Assembly: GCA_017404955.1 (NCBI GenBank)
Contig: JAFRBH010000002.1
Span: 1 to 43,123, forward strand
Direction of reading: 5' to 3'
DNA: 43,123 nt
Origin: Candidatus Saccharimonadota bacterium
GTDB taxonomy: Bacteria > Patescibacteriota > Saccharimonadia > Saccharimonadales > Saccharimonadaceae
Part shown: piece after piece, positions 1-43,123 of the stretch
Layout: each line of letters starts with the position of its first letter
How positions within the stretch are numbered: position 1 is the first letter of the stretch
Notes under the pieces: generated by a model
What the model was told of the DNA's origin: nothing
The model's database searches: none
What the model saw: the letters and a program-made list of their open reading frames with translations, nothing else
Position numbers and translations under genes: made by a program

Positions 1-1403
1 AGGAAATTATCTAGAGTTAAAGTAGTGTAATCCACGTCCGGTGCCAAAGCCTTGATATCAAAGCTCGTACCAGTACCTAGATCAACTAGTGTAACACTGC
101 CACTACTTTGACTGTTTACCTGCTGTTCGGTATGATAACCTTCTTCAATAGTGAGGACGGAGTTGTCAGAATTCCAGGTAAGACCGGCATCAGCTGTATT
201 TTCTGCAGCAGTCTTAGTATCATCCCATTGATCTTCGTAGACATCAAGACCACTAATATCAGAGAGGTCACAGTTAGCTTGTCCATAATAAGCAGAAGCA
301 GCGTTGACTTTCATGGTGGTTGGGTCAAAACTTAGACTTTCACAGAGGTTGCTTGCCTGAGCAGTGTCTACCCAATATTGAAGTGCGTTACTAATAATAA
401 TATCTTTATCGTATTTAGGAATATTGATGCTCACATCATATTTACCAGAATTATTTGCTGGAGCGGTACAAGAAATAACTAGATAGCCATCAGAGTTGTT
501 GGAAAGATCTGCAGTAGCGATAGCACCGTCTGCACCGGTACCAGTACAAGCTTTACCGCCAATTGTTACAGTAATGAGATTGCTAGAGTCCTGCGCTTCA
601 GAAGCAGGAAAAGTATAAAGCGTAGAAATAGTCATTGCCTCTCCGCCATTAATCTTCTTGGTTTTATTTGGAGAAATAGAGGCAATCTCTGCAGCACCTG
701 TATTTGTCATCGCTACTGCGGTATAAGTGACAGTGCCCTTATATACGCCAGAAGGCTTAGTGACATCAGCGTTCACACCGTAATAAACATCAAGATCAAT
801 GCCGGTAGTATTATCTGGCTCAGCAATGGTCTGAAGGACTTGTTCTTCGCCTTTTACTGGCATCTCTGCCCATTTGGTAGTTTTATCTGGAACTTCCGGA
901 TTATAGGCAGGGCTGAAGCTATTTACTGGAGCACCAGTAGTACCATTGGCAATAGCAAAACCCCAGGAGTTAAGATCAAGCACTGCTGGAATAGCAAATG
1001 TGCCAGAAGTAGCATCAATCGAAGCCGTCACAGGGGTAGTTTCTCCAGTAGTGTCCTTATTGAGAGCATTGCTGGAAGCGTCATCCATAGATACAAAAAT
1101 CTTATATCCATTAGGTGCATTAGATTTTACATTGATAGTGTCTTTTGCTACACCCATAACACCGCCAGGAGCCACTGCCACATTCATTTGTACTGTATCT
1201 TGGGAAGAGGTAGCGGAAAGAGTATAACCTCCCTCGTTCTCTATTACAGTGGAGATGTCAGTTTCTGCGTGGGAATCTCTAGGGGAGAAGAAAGAGGATG
1301 CCACAAAAGAAGTGATACCAAAAGAAAACAAACCAATCGCTACAGCTCCAAAAATCTCAAACTGATATTTTTTTCGACCACCCATTCTATCCATGACTTT
1401 CAT
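1..1403 (-). CDS. Large secreted or surface-anchored protein, 5' part only (C-terminus beyond window)
   Basis: Open from ATG at 1403 to the left edge (467 codons plus two bases) with no stop. The N-terminus is basic (MKVMDRMGGRKK) and is followed by one hydrophobic segment at about residues 14-36, fitting a signal peptide or signal anchor. The rest is rich in Ser, Thr, Asn, Gly and Asp with few Lys or Arg, typical of an extracellular beta-rich protein. A first module (about 45-215) contains an NSWGF stretch and ends in YKGTVTYTAVA, loosely like WxL or Ig-type modules. A second module (about 225-320) has a Cys pair. The start is supported by AAGGA 8 bases upstream and a good promoter (1455-1484). 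It probably belongs to the Saccharibacteria cell-surface repertoire; the exact family is not recognised and any C-terminal anchor is outside the window. Confidence 0.8.
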   Translation of the reverse strand, partial: MKVMDRMGGRKKYQFEIFGAVAIGLFSFGITSFVASSFFSPRDSHAETDISTVIENEGGYTLSATSSQDTVQMNVAVAPGGVMGVAKDTINVKSNAPNGYKIFVSMDDASSNALNKDTTGETTPVTASIDATSGTFAIPAVLDLNSWGFAIANGTTGAPVNSFSPAYNPEVPDKTTKWAEMPVKGEEQVLQTIAEPDNTTGIDLDVYYGVNADVTKPSGVYKGTVTYTAVAMTNTGAAEIASISPNKTKKINGGEAMTISTLYTFPASEAQDSSNLITVTIGGKACTGTGADGAIATADLSNNSDGYLVISCTAPANNSGKYDVSINIPKYDKDIIISNALQYWVDTAQASNLCESLSFDPTTMKVNAASAYYGQANCDLSDISGLDVYEDQWDDTKTAAENTADAGLTWNSDNSVLTIEEGYHTEQQVNSQSSGSVTLVDLGTGTSFDIKALAPDVDYTTLTLDNF

Positions 1404-1454
1404 TTTTGTTATCCTTATCTCCCTAAATAACATTAACGTTATAATAACATTACC

Positions 1455-1484
1455 ATTATAGCATAACGATTTTAAAAGTGTCAA
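1455..1484 (-). promoter_or_regulatory. Promoter of the left-edge surface protein gene
   Basis: On the minus strand TTGACA (1484-1479), an 18-base spacer and TATAAT (1460-1455) with the extended element TGC directly before the -10. Predicted start is near 1448, giving a leader of about 45 bases with a Shine-Dalgarno. Confidence 0.75.
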
Positions 1485-1528
1485 CGCTTATTTTTAAGTT
1501 TTCCACAATTTTAATTCATAATTTTATA

Positions 1529-1558
1529 TGCTATAATACACATAGTTAATAAAAGGAG
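1529..1558 (+). promoter_or_regulatory. Extended -10 promoter and ribosome binding site of ppa
   Basis: TGCTATAAT at 1529-1537 is an extended -10; only a weak -35 (TTTTAA, 1509-1514) is seen. AAAGGAG at 1552-1558 lies 5 bases before the ATG at 1564. Together with 1455-1484 it makes a divergent promoter region. Confidence 0.7.
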
Positions 1559-1563
1559 AAAAA

Positions 1564-2094
1564 ATGGCAGATTTTAACAAAATCTTAACCCCTGGCGATT
1601 ACGAAAATGGCGAAATCAATGTTGTTATCGAAATTCCACAGGGTAGCAACCATAAAATTGAATGGGACAGAGAGAACGCTTGCTTTATGCTTGACCGCGT
1701 AGAGCCAATTGCCTTTGCCAAACCTACTAACTATGGTTTCATTCCTCAGACCATAGATGAAGACGGCGATGAACTTGATGCTCTAATTATCACCGACCAG
1801 CCACTTACCACTGGTATCTATATGACCGCCAAGGTTCTCGGTGTCATGAAATTCATCGATGATGGCGAAGTTGACGATAAGATTATCTGCGTTCCTGCTG
1901 ACGATAGAAATAATGGCGACGCTTATAATTCCCTTTCCGACTTACCAAAGCGCACTCTAGAACAAATTGAATTCCATTTCAATCACTACAAAGATCTCAA
2001 GAAACCTGGCACCACTAAGGTGGAAAAATTCGGTGACAAAGAAGAAGCCAAAGAGGTCATCAAAGCTGCTATCAACCGCTGGAATAAGCAGTAA
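1564..2094 (+). CDS. ppa: Inorganic pyrophosphatase
   Basis: A 176-residue soluble type I pyrophosphatase, the usual length of the bacterial hexameric family. It hydrolyses pyrophosphate to phosphate and pulls biosynthetic reactions such as aminoacylation and DNA/RNA synthesis forward. The signature DGDELDALI (about residues 66-74) carries the metal-binding aspartates; the EIPQGSNHKIEWD and KPTNYGFIPQT stretches form the rest of the conserved active site, and a further acidic pair lies in CVPADDRN. The gene stands alone, has its own promoter and strong Shine-Dalgarno, and its 3' end faces glyS across the long hairpin element at 2096-2281. Confidence 0.97.
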   Translation: MADFNKILTPGDYENGEINVVIEIPQGSNHKIEWDRENACFMLDRVEPIAFAKPTNYGFIPQTIDEDGDELDALIITDQPLTTGIYMTAKVLGVMKFIDDGEVDDKIICVPADDRNNGDAYNSLSDLPKRTLEQIEFHFNHYKDLKKPGTTKVEKFGDKEEAKEVIKAAINRWNKQ

Positions 2095-2095
2095 T

Positions 2096-2281
2096 TATAG
2101 CGAAAACTGAATATTATTTTTGAACCAGAACAAAATAATTCCGTCACGGGTTGAGCACCGTTTAGTCGGGCGCAAGCCTGACTGATGGAATTATTTTGTT
2201 CTGACGTGAAAAAATCTATTCAGTTTTTTTGCTATATTACTGCTTTATTTGACGTGAGAAAGCAATTCAGTTTTCGCTATA
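2096..2281. repeat. Long hairpin element 1 with conserved apical motif
   Basis: Fills the intergenic space between convergent ppa and glyS. Inner stem: 16 perfect pairs between 2127-2142 and 2187-2202. The apical part (2153-2174) holds ACCGTTTAGTCGGGC. Outer stem: 2103-2113 pairs with 2217-2227 and 2116-2121 with 2210-2215. The 5' arm 2096-2112 also pairs perfectly over 17 bases with a second 3' arm at 2265-2281. The 3' half is an imperfect tandem repeat (2203-2242 and 2251-2287), each copy starting GACGTGA and ending GCTATATTACT. The same apical motif sits in an analogous hairpin at 13084-13240. It may act as a two-way terminator, a structured RNA or a small mobile repeat; function unknown. 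Confidence 0.8.
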
Positions 2282-2290
2282 TTACTACTG

Positions 2291-3613
2291 TTACAGCTCA
2301 TCGATGGCGACTCTAACCTGCTCTGCCGTATCTCTATCGCGCACTGTGACAGTATCATCTTCTAACGTATCAAAGTCAATTACTACACACTTTGGCGTGC
2401 CAATTTCATCTTGTTTGCGATAACGCTTGCCAATATTGCCAGAATCATCCCAAGTAACATTACCATATTTAGCTTTCAAAGCATCATAAACCGTGCGAGC
2501 TTTTTCAACTAGCTCTGGTTTATTCTTGAGTAAAGGTGAAACGCAGAATCTATATGGCGCAAGATCTGCAGGCAGCTTCAGCAATACGCGAGTATTACCA
2601 TCAATTTCATCTTCTGTATAAGCTTCAGCGAGCACTGCTAGCATCAAACGCTCGACACCAATAGAGGGTTCTACTACGTGAGGCACGAACACTTCTCCGG
2701 TGTTTTTGTCACGATACTCCATGCTCTTACCGCTTGCTTTAGCGATATTGCTAAGATCAAAGTCTGTACGATAAGCCACGCCCATCAATTCTTCCCGGCC
2801 ATTTGGGTAATCATATTCTAGATCAACTGTCCTTTTAGAATAATGAGCTCTATCCTCTGCTGGCACCTCTTCATCATGAATATTATTAGCCGAAAGCCCC
2901 ATCTTTTCTGTTAAGAAGAAATGATATTCTTTAAGTAATTGCTCAAATGCTTCTTCCCAAGCATCAGGACGAACAAAATATTCAATCTCCATCTGAGAAC
3001 ATTCACGGTCACGCAAGATAAAATCTCTTGGTGAGATCTCATTCCTAAAGGCCTTTCCCTGTTGCGCAATGCCAAACGGAATATCTGGATAAATTGTATC
3101 GACTACGTTCTTATAGTTCGTGAAGATACCTTGGGCAGTCTCTGGACGAAGATAAGCAATATGTTCGTCATCAGCAACTGGTCCAACCGTCATTTTGAAC
3201 ATCATATTGAACTTACGGACGTCGCCCCAATCAGTTTTACCACAAGTTGGACATTTCACATTAGCCGCCAAAAACTCTTCCGTAGTTATGCTTTCCGTAG
3301 CATTATCAACTAATTTATCAGCACGAAATCTACCATGGCAAGCTTTACACTCAACGAGCGGATCATTAAAAGTCTCAGTATGACCAGATGCTTTCCAGGT
3401 GATTGGGTTCATAATAATTGCCGCATCCACCCCATACATATCATCGCGGGAATCTACAAAATAATTCCACCAAGCATCCATAATTTTACGTTTCAAAGAA
3501 ACACCAAGTGGCCCGAAATCCCAGGTCCCGGCCATGCCACCATAAACGTCGCTGCCCGGAAAGATAAATCCGCGCCTTTTACATAGACTTACAATATCTT
3601 CTAATTTGCTCAT
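2291..3613 (-). CDS. glyS: Glycyl-tRNA synthetase, single-chain dimeric type
   Basis: 440 residues; charges tRNA-Gly with glycine in the cytoplasm. It is the class II alpha2-type enzyme shared by eukaryotes, archaea and many bacteria, not the alpha2beta2 type. Seen: the N-terminal GGMAGTWDFGPLGV block, motif 2 FRNEISPRDFILRDRE with its arginines, motif 3 PSIGVERLMLAV, a zinc-binding pair of CxxC sites (CKACHG and CPTCGK) in the insertion at about residues 88-130, and a C-terminal anticodon-binding domain. The start is set by a -10 box TATAAT (3626-3621) ending 7 bases before the ATG, so the mRNA is probably leaderless. That promoter lies directly against the recO stop codon (3627-3629). Some databases call this type glyQS. 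Confidence 0.96.
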   Translation of the reverse strand: MSKLEDIVSLCKRRGFIFPGSDVYGGMAGTWDFGPLGVSLKRKIMDAWWNYFVDSRDDMYGVDAAIIMNPITWKASGHTETFNDPLVECKACHGRFRADKLVDNATESITTEEFLAANVKCPTCGKTDWGDVRKFNMMFKMTVGPVADDEHIAYLRPETAQGIFTNYKNVVDTIYPDIPFGIAQQGKAFRNEISPRDFILRDRECSQMEIEYFVRPDAWEEAFEQLLKEYHFFLTEKMGLSANNIHDEEVPAEDRAHYSKRTVDLEYDYPNGREELMGVAYRTDFDLSNIAKASGKSMEYRDKNTGEVFVPHVVEPSIGVERLMLAVLAEAYTEDEIDGNTRVLLKLPADLAPYRFCVSPLLKNKPELVEKARTVYDALKAKYGNVTWDDSGNIGKRYRKQDEIGTPKCVVIDFDTLEDDTVTVRDRDTAEQVRVAIDEL

Positions 3614-3620
3614 ACAATAT

Positions 3621-3626
3621 ATTATA
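3621..3626 (-). promoter_or_regulatory. -10 box of glyS (leaderless arrangement)
   Basis: TATAAT on the minus strand; 7 bases separate it from the glyS ATG, leaving no room for a ribosome binding site in the transcript. Confidence 0.6.
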
Positions 3627-4301
3627 TCACAACTGGTTTACTGACTTTGCAATATAAAGAAGTTCTGGTGCCATTTTTGCGGTATTTTTCACCTTCAGAA
3701 CCAACGAAAGCTCCGCCGAAAGCATTAAACGCATCATTTTAATCTCAGGTCCAGATATTTTTCCTGCCGAGCTAGCTCTCAAGGCTTCATCAGCTACGTT
3801 CCAAGCATAACTCTCATCTGCTGCTAGCGGCTTGCCTTCCGAATCATTATATAGGTTGATCTGTTCACCAGAAATTTTTGCAATATTAAGATAAAACCAC
3901 GCCAAAATTATTTCTAAATTTCCACCCTTGTTAATTGCTCGAAGCGCCTGAACTGTCACCGAGAAAAACTCCTCCGCATTTACCTGCTCGGCAACCCTGC
4001 TCACACTTTTAATTATCTCTGATGCAGTCTGAAGTCTCGCAAAATCCGATAAGATTCCCTGATAAAATTCTTTTGGCTTAGCAGAAGTTAAAATTCCAAA
4101 TTCACTCTTCCCCTGATGTATTACCAACTCTGACAAGGAAAACATCTCGACACCAGAAGCTAACCTAGACTTTTCTTTTCTTACACCCTTAGCCAAAACA
4201 CTAATTTTCCCAGAAGGAGTGAGTAAATTTAGTATTCTATCAGTCTCGCCATAATTCGTGCGTTTCAAGACTAGAGCTAATGTCTTAAGATCTGCGTTCA
4301 T
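3627..4301 (-). CDS. recO: DNA repair protein RecO
   Basis: 224 residues, close to the usual 230-250. RecO loads RecA onto SSB-coated single-stranded DNA in the RecFOR pathway and anneals strands. The N-terminal OB-fold is clear from LALVLKRTNYGETDRILNLLTPSGKISVLAKGVRK, followed by the alpha-helical region typical of the family. The zinc-finger cysteines found in some RecO proteins are absent, as in E. coli. The start overlaps the upstream response-regulator gene by 17 bases, so it is translated as the last gene of that small operon. It ends in TGA, evidence that UGA is a stop here. Confidence 0.9.
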   Translation of the reverse strand: MNADLKTLALVLKRTNYGETDRILNLLTPSGKISVLAKGVRKEKSRLASGVEMFSLSELVIHQGKSEFGILTSAKPKEFYQGILSDFARLQTASEIIKSVSRVAEQVNAEEFFSVTVQALRAINKGGNLEIILAWFYLNIAKISGEQINLYNDSEGKPLAADESYAWNVADEALRASSAGKISGPEIKMMRLMLSAELSLVLKVKNTAKMAPELLYIAKSVNQL

Positions 4302-4653
4302 CTATATATTTCTCCACACATTTCTTAATATCAGCTGGCACCATCATTGATTTGTCTAATACCTTTACTACTCCATAATCAGAAAGTTCTGCATCGGCAA
4401 GGTTGAGCGAAGATACTACTACCACCGGAATTTGCTCAGTATCACTATATGATGAGATCTCATTTAAGAAAGTAAAGCCATCTGGGCCATCTAACAAAAT
4501 ATCTAAAAAGATTAACTCCGGTACCCCGTTATCTAGTGCAGAAATCGCTTCTACACCGTTGGTAAAAACTCTGACTTCATCATCATAGACCGCTGCAACC
4601 TCTCGTACTATACAATCGGCCATCATTTTATCATCATCTATAATATATATCAT
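4285..4653 (-). CDS. Single-domain response regulator (receiver only)
   Basis: 122 residues forming one CheY-like receiver domain and nothing else. Seen: acidic triad D6-D7-D8, phosphoacceptor D51 in LIFLDILLDGPDGF, a Ser at the switch position in VVVVSS, and the conserved Lys in KVLDKS. There is no DNA-binding or enzymatic output domain, so it must act through protein contacts. AGGGGG lies 7 bases before the ATG and overlaps the stop of the kinase gene, so the pair is translationally linked. Most likely partner is the kinase at 4665-5351. Confidence 0.9.
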   Translation of the reverse strand: MIYIIDDDKMMADCIVREVAAVYDDEVRVFTNGVEAISALDNGVPELIFLDILLDGPDGFTFLNEISSYSDTEQIPVVVVSSLNLADAELSDYGVVKVLDKSMMVPADIKKCVEKYIDERRS

Positions 4654-4664
4654 CTCTAGGCCCC

Positions 4665-5351
4665 CTAAAACAGACTTGCCTGCTTAGAGACTGGAAGTTC
4701 CACGAAGAAAGAGGTTCCATCACGATGGCGCACCGCACCTACATTAGCATTCATATATTGCGAGAACTTGGAAGCGATATACAGCCCTAGGCCAGAACTA
4801 CCTGGGCGCATCGCGATACTCGTTGGTTTTTCTATCCAACCCTTCTTCAAACTCTTCCAGACATCCATAGGTAGAGCCGGCCCAAAATCACGCACATCAA
4901 GCCTTACACAGCCATTTTTATCTTGTAAAGTTAACTCACTTCTAGTCTCTTCACTGGAATAGTTCATCGCATTAAGGCAAAAGTTATAAACTACGCTATA
5001 AAGCAACTCTCTATTTGCCACTACCAATCTAGCACGATTGCGATAATCAATGTCGAGATTACGATGATTAAATCTAAATAAATATCTCAATTCCTCTGTC
5101 ACTTCATCACATACTGCCCTCACCGATACTGGCTCCATTTCGAACAAACCATCATCAAGCCTAGCAATTTTAGTAAGATCTTGAACCTGCCTTAAAGCTC
5201 GGTCAGATACCCCTACCATCTGGTTCTGAATACGTTTTAAATCTTTTTGGTCCGAAGCTAAATCCATAGAAAAAGCCAACTGGCGAAGCAAACTCAGAGG
5301 CGCTTTAAGCTCATGCGCCGCCACCAAAATACCATTTACCTCGCTTTCCAT
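4665..5351 (-). CDS. Soluble sensor-less histidine kinase
   Basis: 228 residues, very short for the family. The protein begins practically at the H-box: phosphoacceptor H13 in AAHELKAPLS, then the DHp helices, the N-box (NFCLNAMNYS), the G1 box (DVRDFGPALP) and the G2 box (GSSGLGLYIASKF) of the ATPase domain. There is no membrane segment and no PAS, GAF or HAMP domain, so the signal must come through a partner or the receiver. The start is supported by TGCTAAAAT whose -10 hexamer (5363-5358) ends 6 bases before the ATG, a leaderless arrangement; the next upstream gene ends 55 bases away. It forms an operon with the response regulator and recO. Confidence 0.9.
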   Translation of the reverse strand: MESEVNGILVAAHELKAPLSLLRQLAFSMDLASDQKDLKRIQNQMVGVSDRALRQVQDLTKIARLDDGLFEMEPVSVRAVCDEVTEELRYLFRFNHRNLDIDYRNRARLVVANRELLYSVVYNFCLNAMNYSSEETRSELTLQDKNGCVRLDVRDFGPALPMDVWKSLKKGWIEKPTSIAMRPGSSGLGLYIASKFSQYMNANVGAVRHRDGTSFFVELPVSKQASLF

Positions 5352-5406
5352 ACCCCTATTTTAGCACACCAAAATCAAGAAAAACAGCATAAGCACGAAG
5401 GAAAAT

Positions 5407-6225
5407 TTATTTCGCAAAGCTAACAGTATCTAAGATTCTTTGATAATCGTCATTAAAAATCATTGCATCGGTCTGCATTACTGCAGTCTTATCACGCATC
5501 TTGAATACTGCTGCAATACCCTGAAGCTTAGTACCTGGAAGCTCACCAGTGTATAAGTTAGCATTTTCACCATTAATCAACCGAACAGAGACAGCCAACT
5601 TACCATTCTTAACATAATTCTCGTAAGTCTTTACGTAGCTATCATAAGCTTGATCTTTAATAATTACTCTAAGGGCATTAATAGTATCTACGCCTACAGG
5701 ATAAACTTTACCCGGATTTAAGTATGCCTCATAATCGCCACCATTATTAGCATCTTTAGCTTCATAGACACTCCAAGTCTTTGGGTATTCAAAAGAAAGT
5801 TCTCCATAGTCTGCTGGGCCAGCAAAAATTTGGTATGGTTGTTTTTCCCTTTCAATAAATTGATTTTCCATTTCTTCAGCTTTCTCATTTACTGCTGTCG
5901 CCACTGCCGCATTAATCTGGCTATCAACGTCATTCTGAGCAGTATCCCACTTTGAGAACATCCAGATAAATAAGCCGATAAAAGTCACAGCTACTAAGCT
6001 TGCAATAATCAAAAGAATAATCCAGATAAGATTTGCATTTTGCTTCTGAGTTTTGGCTGCCACCGGCACTAATCTTGCCGTTGGCGCTGGACCAGTTGGA
6101 CCCATAGTTCCGTTAGGACCAAAATTACCAGCAGGACTTCCTGCCACATTTCCAAACTGTTGTTGCCCACCTTGAGGGTTCATCTGTCCCGTCGGCTGAA
6201 AAGGCTGGTACGGTTGATTGTCCAT
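5407..6225 (-). CDS. Single-pass membrane protein with PsbP-like extracytoplasmic domain
   Basis: 272 residues. Residues 1-60 are a disordered Pro/Gln/Gly/Asn-rich cytoplasmic tail, residues about 66-91 (LIWIILLIIASLVAVTFIGLFIWMF) are one membrane helix, then a short coiled segment and a globular domain from about 135. That domain contains YGELSFEYPKTWSVYE, a pattern of PsbP-like folds (SFEYPxxW), and ends in DYQRILDTVSF, also typical. Function in these bacteria is unknown; it is probably an envelope protein. It has its own leaderless-type promoter (TATAAT 6237-6232, 6 bases before the ATG) and starts 21 bases after xseB. Confidence 0.75.
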   Translation of the reverse strand: MDNQPYQPFQPTGQMNPQGGQQQFGNVAGSPAGNFGPNGTMGPTGPAPTARLVPVAAKTQKQNANLIWIILLIIASLVAVTFIGLFIWMFSKWDTAQNDVDSQINAAVATAVNEKAEEMENQFIEREKQPYQIFAGPADYGELSFEYPKTWSVYEAKDANNGGDYEAYLNPGKVYPVGVDTINALRVIIKDQAYDSYVKTYENYVKNGKLAVSVRLINGENANLYTGELPGTKLQGIAAVFKMRDKTAVMQTDAMIFNDDYQRILDTVSFAK

Positions 6226-6246
6226 AAGTTTATTATAACGCTTATT

Positions 6247-6447
6247 TTATTCTTTTGTAAAGTCTTTTTGAATAATTGAAATCTCATTCTTGAGGTTATC
6301 TAAATCCTTCTCAATCCCTTTAGCAAGCGCTACAGCTTCTTTATATTTAGTCGTAGCTTCATCTAAGGAAAACTCATTAGAATAAAACCAATCTACCTTT
6401 TGATTTAACTCTTCGATTTTTTGGTTAATAGTCTTTTTTTCTGTCAT
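6247..6447 (-). CDS. xseB: Exodeoxyribonuclease VII small subunit
   Basis: 66 residues, helical, with the family pattern IEELNQKVDWFYSNEFSLDEATTKYKEAVALAKGIEKDL. Several copies coat the large subunit to make the enzyme that degrades single-stranded DNA from both ends into oligonucleotides. GAAAGG lies 6 bases before the ATG, and the start is one base after the xseA stop, so the two subunits are translationally coupled. Confidence 0.92.
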   Translation of the reverse strand: MTEKKTINQKIEELNQKVDWFYSNEFSLDEATTKYKEAVALAKGIEKDLDNLKNEISIIQKDFTKE

Positions 6448-6448
6448 C

Positions 6449-7546
6449 TTATGCCTTTCTTTTACTTATTTTATTAATCTTTGCCTCAATCTCTTTATCA
6501 AAAGTTACAGCCTTTACCGTTTCACCTTCTATCACTCTACCAGAAATAATTGCATAACCACGCTTCAAAACTGCTTCCGGGTTAATACTCTCCAAGATTT
6601 TCTGTTTAGCTTTAATCTCTGCCTCAAGATTAGAAATCTTATCATTTACCTTCTCGTTAATTCTAGAAAAACCGTCAAAAACTACATCTTTATTTTGCGA
6701 AATTTTTTCAGTTATTCTCTCAGCAATTGCCTCCACATTAGCTCGAACTATTGCTTTTCTTTCCATTTTGTCTGGGGTCAACATCTCCGCAACATTTGAT
6801 GGCGTAGAAGCCCTGATGTCGGCTGCAAGATCCGCCAAGCTCTCATCTACTTCATGTCCAATTCCCGTAATTACTGGAATTTTAGAACTAGCAATTGCTC
6901 GAGCCAACGCTTCATCATTAAATACCGCAAGGTCATCAGCACTACCACCACCCCTAATAATTGCAATAATTTGCACCTCGGAATGTTCGTTGAAATATTT
7001 CAATGCAGCAATAATTTGATCAGCCGCAGCAAGACCCTGCACCTGTGTATGTGCAGTCAAAACCTTTAGTCCACCCCATCTTGCATTTAAAATTTTACAA
7101 AAATCGGCATAACCTGCTGCTTGCGTGGAAGAAATCACCCCAATACTTGCTAAGTCCTCTGGGATACCGCGCTTCTTCGATGGATCGAATAAACCTTCTT
7201 TCTCTAACTTCTTTTTTAGAAGCTCAAAGCTTTTCTTGATATTGCCCTCACCTACTGGCATAATTTGCTTCACGGTTAGAGAAAAGCGTCCCCATTTAGT
7301 GAGCTTTGGTACCGCCCTAATTACCACTTTCATACCATCCTCAAGTGGCATTCTTAGACTAAATAAGGGCATGAAACAATTGACAGATGTTTCTTCGTCT
7401 TTGAGGTCAAAAAACACCCATTTTCCCTGATTGACCTTGAAACTTGCGATTTCACCTTCAACAATCACCCCAGAATATGCATATTCCAAAGTCTGATTAC
7501 AAAGATCAACAAATTCCGATACGGAAAGTTTAGGCTGTTCCGCCAT
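6449..7546 (-). CDS. xseA: Exodeoxyribonuclease VII large subunit
   Basis: 365 residues from ATG 7546, shorter than the E. coli protein (about 456) mainly in the coiled C-terminal part. N-terminal OB-fold (VSEFVDLCNQTLEYAYSGVIVEGEIASFK), catalytic core with GVISSTQAAGYADF, IIRGGGSADDLAVFND and GIGHEVDESLADLAADIRASTPSNVAE, all strongly conserved in XseA. The start was chosen because AAGAGGG stands just before it; an earlier in-frame ATG at 7576 lies inside the upstream gene and has no such site. The gene begins one base after the DUF4868-like gene and is followed one base later by xseB. Confidence 0.95.
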   Translation of the reverse strand: MAEQPKLSVSEFVDLCNQTLEYAYSGVIVEGEIASFKVNQGKWVFFDLKDEETSVNCFMPLFSLRMPLEDGMKVVIRAVPKLTKWGRFSLTVKQIMPVGEGNIKKSFELLKKKLEKEGLFDPSKKRGIPEDLASIGVISSTQAAGYADFCKILNARWGGLKVLTAHTQVQGLAAADQIIAALKYFNEHSEVQIIAIIRGGGSADDLAVFNDEALARAIASSKIPVITGIGHEVDESLADLAADIRASTPSNVAEMLTPDKMERKAIVRANVEAIAERITEKISQNKDVVFDGFSRINEKVNDKISNLEAEIKAKQKILESINPEAVLKRGYAIISGRVIEGETVKAVTFDKEIEAKINKISKRKA

Positions 7547-7547
7547 C

Positions 7548-8525
7548 TTACCCTCTTGGCGGCTCGCCTTCAGCATCTTCTAATAATTTCTTAGATTTGA
7601 TTTCGTACCTTCTGCCATTGACTGGAGAAACATAATAATCTTCATTCACTAAGTTCACAAACATTGCCAAATCTTTGTCGTCCATAATGATAATACTATC
7701 GTCATCATCAGTCATCAACTCAAGTTCCATCTTATCAGCATAATCAATCAACTGCTCCTGACTCATTTCATTTTCGAGATCAAAAGCTTGAACTTTCTTC
7801 AAAAGTGGTTTTCTGTCTTGCAATAGCGAATCAAGCGTTAACCCCTCAGAAAAACTAAGTTTGTATTTCTTTTGGAGCTCTTTAGCCTTCTCCTCGGCAA
7901 TCACCTGCGCTTTATAATCATATTGAAATAAAGTTTCAAACTTTGGCTGATTAAAAATCACTACTGTATTGTCAATAATTGCCACCTGGTTATCAGTCGG
8001 CATTTTAATAGCTACTTCTGCAGAAAAAGGCTCAAAGCTTTCACCATTTAACTCCCAAGAAGATGCGCCTTTAAGAGCAGAAGAAGCAGAGATACCTTTT
8101 GCAATATAAAACACCTTGGTACCATTTTCCCCGCCAGGATAAGAAAATTTCGCAATAATACCCTTAATCTTCTTAAATTCGTATTCGTTGTCAGAGAAGA
8201 AATCAATATCTTTATATTCATTCTCAATTAGATGAAGTAAGGTTTCGGCCCTGCCTACTTTGGAAAGATCAGTTCTGTAAATAACTTTATCTTCCCCATC
8301 AGAAAGCTCATAATCTCTGCATTCTAGACCTTTATCCGCCTCTTCAATGATATATTTTACTGCGGCGTTCATAAACATTTCTTTAACGTTGCCAGTCAAA
8401 GAATCAGAATAGCATACCTTGTATGGCGTATAATTTTTGTTGAACAAAAATAATTCTACCGAAACATTATTTTTTATCTCATCCACCTCGTTTGCCCACT
8501 GGAAAACATCAAACTTTTCCGCCAT
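7548..8525 (-). CDS. DUF4868 / KwaB-like protein
   Basis: 325 residues, soluble, acidic. The layout resembles DUF4868, the domain of KwaB from the Kiwa anti-phage system: KKIKGIIAKFSY near the middle, then IIDNTVVIFNQPKFETLFQYD, a helical stretch with RKPLLKKVQAF, and a C-terminal LVNEDYYVSPVNGRRYEIKSKKLL. These match the family pattern as I remember it; no profile search was possible. No four-helix membrane KwaA partner is encoded nearby. It sits third in an operon rnhA-CYTH-this gene-xseA-xseB, one base from xseA, so a role with nucleic-acid degradation is inferred. GGAGG lies 6 bases before the ATG. Confidence 0.6.
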   Translation of the reverse strand: MAEKFDVFQWANEVDEIKNNVSVELFLFNKNYTPYKVCYSDSLTGNVKEMFMNAAVKYIIEEADKGLECRDYELSDGEDKVIYRTDLSKVGRAETLLHLIENEYKDIDFFSDNEYEFKKIKGIIAKFSYPGGENGTKVFYIAKGISASSALKGASSWELNGESFEPFSAEVAIKMPTDNQVAIIDNTVVIFNQPKFETLFQYDYKAQVIAEEKAKELQKKYKLSFSEGLTLDSLLQDRKPLLKKVQAFDLENEMSQEQLIDYADKMELELMTDDDDSIIIMDDKDLAMFVNLVNEDYYVSPVNGRRYEIKSKKLLEDAEGEPPRG

Positions 8526-8556
8526 ATTATACCTCCAATTTTAGTATTTTAATCTG

Positions 8557-9123
8557 TTACTTTGTGTTAATTATATCATTCTTTTGAATCATCTCAAGAT
8601 ATGACTCTTGAGAAATTTTCTTTTTGGACAAATGGAATAATTTTAGTGTTCGCTGAAGATCATCCATCACTTCACTAACTTTTTCATTTTCATCTAGAGC
8701 GGTGTCAATCTTTACATAATGTCCAGGCAAATTGTCGACTTTATCAAGATAAATCCTAGAAGTCTCTCCTAGCTCAATTCTCTTTCTGCGACGGCTAACT
8801 TCTGCTGCTAAAACAAACCCTAACTGATGAAGCATATTTACAATCTCGGCATAATCTTTTACCTCGGAGCGATCGGTAATCTCAATACCAGAGTCTTCAA
8901 TATGGCGTTTTAAAATCAATTTATACTTAGCAGGCTCATCGACGGAACGCATTTCAGTACGCATAATTAAACGTGGCAAGTTCATCCCACGCTTGAAACC
9001 TCTTGGAACATAAATACGATCATGCTGATAAAGAGTTGGTTCAAACTCCAAATCAATCTCACGCATACGCTTCTCAAATTCAGCGATGTCGTCAACTTTT
9101 ACTTTTACGGTCACCCTTTTCAT
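8557..9123 (-). CDS. CYTH-domain protein (class IV adenylate cyclase / triphosphatase fold)
   Basis: 188 residues with the triphosphate-tunnel layout: HDRIYVP, PRLIMRTEMR, KYKLILKRHIEDSGIEITDRSEV, RRRKRIEL and IYLDKVDNLPGHYVKI, i.e. the alternating basic and acidic strands of CyaB or thiamine-triphosphatase-like proteins. The usual N-terminal ExExK metal-binding motif is not intact (the protein begins MKRVTVKVKVDD), so catalysis may be altered. The ATG overlaps the rnhA stop by four bases (ATGA), so the two are coupled. The substrate cannot be told from sequence. Confidence 0.75.
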   Translation of the reverse strand: MKRVTVKVKVDDIAEFEKRMREIDLEFEPTLYQHDRIYVPRGFKRGMNLPRLIMRTEMRSVDEPAKYKLILKRHIEDSGIEITDRSEVKDYAEIVNMLHQLGFVLAAEVSRRRKRIELGETSRIYLDKVDNLPGHYVKIDTALDENEKVSEVMDDLQRTLKLFHLSKKKISQESYLEMIQKNDIINTK

Positions 9124-9536
9124 ATGGTTGCTCCTTTCCTTGCCTTATTTGCCCATTCATCCGCAATCTCATTCATTTCTGTGCCCACATGGCCTCTAAC
9201 CCAAACGAGCTTAGCTTTACTAGCTTTATATTTTGCATAGAGTTCCTGGACCATCTCCAAATTTTTAATTTCACCGCCCTTCTTCTTCCAACCATTCTGT
9301 TCCCAATTTTCTGCCCATTTAGTCAGAACATTAAGCCAGAATTCTGAATCGGTATGAATTTCTACCTCTTCACCATTGGAAAGATCTAGAGCAGCGATGA
9401 GAGCCGAACCTTCCATTCTGATATTCGTGGTGTCATCCTCTTTGCCAAGTGCAACTGGCTTGCCATCTTCTATCACGGCAAAGCCGCCAGGCCCTGGGTT
9501 AGGAGATGCACTTCCATCTGTCCACAAAATTCTCAT
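9120..9536 (-). CDS. rnhA: Ribonuclease HI
   Basis: 138 residues. Cuts the RNA strand of RNA-DNA hybrids. The catalytic set is present: D7 (WTDGSASPNPGPGG), E42 (RMEGSALIAAL), D63 (HTDSEFW) and D126 (NEIADEWAN), with H116 in the RGHVG loop. First gene of a five-gene operon with the CYTH, DUF4868-like and exonuclease VII genes. The -10 TATAAT (9551-9546) ends 9 bases before the ATG, so the leader is absent or only 2-3 bases. It ends in TGA. Confidence 0.96.
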   Translation of the reverse strand: MRILWTDGSASPNPGPGGFAVIEDGKPVALGKEDDTTNIRMEGSALIAALDLSNGEEVEIHTDSEFWLNVLTKWAENWEQNGWKKKGGEIKNLEMVQELYAKYKASKAKLVWVRGHVGTEMNEIADEWANKARKGATI

Positions 9537-9545
9537 CTTGTCTTA

Positions 9546-9580
9546 ATTATACCATATTTTTCCTAATTTTGCGATATAAT
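9546..9580. promoter_or_regulatory. Divergent promoters of rnhA and rel, both with minimal or no leader
   Basis: Within 50 bases there are two -10 boxes: TATAAT on the minus strand (9551-9546, for rnhA) and TATAAT on the plus strand (9575-9580, for rel, 6 bases before its ATG). Neither gene has a Shine-Dalgarno. Confidence 0.65.
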
Positions 9581-9586
9581 CATAAT

Positions 9587-11023
9587 ATGACAAAGAAAGA
9601 AAGCTCACGCATAGAAGAAGCCATCAGGCTTGCTAAGAAAGCACACGAAGGCCAATTCCGCAAAACTGGTGATCCTTATATCACCCACCCTCTTGCCGTC
9701 ATGAAAATTGTTGAAGATTGGGGTATGGATGAGGATACTATTATTGCTGCTGTACTCCATGACACCATTGAAGATACCGACGTTACTTTACAAGATATTA
9801 AAGACCAATTTGGTGAACAAGTAGCTTTCCTAGTTGATGGCGTCACCAAGCTTGGAGATGTTCGTTCTGGCATGAATGATCTTGACACCTATCTTCCTAG
9901 TACTAAAAATAACCTTTTAAGACTTCTAGTTGCTACAGGCTCAGATATTCGTGTTCTAATTATTAAACTCGCTGATCGTCTGCATAATTTGCGCACGCTT
10001 TCTGCTCTACCACCAGACAAACAAAAGAAAATTGCTAAAGAATCCTTGGAAGTTTTTGCTCCACTTGCAGATAGGCTAAACATGGGACGCCTACGTGTAG
10101 AGATGGCTGATATTGCCTTTTCTTACGTCGACCCAAAGCGCTACAACCAACTTCGTACCATTATTGAAGATTATGAAAAATCTGCTGAGAAAACTATGCA
10201 AAAGGTTAGGAAGGAAGTTTCTGCGGCTCTCGGTCGTGAAAAAATTAAATTCCAAATTTCCGGTCGTGTCAAATCTGTCTACTCCCTCCATAAAAAACTC
10301 ATTAAGCACAACCAAAATATGGGAGAAATCTACGACCTCATGGCGCTCCGTGTAATTGTTAATGATATCACCGATTGTTACCTCACGCTCGGCGTCATCC
10401 ATTCACTCTATATGCCAATGAGTGGCCGCATAAAAGATTATATTGCTATGCCAAAACAAAATGGCTATCAATCTATTCATACCACCGTTATTACCAAAGA
10501 TAAGAAAATTATTGAGTTCCAAATTAGAACTAAAGAAATGCATGAATATGCCGAACGTGGTCTTGCTGCCAGCTTCTATTATAACGAGCAGAAACTTACG
10601 GAAAACTATCGCACTGGCAAAATTGAACACTTACCTACTTCTCTGCTCTGGATTACTGAACTTCAAGAAACCGCCGCCAAACTTCGCGCCGGCAAAAAAG
10701 TTGATATTAAAAAGCTCCGCCTTAATCTCTTTGCTGACAAAATCTTTGTCTATACCCCCAAGGGAGACATTATTGACCTGCCAAAAGGCTCCTTGCCTCT
10801 TGATTTTGCTTACCGCCTCCACTCAGAGATTGGTGGTCGTGTCCGAGGTGTCAAAATTAATGGCAAAATGAGCAGTCTCTCTACCAAACTAAAGCATGGT
10901 GACATTGTTGAAATTATTACTTCCAAAAACCCGACCTATAAAGCCTCTTGGTTTGATAAAATCTTCACCCCACACGCCAGACAAAAACTAAGACAGCAAC
11001 TAGGTAAATTGGGGAAACAGTAA
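9587..11023 (+). CDS. rel: RelA/SpoT-type (p)ppGpp synthetase/hydrolase
   Basis: 478 residues. N-terminal HD hydrolase domain with H34 (YITHPL), H58-D59 and E62-D63 (LHDTIEDT) and KLADRLHNLRTL; synthetase domain with RVKSVYSLHKKL, YDLMALRVIV, KDYIAMPKQNGYQSIHTTV and IEFQIRTKEMHEYAERG; then a TGS domain (IFVYTPKGDIIDLPKGSLPLDFAYRLHSEIG). The C-terminal ACT/RRM domain of long Rel proteins is missing: the protein stops soon after TGS. It probably both makes and degrades the stringent-response alarmone. The ATG at 9587 is chosen because the -10 box ends 6 bases before it; an in-frame upstream ATG at 9506 lies before the promoter. The stop abuts the parB stop with no gap. Confidence 0.95.
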   Translation: MTKKESSRIEEAIRLAKKAHEGQFRKTGDPYITHPLAVMKIVEDWGMDEDTIIAAVLHDTIEDTDVTLQDIKDQFGEQVAFLVDGVTKLGDVRSGMNDLDTYLPSTKNNLLRLLVATGSDIRVLIIKLADRLHNLRTLSALPPDKQKKIAKESLEVFAPLADRLNMGRLRVEMADIAFSYVDPKRYNQLRTIIEDYEKSAEKTMQKVRKEVSAALGREKIKFQISGRVKSVYSLHKKLIKHNQNMGEIYDLMALRVIVNDITDCYLTLGVIHSLYMPMSGRIKDYIAMPKQNGYQSIHTTVITKDKKIIEFQIRTKEMHEYAERGLAASFYYNEQKLTENYRTGKIEHLPTSLLWITELQETAAKLRAGKKVDIKKLRLNLFADKIFVYTPKGDIIDLPKGSLPLDFAYRLHSEIGGRVRGVKINGKMSSLSTKLKHGDIVEIITSKNPTYKASWFDKIFTPHARQKLRQQLGKLGKQ

Positions 11024-11869
11024 TTATTTTTCTAATTTCTTAATTAGATTTTTAAGTTCGTCTTCGTTTTTGCAAGAAAAAGTGATACTTTTCATACCAA
11101 TACGCACTTTAGATTGGAATTTATCAGCAAGCTTTACCTCTTCTTTAGCATAAGCACTAGTCTTAGTAGCTACTGCCGAACTACGTTTCTTGTGTGAAGC
11201 AATAAATTGTTCCACCTGTCTTGCAGTCCAATGTTCCTTTATAATTTTTGGCACAGCTTCTTCGACAATCTCAATTTCGGCTGTCACTAATGGACGCATT
11301 ACGCCCTCTGATAGGTTATACTCGCGCATCGCCTTTTTAGCCATATCTGGAAGCTTTAAAAGTCTCAAACTATTGACGATAGTAGTTTTGTTCTTACCAA
11401 TGCGTTCTGCTACCTGAGCATTATCCATGTTGAATTGCTCTTTTAGCTTGGCATAAGCGGTTGCAAGCTCAATAGCATTCAAATCCTCACGTTGTGCATT
11501 TTCAATAATAGAAAGCTCTAATCGATTCTGTGCATCAAGAGTTCGGACAATTGCTGGAATCTTTGGAATACCAGCAATTTTCGCTGCACGCCAACGGCGC
11601 TCACCCGCTACAATCTGATATTTATCTTCAATCTTGACTACTACGATTGGAGAAAGTACACCAAATTGTTTAATAGAGCTGGCTAGCTCGTTCAAAGCTT
11701 CTTCATCAAAACTCTTTCTTGGCTGTTCTTTATCAGGTTCAACTTCTGAAATTTTCAGCTCTATCAACTTCTCCCCTTTAACCTCATCAGCTGTTGGGTC
11801 AAATTCTTCATCTACAAGCTCCGTTGGAATCAAACTTTCAAAACCTCTACCTAAACCATGTTTCACCAT
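11024..11869 (-). CDS. parB: Chromosome-partitioning protein ParB (Spo0J-like)
   Basis: 281 residues. Contains the CTP-binding ParB core (ISEVEPDKEQPRKSFDEEALNELASSIKQFG, GERRWRAAKIAG, SIIENAQREDLN), the helix-turn-helix for parS recognition (NAQVAERIGKNKTTIVNSLRLLKLP) and a C-terminal dimerisation segment. Binds parS, spreads as a clamp and works with ParA to segregate the chromosome. AAAGGAGG lies 4 bases before the ATG. Second gene of parA-parB, 29 bases after parA; convergent with rel with zero intergenic bases. Confidence 0.95.
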   Translation of the reverse strand: MVKHGLGRGFESLIPTELVDEEFDPTADEVKGEKLIELKISEVEPDKEQPRKSFDEEALNELASSIKQFGVLSPIVVVKIEDKYQIVAGERRWRAAKIAGIPKIPAIVRTLDAQNRLELSIIENAQREDLNAIELATAYAKLKEQFNMDNAQVAERIGKNKTTIVNSLRLLKLPDMAKKAMREYNLSEGVMRPLVTAEIEIVEEAVPKIIKEHWTARQVEQFIASHKKRSSAVATKTSAYAKEEVKLADKFQSKVRIGMKSITFSCKNEDELKNLIKKLEK

Positions 11870-11898
11870 TTTACCTCCTTTCCGAAATTCCTAATTTT

Positions 11899-12672
11899 CT
11901 ACTTTTTGTTCCCTGTGCGTTTTTCTACTTCACGTGCCAGGTCTTTATAAGCCTTAGCTCCCTTAGAGAACTTATCGTAACTCCCCACTGGGGTACCATG
12001 CGAAGGCGCTTCTGCTACACGCACATTGCGCGGAATAGTAGTTTCAAACACCTTATCTTTGAAGTATTTCTTTACTTCTTCTAATACTTCTGCCGAAAGC
12101 GAGGTACGCTTATCATACATCGTTGCTAATACACCTAGAAGCTTCAAATTAGGGTTTGTAGCCTTCTTAACGAGTTTCATACTGTCCAAGAGCTGTGCCA
12201 CACCTTCTAGTGCGTAAAATTCGGTCTGAACAGGAAGCAATAGATAATCTGAAGCAATCATGCCATTCACCGTAAGAAGTGACAGGCTAGGTGGCGAATC
12301 AATAATAATATAATCAAACTGCTCCCTCACAGAATTGATTGCTTCCTTCAAAATAGTAAATTGCTTTTTACCCTTAGTGACTTCTACTTCAGCATTGGCC
12401 AGCTCTGGGGTAGTTGGTGCTAAATATAGATTCTTATACTTAGTCTCTATAATCGCATCGGAGAGCTGAGACTGGCCCAAAACCACCTCTGTCATGCTAC
12501 TATCTAAATCTGACTTTTCCATACCCAAACCAGAAGTTGCATTCCCCTGCGGATCAAAATCAACTAGCAGTACTTTGAACTTATCTTTTGCTAAGAAATA
12601 GCCAAGGTTAACTGCTGTCGTAGTTTTTCCTACACCTCCCTTTTGATTCGTAATCGAAATCACAATAGCCAT
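11899..12672 (-). CDS. parA: Chromosome-partitioning ATPase ParA (Soj-like)
   Basis: 257 residues. Deviant Walker A KGGVGKTT at residues 11-18, Walker A' DFDPQGNATSGLG, Walker B YIIIDSPPSLSLLT: the typical MinD/ParA-type ATPase without an N-terminal HTH, i.e. the chromosomal Soj form. ATP-dependent dimers bind DNA nonspecifically and move ParB-parS complexes. -10 TATAAT (12684-12679) ends 6 bases before the ATG, a leaderless arrangement. Confidence 0.96.
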   Translation of the reverse strand: MAIVISITNQKGGVGKTTTAVNLGYFLAKDKFKVLLVDFDPQGNATSGLGMEKSDLDSSMTEVVLGQSQLSDAIIETKYKNLYLAPTTPELANAEVEVTKGKKQFTILKEAINSVREQFDYIIIDSPPSLSLLTVNGMIASDYLLLPVQTEFYALEGVAQLLDSMKLVKKATNPNLKLLGVLATMYDKRTSLSAEVLEEVKKYFKDKVFETTIPRNVRVAEAPSHGTPVGSYDKFSKGAKAYKDLAREVEKRTGNKK

Positions 12673-12678
12673 ATGTCT

Positions 12679-12684
12679 ATTATA
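12679..12684 (-). promoter_or_regulatory. -10 box of parA (leaderless arrangement)
   Basis: TATAAT on the minus strand with 6 bases to the ATG at 12672; no Shine-Dalgarno between. Confidence 0.6.
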
Positions 12685-12707
12685 TCACACTTATGGTTTC
12701 GACAAGT

Positions 12708-12756
12708 ATTTACTTATTTTTTAAGATATGATAAAATGTAGAGAGTAAATAAGGAT
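12708..12756 (+). promoter_or_regulatory. Promoter and ribosome binding site of rplU
   Basis: A TTTACT and a TAAAAT box separated by 17 bases precede rplU, followed by a leader with AAGGA about 6 bases before the ATG at 12761. Unlike its divergent neighbour parA this transcript has a real leader. Confidence 0.5.
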
Positions 12757-12760
12757 TAAT

Positions 12761-13069
12761 ATGAAGAAAGCAGTCATTTTAGTCGGCGGTAAGCAATATC
12801 TTGTCGCTGAAAAAGAGACCCTACGGGTGGACCTCCTCCCGGCAGGCACTAAAGAGCTCGAAACTGGTGCTTTACTTCTCATTGATGGTGACAAAACCAC
12901 TGTTGGTACACCAGAGGTGAAGGGCGTAAAAGTTTCGGCAAAAGTAGTAGAAGAAAAGGTTGCCGGAGACAAAGTCCGCGTAATCCGCTATCATTCTAAA
13001 AAGCGTGTCCATACTGAAACTGGTCATCGCCAAAAATACAGCTTAATTGAAATCACTTCAATTAAATAA
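12761..13069 (+). CDS. rplU: Large ribosomal subunit protein bL21
   Basis: 102 residues, normal length. MKKAVILVGGKQYLVAEKETLRVDLLPAG and the C-terminal KVRVIRYHSKKRVHTETGHRQKYSLIEI are the family signature. Binds 23S rRNA. In many bacteria rplU is followed by rpmA (bL27); here it stands alone and its 3' end runs into the second long hairpin element. Confidence 0.96.
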   Translation: MKKAVILVGGKQYLVAEKETLRVDLLPAGTKELETGALLLIDGDKTTVGTPEVKGVKVSAKVVEEKVAGDKVRVIRYHSKKRVHTETGHRQKYSLIEITSIK

Positions 13070-13083
13070 TATCTGGTTAAAAG

Positions 13084-13240
13084 GCTAGAAATAGCAAAAA
13101 CTTCTAGAATATTAAGGAGTTTTCCCAACAAAAATAAATTCTAATACCTTGCGAGTACCGTTTAGTCGGGCACAGCAAGGATTAGAGTTTATTTTTATTA
13201 GACGAAAACGACTATTCTAGAAGTTTTTACTATTTCTAGC
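13084..13240. repeat. Long hairpin element 2 with the same apical motif
   Basis: Between the convergent ends of rplU and the surface protein gene. Outer stem: 13084-13094 pairs with 13230-13240 (11 pairs), one mismatch, then 13096-13111 with 13213-13228 (16 pairs). Middle: 13119-13124 with 13204-13209. Inner stem: 13130-13145 with 13181-13196 (16 pairs, one G-T). Upper stem CCTTGC/GCAAGG (13147-13152 and 13175-13180). Apical loop 13153-13174 holds ACCGTTTAGTCGGGC, identical over these 15 bases to element 1 although the stems differ in sequence. GACG follows the inner hairpin in both. Likely a two-way terminator at least; more may be encoded. Confidence 0.8.
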
Positions 13241-13242
13241 TG

Positions 13243-14571
13243 TTAGTCTTTCTTCTCTGGGGTCTGGATACTATCACGGACAAGATCGTCATTGATATTA
13301 ATATCAGTAGCGCCAGTACCAGAAGCAGCACCACCAGCAACTCTTCTTAACATCTTCTGAGACTTGTAGAAGTAGAAGCCACAACCAGCGATCGCCATAC
13401 CGACAATCACTGCAAGTATTGCTTCGCCAGGACCGGTAGTTGGAAGGCTGGCAGGAGTGGTTGCACAAGCACGATGAACAGTAATTTTAGTTTTGTCAGA
13501 ATTTTGACCATCATTAGTAGCAATATATGCACCATTGTAGACTACTGTATCACCACATGGGAAGATATCGGTGTTGTCTGCTACTCTAGCAGAATATGTC
13601 ACCCAAGCTTCTTCACCAACAATCATCGCACCAAGACCCAAACCATCAGCAAATAATACCTCTGGAGATTTAGAGCCCTCTGGATGACGAGTAGAACCAG
13701 CATATGTAGAGCCATCAACATAAGTTAAACCTTCCGGTAGAAAATCATGAACCGTCACACCAGTCTGCTCTGTCGTACCAGTATTTTTGTAATTAATCTT
13801 AAAGTTCAAAATGTCACCAGGAAGTACGGTAATTTCATCCTTATAGTTTTCTGACAATTCAGAAAGAGCAACCTTCTTGTCTACTGTAAATGCTGGAGCA
13901 TCAGCCTTGATACGATAAGTTACATAACCACCATATTCATTACAGCCAGGTACCATTCCCCACATATTGTCATAATGGCCGATAGTTACACCCTGTTCCC
14001 CAAGCAAGGCATCTCCAGAAAGTATTGTTCCGTCAGTCGTACCATTGTTATGAATTACTGCAGAATTAGGTACAAAACTTAGGTAAACTGGGCTAGAAGC
14101 TTTGAGGTAGGTTGAATCCCAAACTCTTTCTGGCTTAGCATTAGAAGCGCTAATAGAAGCACTAGCTACGCCAATTTCATCAGCATTCAGATAGCTTGGA
14201 AATTCAGTTCTAACATAAGTGTTTCTAGAAATACCAGCACCACTAGCATTTAGTGATGCAGAGGCATCATTATGGTAGTAAATGGAAATCTGGTATTCTT
14301 TGCCGGGAACGAGCTCAACTTCATCGCTCTCAGTCTCTACGCCAACTTCACGTACTCTCACAAAGTTTCTCTCATCCCCAAGGAATGGGTTATCTGTGAT
14401 TGAGTTAAAGGTTACGTGATCAGCTGGACTATTCCAAGTATAGGTAGCTCTATCTTGCGGTCCCCACGATTCTTCTTCAACTGCGGAAGCATCGCTAAAC
14501 TGCGCTGCAGTTACACCAAAGGCAAGTGCTGCTACCGGTAAAACTGCGAGTCTTTTGATTTTTGTTTTCAT
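13243..14571 (-). CDS. LPxTG-like surface protein with DUF11-type domain
   Basis: 442 residues. Signal peptide 1-30 (MKTKIKRLAVLPVAALAFGVTAAQFSDASA), a beta-rich extracellular region, a DUF11-type repeat at about 235-370 (VLPGDILNFKINYKNTGTTEQTGVTVHDFLPEGLTYVDGS), then LPTTGPGEA near residue 385, a membrane helix and a basic cluster followed by a tail of about 35 residues. The LPxTG-helix-positive order fits sortase sorting, but the cytoplasmic tail is longer than in classical substrates. Such proteins are common in Saccharibacteria, which live attached to host bacteria, so adhesion is a fair but unproven guess. GAAAGGAG stands before the ATG. Last gene of a three-gene operon ending in the long hairpin. 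Confidence 0.85.
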   Translation of the reverse strand: MKTKIKRLAVLPVAALAFGVTAAQFSDASAVEEESWGPQDRATYTWNSPADHVTFNSITDNPFLGDERNFVRVREVGVETESDEVELVPGKEYQISIYYHNDASASLNASGAGISRNTYVRTEFPSYLNADEIGVASASISASNAKPERVWDSTYLKASSPVYLSFVPNSAVIHNNGTTDGTILSGDALLGEQGVTIGHYDNMWGMVPGCNEYGGYVTYRIKADAPAFTVDKKVALSELSENYKDEITVLPGDILNFKINYKNTGTTEQTGVTVHDFLPEGLTYVDGSTYAGSTRHPEGSKSPEVLFADGLGLGAMIVGEEAWVTYSARVADNTDIFPCGDTVVYNGAYIATNDGQNSDKTKITVHRACATTPASLPTTGPGEAILAVIVGMAIAGCGFYFYKSQKMLRRVAGGAASGTGATDININDDLVRDSIQTPEKKD

Positions 14572-14600
14572 TTTTTCTCCTTTCTTCCCTTTTTTATTTA

Positions 14601-17105
14601 TTAACCTTCACTTTCAGCTTCTGCAAGCATTGATGCCGCTTCAGCATCAGAGCTTGCAGATTGGTCTTCAGTACCACCCGTACCAGTATCTTCTACTGGA
14701 GCGCTTGCCTCTTCTGCCCAATCTTGCTGAGCTTCAGGAGTTTCATTCACGCCGGAAGTATCAACTTCTGGTATTTGTTCTTGACCAGCCTGGACAATTC
14801 TATCACCACCATTATCTGTAGATTCCTGAGCGAAACTTACTGTAGGCTCCGTCATTATTGCTGGATTATTACCAGCCCATGGATTAGTCATTGTCTTCCC
14901 TTGCAATGTTTGTGGGGTTGGCGTATCTGGAGTTGGCTTATCTGATGTCGAGCTACTAGAGCTATCGCCGGACGGACTGTTCCAAGTTACTTGGTTGTTC
15001 ATCGGAATTACTTCTTGACTGACCGTAGAAACTCTCTCTACGATGTCAGGCTTTACCACCTTTCTCTTTACTACATTTTCTGTAATCACCATCTGGCCGC
15101 CGCATTTATTGCGCTCACCCCAAACAGTGTAACGTTTCATTAATCTCTGTACATCAGCATTATCTGCATCATATTCCATATCTGCCGGTGCAAGGCCATG
15201 AGCCTTCAAAATCCTAAGCTTTGTAGCACCTTGGTCAAATTCATTTTCGCCATTAGCATTTAAACGTTGCAAGACATTGAATTCCTCTGGTTTCGAACTT
15301 CTAGCAACGGCAATCTTTTTAACGCCGTCTTCACCCTTTTCCATGTGTGCAGTAATATAAGTCCTATTGGCTGGGAAGCTTGCGTACTGCATTGTTTTAC
15401 CATCAATGGCTTCAGCCTCGTCTGCCATAATCTTATCTAAGATTCTCTGCTTTTCTTCTGGGCTAGCATTCTTAAACTTCTCTGCTGCCTCGTTGATAGC
15501 ATCAACTGACATATGTTCTACACTGAGCCCATAGCCATCAGACGCATCCAAAGCTCCGTTCCAAGAATTTGCATACATCATATATAATGGATCTCTTGCC
15601 ATTACATCATTTTTAGTAGAAAGATAGCTTAGGACATTAGTTGAACCTTCAAGTTCGGAAGCGTCAAAGATCGGACCAAATGCACCTTTGGTTTCCTTAT
15701 TATTAGTGGTCTGGGCTTCGCCATTACCTCTTACCGCTACATCGAACAAATCTGGTTTACCCTCTTGTACTTCACGTGCGAAATCTAGTGTGTGATCTTT
15801 CACTTCTTCATCGGCACCCATAAAGTTGAACTTAGAATTATAGGTTGGACGTTCAGCTTTTACTTCGGTCTCAGAAGAGACTGTAGCGACTTGGGCTCCC
15901 AGAGACTCAGCAGGCTGTTCACTCTCGACTGACTGCTCGGTTTGCGTTTGGTTATTTCCTGCGGCACTTTGAGCATAAGCCATTTGAGAATCGGCATTCC
16001 AGGTACTCACTGCGGCTTTTGCGACCATTATAGCGGCAGCCACCGCTGCAACCCCAATTATGATATTCTTGAAACCAAATCTTACGCCAATCTTCTTTTT
16101 GACTCTGTCAATAATTTTTTCTTTAGGCTTATCTACTTCCTCGTCTTCCTTGCTGTCCTCGTCAACTCTTTCACCGGTAGAACTCTCTTTTTGCTCTCTG
16201 ATTTCTTTAAGCCTTTTCTCAATTTCTGATTTAGCTTCTTCGAGGACCTCATCAACCGCTATTGATTCATTGTATGCTTCATTACTATCATCCAATTCGA
16301 CAACTTCATCGTCATCTTCGATTGAATATGATAAATCGTCCTTATTTTCAGCTTTATCATCTTTTTCTTCATCATCCTCTTTTTCATCGTCATTATCGTC
16401 TTTTTCATCATCATCGATGTCGTATTCATCTTCAACCGGCTCAATATCATATTCATAATCATCGTCATCCTCAAGTGGATACGACAAATCATCTTTACCA
16501 TTTTCAGCATCAACTTCAGCTAGTGCCGCATCTGCAATTTTTTCGGCGTCAAACTCCGCTGAGCTAGTAGAAGATTGCTCGCCGCTATCAACTACAACCG
16601 GTTCAGCATTGCCGCTAGTGTACTCTGCTAAAATTGCATCAGCTGCCTTTGCCGCTGCTTCTGCCTCCGCTAATCTTGCTGTCAATTCATGTGATGCATA
16701 TAATATATCAAAGAATGACTTCCCGCTCTCTGCGTGTTCCTTCAAAGCTTTTTCAATACCACTTTGAAGTTTAGGATGCACGAATTCTTTCAAATCTTCT
16801 GGATGTTTATTAACCCATCCAGTAAGTCTCATGATACCGCCACTAGCCGCAAGCTCTTTCTGACGATTATATTCTTCACGCCTAGCTTTCTCCTGTTCAA
16901 TTTTTTTAGCAGTTGCATTAATTTTTATCCATTTCTCCAGGAGAGCTTTTCTAGTTTTTTCAGCTTCTTCAGCCTGTTTATCTAATTCTTCCTGAGACAA
17001 TAAATCGAAATTTTCTACGGCAACACCACCAAGTTCTTTTTGAAATTCTTTACTTGCTCCGAATTCTTTATTTTCACCACTATTATTTATATTCTCGCCG
17101 TTCAT
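14601..17105 (-). CDS. Large acidic single-pass membrane protein
   Basis: 834 residues, no family recognised. Residues 1-170 are helical and charged with probable coiled coil. About 190-330 are extremely Asp/Glu-rich and contain two related units (NGKDDLSYPLEDDDDYEYD and ENKDDLSYSIEDDDEVVELD). A basic stretch and one membrane helix follow at about 345-368 (IIIGVAAVAAAIMVAKAAV). With the basic residues on its N-side the acidic half should be cytoplasmic and the C-terminal half (about 370-834) outside. The outer part has a globular middle and a Pro/Ser/Thr/Gly-rich low-complexity end. Strong GAGGAGG before the ATG; starts one base after the upstream gene. Probably a cell-envelope scaffold; function unknown. 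Confidence 0.8.
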   Translation of the reverse strand: MNGENINNSGENKEFGASKEFQKELGGVAVENFDLLSQEELDKQAEEAEKTRKALLEKWIKINATAKKIEQEKARREEYNRQKELAASGGIMRLTGWVNKHPEDLKEFVHPKLQSGIEKALKEHAESGKSFFDILYASHELTARLAEAEAAAKAADAILAEYTSGNAEPVVVDSGEQSSTSSAEFDAEKIADAALAEVDAENGKDDLSYPLEDDDDYEYDIEPVEDEYDIDDDEKDDNDDEKEDDEEKDDKAENKDDLSYSIEDDDEVVELDDSNEAYNESIAVDEVLEEAKSEIEKRLKEIREQKESSTGERVDEDSKEDEEVDKPKEKIIDRVKKKIGVRFGFKNIIIGVAAVAAAIMVAKAAVSTWNADSQMAYAQSAAGNNQTQTEQSVESEQPAESLGAQVATVSSETEVKAERPTYNSKFNFMGADEEVKDHTLDFAREVQEGKPDLFDVAVRGNGEAQTTNNKETKGAFGPIFDASELEGSTNVLSYLSTKNDVMARDPLYMMYANSWNGALDASDGYGLSVEHMSVDAINEAAEKFKNASPEEKQRILDKIMADEAEAIDGKTMQYASFPANRTYITAHMEKGEDGVKKIAVARSSKPEEFNVLQRLNANGENEFDQGATKLRILKAHGLAPADMEYDADNADVQRLMKRYTVWGERNKCGGQMVITENVVKRKVVKPDIVERVSTVSQEVIPMNNQVTWNSPSGDSSSSSTSDKPTPDTPTPQTLQGKTMTNPWAGNNPAIMTEPTVSFAQESTDNGGDRIVQAGQEQIPEVDTSGVNETPEAQQDWAEEASAPVEDTGTGGTEDQSASSDAEAASMLAEAESEG

Positions 17106-17106
17106 T

Positions 17107-17448
17107 TTATGCCTCCTCTTTCATTTTATTTAGGTCCATATTCATAATAGCGTCAGAAAAAGCATTCAATACGTCCTCTAAGACTTTTTTACTATCGACA
17201 CCAGCGTTCTCAACAATTTCGCCGAGTTCATCGATTGATTTATCCTCATCAAGAGCTTTTTCAAATTCTTCTAGTTTGTCGTCAGGTAAGCGTCTCAACA
17301 CCTCACCATTAAACTGATCCGCCAGCATTTCCTTGGCTTTCTCTCTAAAATCTGCCTTTTTCTCATCAGACATTTTATCGAGACCTTTTTTCTCCATCAG
17401 TGCATCAAGATACTGATCGAAGTTTTTTTCTAGTTCTGCGCTATTCAT
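17107..17448 (-). CDS. Small helical acidic protein, DUF5663-like
   Basis: 113 residues, all-helical and charged, no signal peptide. The segment LDKMSDEKKADFREKAKEMLADQFNGEVLRRLPDDKLEEFEKALDED has the same spacing of hydrophobic and acidic residues as the protein at 33034-33450 (LPPEQKETFLKQVQEELELRVGEKMSRGLSDAQIEEFEGIMKND), suggesting both belong to the DUF5663 family known from Candidate Phyla Radiation genomes. First gene of the surface operon; AAAGGA before the ATG and a TTGACA/TAAAAT promoter at 17497-17524. Role unknown. Confidence 0.75.
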   Translation of the reverse strand: MNSAELEKNFDQYLDALMEKKGLDKMSDEKKADFREKAKEMLADQFNGEVLRRLPDDKLEEFEKALDEDKSIDELGEIVENAGVDSKKVLEDVLNAFSDAIMNMDLNKMKEEA

Positions 17449-17496
17449 TTGTCTTTCCTTTTTATTTTGATAATAATATGACCTTATTTACCCCTT

Positions 17497-17524
17497 ATTT
17501 TAATACTTATGCTAAATTTGTCAA
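17497..17524 (-). promoter_or_regulatory. Promoter of the three-gene surface operon
   Basis: TTGACA (17524-17519), 16-base spacer, TAAAAT (17502-17497) on the minus strand. Predicted leader about 40 bases with a Shine-Dalgarno. Confidence 0.65.
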
Positions 17525-17619
17525 GAGTTTTTTAAGATTTAAAGAGAAAAGAAATTTCTTACGCATTTTATGTGCTTAGATCGTTGCCAGTCTGCATTTT
17601 TACCAAATTTCAACCACGA

Positions 17620-17646
17620 AAAAACCGAACTTTTTGTTCGGTTTTT
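17620..17646. terminator. Bidirectional intrinsic terminator
   Basis: AAAAACCGAAC (17620-17630), 5-base loop, GTTCGGTTTTT (17636-17646): an 11-bp hairpin flanked by A and T runs so it can work both ways. It lies 38 bases after the stop of the small gene at 17685-17831 and supports that gene being transcribed on the minus strand. Confidence 0.85.
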
Positions 17647-17684
17647 CTAATTATTTCTCTGTTAGATCGGAATATTTCTTATAC

Positions 17685-17831
17685 TTAAGCTCCTTCCATT
17701 GAGAAGAGATCTATAGCGGCTCTAGCGGCCTTACTGATGGTTTTTGGCGAACGGTAGCCTTTTTCATCATCAAATGCCTCGAAGTTTAGTCCGCTATCAC
17801 TTCTCATTACGTTGATATTTCCTCTTGCCAT
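17685..17831 (-). CDS. Small protein of 48 residues, unknown
   Basis: ATG at 17831, TAA at 17685-17687. The protein starts MARGNINVMRSDSGLNFEAF and ends in a helical SPKTISKAARAAIDLFSMEGA. It has AAGGA 8 bases before the ATG, a -35/-10 pair upstream (17898-17926) and a terminator just downstream, i.e. the complete signals of a single-gene transcript. No family recognised; mixed charge with no membrane segment. A short hairpin GTTAGA/TCTAAC lies in its roughly 60-base leader (17860-17887). Confidence 0.65.
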   Translation of the reverse strand: MARGNINVMRSDSGLNFEAFDDEKGYRSPKTISKAARAAIDLFSMEGA

Positions 17832-17897
17832 AGGCGTTTCCTTGTTTATTTTGATTTTATTTGTTAGATTTTGTATTTTATTGTCTAACTATTTTCT

Positions 17898-17926
17898 ATA
17901 CTAGCACACTTTCGCAAAAAAGTCAA
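17898..17926 (-). promoter_or_regulatory. Promoter of the 48-residue gene
   Basis: TTGACT (17926-17921), 17-base spacer, TAGTAT (17903-17898) preceded by TGC. The 18043-17832 stretch holds only this promoter and leader; no other gene is seen there. Confidence 0.6.
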
Positions 17927-18042
17927 TACCTTTTATGCTTATTTTTTACAATTTGTCAAATCTACCCCTGTAAATTTGAGCTCAAATTCTCAAAGCACAC
18001 ATGGTAAAACAGTATAGTACTTACGCTAAATCACAAATTCGC

Positions 18043-20931
18043 TCACGCTTTTTCTAGGCTAATAGTAACTTGTTCCCCATCAACTTTAGCAATTTCGTCG
18101 TAGGAATAGTTCTTAGTATCTTTAGAAGTAGCCATTTCAGAGGCCAGAACTTCCTGTGCTACTAATTCTGCAAACTCTGGAGCCACTTCACAGCTAACAT
18201 AGAGCTTAATTCTATCATCTACAGATAGTCCGGCTTTCTTTCTAGCAGCCTGAACCACACGAATCAACTCGCGTGAAAATCCTTCAGCCTTGAGCACTGG
18301 AGTTATGTTTTTGTCGAGCATAAATTTAGCACCGTGTTCAACTTTTTTAACATTTACTTCATCTAGAATCATTTGCTCATAAAACTCAGGTAACTTATCT
18401 CCAGTATAGACAAACTTGGCAAGTGGCTGACGCACCTTGATTTGCTCTTCTGTCTCTGTTTTGTTCATGCGCATCGCTAAGCCCTCAGAGATAATTTCAC
18501 GAGTTCTAGCCATCTTTTCTAGTACTTCAACATCAACCTTACCTACTTCTGGAAAATCTAGTAGGTGAACTGAATCACTATCCTGAGTCAAATTATGATA
18601 CAGCTCCTCAGCGAGGAATGGTACAAACGGCGCAATAATTTTACTCAAATATAGCAATACATAATATAACGTAGCATAAGCTTCAGCTTTGTCACCATCG
18701 TCTTCAGATTTCCAGAAACGGCGGCGTGACCTACGTACAAACCAGTTGGAAAGATCATCAACAAATGGTAAAATCCCGCCAGTAGCTTTTGGTAAATTAT
18801 ACTCTTCCATACCAGCGACAATCTCATCACGAAGCTGATGAAGTCTAGATACAACCCACTTATCAAGGTCGTTATCCATCTCCGGCAACTTACCATCACC
18901 ATTAAAGTTGTCAACATTGGCGTAAGTCGCAAAGAAATCATAGACATTCCAAATCATCGAAAGTTTGCGTGCTACATCAGATACGTCCTTATCTAAAAGC
19001 GCGAAATCTTCACCCGCCAAAACCGGTGAGGAAAGCAATAAGAACCTCAAAGAATCTGCAGAATATTTATCCATCAACTCGTTCGGGTCGGTGTAATTAC
19101 CTAGTGATTTACTCATCTTTCTACCATCATTTCCGGCTAAAGTACCAGTAGTAATCACATTTTTATATGCGTTCTTCTTGGCATCATCTTTAGCTGCATC
19201 AGCACCAAATGCGCCAACGGAAGCCAAAGCGGTATTCACACAGTGAACATAGTAGAACCACGCACGTACCTGACCGACATACTCCACAATGAAATCTGCC
19301 GGATAATTTTGCTCAAACTTCTCTTTATTTTCAAACGGATAATGAAGCTGGGCGAATGGCATTGAACCAGATTCAAACCAACAATCTAGCACTTTTTCAA
19401 TACGGGTAAAGTGCTCACCATCGATGTCAAATTCAATTTTGTCCACCCAAGGACGGTGGTAGTCATCAAGGCGTACGCCAGAAAGCTCATACAGTTCATC
19501 ATATGAACCGACGACTTTAATAGTACCTTTGTCGCCTTTCCACACTGGCATTGCAGTAGCCCAAAATCTATCACGAGAAAGGTTCCAATCTGGTGCCTGC
19601 TCAATATTCTTGACAAATCTACCGTGTTTTAGATAACCTGGGAACCAGTTGATATTCTCATTCTGTTCAAGCATCAAAGGTTTTGAGCCTTGAACATCAA
19701 AGAACCAACTTGGGAACGCACGATACATAATACGTTGCTTAGAACGCGGGTTAAATGGATATTCATGCTTAATATATTCAATCTTATAAACGATGCCTTC
19801 TGCTTCCAAAATCTTGGCAATAAACTTATTCCCTGCCCAAATTTCGATGCCATTTTCATCGGTATCACGCACGCCAAGCTTATGGAGCTTTTCAGCAGTC
19901 TCTGGAAGATAGTAGCCATTTTCATCAAGCACATCTTCAAATTCAGCCTCGTCTTCATACTCGAGATAAAGCGCGTAATCATCTTCACCATAAGCTGGTG
20001 CGATATGAACGATACCAGTGCCCTCTTCATCGCCTACAAAATCAGCAATATAAACTTTGTGCGTCTTTTCGTGGTCAAGCAAATCTTCGTATTCTAGGCC
20101 AGCAAGTTCTTTACCCTTGAATTTCTCAGTTGGCTTTTCTCCCGGAAGAACTTTTTCTGCTAGTTTTACCGCCAAAATTTTGTCACCATAAAGACCATAT
20201 TCGAACTTTGGATTGACAGCTAACATCTTATTAGCCGGCAAAGTCCAAGGCGTAGTAGTCCAAGCCATCAGGTACTGCTTTTTGCCTGCAAGTTTAAACA
20301 AAACATAGGCTGATGGGTCAGTCACCTCTTGATAGGCATCATTATCCATCGTCACTTCTGCCTTAGAGACAGGAGTAGCAAACTTAGTATCATACATCAA
20401 AACTTTACGACCTTCGTAAATTTTGCCTGCGTCATAAAGGGTCTTGAATGCCCACCAGACACTCTCCATGAAGTCCTTGTCCATAGTGCGATAAGCGTTG
20501 TCAAAATCAACCCAACGCCCCACTCGATCAATCGTGCTGCGCCAAGATTCACTGTTGGCGACCATACTTTCGCGAGCCTTGGTAATGTATTCTTCCAGAG
20601 ACCATTTAGTACCAATTTCACGTCTGTCAGTGATACCAAGCTGTTTTTCTACGAAATTCTCTGCTGGCAAGCCGTGGCAGTCCCAACCCCATCTACGCTC
20701 TACACGATAACCACGCATAGTCCAGAATCTTGGTACAGCATCTTTTACGATTGAGGAAAGAAGAGTTCCATGATGTGGCATACCTGTAATAAATGGAGGC
20801 CCATCATAAAACACAAAAGATTTATCAACCGGGCGATTTTCAATTGATTTTTCAAAAATCTGATTTTTCTTCCACCAATCTACTAAGGCTTTTTCATATT
20901 CTATCGCGCGTTTTCTTGGTTGATATTTCAT
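18043..20931 (-). CDS. ileS: Isoleucyl-tRNA synthetase
   Basis: 962 residues. Class I synthetase: HIGH-type motif in FITGMPHHGTLLSSIVKD, YRVERRWGWDCHGLPAE typical of IleRS, editing domain in the middle (MAWTTTPWTLPANKMLAV), KMSKS loop in GRKMSKSLGNYTDP, and a C-terminal anticodon-binding region. Spacing and the YDGPPF-GMPHHGTLL block look like the type 2 (eukaryote-like) IleRS that is often mupirocin-tolerant; this is an impression, not a tested classification. Start at 20931 (MKYQPRKR) is chosen for GAAAGGAG upstream, rather than the in-frame ATG at 20961 inside the previous gene. Second gene after the HD hydrolase, 13 bases apart. Confidence 0.96.
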   Translation of the reverse strand: MKYQPRKRAIEYEKALVDWWKKNQIFEKSIENRPVDKSFVFYDGPPFITGMPHHGTLLSSIVKDAVPRFWTMRGYRVERRWGWDCHGLPAENFVEKQLGITDRREIGTKWSLEEYITKARESMVANSESWRSTIDRVGRWVDFDNAYRTMDKDFMESVWWAFKTLYDAGKIYEGRKVLMYDTKFATPVSKAEVTMDNDAYQEVTDPSAYVLFKLAGKKQYLMAWTTTPWTLPANKMLAVNPKFEYGLYGDKILAVKLAEKVLPGEKPTEKFKGKELAGLEYEDLLDHEKTHKVYIADFVGDEEGTGIVHIAPAYGEDDYALYLEYEDEAEFEDVLDENGYYLPETAEKLHKLGVRDTDENGIEIWAGNKFIAKILEAEGIVYKIEYIKHEYPFNPRSKQRIMYRAFPSWFFDVQGSKPLMLEQNENINWFPGYLKHGRFVKNIEQAPDWNLSRDRFWATAMPVWKGDKGTIKVVGSYDELYELSGVRLDDYHRPWVDKIEFDIDGEHFTRIEKVLDCWFESGSMPFAQLHYPFENKEKFEQNYPADFIVEYVGQVRAWFYYVHCVNTALASVGAFGADAAKDDAKKNAYKNVITTGTLAGNDGRKMSKSLGNYTDPNELMDKYSADSLRFLLLSSPVLAGEDFALLDKDVSDVARKLSMIWNVYDFFATYANVDNFNGDGKLPEMDNDLDKWVVSRLHQLRDEIVAGMEEYNLPKATGGILPFVDDLSNWFVRRSRRRFWKSEDDGDKAEAYATLYYVLLYLSKIIAPFVPFLAEELYHNLTQDSDSVHLLDFPEVGKVDVEVLEKMARTREIISEGLAMRMNKTETEEQIKVRQPLAKFVYTGDKLPEFYEQMILDEVNVKKVEHGAKFMLDKNITPVLKAEGFSRELIRVVQAARKKAGLSVDDRIKLYVSCEVAPEFAELVAQEVLASEMATSKDTKNYSYDEIAKVDGEQVTISLEKA

Positions 20932-20944
20932 TTTACTCCTTTCT

Positions 20945-21613
20945 CTATATTTCCTCGTCATTAGTTTCTATATCTTTCCCGGCCGCCTCAAATGATAATT
21001 TCCCCGGTACGCCTTTGAATGGCGTCTCGGCAATTTCCTTGCGGAATAGTTCGTACACATCTTTGCCAATTTTTTCACTGAAATATTCCTTGAGTTTATA
21101 TAACGTCTTCAGATCCTCTGCCGGGTTCTTTAAACCATGTCTCCACAAAACACTGCAAAATCTTCTCTCTATTGTCGTGATACCGTGCGCTCCAGCCATA
21201 TAATCAGCAAGCTGGACCAACTTATCATAATCGTCAAACTCTATTTTGCTCATATAATCTTTTAAAAATACACCCTTTTCAACATCTTGCAAAGTAATTT
21301 CTTGAACTTTCTCTCTGGGATTAAAAGAATGAGTTAAGCAGATTCTTGCAATCTCTGGTAGCCCCTTTTCCATTAATAGCTCATAGCCATCAATTGCATG
21401 CATCATACCAGTACCAGGACCTTTATATCGCCCAATATCATGCAAGAGCCCTGCCGCATAAGCACGCTCAGTATCGAGGCCGCAATTTCGCGCTATCTCT
21501 TCAGCTACTTTCGCTGCAGCTCTAGAGTGATTTTCCCAAGCAAAAACTACTGGGTCATCACGTTCAGTGAGTCCCCACGCAAAAATTTCATCAGCTTGTT
21601 CTCGCAGTTTCAT
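20945..21613 (-). CDS. HD-domain phosphohydrolase
   Basis: 222 residues. Metal-binding HD set is visible: H near residue 29 (ENHSRAAAKVAEEIA), HD in GLLHDIGRYKG, MMHAIDGYE and the distal D in LVQLADYMAG. Probably a nucleotide or phosphate-ester hydrolase of the HDIG type; substrate unknown. TATAAT (21627-21622) ends 8 bases before the ATG with TGC before it, so it is close to leaderless. Cotranscribed with ileS. Confidence 0.85.
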   Translation of the reverse strand: MKLREQADEIFAWGLTERDDPVVFAWENHSRAAAKVAEEIARNCGLDTERAYAAGLLHDIGRYKGPGTGMMHAIDGYELLMEKGLPEIARICLTHSFNPREKVQEITLQDVEKGVFLKDYMSKIEFDDYDKLVQLADYMAGAHGITTIERRFCSVLWRHGLKNPAEDLKTLYKLKEYFSEKIGKDVYELFRKEIAETPFKGVPGKLSFEAAGKDIETNDEEI

Positions 21614-21664
21614 TGTTTTATATTATAGCACAAAAACCCTCGCCTACAAAATGATTATGCTAGC

Positions 21665-21937
21665 CTAGTTTTCTTTACTACCCCAGTACGCCACTTCATC
21701 AATTTGTGGCATTGGCGTTCCTTTCCAAAGATTGAGAAGTCTGCCATCATTATCAAGCGACAAAATCGCTGGATATTGCAAAACGTCATAAGTCGTTACT
21801 AAGCTCTCACCTTCATAAGACGAGGGGTCAATACTCTCAATTCTATCTGGGCCCACTTCATGCTCAAAATCTCGCAGCCATTCTCTGACTTCACTAGCGT
21901 AGTCAGTTTCTTCATCCCAAAGTAATATTAATCTCAT
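21665..21937 (-). CDS. Thioredoxin-fold protein without CxxC
   Basis: 90 residues. The layout (strand MRLILLWDE, helix, IDPSSYEGESLVTTYDVLQYPAILSLDNDGRLLNLWKG) with the cis-proline region YPAIL is that of a small thioredoxin-like fold, but there is no cysteine at all, so it cannot be a classical redox enzyme. Similar cysteine-poor proteins are common next to nrdR and ftsZ in this group by my recollection. AAAGGAGG is 4 bases before the ATG. Third gene after ftsZ and nrdR. Confidence 0.65.
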   Translation of the reverse strand: MRLILLWDEETDYASEVREWLRDFEHEVGPDRIESIDPSSYEGESLVTTYDVLQYPAILSLDNDGRLLNLWKGTPMPQIDEVAYWGSKEN

Positions 21938-21971
21938 TTGCCCTCCTTTATTTTATATTATTGAGAAATTC

Positions 21972-22439
21972 TTACTTTCCCACCTTTTCCTTTTTCTTCT
22001 TTTGCTCTTTAATGATCTGTTCAAATTCAGAAAGTGACTTGAATTCCTGAAACACGCTGGCAAAACGCACATATGCGACCTCATTTACCTCGGCCAAAAC
22101 ATCTAAAGTCATTTCGCCAATCTCACGTGAAGTCACATCTTCCTTACCGGTTTCGTAAAGTCGGCTCATCACCTTGTCAACGACCTCCTCCACTTCAAGA
22201 GATGAATTGAAAAACTTACCTACACTTCTTTTTACAGAAGTAATTAACTTATCTCTGTCAAATTCTTCCCTATTACCACTGCGTTTCCATACCATAATCG
22301 TTGGCATTTCGATGCGCTCATAAGTAGTAAATCGGTGTTTGCCGTCAGAAGTAACACGTCGTCTTCTAATCATCGTACCGTCAGTAGATTCTCGGCTCTC
22401 TAGAACCTTACTATCTCCGATTTTGATATTTAGTGACAT
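21972..22439 (-). CDS. nrdR: NrdR-like regulator with ATP-cone but degenerate zinc ribbon
   Basis: 155 residues, normal length. The NrdR skeleton is plain: KVLESRESTDGTMIRRRRVTSDGKHRFTTYERIEMPTIMVWKRSGNREEFDRDKLITSVKRSV and the ATP-cone (about 45-135) that senses dATP/ATP. In normal NrdR four cysteines in two CxxC pairs bind zinc at the N-terminus; here all four are gone (SLNIKIGDSK and VTSDGK in their places). DNA binding may therefore use a metal-free fold or be lost. AAAGGAGG precedes the ATG; 40 bases after ftsZ. NrdR normally represses ribonucleotide reductase genes; none lies in the window. Confidence 0.85.
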   Translation of the reverse strand: MSLNIKIGDSKVLESRESTDGTMIRRRRVTSDGKHRFTTYERIEMPTIMVWKRSGNREEFDRDKLITSVKRSVGKFFNSSLEVEEVVDKVMSRLYETGKEDVTSREIGEMTLDVLAEVNEVAYVRFASVFQEFKSLSEFEQIIKEQKKKKEKVGK

Positions 22440-22479
22440 TTACCTCCTTTTAGTCAAAACCAATCCCCCAAAATCAAGA

Positions 22480-23721
22480 TTATTGCTGTTTCTTTTCTTT
22501 TCTAGCACGAAGTCTTGCTCTAAGTGTTGGTGGAACATCTAGGTCATCCTCTTCATCTTCTGGACGAATAGAATCCCACATGTTGCTTTTATCTTCTTTC
22601 GCAAATTCTTCAGAAGATACAGTTGGTTTCTTTTCATCTAAATCTTTGAGATCAACAGAAGCCTCACCTTCTGTAACGACAGTGTCTTCTTCCTCGGCAT
22701 TGTTGGTAGAAATTTCGGAAACTACTGGCTCAGTAGCTTGAGTTTCCTGAACTTTACGATCAGCAGCTTTATAATAATCTGAATCAAAGCCAGTAGCAAC
22801 TACGGTAATTACTACCTCATCCTCTAGTTCTGGGCGAATTGAAGCCCCAAAGATAATATTTGCATCTGGAGAAACCGCACTGGTGATAACCTCAGCAGCT
22901 TCCTGGATTTCGGACATACTCATATCATAACCACCGGCTACAGAGAAGAGAACACCACGAGCACCTTCAATCTTTACCTCAATAAGTGGTGACTCAATAG
23001 CCTGCTGCGCAGCCAAAACTGCACGATTTTCACCACTTGCTCTACCAATGCCCATCAGAGCAGAGCCGGCATTTTTCATGATAGCCTTAACATCGGCAAA
23101 GTCCAAGTTAATCAAGCTGTGCTCGGTAATCAACTCAGAAATACCCTGAACACCCTGACGAAGAACATCATCAGCAATCTTAAAGGTTTCAAGAAGAGGC
23201 GTACGAGGATCAATTGTCTGAAGTAATCTATCATTAGGGATAGTGATAAGAGCATCTACTTCGTGAGAAAGTTGCTCAATAGCCACCTCTGCGTTCTCTC
23301 TACGCTTAGCACCTTCAAAGGTGAATGGTTTAGTGACTACGCCTACAGTTAATATATCTTTATTGTGAGCTTCCTGGGCAACAATTGGACCAGCACCTGA
23401 ACCAGTACCACCACCGGCACCAAGAGTAATAAATACCATATCAGCGCCTTCAAGAGCCTTACCGATATTCTCACGACTTTCTTCGGCAGCTTCGCGACCT
23501 TTTTCTGGGTCGCCACCAGCACCTAAGCCTTTGCCAATACGAACTTTATTGTCAGCTTCTGAATGATGTAGAGCTTGTGCATCAGTATTGACTGCTACAA
23601 ACTCCACGCCAGAAAGACCGACTTCGCGCATTCTATCGACTGCTGAACCACCGGCTCCACCGACTCCGATTACTTTGATACTTGCTGTGCTTTCCACCTC
23701 ACTTGGTTTTACTTCAGGCAT
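22480..23721 (-). CDS. ftsZ: Cell division protein FtsZ
   Basis: 413 residues. Tubulin-like GTPase forming the division ring. Residues 101-109 are the GTP-binding GAGGGTGSG; the N-terminal [17 protein letters not shown] and NTDAQAL, and the synergy loop [22 protein letters not shown], are conserved. After the core comes an acidic linker of about 75 residues and a basic C-terminal tip ([19 protein letters not shown]) in place of the usual DIPxFLRxR peptide. Transcribed from a promoter in the ftsA-ftsZ gap with a 26-base leader and GAGGAAA before the ATG, so it does not depend on ftsA readthrough. Confidence 0.97.
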
Positions 23722-23752
23722 TTTATTTCCTCACTTTACAATATTTATCTCC

Positions 23753-23779
23753 ATTATAGCACAAAAAATCAGTAGTCAA
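23753..23779 (-). promoter_or_regulatory. Promoter of ftsZ
   Basis: TGCTATAAT on the minus strand (hexamer 23758-23753) with TTGACT 15 bases upstream (23779-23774). Leader of about 26 bases. Confidence 0.65.
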
Positions 23780-23803
23780 TATAGATTTTGTAAAAAATGT
23801 ATT

Positions 23804-23830
23804 CGGGAAAAAAGTTAGTGGACTTTCCCG
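23804..23830 (-). terminator. Possible terminator of ftsA
   Basis: CGGGAAA..GT and ACTTTCCCG form a 9-bp hairpin with a 3-base bulge; a T6 run follows after a few bases on the minus strand. Weak but placed as expected between ftsA and the ftsZ promoter. Confidence 0.4.
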
Positions 23831-23880
23831 TTAACATTCAAGTCAAATTTTTTGCTCAAACTTTTCTAAAAATCTCGAGT

Positions 23881-25110
23881 CTAGAATTTTTTAAACAATT
23901 TTGAGAAAATTCCTTGTCCAGATTTTTTGGAAGACTTTTTGCTGTGTTTATTTTTGTGTTCAACCACGCCGTTATCTCTGGCAGCCATCATCGCAAGACC
24001 CACTGCCGCAGCATACTCTGGCTTTTCAATTGCATCAGCCACACCGCCAAGACCTTTTGGTGTGCCAATCTTAATAGATGCCTCAAGGGCATTCTTTGCA
24101 AATACTGCTACGTCTTTCAGCTTTGCTCCGCCACCCACCAGTACCATACCTTCCGGCAATTTGTGGTCGTATTTAGAAATCTTCAGCTCTTTTCTAATAC
24201 ATTCAAAAATCTCAGCAAGCCTGGCTTCAATAATCTCATTAATCTCAGCTTTAGAGAATGCAATTTCCTCTTTACCACTACGTACTAAAATTTCGCCATC
24301 AGCGCTCTCCCCTACTGGCTTAGCAATATAGCGTCTCTTGATATCTTCGGCAACTTTAGTATCAATCTGCAAAACAATTGCGAGATCATTAGTGATGTTA
24401 TTTGCACCCATAGGAATTACGCCAACATACTGGAGATCGCCTTCCTCAAAAATTGCCACACTGGTAGTCGCTGCACCAAGATCGATCACTGCTACACCGT
24501 TTTCCATCTGTTTTTCAGAAAGAACTGCTCTGGCGGCTGCTACTACGCTTGGTACTAATTTTTTCACTTCTACCTTAGCGCCTTCGGCAGCTTTACGCAA
24601 GTTTAAAGCATTTGGGGCAAGTGCAGAAATCACGCTAGCCTTAAGCTCTAGTCTTGCACCAGTCATACCAAGTGGATCTTTAATACTACTCTGGCCATCA
24701 AGTGTGTAAGAGAGTGGTAAAACATCCAAAATTTCCCTGTTGGCTGGCACTCTACCTACCACTGCCGCTTGCTCAACTCTAGCCATGTCATCATCAGAAA
24801 TCTCATGATCTTCCGGACCAACAGCAATCATACCTTCAGCCTTTACGCTCATCACGTGTGCACCATTAATTGATACATAGGCAGAATTTACCTCTATGCC
24901 ACTCATACGCTCGACTTCACCAAGCATCCTATCAATTGACTCTGCTGGGCCAGAAAGATTTGCCACTACGCCTTTACGCATGCCTGCGTTTGGACCTTCG
25001 TTGTAGCCAACTACCGAAATTTCTCCATCATGATTAATAGTCGCAACCACTGCTCGCACGTTTTCCGTACCAACATCAAGTCCTATCGCGTATTTCGTGG
25101 CTTCATCCAT
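23881..25110 (-). CDS. ftsA: Cell division protein FtsA
   Basis: 409 residues. Actin-like ATPase that tethers FtsZ to the membrane. Seen: phosphate-1 loop GLDVGTENVRAVVA, the SHS2-type 1C region, phosphate-2 VIDLGAATTSVAIF, adenosine motif VLVGGGAKLKDV, and a C-terminal amphipathic helix (GIFSKLFKKF) after a Lys/Ser linker for membrane binding. -10 TATAAT (25122-25117) ends 6 bases before the ATG; leaderless arrangement with TGC before the -10. Confidence 0.96.
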   Translation of the reverse strand: MDEATKYAIGLDVGTENVRAVVATINHDGEISVVGYNEGPNAGMRKGVVANLSGPAESIDRMLGEVERMSGIEVNSAYVSINGAHVMSVKAEGMIAVGPEDHEISDDDMARVEQAAVVGRVPANREILDVLPLSYTLDGQSSIKDPLGMTGARLELKASVISALAPNALNLRKAAEGAKVEVKKLVPSVVAAARAVLSEKQMENGVAVIDLGAATTSVAIFEEGDLQYVGVIPMGANNITNDLAIVLQIDTKVAEDIKRRYIAKPVGESADGEILVRSGKEEIAFSKAEINEIIEARLAEIFECIRKELKISKYDHKLPEGMVLVGGGAKLKDVAVFAKNALEASIKIGTPKGLGGVADAIEKPEYAAAVGLAMMAARDNGVVEHKNKHSKKSSKKSGQGIFSKLFKKF

Positions 25111-25129
25111 AGCCTCATTATAGCACTTA

Positions 25130-25876
25130 TTACGCTAGTGTCAAAATTTCGTAACCGTCTTCAGTCACTAAGATCGTGTGCTCACAGTGGCAGCCAAACG
25201 AACCGTCGTTCATTACTACCGTCCAACCACTACCGTCTTCAGCCACATGATTAGCGGGCTTGCCTAGGGATGACATCGGTTCAATACAAAGAGTGTCGCC
25301 TGGCTTTAAAATATAACCATGTCCGCGCCTACCATAATTTGGTACGTCTGGCGGCATATGCATTTTTTCACCGATAAAATGCCCAACATAATTCTCAATT
25401 ACTCCTAGTTTGCCTTTACGCAATACTTTTTCTACCGCATATCCAATATCACCAAGATGTGCGCCAGGCTTTACTTGTTCGATGCCTTCATATAGTGCAC
25501 TCTCAGTTACAGATATCATTTTTTTTACTGCCGGCGAGCCCTTGCCGCCAACTAACATTGTAAAAGCAGAATCAGTGTAATAGCCCTTATAACCAATCAC
25601 CATATCAAAAGAGACTTTGTCACCTTCCTCTAAAACATAATCTGTCGGTGCGCCATGGACTAGCTGCTCATTCACAGAAATACAAATCGCCCCTGGAAAG
25701 TCTTCTTCAAGCTCATCATACGCTACCGTCGCACCACGCTTCACTACCTCTTTTCTTACCCAGCTATCGATTTCCTTTTCGCTCATGCCAGGTTGCACAT
25801 ATTCCTTGAGGTCAAGAAGTAATTTTCCTAAAATTTTTCCACCCTCGCGCATTGCCTTGATTTTTTTCTGGTCCAT
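25130..25876 (-). CDS. map: Methionine aminopeptidase, type I
   Basis: 248 residues. Removes the initiator Met from nascent proteins. Metal ligands are visible as FDMVIGYKGYYTDSA (two Asp), VGHFIGEKMH (His), CIEPMSS (Glu) and CEHTILV (Glu). The start at 25876 (MDQKKIKAM) is chosen for CGGAG upstream and because it lies one base after the adk stop. Together with def and fmt in this window it completes the N-terminal Met-processing set. Confidence 0.95.
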   Translation of the reverse strand: MDQKKIKAMREGGKILGKLLLDLKEYVQPGMSEKEIDSWVRKEVVKRGATVAYDELEEDFPGAICISVNEQLVHGAPTDYVLEEGDKVSFDMVIGYKGYYTDSAFTMLVGGKGSPAVKKMISVTESALYEGIEQVKPGAHLGDIGYAVEKVLRKGKLGVIENYVGHFIGEKMHMPPDVPNYGRRGHGYILKPGDTLCIEPMSSLGKPANHVAEDGSGWTVVMNDGSFGCHCEHTILVTEDGYEILTLA

Positions 25877-25877
25877 C

Positions 25878-26501
25878 TTATTCTCCGTAGCTTTTTTCTC
25901 TCTCGAAAGCATCATTCTCTATACTCTCTGGATCATCTAGCGCCATCACTTTTACTAACTTTGGCATCATCTTGGAAATTACCTTCGTAACACGCTTAGT
26001 TACTTCATCGAAATCGCCCACGCCATCAACATCTACGACTGGGATGCCTCGTTCTTTAATCATAGGTAAAATTGAACAAGTTTTTTGTTCATATATCTTG
26101 TAGCGACGTTCAAATGCCTCCTTGGTATCATCAGCTCTGCCACGCTCCTCAATCCTGCGCCAAAGCTCATCTTTTGGCACATTTAGCACCACTACCCCTG
26201 CTAATTTGCCAAAGAAATTAGAACTATCATCATTAAGCAGAATCTCTGCTTGTTCCATATCTCTTGGATAGCCATCTAGAATGATGTCCATACCTTCTGC
26301 ATCAGCAAAAGCAATCTGTTTTTCCATCAGCTCTACCACTGTAGCATCATCAATCAGCTCCCCACGTTTTAAAGTTTCGTCAAACTGTCCGGTATCTCTT
26401 AAAACTTGTCCTACCGAAAGCCAACGAAGACCGTAAGTGTCAGCGATTGTCCTCCCTTGGGTACTTTTACCACTACCTGCTGGTCCAAAAAGTATAATCA
26501 T
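25878..26501 (-). CDS. adk: Adenylate kinase
   Basis: 207 residues. Interconverts AMP+ATP and 2 ADP. P-loop GPAGSGKST at residues 6-14, DGYPRDMEQAE, and the LID/arginine region ERGRADDTKEAFERR. The LID is of the short type without zinc cysteines. A C-terminal tail of about 30 charged residues extends beyond the usual end. ATG 26501 is preferred over the in-frame ATG at 26540, which lies upstream of the -10 box TGCTATACT (26529-26521); AAAGGAG stands before 26501. Confidence 0.95.
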   Translation of the reverse strand: MIILFGPAGSGKSTQGRTIADTYGLRWLSVGQVLRDTGQFDETLKRGELIDDATVVELMEKQIAFADAEGMDIILDGYPRDMEQAEILLNDDSSNFFGKLAGVVVLNVPKDELWRRIEERGRADDTKEAFERRYKIYEQKTCSILPMIKERGIPVVDVDGVGDFDEVTKRVTKVISKMMPKLVKVMALDDPESIENDAFEREKSYGE

Positions 26502-26520
26502 TTTTTCTCCTTTCACTTCT

Positions 26521-26529
26521 AGTATAGCA
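26521..26529 (-). promoter_or_regulatory. Extended -10 of adk-map
   Basis: TGCTATACT on the minus strand, leaving a leader of about 13 bases that contains AAAGGAG. Confidence 0.6.
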
Positions 26530-26532
26530 TAA

Positions 26533-26562
26533 AAAATCACCAGCGGTGAGACTGGTGATTTT
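26533..26562. terminator. Terminator after rpsU
   Basis: AAAATCACCAG (26533-26543) and CTGGTGATTTT (26552-26562) form an 11-bp hairpin, followed on the minus strand by a T6 run, just after the rpsU stop and before the adk promoter. Confidence 0.85.
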
Positions 26563-26568
26563 GAAAAC

Positions 26569-26787
26569 TTACTTCAAGCCTAGCTTGATGCGCTCTGCTT
26601 TTTCAGCCTTGCGCTCTTCACGAACGATAGCTTTTTTGCGGCGCTCAGTCTTAGAGATCGGTTTAGAAAAACGCATCTGGGATTTGGCTAGAGGCATCAT
26701 TCCGCTCTGTAAAACTTTGCGATTGAAACGACGAATAATATTCTCGTTAGCTTCGCTCTGATCTTTTCTTGTAACTTTTATTGCCAT
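26569..26787 (-). CDS. rpsU: Small ribosomal subunit protein bS21
   Basis: 72 residues, Lys/Arg-rich: MAIKVTRKDQSEANENIIRRFNRKVLQSGMM and a KPISKTERRKKAIVREERKAEKAERI helix, the bS21 pattern. The ATG at 26787 is used; the in-frame ATG at 26799 overlaps the -10 box TATAAT (26803-26798) and cannot be in that transcript. The leader is 10 bases at most. Follows recJ by 21 bases but has its own promoter. Confidence 0.93.
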   Translation of the reverse strand: MAIKVTRKDQSEANENIIRRFNRKVLQSGMMPLAKSQMRFSKPISKTERRKKAIVREERKAEKAERIKLGLK

Positions 26788-26808
26788 ATTAGACCCCATT
26801 ATACCAGA

Positions 26809-28410
26809 TTAGAAACAAAGTTTCAACCCTAAAATTCTGCCTTCTACGCTGCGGATTCCGTTCCATTCATTCTCTATCAGCGAAGTCCAGACATTAATTT
26901 TTTCACCCGCCTCTACCCTCAACCAATCTTCAGGGGCATTGAAAGCTATCAATTTCAAAGTTTTATCATCCCTTCCCCTAATTAACATTCTTAGATGTTG
27001 ATTTTTATCACCAATTCTATCAGCATTCAAAATCAACACCTCTGTCAATAAAATCACTGGCGCCAAATTTCCCTCTCCAAACGGCTCTAAGCGATTCAAC
27101 TCACCCACAAACTCCAGGTTAAGTTCTCCTAGCTCAGGCGTAGAAATATCTTCTATAGCTTCCAAAAATCTTCCCTGGTTTTTAAGCTTCAGGCTCTCGT
27201 AGTAACTATTTATTTTCTCTTTAAATTCCTCAAAATTGGCCTTTTCTAGTCTTACCCCACAAGCTTCTGCATGCCCGCCACCAGAGATCAATAAATTCTG
27301 GCACTCTGACACCGCTAGTGCTAAATTAAACTCCCCGAAGCTTCTTCCTGACCCCTTCAACTCCTTTGAAGTTTCCGCTAATACAAAGCTTGGCTTTCGA
27401 TATTTCTCAGTTAGTTTCCCCGCAATAATGCCAACCACACCTTCGCCCCAATTGCCTTTAACCACAATCACTGGGCTTTTTGGGGTTCCCGCCTTTTCTA
27501 TCTCTGACAAAGCCGCATTTTGTTGCTTTCTGCGCTCAGAATTTAACCTATCTAATTCTTTGGCCAAACTTGCTGCCTCCGCTCTGGAATTAGTGGTCAA
27601 AAGCTTTAAAGCCAGTTCTGCCGTCTCCATCCTCCCTGCAGCATTTAGCCTCGGCCCAATCTGAAACCCAATTGCATCAGTATTTATCTTATTTACCCCT
27701 GCTATGCGCATAAGCTCCTTTAGGCCCAATCGTCTCGTTTTCCCTAAAACCAACATGCCAAAACGGCAAATGATACGATTATCACCTGTAAGTTTCATTG
27801 AATCGCAAATCGTGCCAATCATCGCAAGATCTAAGAGCCATTTTTCTTGACCTTCAGGAATCAACCCAGCTTCTACCAGTGCTTTTGCCAACATAAAAGC
27901 TACACCCGCACCTGACAAATTTGGCTCCATTTCTATTCTTCTGGGGTTAATTACTGCTATCGCTTTTTCTGGAATCTCCCCCATAATTTCATGGTGGTCG
28001 GTTACTATTGTATCAATACCATTCTTTGTAAGTTCATCTATAATTTCTGCGTTATTGCTACCGCAATCTACCGTCACTATCAGATTAGCTCCCCATTCTT
28101 TGGCTCGTTCTACTAATCTTTTACTCATACCATAGCCATCAACAAACCTGTCCGGCAACATCATCTCTAACTCTGTTATTCCCGCAAGTTCCAACGTATC
28201 TTTCAAGATTGCAGTCGCCGTCACTCCATCAACATCATAATCACCATAAATTAGGACTTTTTCTCCCAGTTCCTTTGCTTGCAAAAGTCTTTTTACTGCT
28301 TTGTCTATATCTGGCAAGTTCGCTGGCGAAGTCAGATCTTCATATTTTGGGTCCAAAAAACTCTCATTAATGCCCCTAGCCTCTAAAATTTGCTGGAACA
28401 ATGTATTCAT
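26809..28410 (-). CDS. recJ: Single-stranded-DNA exonuclease RecJ
   Basis: 533 residues. DHH-family 5'-3' exonuclease working in RecFOR repair and mismatch repair. Motifs: GDYDVDGVTAT (D57, D59, D61), VTVDCG, TDHHE, RLNAAGRM, and DHHA1 motif SGGGHAEACGV, then a C-terminal OB domain. Length fits the compact bacterial form. AGAGG before the ATG; 11 bases after the winged-helix gene, so probably an operon. Confidence 0.95.
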   Translation of the reverse strand: MNTLFQQILEARGINESFLDPKYEDLTSPANLPDIDKAVKRLLQAKELGEKVLIYGDYDVDGVTATAILKDTLELAGITELEMMLPDRFVDGYGMSKRLVERAKEWGANLIVTVDCGSNNAEIIDELTKNGIDTIVTDHHEIMGEIPEKAIAVINPRRIEMEPNLSGAGVAFMLAKALVEAGLIPEGQEKWLLDLAMIGTICDSMKLTGDNRIICRFGMLVLGKTRRLGLKELMRIAGVNKINTDAIGFQIGPRLNAAGRMETAELALKLLTTNSRAEAASLAKELDRLNSERRKQQNAALSEIEKAGTPKSPVIVVKGNWGEGVVGIIAGKLTEKYRKPSFVLAETSKELKGSGRSFGEFNLALAVSECQNLLISGGGHAEACGVRLEKANFEEFKEKINSYYESLKLKNQGRFLEAIEDISTPELGELNLEFVGELNRLEPFGEGNLAPVILLTEVLILNADRIGDKNQHLRMLIRGRDDKTLKLIAFNAPEDWLRVEAGEKINVWTSLIENEWNGIRSVEGRILGLKLCF

Positions 28411-28421
28411 TTTTACCTCTG

Positions 28422-28721
28422 TTAGCCGATAGTCTTACCTTGGCTCTTGTTGCCAGAAAGTTGCTGGCTCTTAATCACCATACTCTGAAGCTCTTTTAGT
28501 AGCGGAAACTGTTTATTGGTCTGATAGATATTGGTATTTCCCTTCTTGGTAACAATCAAAAACTTGCCACGCTCCAAACGCTTCAATTCTCTCTGAATAT
28601 TGCCTGGATCTTCCTTAATCAACTTCGAAAGTGCTCTTACATGGGTCTTAAAATCAGGATATTTAGCAAAAACTACTAATATTTTTCGACGCACTCTAGA
28701 AGTGATAAACACATCCATCAT
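28422..28721 (-). CDS. Winged-helix DNA-binding protein (MarR/ArsR-like)
   Basis: 99 residues from ATG 28721. DVFITSRVRRKILVVFAKYPDFKTHVRALSKLIKEDPGNIQRELKRLERGKFLIVTKKGNTNIYQTNKQFPLLKELQSMV: the first part is a helix-turn-helix with a beta wing (GKFLIVTKKGNTNIYQ) and resembles small ArsR-like regulators. The start was chosen for GAGGTAAAAAG upstream and because the promoter (28757-28752) lies inside any longer reading. Divergent from priA; it may regulate recJ or itself. Target unknown. Confidence 0.75.
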   Translation of the reverse strand: MMDVFITSRVRRKILVVFAKYPDFKTHVRALSKLIKEDPGNIQRELKRLERGKFLIVTKKGNTNIYQTNKQFPLLKELQSMVIKSQQLSGNKSQGKTIG

Positions 28722-28751
28722 TTTCTTTTTACCTCGCTTTTCTTTCAACCT

Positions 28752-28780
28752 ATTATACATAGACCATGTAATTTTTACAA
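28752..28780 (-). promoter_or_regulatory. Promoter of the winged-helix gene and recJ
   Basis: TTGTAA, 17-base spacer, TATAAT (28757-28752) on the minus strand, with a leader of about 25 bases holding the ribosome binding site. Confidence 0.55.
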
Positions 28781-28827
28781 CATTTTTTAGCAATTTTCGT
28801 ACCAAATCATCGATTCTCACCCGCAAA

Positions 28828-28836
28828 TGCTATAAT
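28828..28836 (+). promoter_or_regulatory. Extended -10 of priA (leaderless arrangement)
   Basis: TGCTATAAT; the hexamer ends 6 bases before the ATG at 28843. Confidence 0.65.
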
Positions 28837-28842
28837 AAAACT

Positions 28843-30789
28843 ATGTTTTACGAGGTGATTCCAGTCAGACTTTTCCGAGAAGATGGTGGCATCTTGACTT
28901 ATGGTGCGCCAGAAAATGCTGGACCCCTTAAAAACGGTCAAGTCGTAGAAATCCCCTTGGGAAAAGGCAAAACTTACGGTATTGTCTCTAGAAAAGTATC
29001 GTCTGTAGATTTTAAAACTAAACCTATTTCCCGTGTGCTGTACGAAGAATCTCTCCCACCCCATATCTTGAAATCAATTTTTTGGCTATCAGAGTATTAC
29101 GATGCCCCGCTACCACTGGTCGCGAGAATGTTTTTACCACAAGGCATCGGCAAAAAACGTAGAAAAACTGCAGAAAGATCAAATAAAAAATTCGCATCTT
29201 CATCTAATATTCCTCTTAACTCTGCCCAACTTCGAGCCTTAAAAGAACTAAAATCTATTAATACTACTACGCGACTACTCTTTGGTATCACTGGTAGTGG
29301 TAAAACCAATATTTATCTTAAACTCAGTCAAGAAGTCCTAGATTCCGGTCATTCTGTTATTCTCTTAGTTCCAGAAATTGCACTTACTTCTCAACTAGTT
29401 CAGGTTTTTGAACAAACCTTTAGCGGTCAAATCTCTGTTATTCACTCTAATAAAACTGAAGCTGAACGTCAAATAATCTGGGAAAAAACTCTAAAATCCA
29501 CTATTCCCCAAATCATCATTGGTGCCCGCTCGGCGCTACTTTCACCAGTGCAAAATCTAGGTCTAATCATCATCGATGAGGCTCACGAAGAAGCATATTT
29601 CCAAGAGAACAATCCTCGTTATTCTGCGCTTCGCCTAGCTAGTTTTACGGCTGGAAACCTCAAAATTCCCTGCATCTACGGCACCGCTACTCCACTTGTC
29701 TCCGACTATCACCTAGCAAAATCTAAAAATTCTCTAGTCACCTTAGATCAGAAGGCTAAAATTAGTGCTAAAACCCCAAATATCAAAATTATTGACCTAA
29801 AAGACAACTCTCATTTCACTCGCAACCGTTATTTCTCTAATGAACTCCTGGGATCAATTGAGGATAACCTGAAGTCTGGCTACCAAACCCTAATTTTTCA
29901 CAATCGCCGCGGTTCCGCTTCTCTTACAATTTGCGAAAAATGTGGCTGGCAAGCACTCTGTCCTAACTGTTTCCTACCGCTAACTCTACATGCTGACAAT
30001 TATGAGCTCATCTGTCACACTTGTGGCTACAAGACTAATGTACCCACCTGTTGCCCAGAGTGCAAACACCCCAACATTATTCATAAAGGTTTCGGCACTA
30101 AGCTATTAGAAACAGAGATAAAAAAGCTCTTTAAAGATGCTAAAGTTGCTCGTTTTGATGCTGACAACAAGAAGCCAGAGACCCTAAACGCAAATTATGA
30201 CAAGGTCAAAAATGGAGACATCGATATTATCATCGGCACCCAAACTTTAGCTAAAGGGCTAGACCTTCCTATGCTTGCTACTGTTGGCGTAGTTCAGGCA
30301 GATAGCGGCCTCTCCCTACCGGATTTCTCTGCTGAAGAGAAGACCTTTCATTTGCTTTCACAAGTACTCGGTCGTGTCGGCCGTGGACACGTTGATAAAG
30401 CCGAAGCTTTCGTCCAAACCTATCAACCAGAGAGCGAAGTTATCAAATCTGGCATAAACTCTGACTATCAATCGTTCTATAATTACATCTTAAGTCGTAG
30501 AAAAATTGGTCATTTTCCACCATTTTATTATCTCGGTAAATTATCTATTACTTATAAAACTGAAGCCGCCAGCGTTAAATACATCAATTCCTATTATCGA
30601 CTAATCAAGAAGTCTAATAAAGTATTTGCCAGCTTGCCTACACCTGCTTTTCATGAACATACTACCTCTGGCTACACTTGGCAAATCGTACTACGCGCTA
30701 AATCTAGAAATGACCTATTATCTCTAGTAAAATCTTTACCGTCAAACCCCCATCTTCACCTAAGCCTAGACCCACCATCGCTACTTTAA
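28843..30789 (+). CDS. priA: Primosomal protein N' (PriA helicase)
   Basis: 648 residues, a little shorter than E. coli PriA. N-terminal 3'-DNA-binding domain (MFYEVIPVRLF...), Walker A GITGSGKT, helicase motif II IIDEAHEEAY, zinc-binding cysteines in CEKCGWQALCPNCFLPL and CHTCGYKTNVPTCCPECKHP, GFGTKLLETEI and IIGTQTLAKGLDLP. Restarts stalled replication forks by reloading the helicase. ATG 28843 is preferred to in-frame upstream ATGs, which lie before the -10. The last 9 bases overlap the convergent gene at 30781-31446. Confidence 0.95.
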   Translation: MFYEVIPVRLFREDGGILTYGAPENAGPLKNGQVVEIPLGKGKTYGIVSRKVSSVDFKTKPISRVLYEESLPPHILKSIFWLSEYYDAPLPLVARMFLPQGIGKKRRKTAERSNKKFASSSNIPLNSAQLRALKELKSINTTTRLLFGITGSGKTNIYLKLSQEVLDSGHSVILLVPEIALTSQLVQVFEQTFSGQISVIHSNKTEAERQIIWEKTLKSTIPQIIIGARSALLSPVQNLGLIIIDEAHEEAYFQENNPRYSALRLASFTAGNLKIPCIYGTATPLVSDYHLAKSKNSLVTLDQKAKISAKTPNIKIIDLKDNSHFTRNRYFSNELLGSIEDNLKSGYQTLIFHNRRGSASLTICEKCGWQALCPNCFLPLTLHADNYELICHTCGYKTNVPTCCPECKHPNIIHKGFGTKLLETEIKKLFKDAKVARFDADNKKPETLNANYDKVKNGDIDIIIGTQTLAKGLDLPMLATVGVVQADSGLSLPDFSAEEKTFHLLSQVLGRVGRGHVDKAEAFVQTYQPESEVIKSGINSDYQSFYNYILSRRKIGHFPPFYYLGKLSITYKTEAASVKYINSYYRLIKKSNKVFASLPTPAFHEHTTSGYTWQIVLRAKSRNDLLSLVKSLPSNPHLHLSLDPPSLL

Positions 30790-31446
30790 TAAGCCATTAT
30801 TAATTAATACCGTTTCTCTTATCGACCTACCCATATTATGTCCATCTTTCATACTAAAATATTTTTTAAGCTCTTCTACAATCCCCTTTCTTAAATCGAT
30901 TAAATTCACTCGCCAATCAATTATCTTTTCTAACTCATCATAAATCGCCACCAGTTCTGGAGAATTAATAATTAACTTCACACCAATTAGCCCTTCAACT
31001 TCATGAATAATCATCTCCTGCCAATGGAAATTGCGGCTTTTAACAATCTCAAGCCATCGCTCACAATTTAATTCGGTAATTTCCTGACCTTGGCATCTAG
31101 CTTTTTGCATCTGATAATACTGTGTGGCTCTCAGCTCTAACGGTGTCAAAATCGAAACTTTTTTATTTTCAGCTATCACTTTTGGCAAATCCGCACCAAA
31201 AAAGATAAATTTTTGTGCTGGATACCTTCTCTCTAGGTATTCGCCGCACTTTGCAGAAAGTGTCGAACTAGCCAAAATTACCACGTCTACTTCCCCTATG
31301 TAAGGAGCTATCTTTTCTGCTACTTCCTCCACCGAATGACAATTATCTCCAACCACCTTCTTCGCCTCTATTGGCAACTCTTTCTCGATATAATTTCCTA
31401 TATTTATTGCTGCCAGAGTTAAGTCAAAAACTAAAATTTCTATCAC
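30781..31446 (-). CDS. Aspartate/glutamate racemase-like protein, active-site residues altered
   Basis: 221 residues, GTG start with AAAGGG about 8 bases upstream. The first half follows the MurI (glutamate racemase) plan: ILVFDLTLAAINIGNYIEKELPIEA, then VDVVILASSTLSAKCGEYLERRYP where MurI has the ACNTAS motif, then FIFFGADLPKV. The catalytic Cys is replaced by Ser (ASST) and no GCTHYP motif is found near the C-terminus, so racemase activity is unlikely. It could be a divergent member of the superfamily or something else. Its 3' end overlaps that of priA by 9 bases. Confidence 0.4.
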   Translation of the reverse strand: MIEILVFDLTLAAINIGNYIEKELPIEAKKVVGDNCHSVEEVAEKIAPYIGEVDVVILASSTLSAKCGEYLERRYPAQKFIFFGADLPKVIAENKKVSILTPLELRATQYYQMQKARCQGQEITELNCERWLEIVKSRNFHWQEMIIHEVEGLIGVKLIINSPELVAIYDELEKIIDWRVNLIDLRKGIVEELKKYFSMKDGHNMGRSIRETVLINNGLLK

Positions 31447-31602
31447 AACTATTGCCCTTTCTGCATCATTATTGACTACAAATTAAATCATTGAAGTCAT
31501 CATAACACCTCTCGTTCCTGCAAAAATTGTCCAAAACCCGCTTATGCGATGCCTCGCTGCATAACCTTCACTATTCCACCGAAAAATGGTATAATTTACA
31601 GC

Positions 31603-32175
31603 ATGGAGATTATTACTACCCCAGACGAAAGACTCAGAAAAAAATCTACTAAAGTTAGCGTGATCGATGATGAGGTCAAAGAAATTATTGACCGCATGGT
31701 TGAAAACTCCCTTGAGTGGGAGAAAAAACACCCACACGAACTTTCTGCCGCTATGGCCGCGCCACAACTTGGCATCAACCGCCGCATCATCATCGTGCGC
31801 GATGATCTAGAAGATAAGAACAATAATCATTTTACTGCTCTTATCAACCCAGAAGTAATCAAAACCGAAGGTAAAACTATCAAAGATTACGAAGGCTGTC
31901 TCTCTGTCCCAGATATTTATGGTCTAGTTCCCCGTCCAGAAAAGGCCAAAGTAAAAGCTATACTAGAAGATGGTCGCGAAGTCCGCATTAAAACTTCTGA
32001 CTTCCTAGCTCGCACCCTTCTTCATGAGATTGATCACCTAAACGGTATACTTTTTATCGACCATATCAAAGATGACCCTGAGGCCTTCTATAAGATGAAC
32101 GACAAGGGAGATCTTGACCCACTCGACTACGACAAATTTGTCAAAAATAATCAGGAACTTTGGGGTGATGAATAA
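31603..32175 (+). CDS. def: Peptide deformylase
   Basis: 190 residues. Removes the formyl group from N-terminal Met. Motif 1 AAPQLGI (the usual GxGLAAPQ is AAMAAPQ here), motif 2 EGCLSVP with the metal-binding Cys, motif 3 HEIDHLNGILF with two metal His and the catalytic Glu. TATAAT (31590-31595) ends 7 bases before the ATG, so the mRNA is probably leaderless; the upstream in-frame ATG at 31549 lies before the promoter. Overlaps fmt by 8 bases. Confidence 0.95.
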   Translation: MEIITTPDERLRKKSTKVSVIDDEVKEIIDRMVENSLEWEKKHPHELSAAMAAPQLGINRRIIIVRDDLEDKNNNHFTALINPEVIKTEGKTIKDYEGCLSVPDIYGLVPRPEKAKVKAILEDGREVRIKTSDFLARTLLHEIDHLNGILFIDHIKDDPEAFYKMNDKGDLDPLDYDKFVKNNQELWGDE

Positions 32176-32965
32176 ACCTGAAATAATTTTCTTTGGTAAC
32201 GGACCCTTAGCCGATTATGCCTTGGCTACTCTTAGAGAAAACTGTAATATTATTTTCCACGCTCGCACCAAAGAGAACCTAGAAGAAGTCAAAACTATCA
32301 AGAAAACCCACCTCAAGGCCTACGGCGTACTTGCTTCCTTTGGCGTAATTGTCAAAAATGATATTTTAGACATCTTTGAGCCAGAGGGAATTTTTAACAT
32401 TCACCCCTCTTTACTTCCAAAATATCGTGGTCCTTCCCCAATAGAGACTGCCATCTTAAGCGGCGATACTGAGTTTTCTGTATCTGTTATGAAGCTTGTT
32501 CCAGAAATGGATGCCGGCCCAATTTATTATTCTAAGACCTTCGATTTTGATCTTACCACTCCCAAAGATGAAATTTACCGTGCGCTCGCTACCGATGCAG
32601 CTCACTATCTTTCAGAAGCTTTAGTCTCTGGAAACCTAAGTACCCCTGTCGCTCAAAAAGGCACTCCAACTTTCACCAAGAAATTCGATAAATCAATGTC
32701 GCCTTTAAAACCAGAGGAAAAAACTGCTATCGAGCTACTATGCCAGATTCGCGCTTTCTCTGGTTTCCCTAAAAGTACTTATCACTTTGGCGACTTAGAT
32801 TGCATTATTATCAAGGCACATGTAAAAGCTCCCGATGAAGAAATTACGAAGCGCACTCTACTTCTTGAATGTTATGACAAAAGCATTCTTATCATCGATG
32901 AGATTCAGCCGGCCGGCCGCAAAGTCATGAATGCTGAATCTTTCATCAATGGCTACCTGAAATAA
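32168..32965 (+). CDS. fmt: Methionyl-tRNA formyltransferase
   Basis: 265 residues, shorter than the typical 310. Formylates initiator Met-tRNA. The catalytic block FNIHPSLLPKYRGPSPIETAILSGD with Asn and His, and the Asp in EMDAGPIYYS, are intact. The C-terminal tRNA-binding domain is present but short (from about 185). Start inside the end of def (ATG in GGGGTGATG) with weak AGGAA upstream; the pair def-fmt is translationally coupled. Confidence 0.93.
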   Translation: MNKPEIIFFGNGPLADYALATLRENCNIIFHARTKENLEEVKTIKKTHLKAYGVLASFGVIVKNDILDIFEPEGIFNIHPSLLPKYRGPSPIETAILSGDTEFSVSVMKLVPEMDAGPIYYSKTFDFDLTTPKDEIYRALATDAAHYLSEALVSGNLSTPVAQKGTPTFTKKFDKSMSPLKPEEKTAIELLCQIRAFSGFPKSTYHFGDLDCIIIKAHVKAPDEEITKRTLLLECYDKSILIIDEIQPAGRKVMNAESFINGYLK

Positions 32966-33021
32966 CACCATTTTTTGCATTTTTATGTCATTTTCATGTT
33001 GATTTTTTACGGTATTCCGCT

Positions 33022-33027
33022 TATACT
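33022..33027 (+). promoter_or_regulatory. -10 box of the DUF5663-like gene (leaderless arrangement)
   Basis: TATACT with TTGATT 17 bases upstream; 6 bases to the ATG at 33034. Confidence 0.6.
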
Positions 33028-33033
33028 TAAATT

Positions 33034-33450
33034 ATGAAGTTTGATGACGAATTTTTATCAGAGGTGGGCCTCTCAAACTTACCTCCAGAACAAAAAGAAA
33101 CGTTCCTAAAACAGGTTCAAGAAGAGCTTGAACTTCGTGTTGGCGAAAAGATGAGTCGTGGCCTTTCTGATGCTCAGATTGAAGAGTTTGAAGGTATCAT
33201 GAAAAACGACCAGCAAGTCATCAAGAAAGTTGTTGCCGAACTTGGTAGCGATTTCCGTGAGGATCCAATTTACCAAAAGTTACTAGAGAGAAACAATCTT
33301 ACCGAAGGTACTTGGGAGGTTATTGGCGAATATCTAAGTATCAAATGGATTCAGAAAAACCGCCCAGACTATCACGACATTGTAAAATCTACCATTGAAG
33401 AGTTGAAGGCCGAGCTTAAAGCTGATAGCTCCAAAATCTTAAACGCTTAA
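33034..33450 (+). CDS. DUF5663-like helical protein
   Basis: 138 residues, helical, acidic, no membrane segment. KFDDEFLSEVGLSNLPPEQKETFLKQVQEELELRVGEKMSRGLSDAQIEEFEGIMKND is the N-terminal domain I associate with DUF5663 proteins, which are mostly known from Candidate Phyla Radiation genomes; the remainder may be a second small helical domain. Function unknown. Shares its first-domain pattern with the protein at 17107-17448. Own leaderless-type promoter. Confidence 0.75.
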   Translation: MKFDDEFLSEVGLSNLPPEQKETFLKQVQEELELRVGEKMSRGLSDAQIEEFEGIMKNDQQVIKKVVAELGSDFREDPIYQKLLERNNLTEGTWEVIGEYLSIKWIQKNRPDYHDIVKSTIEELKAELKADSSKILNA

Positions 33451-33555
33451 ACCCTATAGGCAGTTAGTTTGTAGATTTTTGATGTTACATAGTCATCTCA
33501 AGATCAACAATAAAATATATAACAAAAAATTATCAAAATTTGCTACAATAGTTTT

Positions 33556-34368
33556 ATGTATTTAGTAATCGATATTGGTGGCACTAAAACCTTAATTGCA
33601 GCCTTCAACAGACGCGGCAAAGTCATCAAAAAATTACGTTTCAAAACTCCAGAAAAGCGCCAAGATTTTGAAGCCATGCTAAAATCAGCACTCATTCCCT
33701 TCTCTGTTAAATATGGCAAAAAGGTCCGCCAAGTTGTTGTTGCAGTCCCTGGTTGGGTCGAACAAAATGTCGCTGTTAAATTCGGCAATCGTCCCTGGAA
33801 AAACTTCCGCATTGCTGATTGTATAACAAATTTATTCAGCTGCTCCATTACCCTGATAAATGATGCAAATCTTGCCACTGTCTATGAGTCTTCTTTTCAT
33901 AGAGGACTAACTCTTTACCTAACTTTCAGCACTGGCATTGGCGGTGGTCTTGCCAGAAAAACCAAACTCGCTAAAAACACTGATGGAGTCGAACCAGGAC
34001 ATACCAAATATCTCTGGAATAACCAGCACAAGGAATGGGAAGATATTGCTTCCTGCGCCGCTATCGGCAAAGATTACGATTGTCAGGCCACTTCTGTTCG
34101 CGGCGAAAAAGCTTACTCTGATATTGCTCACCGCGTTTCTTTGGGCCTGCCTGAACTTATTCATCGTTATCATCCAGATTTCATTGTCATCGGCGGTCCG
34201 CTTGGGCTTCTCTATGATCATTTTGAGGCTGAACTCAAAACGAATGTTAAAAAACTTCTCAAGAATTCCGCCACTCTTCCACGTATTGTTGTTGCCAAGC
34301 GCCCCAAAGAATCGGTAATTTATGGAGGCTATCTCTATGCCAAAATCAGAGATAAAGCTAAACGCTAA
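33556..34368 (+). CDS. ROK-family protein (sugar kinase-like)
   Basis: 270 residues. ASKHA fold: phosphate loop DIGGTKTLIAAF, LINDANLATVYE, FSTGIGGGLARKT, GVEPGH, and the adenosine-binding FIVIGGPLGLLYD. These mark the ROK family (glucokinase and related sugar kinases). The zinc-binding CxCGxxGCxE motif of many ROK members is absent. No HTH, so a kinase rather than a repressor; the sugar is not evident. TGCTACAAT with the hexamer (33544-33549) ending 6 bases before the ATG: leaderless arrangement. 33451-33555 holds only this promoter. Confidence 0.85.
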   Translation: MYLVIDIGGTKTLIAAFNRRGKVIKKLRFKTPEKRQDFEAMLKSALIPFSVKYGKKVRQVVVAVPGWVEQNVAVKFGNRPWKNFRIADCITNLFSCSITLINDANLATVYESSFHRGLTLYLTFSTGIGGGLARKTKLAKNTDGVEPGHTKYLWNNQHKEWEDIASCAAIGKDYDCQATSVRGEKAYSDIAHRVSLGLPELIHRYHPDFIVIGGPLGLLYDHFEAELKTNVKKLLKNSATLPRIVVAKRPKESVIYGGYLYAKIRDKAKR

Positions 34369-34822
34369 AGACCAGGCTTTCTTGCAAAAACTCATCTCTG
34401 ATTACGCCCAATTCCGCTTCTGTTTAAATCAGAAGCGCTTTTCTTTCCGTTACTGCGAGCCAAAATCAACCATTTTTATAGGTCCACCCCAACCGTTTTT
34501 CGCCCTTCAGGCACTACACGAGCTCGGTCACGCCCTATCACGCCACAAAGACTATACCACACACGTAAAACGTCTAAAAATCGAATCTGAGGCCTGGGAA
34601 GTGGCAAAAACGGTACTAGAAAAATACCAAGAACAAGCCAAAACCGACCAAGATCTTGCCAAAATTCTCCCTAAGTGGAACCAAGCCTATGTCGAAGGTT
34701 GTCTTGACACCTATCGCGATTGGCTTCACGCTAAGTCAAAATGCAAAAACTGCGGCCAGACTCGCTACCAAACCAAAGATGGAAAATACCATTGCCCCTT
34801 TTGTGATGCCTTTTGCAGCTAG
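34337..34822 (+). CDS. HExxH metallopeptidase-like protein with C-terminal zinc ribbon
   Basis: 161 residues. A zinc protease motif ALHELGHALSRH (HELGH) at about residues 61-65, followed by a candidate third ligand Glu in IESEAWEVA, and a C-terminal zinc ribbon (CKNCGQTRYQTKDGKYHCPFC). No signal peptide or membrane helix, so cytoplasmic. ATG 34337 is chosen for GGAGG 8 bases upstream; it overlaps the end of the ROK gene by 32 bases in another frame, so the pair is translated together. The zinc-ribbon may recognise a nucleic acid or protein. Family not identified. Confidence 0.7.
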   Translation: MPKSEIKLNAKDQAFLQKLISDYAQFRFCLNQKRFSFRYCEPKSTIFIGPPQPFFALQALHELGHALSRHKDYTTHVKRLKIESEAWEVAKTVLEKYQEQAKTDQDLAKILPKWNQAYVEGCLDTYRDWLHAKSKCKNCGQTRYQTKDGKYHCPFCDAFCS

Positions 34823-34852
34823 TTTCAAGATTTAGTGGCAAAACTTCAAAAC

Positions 34853-35203
34853 CTAGCGATTATCGCCATCGCCAGCTAGAACTCCTCGCTTCATTCTCGA
34901 GTATAATTTCTCCACATTCTTCCCTGCTACCTCCGACAGTGGAATATCAAGATATCTAGCAATGCTAGATATATACCACAGCGTGTCTCCCAATTCTTTT
35001 GCGATTTCTTCCCTGTCTTCTTTAGAAATCATACCGCCTTTATCTCTTATAATCTTTTTAAACTTATCAGAAACTTCCCCAGCCTCGCCAGTCAAACCCA
35101 TGATTTTTTCTAGCATCGCAGGATGAAGTACGTTTCCCGTGTGTCGATATGCATCTGTTTTTATAATCTTTTCCTGATAGTCATCAAACTTCGTGATTTT
35201 CAT
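34853..35203 (-). CDS. MazG-like nucleotide pyrophosphohydrolase
   Basis: 116 residues, all-alpha. Metal-binding acid clusters GLTGEAGEVSDKFKK and EEIAKELGDTLWYISSIA are the MazG/dUTPase-2-type ExxE...ExxD pattern. Probably removes pyrophosphate from unwanted nucleoside triphosphates (house-cleaning). Start at 35203 (MKITKF) has the strong GGAGGAGAT-type site upstream; an in-frame ATG at 35236 lacks it. A -10 TATAAT lies about 45 bases upstream of the start. Confidence 0.85.
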   Translation of the reverse strand: MKITKFDDYQEKIIKTDAYRHTGNVLHPAMLEKIMGLTGEAGEVSDKFKKIIRDKGGMISKEDREEIAKELGDTLWYISSIARYLDIPLSEVAGKNVEKLYSRMKRGVLAGDGDNR

Positions 35204-35325
35204 TTTATCTCCTCTCCACCCTTTACAACTCTTCACCTCATTATACCACGACTTTCAATCTTAAAGTATTGAAGGATCAAGATACTTACGGCCAAGCACT
35301 AGACAACCGTATTTCCCTTCTCACC

Positions 35326-35353
35326 AAAAATCCCCCAAGTTAGGGGGATTTTT
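35326..35353. terminator. Bidirectional terminator
   Basis: AAAAATCCCCC (35326-35336), 6-base loop, GGGGGATTTTT (35343-35353): an 11-bp GC-rich hairpin flanked by A and T runs. Terminates the KGG gene on the minus strand. A second small hairpin GGTTAC/GTAACC lies at 35378-35395 between it and the gene. Confidence 0.85.
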
Positions 35354-35406
35354 AGCAATTAACTCTAATTAACTGAGGTTACCTGAAAGTAACCAAGGCA
35401 GAAATC

Positions 35407-35610
35407 TTAGACAGATTTCTTTGCAGGGCCACGGCGGGAAATACGACCACCTTTAGCGCCAGCAATACGAGCGAGTGCAGGGTTAGCAGCAAAGCCACCA
35501 GTGTGACCATTTCTACCACCTTTGCGACCGATCTGAGCATAAAACTCTTTACCGTATTTGTTGCGGTTAGTTTCAGCAGCTTTAAGACCGCCAGCTTTAG
35601 TACCAGCCAT
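35407..35610 (-). CDS. Small KGG-repeat protein
   Basis: 67 residues, basic, Gly-rich: MAGTKAGGLKAAETNRNKYG, then IGRKGGRNGHTGGFAANP and IAGAKGGRISRRG, two KGG-type repeats as in stress-induced and phage-encoded small proteins of many Firmicutes. Probably disordered; RNA or DNA contact is plausible but not shown. GAAGGAG stands 6 bases before the ATG. Its promoter is the best consensus match in the window, suggesting high expression. Confidence 0.75.
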   Translation of the reverse strand: MAGTKAGGLKAAETNRNKYGKEFYAQIGRKGGRNGHTGGFAANPALARIAGAKGGRISRRGPAKKSV

Positions 35611-35674
35611 TTATTGCTCCTTCTGCCCACCAATTATCAATAATAATTACGCCTCCAAAGAGGTTAATAATTAC

Positions 35675-35703
35675 ATTATAGCATAGTGCTTTCGTTTTGT
35701 CAA
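35675..35703 (-). promoter_or_regulatory. Consensus promoter of the KGG gene
   Basis: TTGACA (35703-35698), 17-base spacer, TATAAT (35680-35675) with the extended TGC. A perfect match at both hexamers and the ideal spacer; leader of about 58 bases contains a small CCTC/GAGG hairpin and a repeated GTAATTATTA. Confidence 0.8.
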
Positions 35704-35817
35704 TACGTTTTTGCTAATTTTTATGTTATAATATGTTTTTACTTTTACTATCACCACTGTACTGAGTACATTTTTTAATAAACCGAACAAAAAAATAAAA
35801 ATCCGAACAAAAAGTGC

Positions 35818-35846
35818 TTGACTTTATTCTGCTCATGATATAAAAT
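35818..35846 (+). promoter_or_regulatory. Promoter of a candidate small RNA
   Basis: TTGACT (35818-35823), 17-base spacer, TAAAAT (35841-35846). Confidence 0.6.
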
Positions 35847-35852
35847 AGTAGT

Positions 35853-35921
35853 AACTTTGAGTAAAACTGCGAGATTACTCAAATAAAAAACTCACCCGGA
35901 CTCCGATTGGGTGGTTTTTTT
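35853..35921 (+). ncRNA. Candidate small RNA (about 69 nt)
   Basis: Follows the promoter at 35818-35846 and ends in a terminator. It folds as a 9-bp hairpin TTTGAGTAA/TTACTCAAA (35856-35864 and 35875-35883), an A-rich linker, and the terminator hairpin CACCC/GGGTG (35893-35913) with a T7 run. No open reading frame of note. No known family recognised; the next promoter (tRNA operon) starts just two bases after it. Evidence is only the signals themselves. Confidence 0.5.
35893..35921 (+). terminator. Terminator of the candidate small RNA
   Basis: CACCC (35893-35897) with GGGTG (35909-35913), then GTTTTTTT. Confidence 0.65.
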
Positions 35922-35922
35922 A

Positions 35923-35951
35923 TTGACAAATTCCAGTCCCTAAGGTAAAAT
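35923..35951 (+). promoter_or_regulatory. Promoter of the tRNA-Ile/tRNA-Ala operon
   Basis: TTGACA (35923-35928), 17-base spacer, TAAAAT (35946-35951). About 40 bases of leader precede the first tRNA. Confidence 0.7.
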
Positions 35952-35996
35952 AGAGATACTTAACAATTTGTTTTTGTGGGCAACAATCAGCCTTGA

Positions 35997-36073
35997 GGGG
36001 TTATAGCTCAGCTGGTTAGAGCGCGTCACTGATAATGACGAGGTCTGTGGTTCAAGTCCACATAACCCCACCA
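35997..36073 (+). tRNA. tRNA-Ile (anticodon GAT)
   Basis: 77 bases with encoded CCA. Acceptor GGGGTTA/TAACCCC, D-arm GCTC/GAGC, anticodon stem CGTCA/TGACG with loop CTGATAA (anticodon GAT), T-arm TGTGG TTCAAGT CCACA. All arms pair. Located outside an rRNA operon, unlike the usual Ile-Ala pair in 16S-23S spacers. Confidence 0.97.
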
Positions 36074-36076
36074 TCT

Positions 36077-36153
36077 GGGGTAATAGCTCAGCTGATTAGA
36101 GCGCCGCCTTTGCAAGGCGGAGGTCCAGGGTTTGAATCCCTGTTACTCCACCA
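36077..36153 (+). tRNA. tRNA-Ala (anticodon TGC)
   Basis: 77 bases with encoded CCA. Acceptor GGGGTAA/TTACTCC (one G-T pair), anticodon stem CCGCC/GGCGG with loop TTTGCAA (anticodon TGC), T-arm CAGGG TTTGAAT CCCTG. Three bases after tRNA-Ile, so cotranscribed. Confidence 0.97.
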
Positions 36154-36160
36154 CATACAT

Positions 36161-36196
36161 GGGGTGTTCCTCGGTTCGCCGTGGAACACTCCACCA
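36161..36196 (+). other. tRNA-like minihelix ending in CCA
   Basis: Seven bases after tRNA-Ala lies GGGGTGTTCC (36161-36170) paired with GGAACACTCC (36183-36192), an inner CGG/CCG closed by a TTCG tetraloop, and the 3' end ACCA. The acceptor-like GGGGTGT/ACACTCC plus discriminator A and CCA mimics the acceptor half of a tRNA and shares ACTCCACCA with the tRNA-Ala 3' end. Could be a tRNA remnant, a 3'-end duplication or a processing signal. Confidence 0.5.
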
Positions 36197-36220
36197 TATT
36201 TTGCCTATAAAACATTGTTA

Positions 36221-36255
36221 ACAAAATACCAGGGCTACCAGTCCTGGTATTTTGT
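36221..36255. terminator. Bidirectional terminator between tRNA operon and surface protein gene
   Basis: ACAAAATACCAGG (36221-36233), 9-base loop, CCTGGTATTTTGT (36243-36255): 13 pairs with A/T at the base, serving the tRNAs (plus) and the gene at 36264 (minus). Confidence 0.8.
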
Positions 36256-36263
36256 TATTCAGA

Positions 36264-37271
36264 CTACCAACGCCAGAATGAGTTAAAATCAGTTGTTATT
36301 TGATCTTCTACCCTACCATCAGCATAGGTCCAACGAACAAAGTCTTGAGTCCTGGTAATCCCTCGTTGCTGAAGTTGCGCTTTAGATATTGGCTGCGCAC
36401 CGACCCCTATCCAATCACTTGCAGAAGAAATTGATGGCAAACATGTCCCATTTATATAATGCATTGGCGCTGGACTACCAGAAAACCAAGTGTACAACGC
36501 ATAAACTTCGTCTTCTGGGTAACCTGGCGCATAGGTTGTAGTCCACTCTTTTCTCTCCGCTGCCGATAAGAAATGATAAGTAGTTACCGAAATTGGACCA
36601 TCTGTCCTTGCTTCACAGGCCACTTTTGCCGCATCCACTACATTTTGACCATTAGAAGATCCGCCAGAAGTGTTAGAGGCGCTAGAATTGCCAGAAGTCG
36701 CTTGCTGGTTATTTTGCGTATTATCTGAAAGCTCATCCTTCTTCTCTTCTTTCTTTTCAATCGTAATTTTCACCCCGATAGTCAGAATCTTGCTATCTTC
36801 TGTAATCTCAAATTTCACCTTCATTTCGCCGGGCTGTTTATCAGAAAATACCTTAGCATAAATAACTAAAACTACGCTTCCCTTTTTGACCTCGTAGTCT
36901 TCACCTAATTTTAAGTTTTTACCATCCACGGTTACATTTTCGACGTTTTTACAATCATCGTCACAAGAAAGCTCAGTAAATCTCATTGTCAGATTATCAG
37001 AGGTGCCCTCGGTAATTTTTGGCGTAAATTCAGCACCATCAGCAGTAGTAATCTTCTGTTCGTAATCCGCTCCATCTACACGCTCTATTGATGCTACAGG
37101 CTTACTATCTGACTTTCCCTGGGATGATTCCCATGGCTTTACGAAAATACATAGAACCACCGCGACAATTGCCAAAATAAAAACAAGTCCACCCACTATA
37201 ATCAATATTAAGGCTTTTTTCGATAACTTCTTCTTAGCTGTTTTATCTTTTAAAACCTTTTCTTCACCCAT
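36264..37271 (-). CDS. Single-pass membrane protein with Ig-like extracellular domain
   Basis: 335 residues. Basic N-terminus, one membrane helix at about 20-47 (ALILIIVGGLVFILAIVAVVLCIFV), and a large outer part. About 85-180 look like an Ig-like or X2-type beta domain (NVTVDGKNLKLGEDYEVKKGSVVLVIYAKVF). A Ser/Asn/Gly linker (about 185-215) leads to a C-terminal domain rich in Trp and Tyr (about 216-335) with two Cys that could form a disulfide. AAGGGAG before the ATG. Envelope protein, function unknown. Confidence 0.8.
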   Translation of the reverse strand: MGEEKVLKDKTAKKKLSKKALILIIVGGLVFILAIVAVVLCIFVKPWESSQGKSDSKPVASIERVDGADYEQKITTADGAEFTPKITEGTSDNLTMRFTELSCDDDCKNVENVTVDGKNLKLGEDYEVKKGSVVLVIYAKVFSDKQPGEMKVKFEITEDSKILTIGVKITIEKKEEKKDELSDNTQNNQQATSGNSSASNTSGGSSNGQNVVDAAKVACEARTDGPISVTTYHFLSAAERKEWTTTYAPGYPEDEVYALYTWFSGSPAPMHYINGTCLPSISSASDWIGVGAQPISKAQLQQRGITRTQDFVRWTYADGRVEDQITTDFNSFWRW

Positions 37272-37302
37272 ATTTTACTCCCTTTAAAAACTATATAGTA
37301 CA

Positions 37303-37335
37303 CGAAATAGGAGGCAACTCAAGCCTCCTATTTCG
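37303..37335. terminator. Terminator hairpin between two surface protein genes
   Basis: CGAAATAGGAGG (37303-37314) pairs with CCTCCTATTTCG (37324-37335), 12 perfect pairs. It lies between the stop of the gene at 37351 and the promoter of the gene at 37271; on the minus strand no clear T run follows. Confidence 0.65.
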
Positions 37336-37350
37336 TTTTCAGCGCCGCAT

Positions 37351-38730
37351 TTATTTATTGCGTTTTACTAATGCTCTTGCACCGATGAGTGCTAAAGTAG
37401 TAGCAATCACACTGATAACCACTGCGGAAACACTAGCAATGCTACCAGCCTCACGTGTGGCACGACCGGAGTTAGGGGTACCAACGCCCTCAGCCGCAGC
37501 TTCCTCAGTTTTTGGCTCAGAGACTAAAGCGTAAGTGGAGAATTCATTACTTTGAACTACATATCTCCAAACATAGCCGTCGCCTTTCTGAACTCTAACT
37601 AGTGAGCCAGTGACTTTCTCAACTTTCCCATCATGGATGCGTACTGCATACCAGTTTCTAGTATCGGCATCCTTCTGATAGGTGGCTGGAATGGCCAAAG
37701 ACACAGAGGCTGGCTTATCAAGCTCAGTCAATTTTCCAAGCTCGCCAGAGACACTACCAGACACAATTACGTCAACATCAAAGTATCCAGCAATTACCCC
37801 ATCGCTATTTACCTGACTTTTAATTAAAGTAGATTCTTCCTCGGAAATATCTTCGGTGCCAGTGCCTTCTACACGTACGGCAACGTTAATTTCCTCTTCG
37901 GCATCAACTGCTGCTTGAATTTTGGCAAGATCTTCCTGGGAAATACCAGTTGCCTTGGAAGCTGCCGCTATTTTGTTAATCAATGAATTAGACAATGCGT
38001 CTTCGGATGCGGTTACATAGGCAATTTTGCCATTTACAGTTGCATTTGAACCAAGTTCAAGGCTACTGTTGGTGATAATTGCATATTTGCTAGCAGACTT
38101 TACTGTGGTCATTCCACCATATGGATTATCTATAATCAAAGAACCACGGTTCAAAATTGCCACACTAGATTCAGACTTACTTTCTACAATCATCGGGGAA
38201 AGCCCGCCCAAAAATACTTCTGCACCTTCTTCGATAGTAATAGTGTTTCCAGATGTACTATAGAGAGAAATAGTACCACTATTCGACAAAGCTAACGTGC
38301 TGAGATTAAATTCTTTTTTTCCTGCTGGTACCAATATGTTCGCTTCACAACTCTCACCAAGAATTGGGGATGTTGCGGCAAGCATGTCAAAAGCCTCTAC
38401 AGCGTATTCACTACCTTGAATCTCGGTAAGACTCTCACTTTGTTTGATTTTAGTAACTTCACCGGTGCTAGTGTTCATCTCCTCATGAATATACTCATAA
38501 GGTTCATTTGCCCTATCGTTATATTTAGCTTCCCAGTTATTACCATATTTATTCTTGAAATAACTCTTTACGTCCCAGCCTGCTGCGTTAAACGCTTTTA
38601 GCTGTTCACAGCTCATCCCCTCAGGGCCGGCATAAGATGCCGAAGCGAAATCGCTTGGAACAAGCGCCACACCCGTTGCGGTCACACCCAAAACCGCCAC
38701 AAGAGAGCCTGTAATTAGTTTCTTCTTCAT
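37351..38730 (-). CDS. Secreted surface protein with C-terminal membrane anchor
   Basis: 459 residues. Signal peptide about 1-31 (MKKKLITGSLVAVLGVTATGVALVPSDFASA). The middle has a beta-helix-like run of short repeats (ISLYSTSGNTITIEEGAEVFLGG, SVAILNRGSLIIDNP, YAIITNSSLELGSNATVNGKI), then a mixed domain, a linker with TPNSGRATREAG where an LPxTG site would be expected, a membrane helix and the basic end ALVKRNK, i.e. a classical cell-wall-anchor layout with a divergent sorting motif. The start at 38730 has AAAGGAG 9 bases upstream. Its promoter contains a C12 tract and may be phase-variable. Confidence 0.8.
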   Translation of the reverse strand: MKKKLITGSLVAVLGVTATGVALVPSDFASASYAGPEGMSCEQLKAFNAAGWDVKSYFKNKYGNNWEAKYNDRANEPYEYIHEEMNTSTGEVTKIKQSESLTEIQGSEYAVEAFDMLAATSPILGESCEANILVPAGKKEFNLSTLALSNSGTISLYSTSGNTITIEEGAEVFLGGLSPMIVESKSESSVAILNRGSLIIDNPYGGMTTVKSASKYAIITNSSLELGSNATVNGKIAYVTASEDALSNSLINKIAAASKATGISQEDLAKIQAAVDAEEEINVAVRVEGTGTEDISEEESTLIKSQVNSDGVIAGYFDVDVIVSGSVSGELGKLTELDKPASVSLAIPATYQKDADTRNWYAVRIHDGKVEKVTGSLVRVQKGDGYVWRYVVQSNEFSTYALVSEPKTEEAAAEGVGTPNSGRATREAGSIASVSAVVISVIATTLALIGARALVKRNK

Positions 38731-38763
38731 AGAAACAAACTCCTTTAAATTACTTATACTAAT

Positions 38764-38796
38764 AGTGTACCCCCCCCCCCCAGAACGTTTTGTCAA
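38764..38796 (-). promoter_or_regulatory. Promoter with homopolymer in the spacer
   Basis: On the minus strand TTGACA (38796-38791), then a 21-base spacer made of AAACGTTCT plus twelve G, then TACACT (38769-38764) as best -10. A spacer of 17 would need eight G. TATAAG further down (38758-38753) is an alternative -10 without a -35. Confidence 0.5.
38770..38781. repeat. C12 homopolymer tract
   Basis: Twelve C on the plus strand upstream of the surface protein gene, by far the longest G/C run in this AT-rich window. Confidence 0.95.
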
Positions 38797-38840
38797 GCAC
38801 TATCTTTTTACTTTCCCAAAAAATCGTGTATAATAAAACT

Positions 38841-39077
38841 ATGGACTGGAATTTTAGTTTTGGATGGTTTTTCCTAGGTGTCCTGATTTTGATTGGCGGC
38901 ACCTGCATCACAGTTTTTTATCAACAAATTTCCGACAATATGGCCTCTGGAGTTGCTTCATACGAACGTGTTAAACTTGTAGGCATTATTACTGCTATTG
39001 TTGGTTTTGTTGTAATGGCCAATCTTCACACTTTGATCCTCTCATTCTTCGTTGATATTGTTTTTAATGCATTCTAG
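38841..39077 (+). CDS. Small membrane protein with two helices
   Basis: 78 residues: helix 1 at about 7-30 (GWFFLGVLILIGGTCITVFY), a short loop QQISDNMASGVASYERVK, helix 2 at about 48-75. No family recognised. TATAAT (38829-38834) ends 6 bases before the ATG, a leaderless arrangement; this and the membrane topology argue that it is real. Confidence 0.75.
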   Translation: MDWNFSFGWFFLGVLILIGGTCITVFYQQISDNMASGVASYERVKLVGIITAIVGFVVMANLHTLILSFFVDIVFNAF

Positions 39078-39088
39078 TCAGCAAATAT

Positions 39089-39913
39089 CTAACGTTCAAA
39101 TTTGCCATACAATACCCCTAGCTCCAACCCAGGGGTTCTTGCTTTTACAAGCTCATCTACTGTCACAAAAGTATAACCATCGTTGATTAATTCATCTAGC
39201 ATCATCTCCACCCCTGTTACGGTAGAATCATAGACGTCATGCATTAGTACAATTGCCCCATCAAACACGTGGGTTAAAACTTCCACCCTTACCTGAGCAG
39301 CATCTTTACTGCGCCAATCTAGAGAATCTACACTCCAGCCGATTAGTGGCTCCTTAACCACTGAACGTACGGTGCTATTTACTGCCCCATACGGTGGACG
39401 CACATAAGAAACACACCCCTGTTTTTCCAGCGCATTACAGATTGATTGTGCCGCTGAAACCACCTCAGAAGAAACCTCGTCTGCAGAAATCGTCGTAAGA
39501 TTCCGGTGCGCATAGGTATGGCTCTCTATCTCATGCCCCTCACGCGCCTCCCTTTTGATAATATCTGGATAATAATCTGCTCGACTCCCCAGCGCAAAAA
39601 ACGTCGCCTTTGCCCCTTTTGATTTCAAAATATCAAGCAGTCTACTGGTATAGTCAGATGGGCCGTCATCAAAAGTTAACGCCAGGAGCTTCTTGTCTTT
39701 GTATTTTTCTTTCGGGTCAATTATCTCTCTAATCTCTCCCATTTCCACCTCAATTGGAGAATCAACCCTTTCCAGTTCAGGCTTCGATCGCCTCGGCAGA
39801 CTGCTCACCACCCCAGAAAAAAGTGCCAGTGCTAAAAGCATTGGCAACACAATTTTCAGCCAAGGAAAATACTTAAAGGTATCGGCAAAACTATTTCTTC
39901 TTACCTTAGCCAT
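39089..39913 (-). CDS. Polysaccharide deacetylase (NodB-like)
   Basis: 274 residues. Basic start, one membrane segment at about 16-40 as signal anchor, then a NodB domain: LTFDDGPSDYT (catalytic and metal Asp), HEIESHTYAHRNL (HxxxH), VRPPYGAVN, WSVDSLDW and VLMHDV. Acts outside the membrane, removing acetyl groups from peptidoglycan or another polysaccharide. The exact start is uncertain: ATG 39913 (AAGG just upstream) or in-frame ATG 39925; both lie within or at the end of the methyltransferase gene (12 or 24 bases of overlap), so the genes are coupled. Confidence 0.9.
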   Translation of the reverse strand: MAKVRRNSFADTFKYFPWLKIVLPMLLALALFSGVVSSLPRRSKPELERVDSPIEVEMGEIREIIDPKEKYKDKKLLALTFDDGPSDYTSRLLDILKSKGAKATFFALGSRADYYPDIIKREAREGHEIESHTYAHRNLTTISADEVSSEVVSAAQSICNALEKQGCVSYVRPPYGAVNSTVRSVVKEPLIGWSVDSLDWRSKDAAQVRVEVLTHVFDGAIVLMHDVYDSTVTGVEMMLDELINDGYTFVTVDELVKARTPGLELGVLYGKFER

Positions 39914-40512
39914 TGCCTTGCCCATTCATACATTGCTATTCCTGATGCTACACCAACATTCACCGAGCGCGTCGAGCCAAAATCGTCAATTTCCCTAATA
40001 TCATCACACTTTTCTAGTAGTTCTTTAGATATGCCATCACTTTCACTACCAAATAAAAGTGTTGTATTCTGAGCAAATTTCTTATCAAACAGCGACTTTA
40101 CTTCTGCAGCGCCGCTTTGATATACCTTTTTCAAAACCTCTTCTGGTACATTATTCTCTATTGCTACTAATTCTCTACCCCTGTTACGCTGGTCCTCAAC
40201 AAATTCAGAGACAGAATCAAAGTAACAGATTTCCAGGTATTTATCGGTGCACATCGCTCCTCGGCGATTATATTTCTTGCGACCAACGATATAAACCTTG
40301 GAAACATTAAAATTATTAGCATTCCTGACAATTGTCCCCGCATTGAAATCATGTAAAACATTAAATATCGCTATCTCTAGGTTGGAGCGCTTCTCTGATA
40401 ATTTCGCAAAAACTTCCTCATTGGGCAATCCCTTATATTCATCTCTCAGATTACGTGTGTCGATCTCTCTGCTACTACCCAAGGAGTCGGTCTTCTGTGA
40501 TTCTTCTCTCAT
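39901..40512 (-). CDS. SpoU/TrmH-family RNA methyltransferase
   Basis: 203 residues. Three SpoU motifs: NLEIAIFNVLHDFNAGTIVRNAN (motif 1 with Asn and Arg), LLFGSESDGIS (motif 2), and STRSVNVGVASGIAMYEWARQW (motif 3). 2'-O-methyltransferase of tRNA or rRNA with a knotted SAM site; no extra RNA-binding domain, and the substrate is open (TrmH, RlmB or TrmL type). TATAAT (40524-40519) ends 6 bases before the ATG: leaderless arrangement. Confidence 0.88.
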   Translation of the reverse strand: MREESQKTDSLGSSREIDTRNLRDEYKGLPNEEVFAKLSEKRSNLEIAIFNVLHDFNAGTIVRNANNFNVSKVYIVGRKKYNRRGAMCTDKYLEICYFDSVSEFVEDQRNRGRELVAIENNVPEEVLKKVYQSGAAEVKSLFDKKFAQNTTLLFGSESDGISKELLEKCDDIREIDDFGSTRSVNVGVASGIAMYEWARQWLR

Positions 40513-40552
40513 ACTTTCATTATATCACCTCTATAATTCTTAAGACTAAAAT

Positions 40553-40576
40553 CCCCCAGGCTCTCGAGCCTGGGGG
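40553..40576. terminator. Terminator hairpin of the 503-residue gene
   Basis: CCCCCAGGCTC and GAGCCTGGGGG pair over 11 bases around a 2-base centre; on the minus strand ATTTTAG follows. A second, shorter CGCGG/CCGCG hairpin (40581-40606) lies nearer the gene. The remaining bases up to 40622 show nothing else. Confidence 0.75.
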
Positions 40577-40622
40577 GGAACGCGGAAACATAGCAACCGA
40601 AACCGCGTATAGCGTTGGTGTG

Positions 40623-42134
40623 TTATTTTACCGCCGTGATATAGATGTAGCAAGTGCTTCCATTGGCACTGACCTCTATCAGTGAAGACGATTCAAAGTT
40701 CGGCATATTCTGAGACATGATTTCAATCCCTGTCAAAGCTCCATCGAGGAATTGCTTTGCAGAAGTTATGTCAGTAAAAGACAGATCCGGTTCTACGTCA
40801 AGCTCATCATCCATCTTCACTATCTCCTTCGGTTTAGATAGCTGCTGCGGCTTGACCTTCTTTTTACTCTCTTTGTTGCCAGTAAACTCTTCCTGAAGCT
40901 TGTCTCTCCAACCATTCCCCAAATACTTTCTTATCGTCATCGGTGACGGAAACTCAGGGTCTACTTTGCTTTGAGCCTGTGCCTCCGCTGAAGTCGGCAC
41001 TTTGCCAAGTTTCCGTGCAAACTTCAACACCCTATCGTGCACTATATCCAACGTAAATTCATAGGTTGATTTAGATTTTACCTTCTTCATTTTTTCTCCT
41101 TCCTTGACAAGCTGATCTACTTTTTCCTCAAGTTTATCGACTGTAGATTCCTCAGAGGTCATTTCCTGAATGGGTTCTTCAGAGATCATTTCCTGTACAG
41201 CTTCAGTTGAAGACTCCTCAGTGGTTGCTTCCTGTATAGCTTCAGTTGAAGGTTCCTCAGAAACCACTTCCTGAATGGGCTCCTCAGAGGTCACTTCCTG
41301 TATAACCTCGGTTGCAACTGCCTGTGCTTCTTTAGGCTCATCTTCAGGAATCATCCCTAACTTCTTCATCCTGAGCTTTACCTGCTTCTTGGCCCCATTA
41401 AGGTTCTTGAACTCTCTTAGCAGCTCCCAATAATTCAGCAATGGATCATCCTTGATTGCTTTCTCAGTGATTTCCCCATTTTGCTGTTTAATCTTAATCA
41501 GCCGGTCAAGCATATTTTCTCTTTTGCCAACCACGTTTTCACCTCCTTCCGTAGTTGCGACTTCTGTCTCAACACCCAGATCCCTATATAACAAGATTTC
41601 CTCTATCGGTACACCCTGATCATATAGGTCTATTGCATAGTTTATCTTCTCTATCTCACCCAGGCCCGTAAGCCTCTTCACTAAAGTAATACCCGGAAGA
41701 GTTCTTTTATCTTTTAAGCGATAAACTTTTTTAAGATGGTACCTCTTTAGCTTGCGGCCACCCAATCTTTCTACGCGGAATAACGAAAGTCTTTCAAAAA
41801 CACTGCCAACTGTATCCTTCACAAATGTCGACTTGTAGTCTTTTTGCTCAGGACTTCGAGGGGTATTAGGGTGAATCTGCATAAACTTATCACCTACCTC
41901 TGTCCATCTCTTACAAGAAAAATCTTCAAGTGTAATCCGAAAAAATTCGACCCCCAGGATACTTATTGCTTCATCCGTATTTGGAAATACGCCATCGGTT
42001 TTGTCATATAACATCCACTGGATAGTTTTCAACGCATCCTCTTGTCTTCGTTCCTGTATTCGTTTTTTTCTTGCTAATTGTTGCTGATTTTCTGCTTCTT
42101 CATTTTTCCAACCAAAATCTTGCCACCAGGCCAC
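40623..42134 (-). CDS. 503-residue accessory protein with homing-endonuclease-associated-type repeat
   Basis: GTG start at 42134 with AAAGGGGGTG upstream; longer in-frame readings would begin beyond that site. N-terminus Gln/Lys/Arg-rich; the first 200 residues may hold a winged-helix-type fold (FERLSLFRVERLGGRKLKRYHLKKVYRLKD). About 265-330 are degenerate repeats of SEEPIQEV/TEAIQE type. The segment at about 350-415 (LKFARKLGKVPTSAEAQ and PSPMTIRKYLGNGWRDKLQEEF) matches the pattern of HNH-associated DNA-binding repeats. No nuclease motif seen. The end is a small acidic domain. It is the first gene downstream of the 16S region and seems less AT-rich than its neighbours, so acquisition is possible. 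Confidence 0.65.
   Translation of the reverse strand: MAWWQDFGWKNEEAENQQQLARKKRIQERRQEDALKTIQWMLYDKTDGVFPNTDEAISILGVEFFRITLEDFSCKRWTEVGDKFMQIHPNTPRSPEQKDYKSTFVKDTVGSVFERLSLFRVERLGGRKLKRYHLKKVYRLKDKRTLPGITLVKRLTGLGEIEKINYAIDLYDQGVPIEEILLYRDLGVETEVATTEGGENVVGKRENMLDRLIKIKQQNGEITEKAIKDDPLLNYWELLREFKNLNGAKKQVKLRMKKLGMIPEDEPKEAQAVATEVIQEVTSEEPIQEVVSEEPSTEAIQEATTEESSTEAVQEMISEEPIQEMTSEESTVDKLEEKVDQLVKEGEKMKKVKSKSTYEFTLDIVHDRVLKFARKLGKVPTSAEAQAQSKVDPEFPSPMTIRKYLGNGWRDKLQEEFTGNKESKKKVKPQQLSKPKEIVKMDDELDVEPDLSFTDITSAKQFLDGALTGIEIMSQNMPNFESSSLIEVSANGSTCYIYITAVK
41145..41315. repeat. Degenerate tandem repeat inside the 503-residue gene
   Basis: Repeated units with TTCCTGAATGGG, CTTCAGTTGAAG and CCTCAGAGGTC; they encode the Glu/Ser/Thr-rich repeats. 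Confidence 0.7.
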
Positions 42135-42219
42135 GTTGTTCACCCCCTTTCTGGATATTTTAAACAACCAAACACACCAAAATCTTAACGTACCTACTCC
42201 CACTCTGTAACTGCCGTCT

Positions 42220-42248
42220 ATTATAACACCTTCCTCTTACGGAGTAAA
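42220..42248 (-). promoter_or_regulatory. Promoter of the 503-residue gene
   Basis: TTTACT (42248-42243), 17-base spacer, TATAAT (42225-42220) preceded by TGT. Predicted leader about 80 bases. Confidence 0.6.
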
Positions 42249-42297
42249 GAAATGACGCAAACAGTACCTTCATCAAACAACCTCCTTGCAATAAAAA

Positions 42298-42317
42298 CCG
42301 GCCCTATTTCGGGCCGG
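42298..42317. terminator. Terminator hairpin
   Basis: CCGGCCC (42298-42304), loop TATTTC, GGGCCGG (42311-42317), followed on the minus strand by TTTTTATT. Ends the transcript of the gene at 42446-42658 or of the 16S region. Confidence 0.8.
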
Positions 42318-42702
42318 AAAATTTAAAATTAGTGTACAAGCATAGCAATTTGTTTTATCTGTAGACGTCTATCGTGTTGCCTTTTCCCTTTTCAGGTATC
42401 TTCTTGCTGGAATTGGTTGTGTTACCCCCAGTAGCTATAACCTCCTTAGCAGTAGACCGCTGTGGTTTTTCTTCCGGTTGAATTCCAGAAGCCTGCCCAT
42501 TCCTGGTTTCTCTGCTTCTTATCATGTTCTTTGCTGGCGACCATATCCCTGTTGTCTTTTCGCTGTTCAATCCTATGGATACCTCTTGCAATTCTCTCAG
42601 CCTCCTTCTTGTTTTCTACCTTTACGGACGCAATACTTCTCTTTTTTGCCTTTGCCATTATAACACCCCCTGTTAAATTTTCTGTACACTAATTTCAATT
42701 TT
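42318..42702. mobile_element. 385-bp segment bounded by inverted repeats (possible miniature element)
   Basis: Ends: 42318-42338 and, inverted, 42683-42702. The inner 13 bases AAATTAGTGTACA are identical; beyond them one mismatch and one indel. The only gene-like content is the 70-residue frame at 42446-42658. No target duplication was found. Confidence 0.4.
42446..42658 (-). CDS. Small Lys/Arg-rich protein, unknown
   Basis: 70 residues, strongly basic: MAKAKKRSIASVKVENKKEAERIARGIHRIEQRKD..., ending GRKTTAVYC. AGGGGG lies 8 bases before the ATG. A second frame (42355-42591, 78 codons) overlaps it; the one with the ribosome binding site is preferred. May bind nucleic acid by charge; no family recognised. 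A single frameshift could join the two frames, so a broken gene is possible. It lies between inverted repeats, downstream of the 16S. Confidence 0.5.
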   Translation of the reverse strand: MAKAKKRSIASVKVENKKEAERIARGIHRIEQRKDNRDMVASKEHDKKQRNQEWAGFWNSTGRKTTAVYC

Positions 42703-42717
42703 TAAATTGCAAGTTGC

Positions 42718-42828
42718 AAGTTAGACTACCGCCCTATCCACGAATTCCAAAAGTTGATTCTCAACACATCAAGTCAGACCCTTGAAACTGTAAAAACCTC
42801 CAAGAAGAGGCTTTACGTAGTCTAACTT
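42718..42828 (-). ncRNA. Structured RNA in the 16S trailer, four-helix junction
   Basis: AAGTTAGACTAC (42718-42729) pairs with GTAGTCTAACTT (42817-42828), 12 perfect pairs closing a 111-base unit. Inside are three hairpins: 42753-42765 (GTTGA/TCAAC), 42769-42785 (TCAAG/CTTGA) and 42790-42816 (GTAAA/TTTAC with CCTC/GAGG). The strand is assigned because the 16S transcript runs through it. No known RNA family recognised. Confidence 0.5.
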
Positions 42829-42877
42829 AACAACTCAGTTGTGCAATTTATTATCATCTGTCATAACTTTGCTTGCT

Positions 42878-42964
42878 GTCGGACTGCTGGAAACCAGCAG
42901 TTATTGTTATGTTTCAAGCTTACAAACATAACCCGACCGACCTAGCTACTTTCCCTCAGGAAAG
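42878..42964 (-). other. Folded 16S trailer, three-way junction and hairpin
   Basis: GTCGG (42878-42882) and CCGAC (42933-42937) enclose CTGCTGG/CCAGCAG (42884-42900) and GTTATGTTT/AAACATAAC (42906-42932); next comes CTTTCC/GGAAAG (42949-42964). Probably involved in 16S 3' maturation. 42829-42877 shows only a weak ACAA/TTGT hairpin. Confidence 0.5.
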
Positions 42965-42984
42965 CGCATCAAATCCTTCTCTAG

Positions 42985-43123
42985 AAAGGAGGTAATCCAT
43001 CGACACGTTCTCGTACCGATGCCTTGTTACGACTTAACCCCAATCATCTCCCCCACCTTAGGCCGCTAAAAAGCGAATTTCGGGTGTTGGTGACTCTCCT
43101 GGTTTGACGGGCGGTGTGTACAA
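42985..43123 (-). rRNA. rrs: 16S ribosomal RNA, 3' end (partial)
   Basis: Minus-strand 16S from the right edge: the universal TTGTACACACCGCCCGTCA block, AAGTCGTAACAAGG, and the anti-Shine-Dalgarno CCTCCTTTCT at the 3' end. The intact anti-Shine-Dalgarno fits the many AAAGGAGG sites in this window. The exact 3' end is placed by similarity and may be a few bases off. No 23S, 5S or spacer tRNA follows on this strand within the remaining window. Confidence 0.95.

Follow-up and report, generated by a model that had tools for sequence, protein, structure and literature searches.

Multi-storey hairpins at gene ends in one genus of Saccharibacteria: a probable family of gene-free mobile palindromes recognised by their fold

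What is the nature of two long hairpins that bear the same 15 bases at their tips within a single stretch of 43,123 nucleotides (here called the window, i.e., the whole stretch of DNA that was analysed)? The source genome is Saccharibacteria-like and comprises 718 kb in 13 contigs (G000). One hairpin (element 1) fills the gap between ppa and glyS, and the other (element 2) is flanked by rplU and a surface-protein gene convergent to it. We consider it probable (roughly 0.6) that both belong to a family of non-autonomous, gene-free mobile palindromes that are recognised by their fold.

Two multi-storey hairpins in the window

The 15-mer ACCGTTTAGTCGGGC occurs exactly at 2157-2171 and 13157-13171, both on the + strand, with GAGC or GAGT before it and GCA or ACA behind it, just as the initial annotation had described. 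When up to two mismatches were allowed, a third match was not found in the window, where shuffles expect 0.02. When folded, each site caps a multi-storey hairpin; no inverted repeats in the window are stronger than the arms of these two, and in a whole-genome fold scan the energy of element 1 lies about 4.5 SD below the mean. Its neighbours are ppa (Pfam Pyrophosphatase) and glyS (tRNA-synt_2b and HGTP_anticodon). The assignments of ppa, glyS, DUF11, and Fib_succ_major genes are backed by domain search, and other gene names are read from the sequence. The features of both elements are as follows.

2090..2289, + strand: element 1 (subtype B), entire palindrome, occupying the gap between the convergent genes ppa and glyS, including a tandem second 3' outer arm (folding and repeats)
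2096..2112, + strand: element 1, 5' outer arm TATAGCGAAAACTGAAT (inverted repeat)
2126..2146, + strand: element 1, inner stem 5' arm, 21 pairs with 2183-2203
2147..2152, + strand: element 1, top stem 5' arm CGGGTT, pairing with AGCCTG at 2175-2180 (fold)
2153..2174, + strand: element 1, apical module GAGCACCGTTTAGTCGGGCGCA, in which the conserved internal loop GAGCA/GCGCA encloses the small hairpin CCG-TTTAGT-CGG
2183..2203, + strand: element 1, inner stem 3' arm, followed by the conserved subtype-B loop GACGTGA
2202..2245, + strand: element 1, 3' outer arm, copy 1, with TTACTGCTT (2237-2245) complementary to the ppa 3' end
2250..2289, + strand: element 1, 3' outer arm, tandem copy 2, with ATTCAGTTTTCGCTATA complementing 2096-2112 perfectly
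13084..13240, + strand: element 2 (subtype A), between rplU and the surface-protein gene (fold and inverted repeat)
13084..13111, + strand: element 2, 5' side of the outer stem, 28 nt with 96% complementarity to 13213-13240
13129..13197, + strand: element 2, covariance-model core of 69 nt, E 1e-17 to 3e-18 per genome (all covariance-model E-values rest on a shortened calibration)
13213..13240, + strand: element 2, outer stem 3' arm (inverted repeat)

Element 1 has a 2-nt bulge (AC, 2181-2182) and ends at about 2289 because its 3' outer arm stands twice in tandem (about 2202-2245 and 2250-2289). To the left, its outer pairing runs across the last codons and the stop of ppa (AAGCAGTAA). The core of element 2 is built from a stem, a bulged A (13146), a top stem (13147-13152/13175-13180), and an apical module (13153-13174). 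GACG indeed stands 3' of the inner stem in both elements. The inner stems, earlier given as 16 pairs each, actually comprise 21 + 6 pairs in element 1 and about 21-22 pairs, the bulged A, and a 6-bp top stem in element 2, and the two elements represent different structural subtypes.

Conserved fold and covariation

In an alignment of 45 distinct copies (A4), which was fitted to the covariance model, 24 of the 28 core pairs have changed on both sides and 96% of the cells pair. With the partner shifted by a single column, pairing drops to at most 48%, and the score for covariation, 0.78 in register, to 0.06-0.16. Double changes were also obtained in 16 of 26 pairs of a gap-free alignment built without the model (A2) and in 20 of 28 pairs of a 14-copy set, where none of 500 shuffles scored equally high. 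A structured RNA or a protein-recognised DNA hairpin had been proposed for element 1, and these compensatory stem changes support that proposal. What is kept by compensatory change is a hierarchical hairpin, consisting of an outer stem, an internal loop, an inner stem, a bulge, a 6-bp top stem, the GAGYA/GCRCA loop, and an apical hairpin. Family elements are about 150-250 bases long, and their stems total about 40-75 pairs.

The constant parts are the internal loop C-GAGYA-C / G-GCRCA-G and the closing C-G of the apical stem. The rest of the apical stem compensates (CCG/CGG, CGT/ACG, CGGAA/TTCCG, CTGG/CCAG, and CGCG/CGCG). The apical motif was thus correctly seen as conserved in a few genomes, where the 15-mer is kept (four exact copies across the whole of G000, three in G014, and six in G019, some with one mismatch), but family-wide the apical stem covaries and GAGYA/GCRCA is the constant part. 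The idea that the conserved unit is the 15-mer together with the apical stem of three pairs was rejected, as the wider alignment points to the internal loop instead. The subtypes are told apart by their bulges and by the internal loop that comes next, and the stem length between the internal loops is nearly fixed.

Subtype A: WAAAGAG.../...CGAC, stem between internal loops 22-24+6
Subtype B: GARCC.../...GACGYGAG, stem between internal loops 20+6
Subtype C: in G074, G111, and G112

The folding strand

At pair 29-59, the 45 copies show U.G in 29 cases, C-G in 13, U-A in one, and C.A in none, along with two other non-pairs. Isolated stem mismatches on the motif strand are more often G.U (92) than A.C (58), with p=0.007, a value that is approximate for related copies. 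U.G without C.A at one pair and the excess of G.U over A.C therefore indicate one defined folding strand: the motif strand is the folded strand, either as RNA or as single-stranded DNA. With regard to the flanking genes, its orientation is mixed (sense 16, antisense 13, convergent 14, divergent 5), and folding therefore does not follow host transcription. It was also considered whether G.U follows the transcript strand; in a larger set the difference was not significant (46 vs 32, p=0.14).

A multi-copy structured noncoding RNA or 3'-UTR motif, acting in mRNA 3'-end protection or termination and selected for that function, with its spread being secondary, would account for the very strong covariation and for the one-strand U.G and G.U excess. 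It would also suit copies that stand beside stop codons in place of plain terminators and recur at pnp-ftsK and upstream of tig (see below). Against such an RNA speak the orientation, which is random to the flanking genes, and the lack of a significant G.U excess on the transcribed strand. The patchy spread over the genus and the identical recent copies within one genome, both described in the following sections, argue in the same direction, and we regard this explanation as possible yet rather unlikely.

Distribution of the family

A first covariance model (R1, from eight copies) recovered divergent members from ten genomes belonging to the source genus and no family members outside that genus among 380 genomes of the phylum (313 genera). 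A fold scan across G000, carried out in stretches, revealed two members that R1 had missed. With a second model (R2, from 14 copies), a search of 174 genomes of the genus delivered 124 matches in 42 genomes, at E up to 0.1, so that the further copies in related genomes foreseen in the initial annotation do exist. Neither of the outcomes that the annotation had named as refuting its proposal was observed. G000 itself contains about 11 members (ten by R2 and C6:68168 by folding alone), and 11 copies are found in G048. The sample comprises one genome per species, and these are metagenome-assembled genomes with breaks at repeats. As far as tested, the hairpin family belongs to one genus of Saccharibacteria.

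An exact pattern scan of GTDB contigs was genuine only in G014 (RGIG2364, goat ileum) and G019 (RGIG2326, goat duodenum). A Clostridia match folds differently from the family hairpin, and four other non-Saccharibacteria genomes were set aside as probable chance matches. Matches to a 22-nt pattern (up to three mismatches, 295 genomes of the order) were isolated and had no matching multi-storey hairpin. IMG/VR yielded no matches, and blastn against phages and plasmids gave nothing convincing.

Mobility and gene neighbourhoods

Mobility and dispersal are an addition to what was proposed initially. In G014, at least eight copies are near identical across the palindrome and stand in different gene neighbourhoods, with topA, a ROK-kinase-like gene, polA, valS, and pyrG (named from sequence) among their neighbours. 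Their 3' identity stops at the stem base GGTGGAGC, beyond which the sequences differ. Because these near-identical copies stand in different neighbourhoods, the element moves, and it has recently multiplied to unlinked sites. A target-site duplication or a clean empty site was not seen, since the genomes, one per species, are too divergent. Similar sites are used in divergent species, namely the pnp-ftsK gap (G000, G019) and the region upstream of tig (G019, G044), a pattern that old elements passed on by descent would show as well.

Most copies lie near stop codons or gene 3' ends, in either orientation, i.e., there is a preference for gene 3' ends whatever the direction of transcription. The ppa-glyS gap holds only a simple terminator in G156 and G074, and relatives carry terminators at the rplU site. 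Like rho-independent terminators, the hairpins follow stop codons and are often situated between convergent genes. Unlike the single GC-rich stem and T run of such terminators, they are multi-storey with AT-rich stems, have a conserved internal loop, and are mobile. The initial judgement that element 1 is not a plain terminator holds.

Origin of the outer stems

The outer stem is near perfect yet mostly specific to its site. Four copies in G000 have a core of about 90 nt in common and three different outer stems, and their core differences are compensatory (AATAG/CTATT vs AATAAG/CTTATT; TTTC/GAAA vs TTCC/GGAA). Between G014_1 and G014_3, 86 of 89 aligned bases of the inner unit are equal (by eye), and the likeness stops at the outer stem. 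In several copies, the outer stem takes in the last codons of the neighbouring gene, as it does at ppa and with LLGE-stop (G000_3), KK-stop (G000_6), and KL-stop (G025). The ppa C-terminus WNKQ is found in G156 too. Coding-sequence ends pair better with their own opposite arm than with the arms of other copies (permutation, p=0.0026), an effect that stems from about ten of the 46 cases. The outer stem may have arisen or grown once the element had arrived, when flanking DNA was copied by fold-back (template switching), or selection for pairing may maintain it.

Gene-end position and near-perfect, site-specific outer stems that enter coding-sequence ends would also be expected if ordinary rho-independent terminators, working in both directions, had gained longer stems through quasi-palindrome template switching and had a tip conserved by chance. 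As a full explanation, this is contradicted by more than 100 copies with a conserved internal loop, fixed inner spacing, and covarying inner stems, by a 15-mer that is unexpected by chance, and by near-identical copies at unlinked sites, which independent terminators cannot yield. It is accordingly very unlikely for the elements as a whole and may fit the outer stems alone.

Comparison with known systems

Rfam has nothing above the gathering threshold at 2096-2281 or 13084-13240, and a permissive search returned generic-hairpin noise far below the thresholds. A description of the family was not found in the open-access literature, which does not prove absence. The family matches no known RNA or repeat family found in these searches and would best be compared with REP, RPE, and MITE elements, which it resembles in behaviour.

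With RPE and bacterial MITEs it has in common that these are palindromic, non-autonomous mobile DNA of about 100-250 bp. RPE and MITE families conserve their sequence, stems or terminal repeats included. Here, in contrast, the stems are nearly free, the loops alone are conserved, and a cognate transposase was not found (Y1 was searched). As for MITE features, the G014 copies have the whole outer stem in common, the outer stems of most genomes are unrelated, and no duplication was seen.

REPs have a short stem (5-13 bp) and a GTAG or CGTC tag at one end; the GTAG type occurs with a Y1 (RAYT) transposase, and CGTC-type REPs have stems of 8-9 bp and loops of 4-5 nt without a dedicated transposase (PMC3733652). 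Like REPs, including the CGTC-tagged ones, the present elements are dispersed, multi-copy, gene-free palindromes downstream of genes, and complementary stem changes and GT pairs within stems are likewise known from CGTC REPs (PMC3733652). They differ in their size of about 40-75 pairs, arranged in several storeys, in the internal loop that is conserved, and in the absence of a Y1 transposase. Nor do they share the tag of REPs: GACG/CGTC stands beside the inner stem in subtype B and CGAC in most subtype-A copies.

For recognition by fold, the closest analogue is the integron attC site, which is recognised as a folded single strand, with structure prevailing over sequence and with a strand preference (PMC6393395, PMC3053210); in the present family, such recognition is putative. 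One might go further and suppose an attC-like single-stranded DNA recombination site, whose folded bottom strand is read by a tyrosine recombinase that carries neighbouring cassettes, such as the variable-region-like fragments of G014. The fold kept with free sequence, the strand preference, and the conserved bulges and internal loops are in line with this, as is the constant distance of about 89 nt between the hairpins of G014 and G019_4 and Fib_succ_major variable-region fragments. However, RYYYAAC/GTTRRRY core sites are absent at the stem base in the listed copies (sequences read by eye), and most copies, all those of G000 included, are single, far apart, and without such cassette arrays. 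Nor is there a dedicated integrase pattern: G048, with 11 copies, has one tyrosine recombinase match, whose level equals that of the match present in every genome tested. Such a recombination site is therefore improbable.

Variable-region fragments and other hairpin families

The Fib_succ_major-type variable-region fragments (about 220 bp; RRYPLSYV...WSAT...SLRC) are scattered among housekeeping genes, often as convergent pairs or arrays, and are probably targets of diversity-generating retroelements. They were observed in G014 (L265:4366-4783, L264:153-645, L266:7837-8458, and L263:6063-6691) and in G019 (L050:68-1589 and L052:8119-8793). In G014, each hairpin copy whose 5' flank is present has a fragment at the constant distance of about 89 nt. 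As hairpins adjoin such fragments in G014 and at one G019 copy, the mobile unit there may exceed the hairpin. In G000, a reverse transcriptase (RVT_1) lies beside variable-region-like sequence at a contig end (C1:100230-102922), a probable diversity-generating retroelement.

Could the hairpins then be target or guide hairpins of diversity-generating retroelements, i.e., of a reverse transcriptase and Fib_succ_major variable proteins? A reverse transcriptase is indeed present in G000, G014, and G019, and the fragments adjoin hairpins in the latter two. Its presence does not track the hairpins, though: G074 has hairpins and no reverse transcriptase match, G001, G013, G027, and G055 have the enzyme and no R1 match (G055 has one weak R2 match), and no variable region is near any G000 hairpin. 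We regard this explanation as very unlikely.

Opposed hairpin pairs were seen in two genomes. At L048:7767 and 7946 of G014, the two hairpins are oppositely oriented about 180 bp apart, between MurJ-like and FtsH-like genes, and a pair at C8:10335 and 10507 of G048 (L270) resembles it.

The genus also harbours other palindromes. A second family of long intergenic hairpins has its own conserved internal loop (GGACTT.../...AAATCTGNTCTAAATCTCATT) and stands at some of the gene ends that the first family also uses. It was found at L080/L188 (L188 being the G156 pnp gap), L087, L088 (the ppa gap of G016 and G021), and L189 (the G151 pnp gap), and in G016 the ppa stop is again within the outer stem. 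A third family consists of GC-rich palindromes (CCAACGGG...GCGAG...GCGCGTGGCG) at C11:25471 (L176) and C6:72406 (L168) of G000, after rplU in G105 (L128), and after pnp in G112 (L192). In G000 it lies inside an apparent tatD-like frame, like Rickettsia palindromic elements, and in G112 its outer stem takes in the last pnp codons CAACAATAG. The intergenic stretch after pnp (L187-L215; G000 C6:68094-68264) holds different large hairpin families from species to species, as seen in several members of the genus, and resembles an insertion hotspot.

Proposed mechanism and significance

For a mobile palindrome recognised by its fold, a putative trans-acting enzyme would bind the folded single strand, be it single-stranded DNA or the element's own RNA, and would do so through the internal loops and their fixed spacing. 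If loops and spacing are what is read, the stems need only pair and are free to drift. Copies beside stop codons would be tolerated because a long hairpin can replace the work of a terminator there, and the hairpin may have taken over terminator function. Searches for Y1 transposases, reverse transcriptases, and tyrosine recombinases pointed to no mobilising enzyme. Y1 (PF01797) was above the cut-off in none of 22 genomes, with controls detected, and tyrosine recombinases, at one to three per genome, are uninformative on hairpin presence.

A broader idea, which we put forward as speculative and unlikely as it stands, is a class of mobile elements defined by fold and not by sequence. Its machinery would read internal loops set at a fixed spacing. 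At each site the outer stem would be formed anew, by fold-back copying from the host DNA with its gene ends, and every insertion would in this way construct a perfectly matched palindrome of its own. This behaviour seems to be common to several unrelated hairpin families of the genus.

As near-identical cores occur with different outer stems, one can test directly how perfect inverted repeats originate, and the stems offer a natural experiment in the evolution of long palindromes. Since assemblies break at these elements, genome reconstruction is also affected. An active mobile hairpin would moreover mean that some enzyme of these cells recognises folded DNA or RNA. Saccharibacteria have tiny genomes in which known insertion sequences seem scarce. 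If such gene-free hairpins are active, their presence at many gene ends would make them a principal source of change in these genomes.
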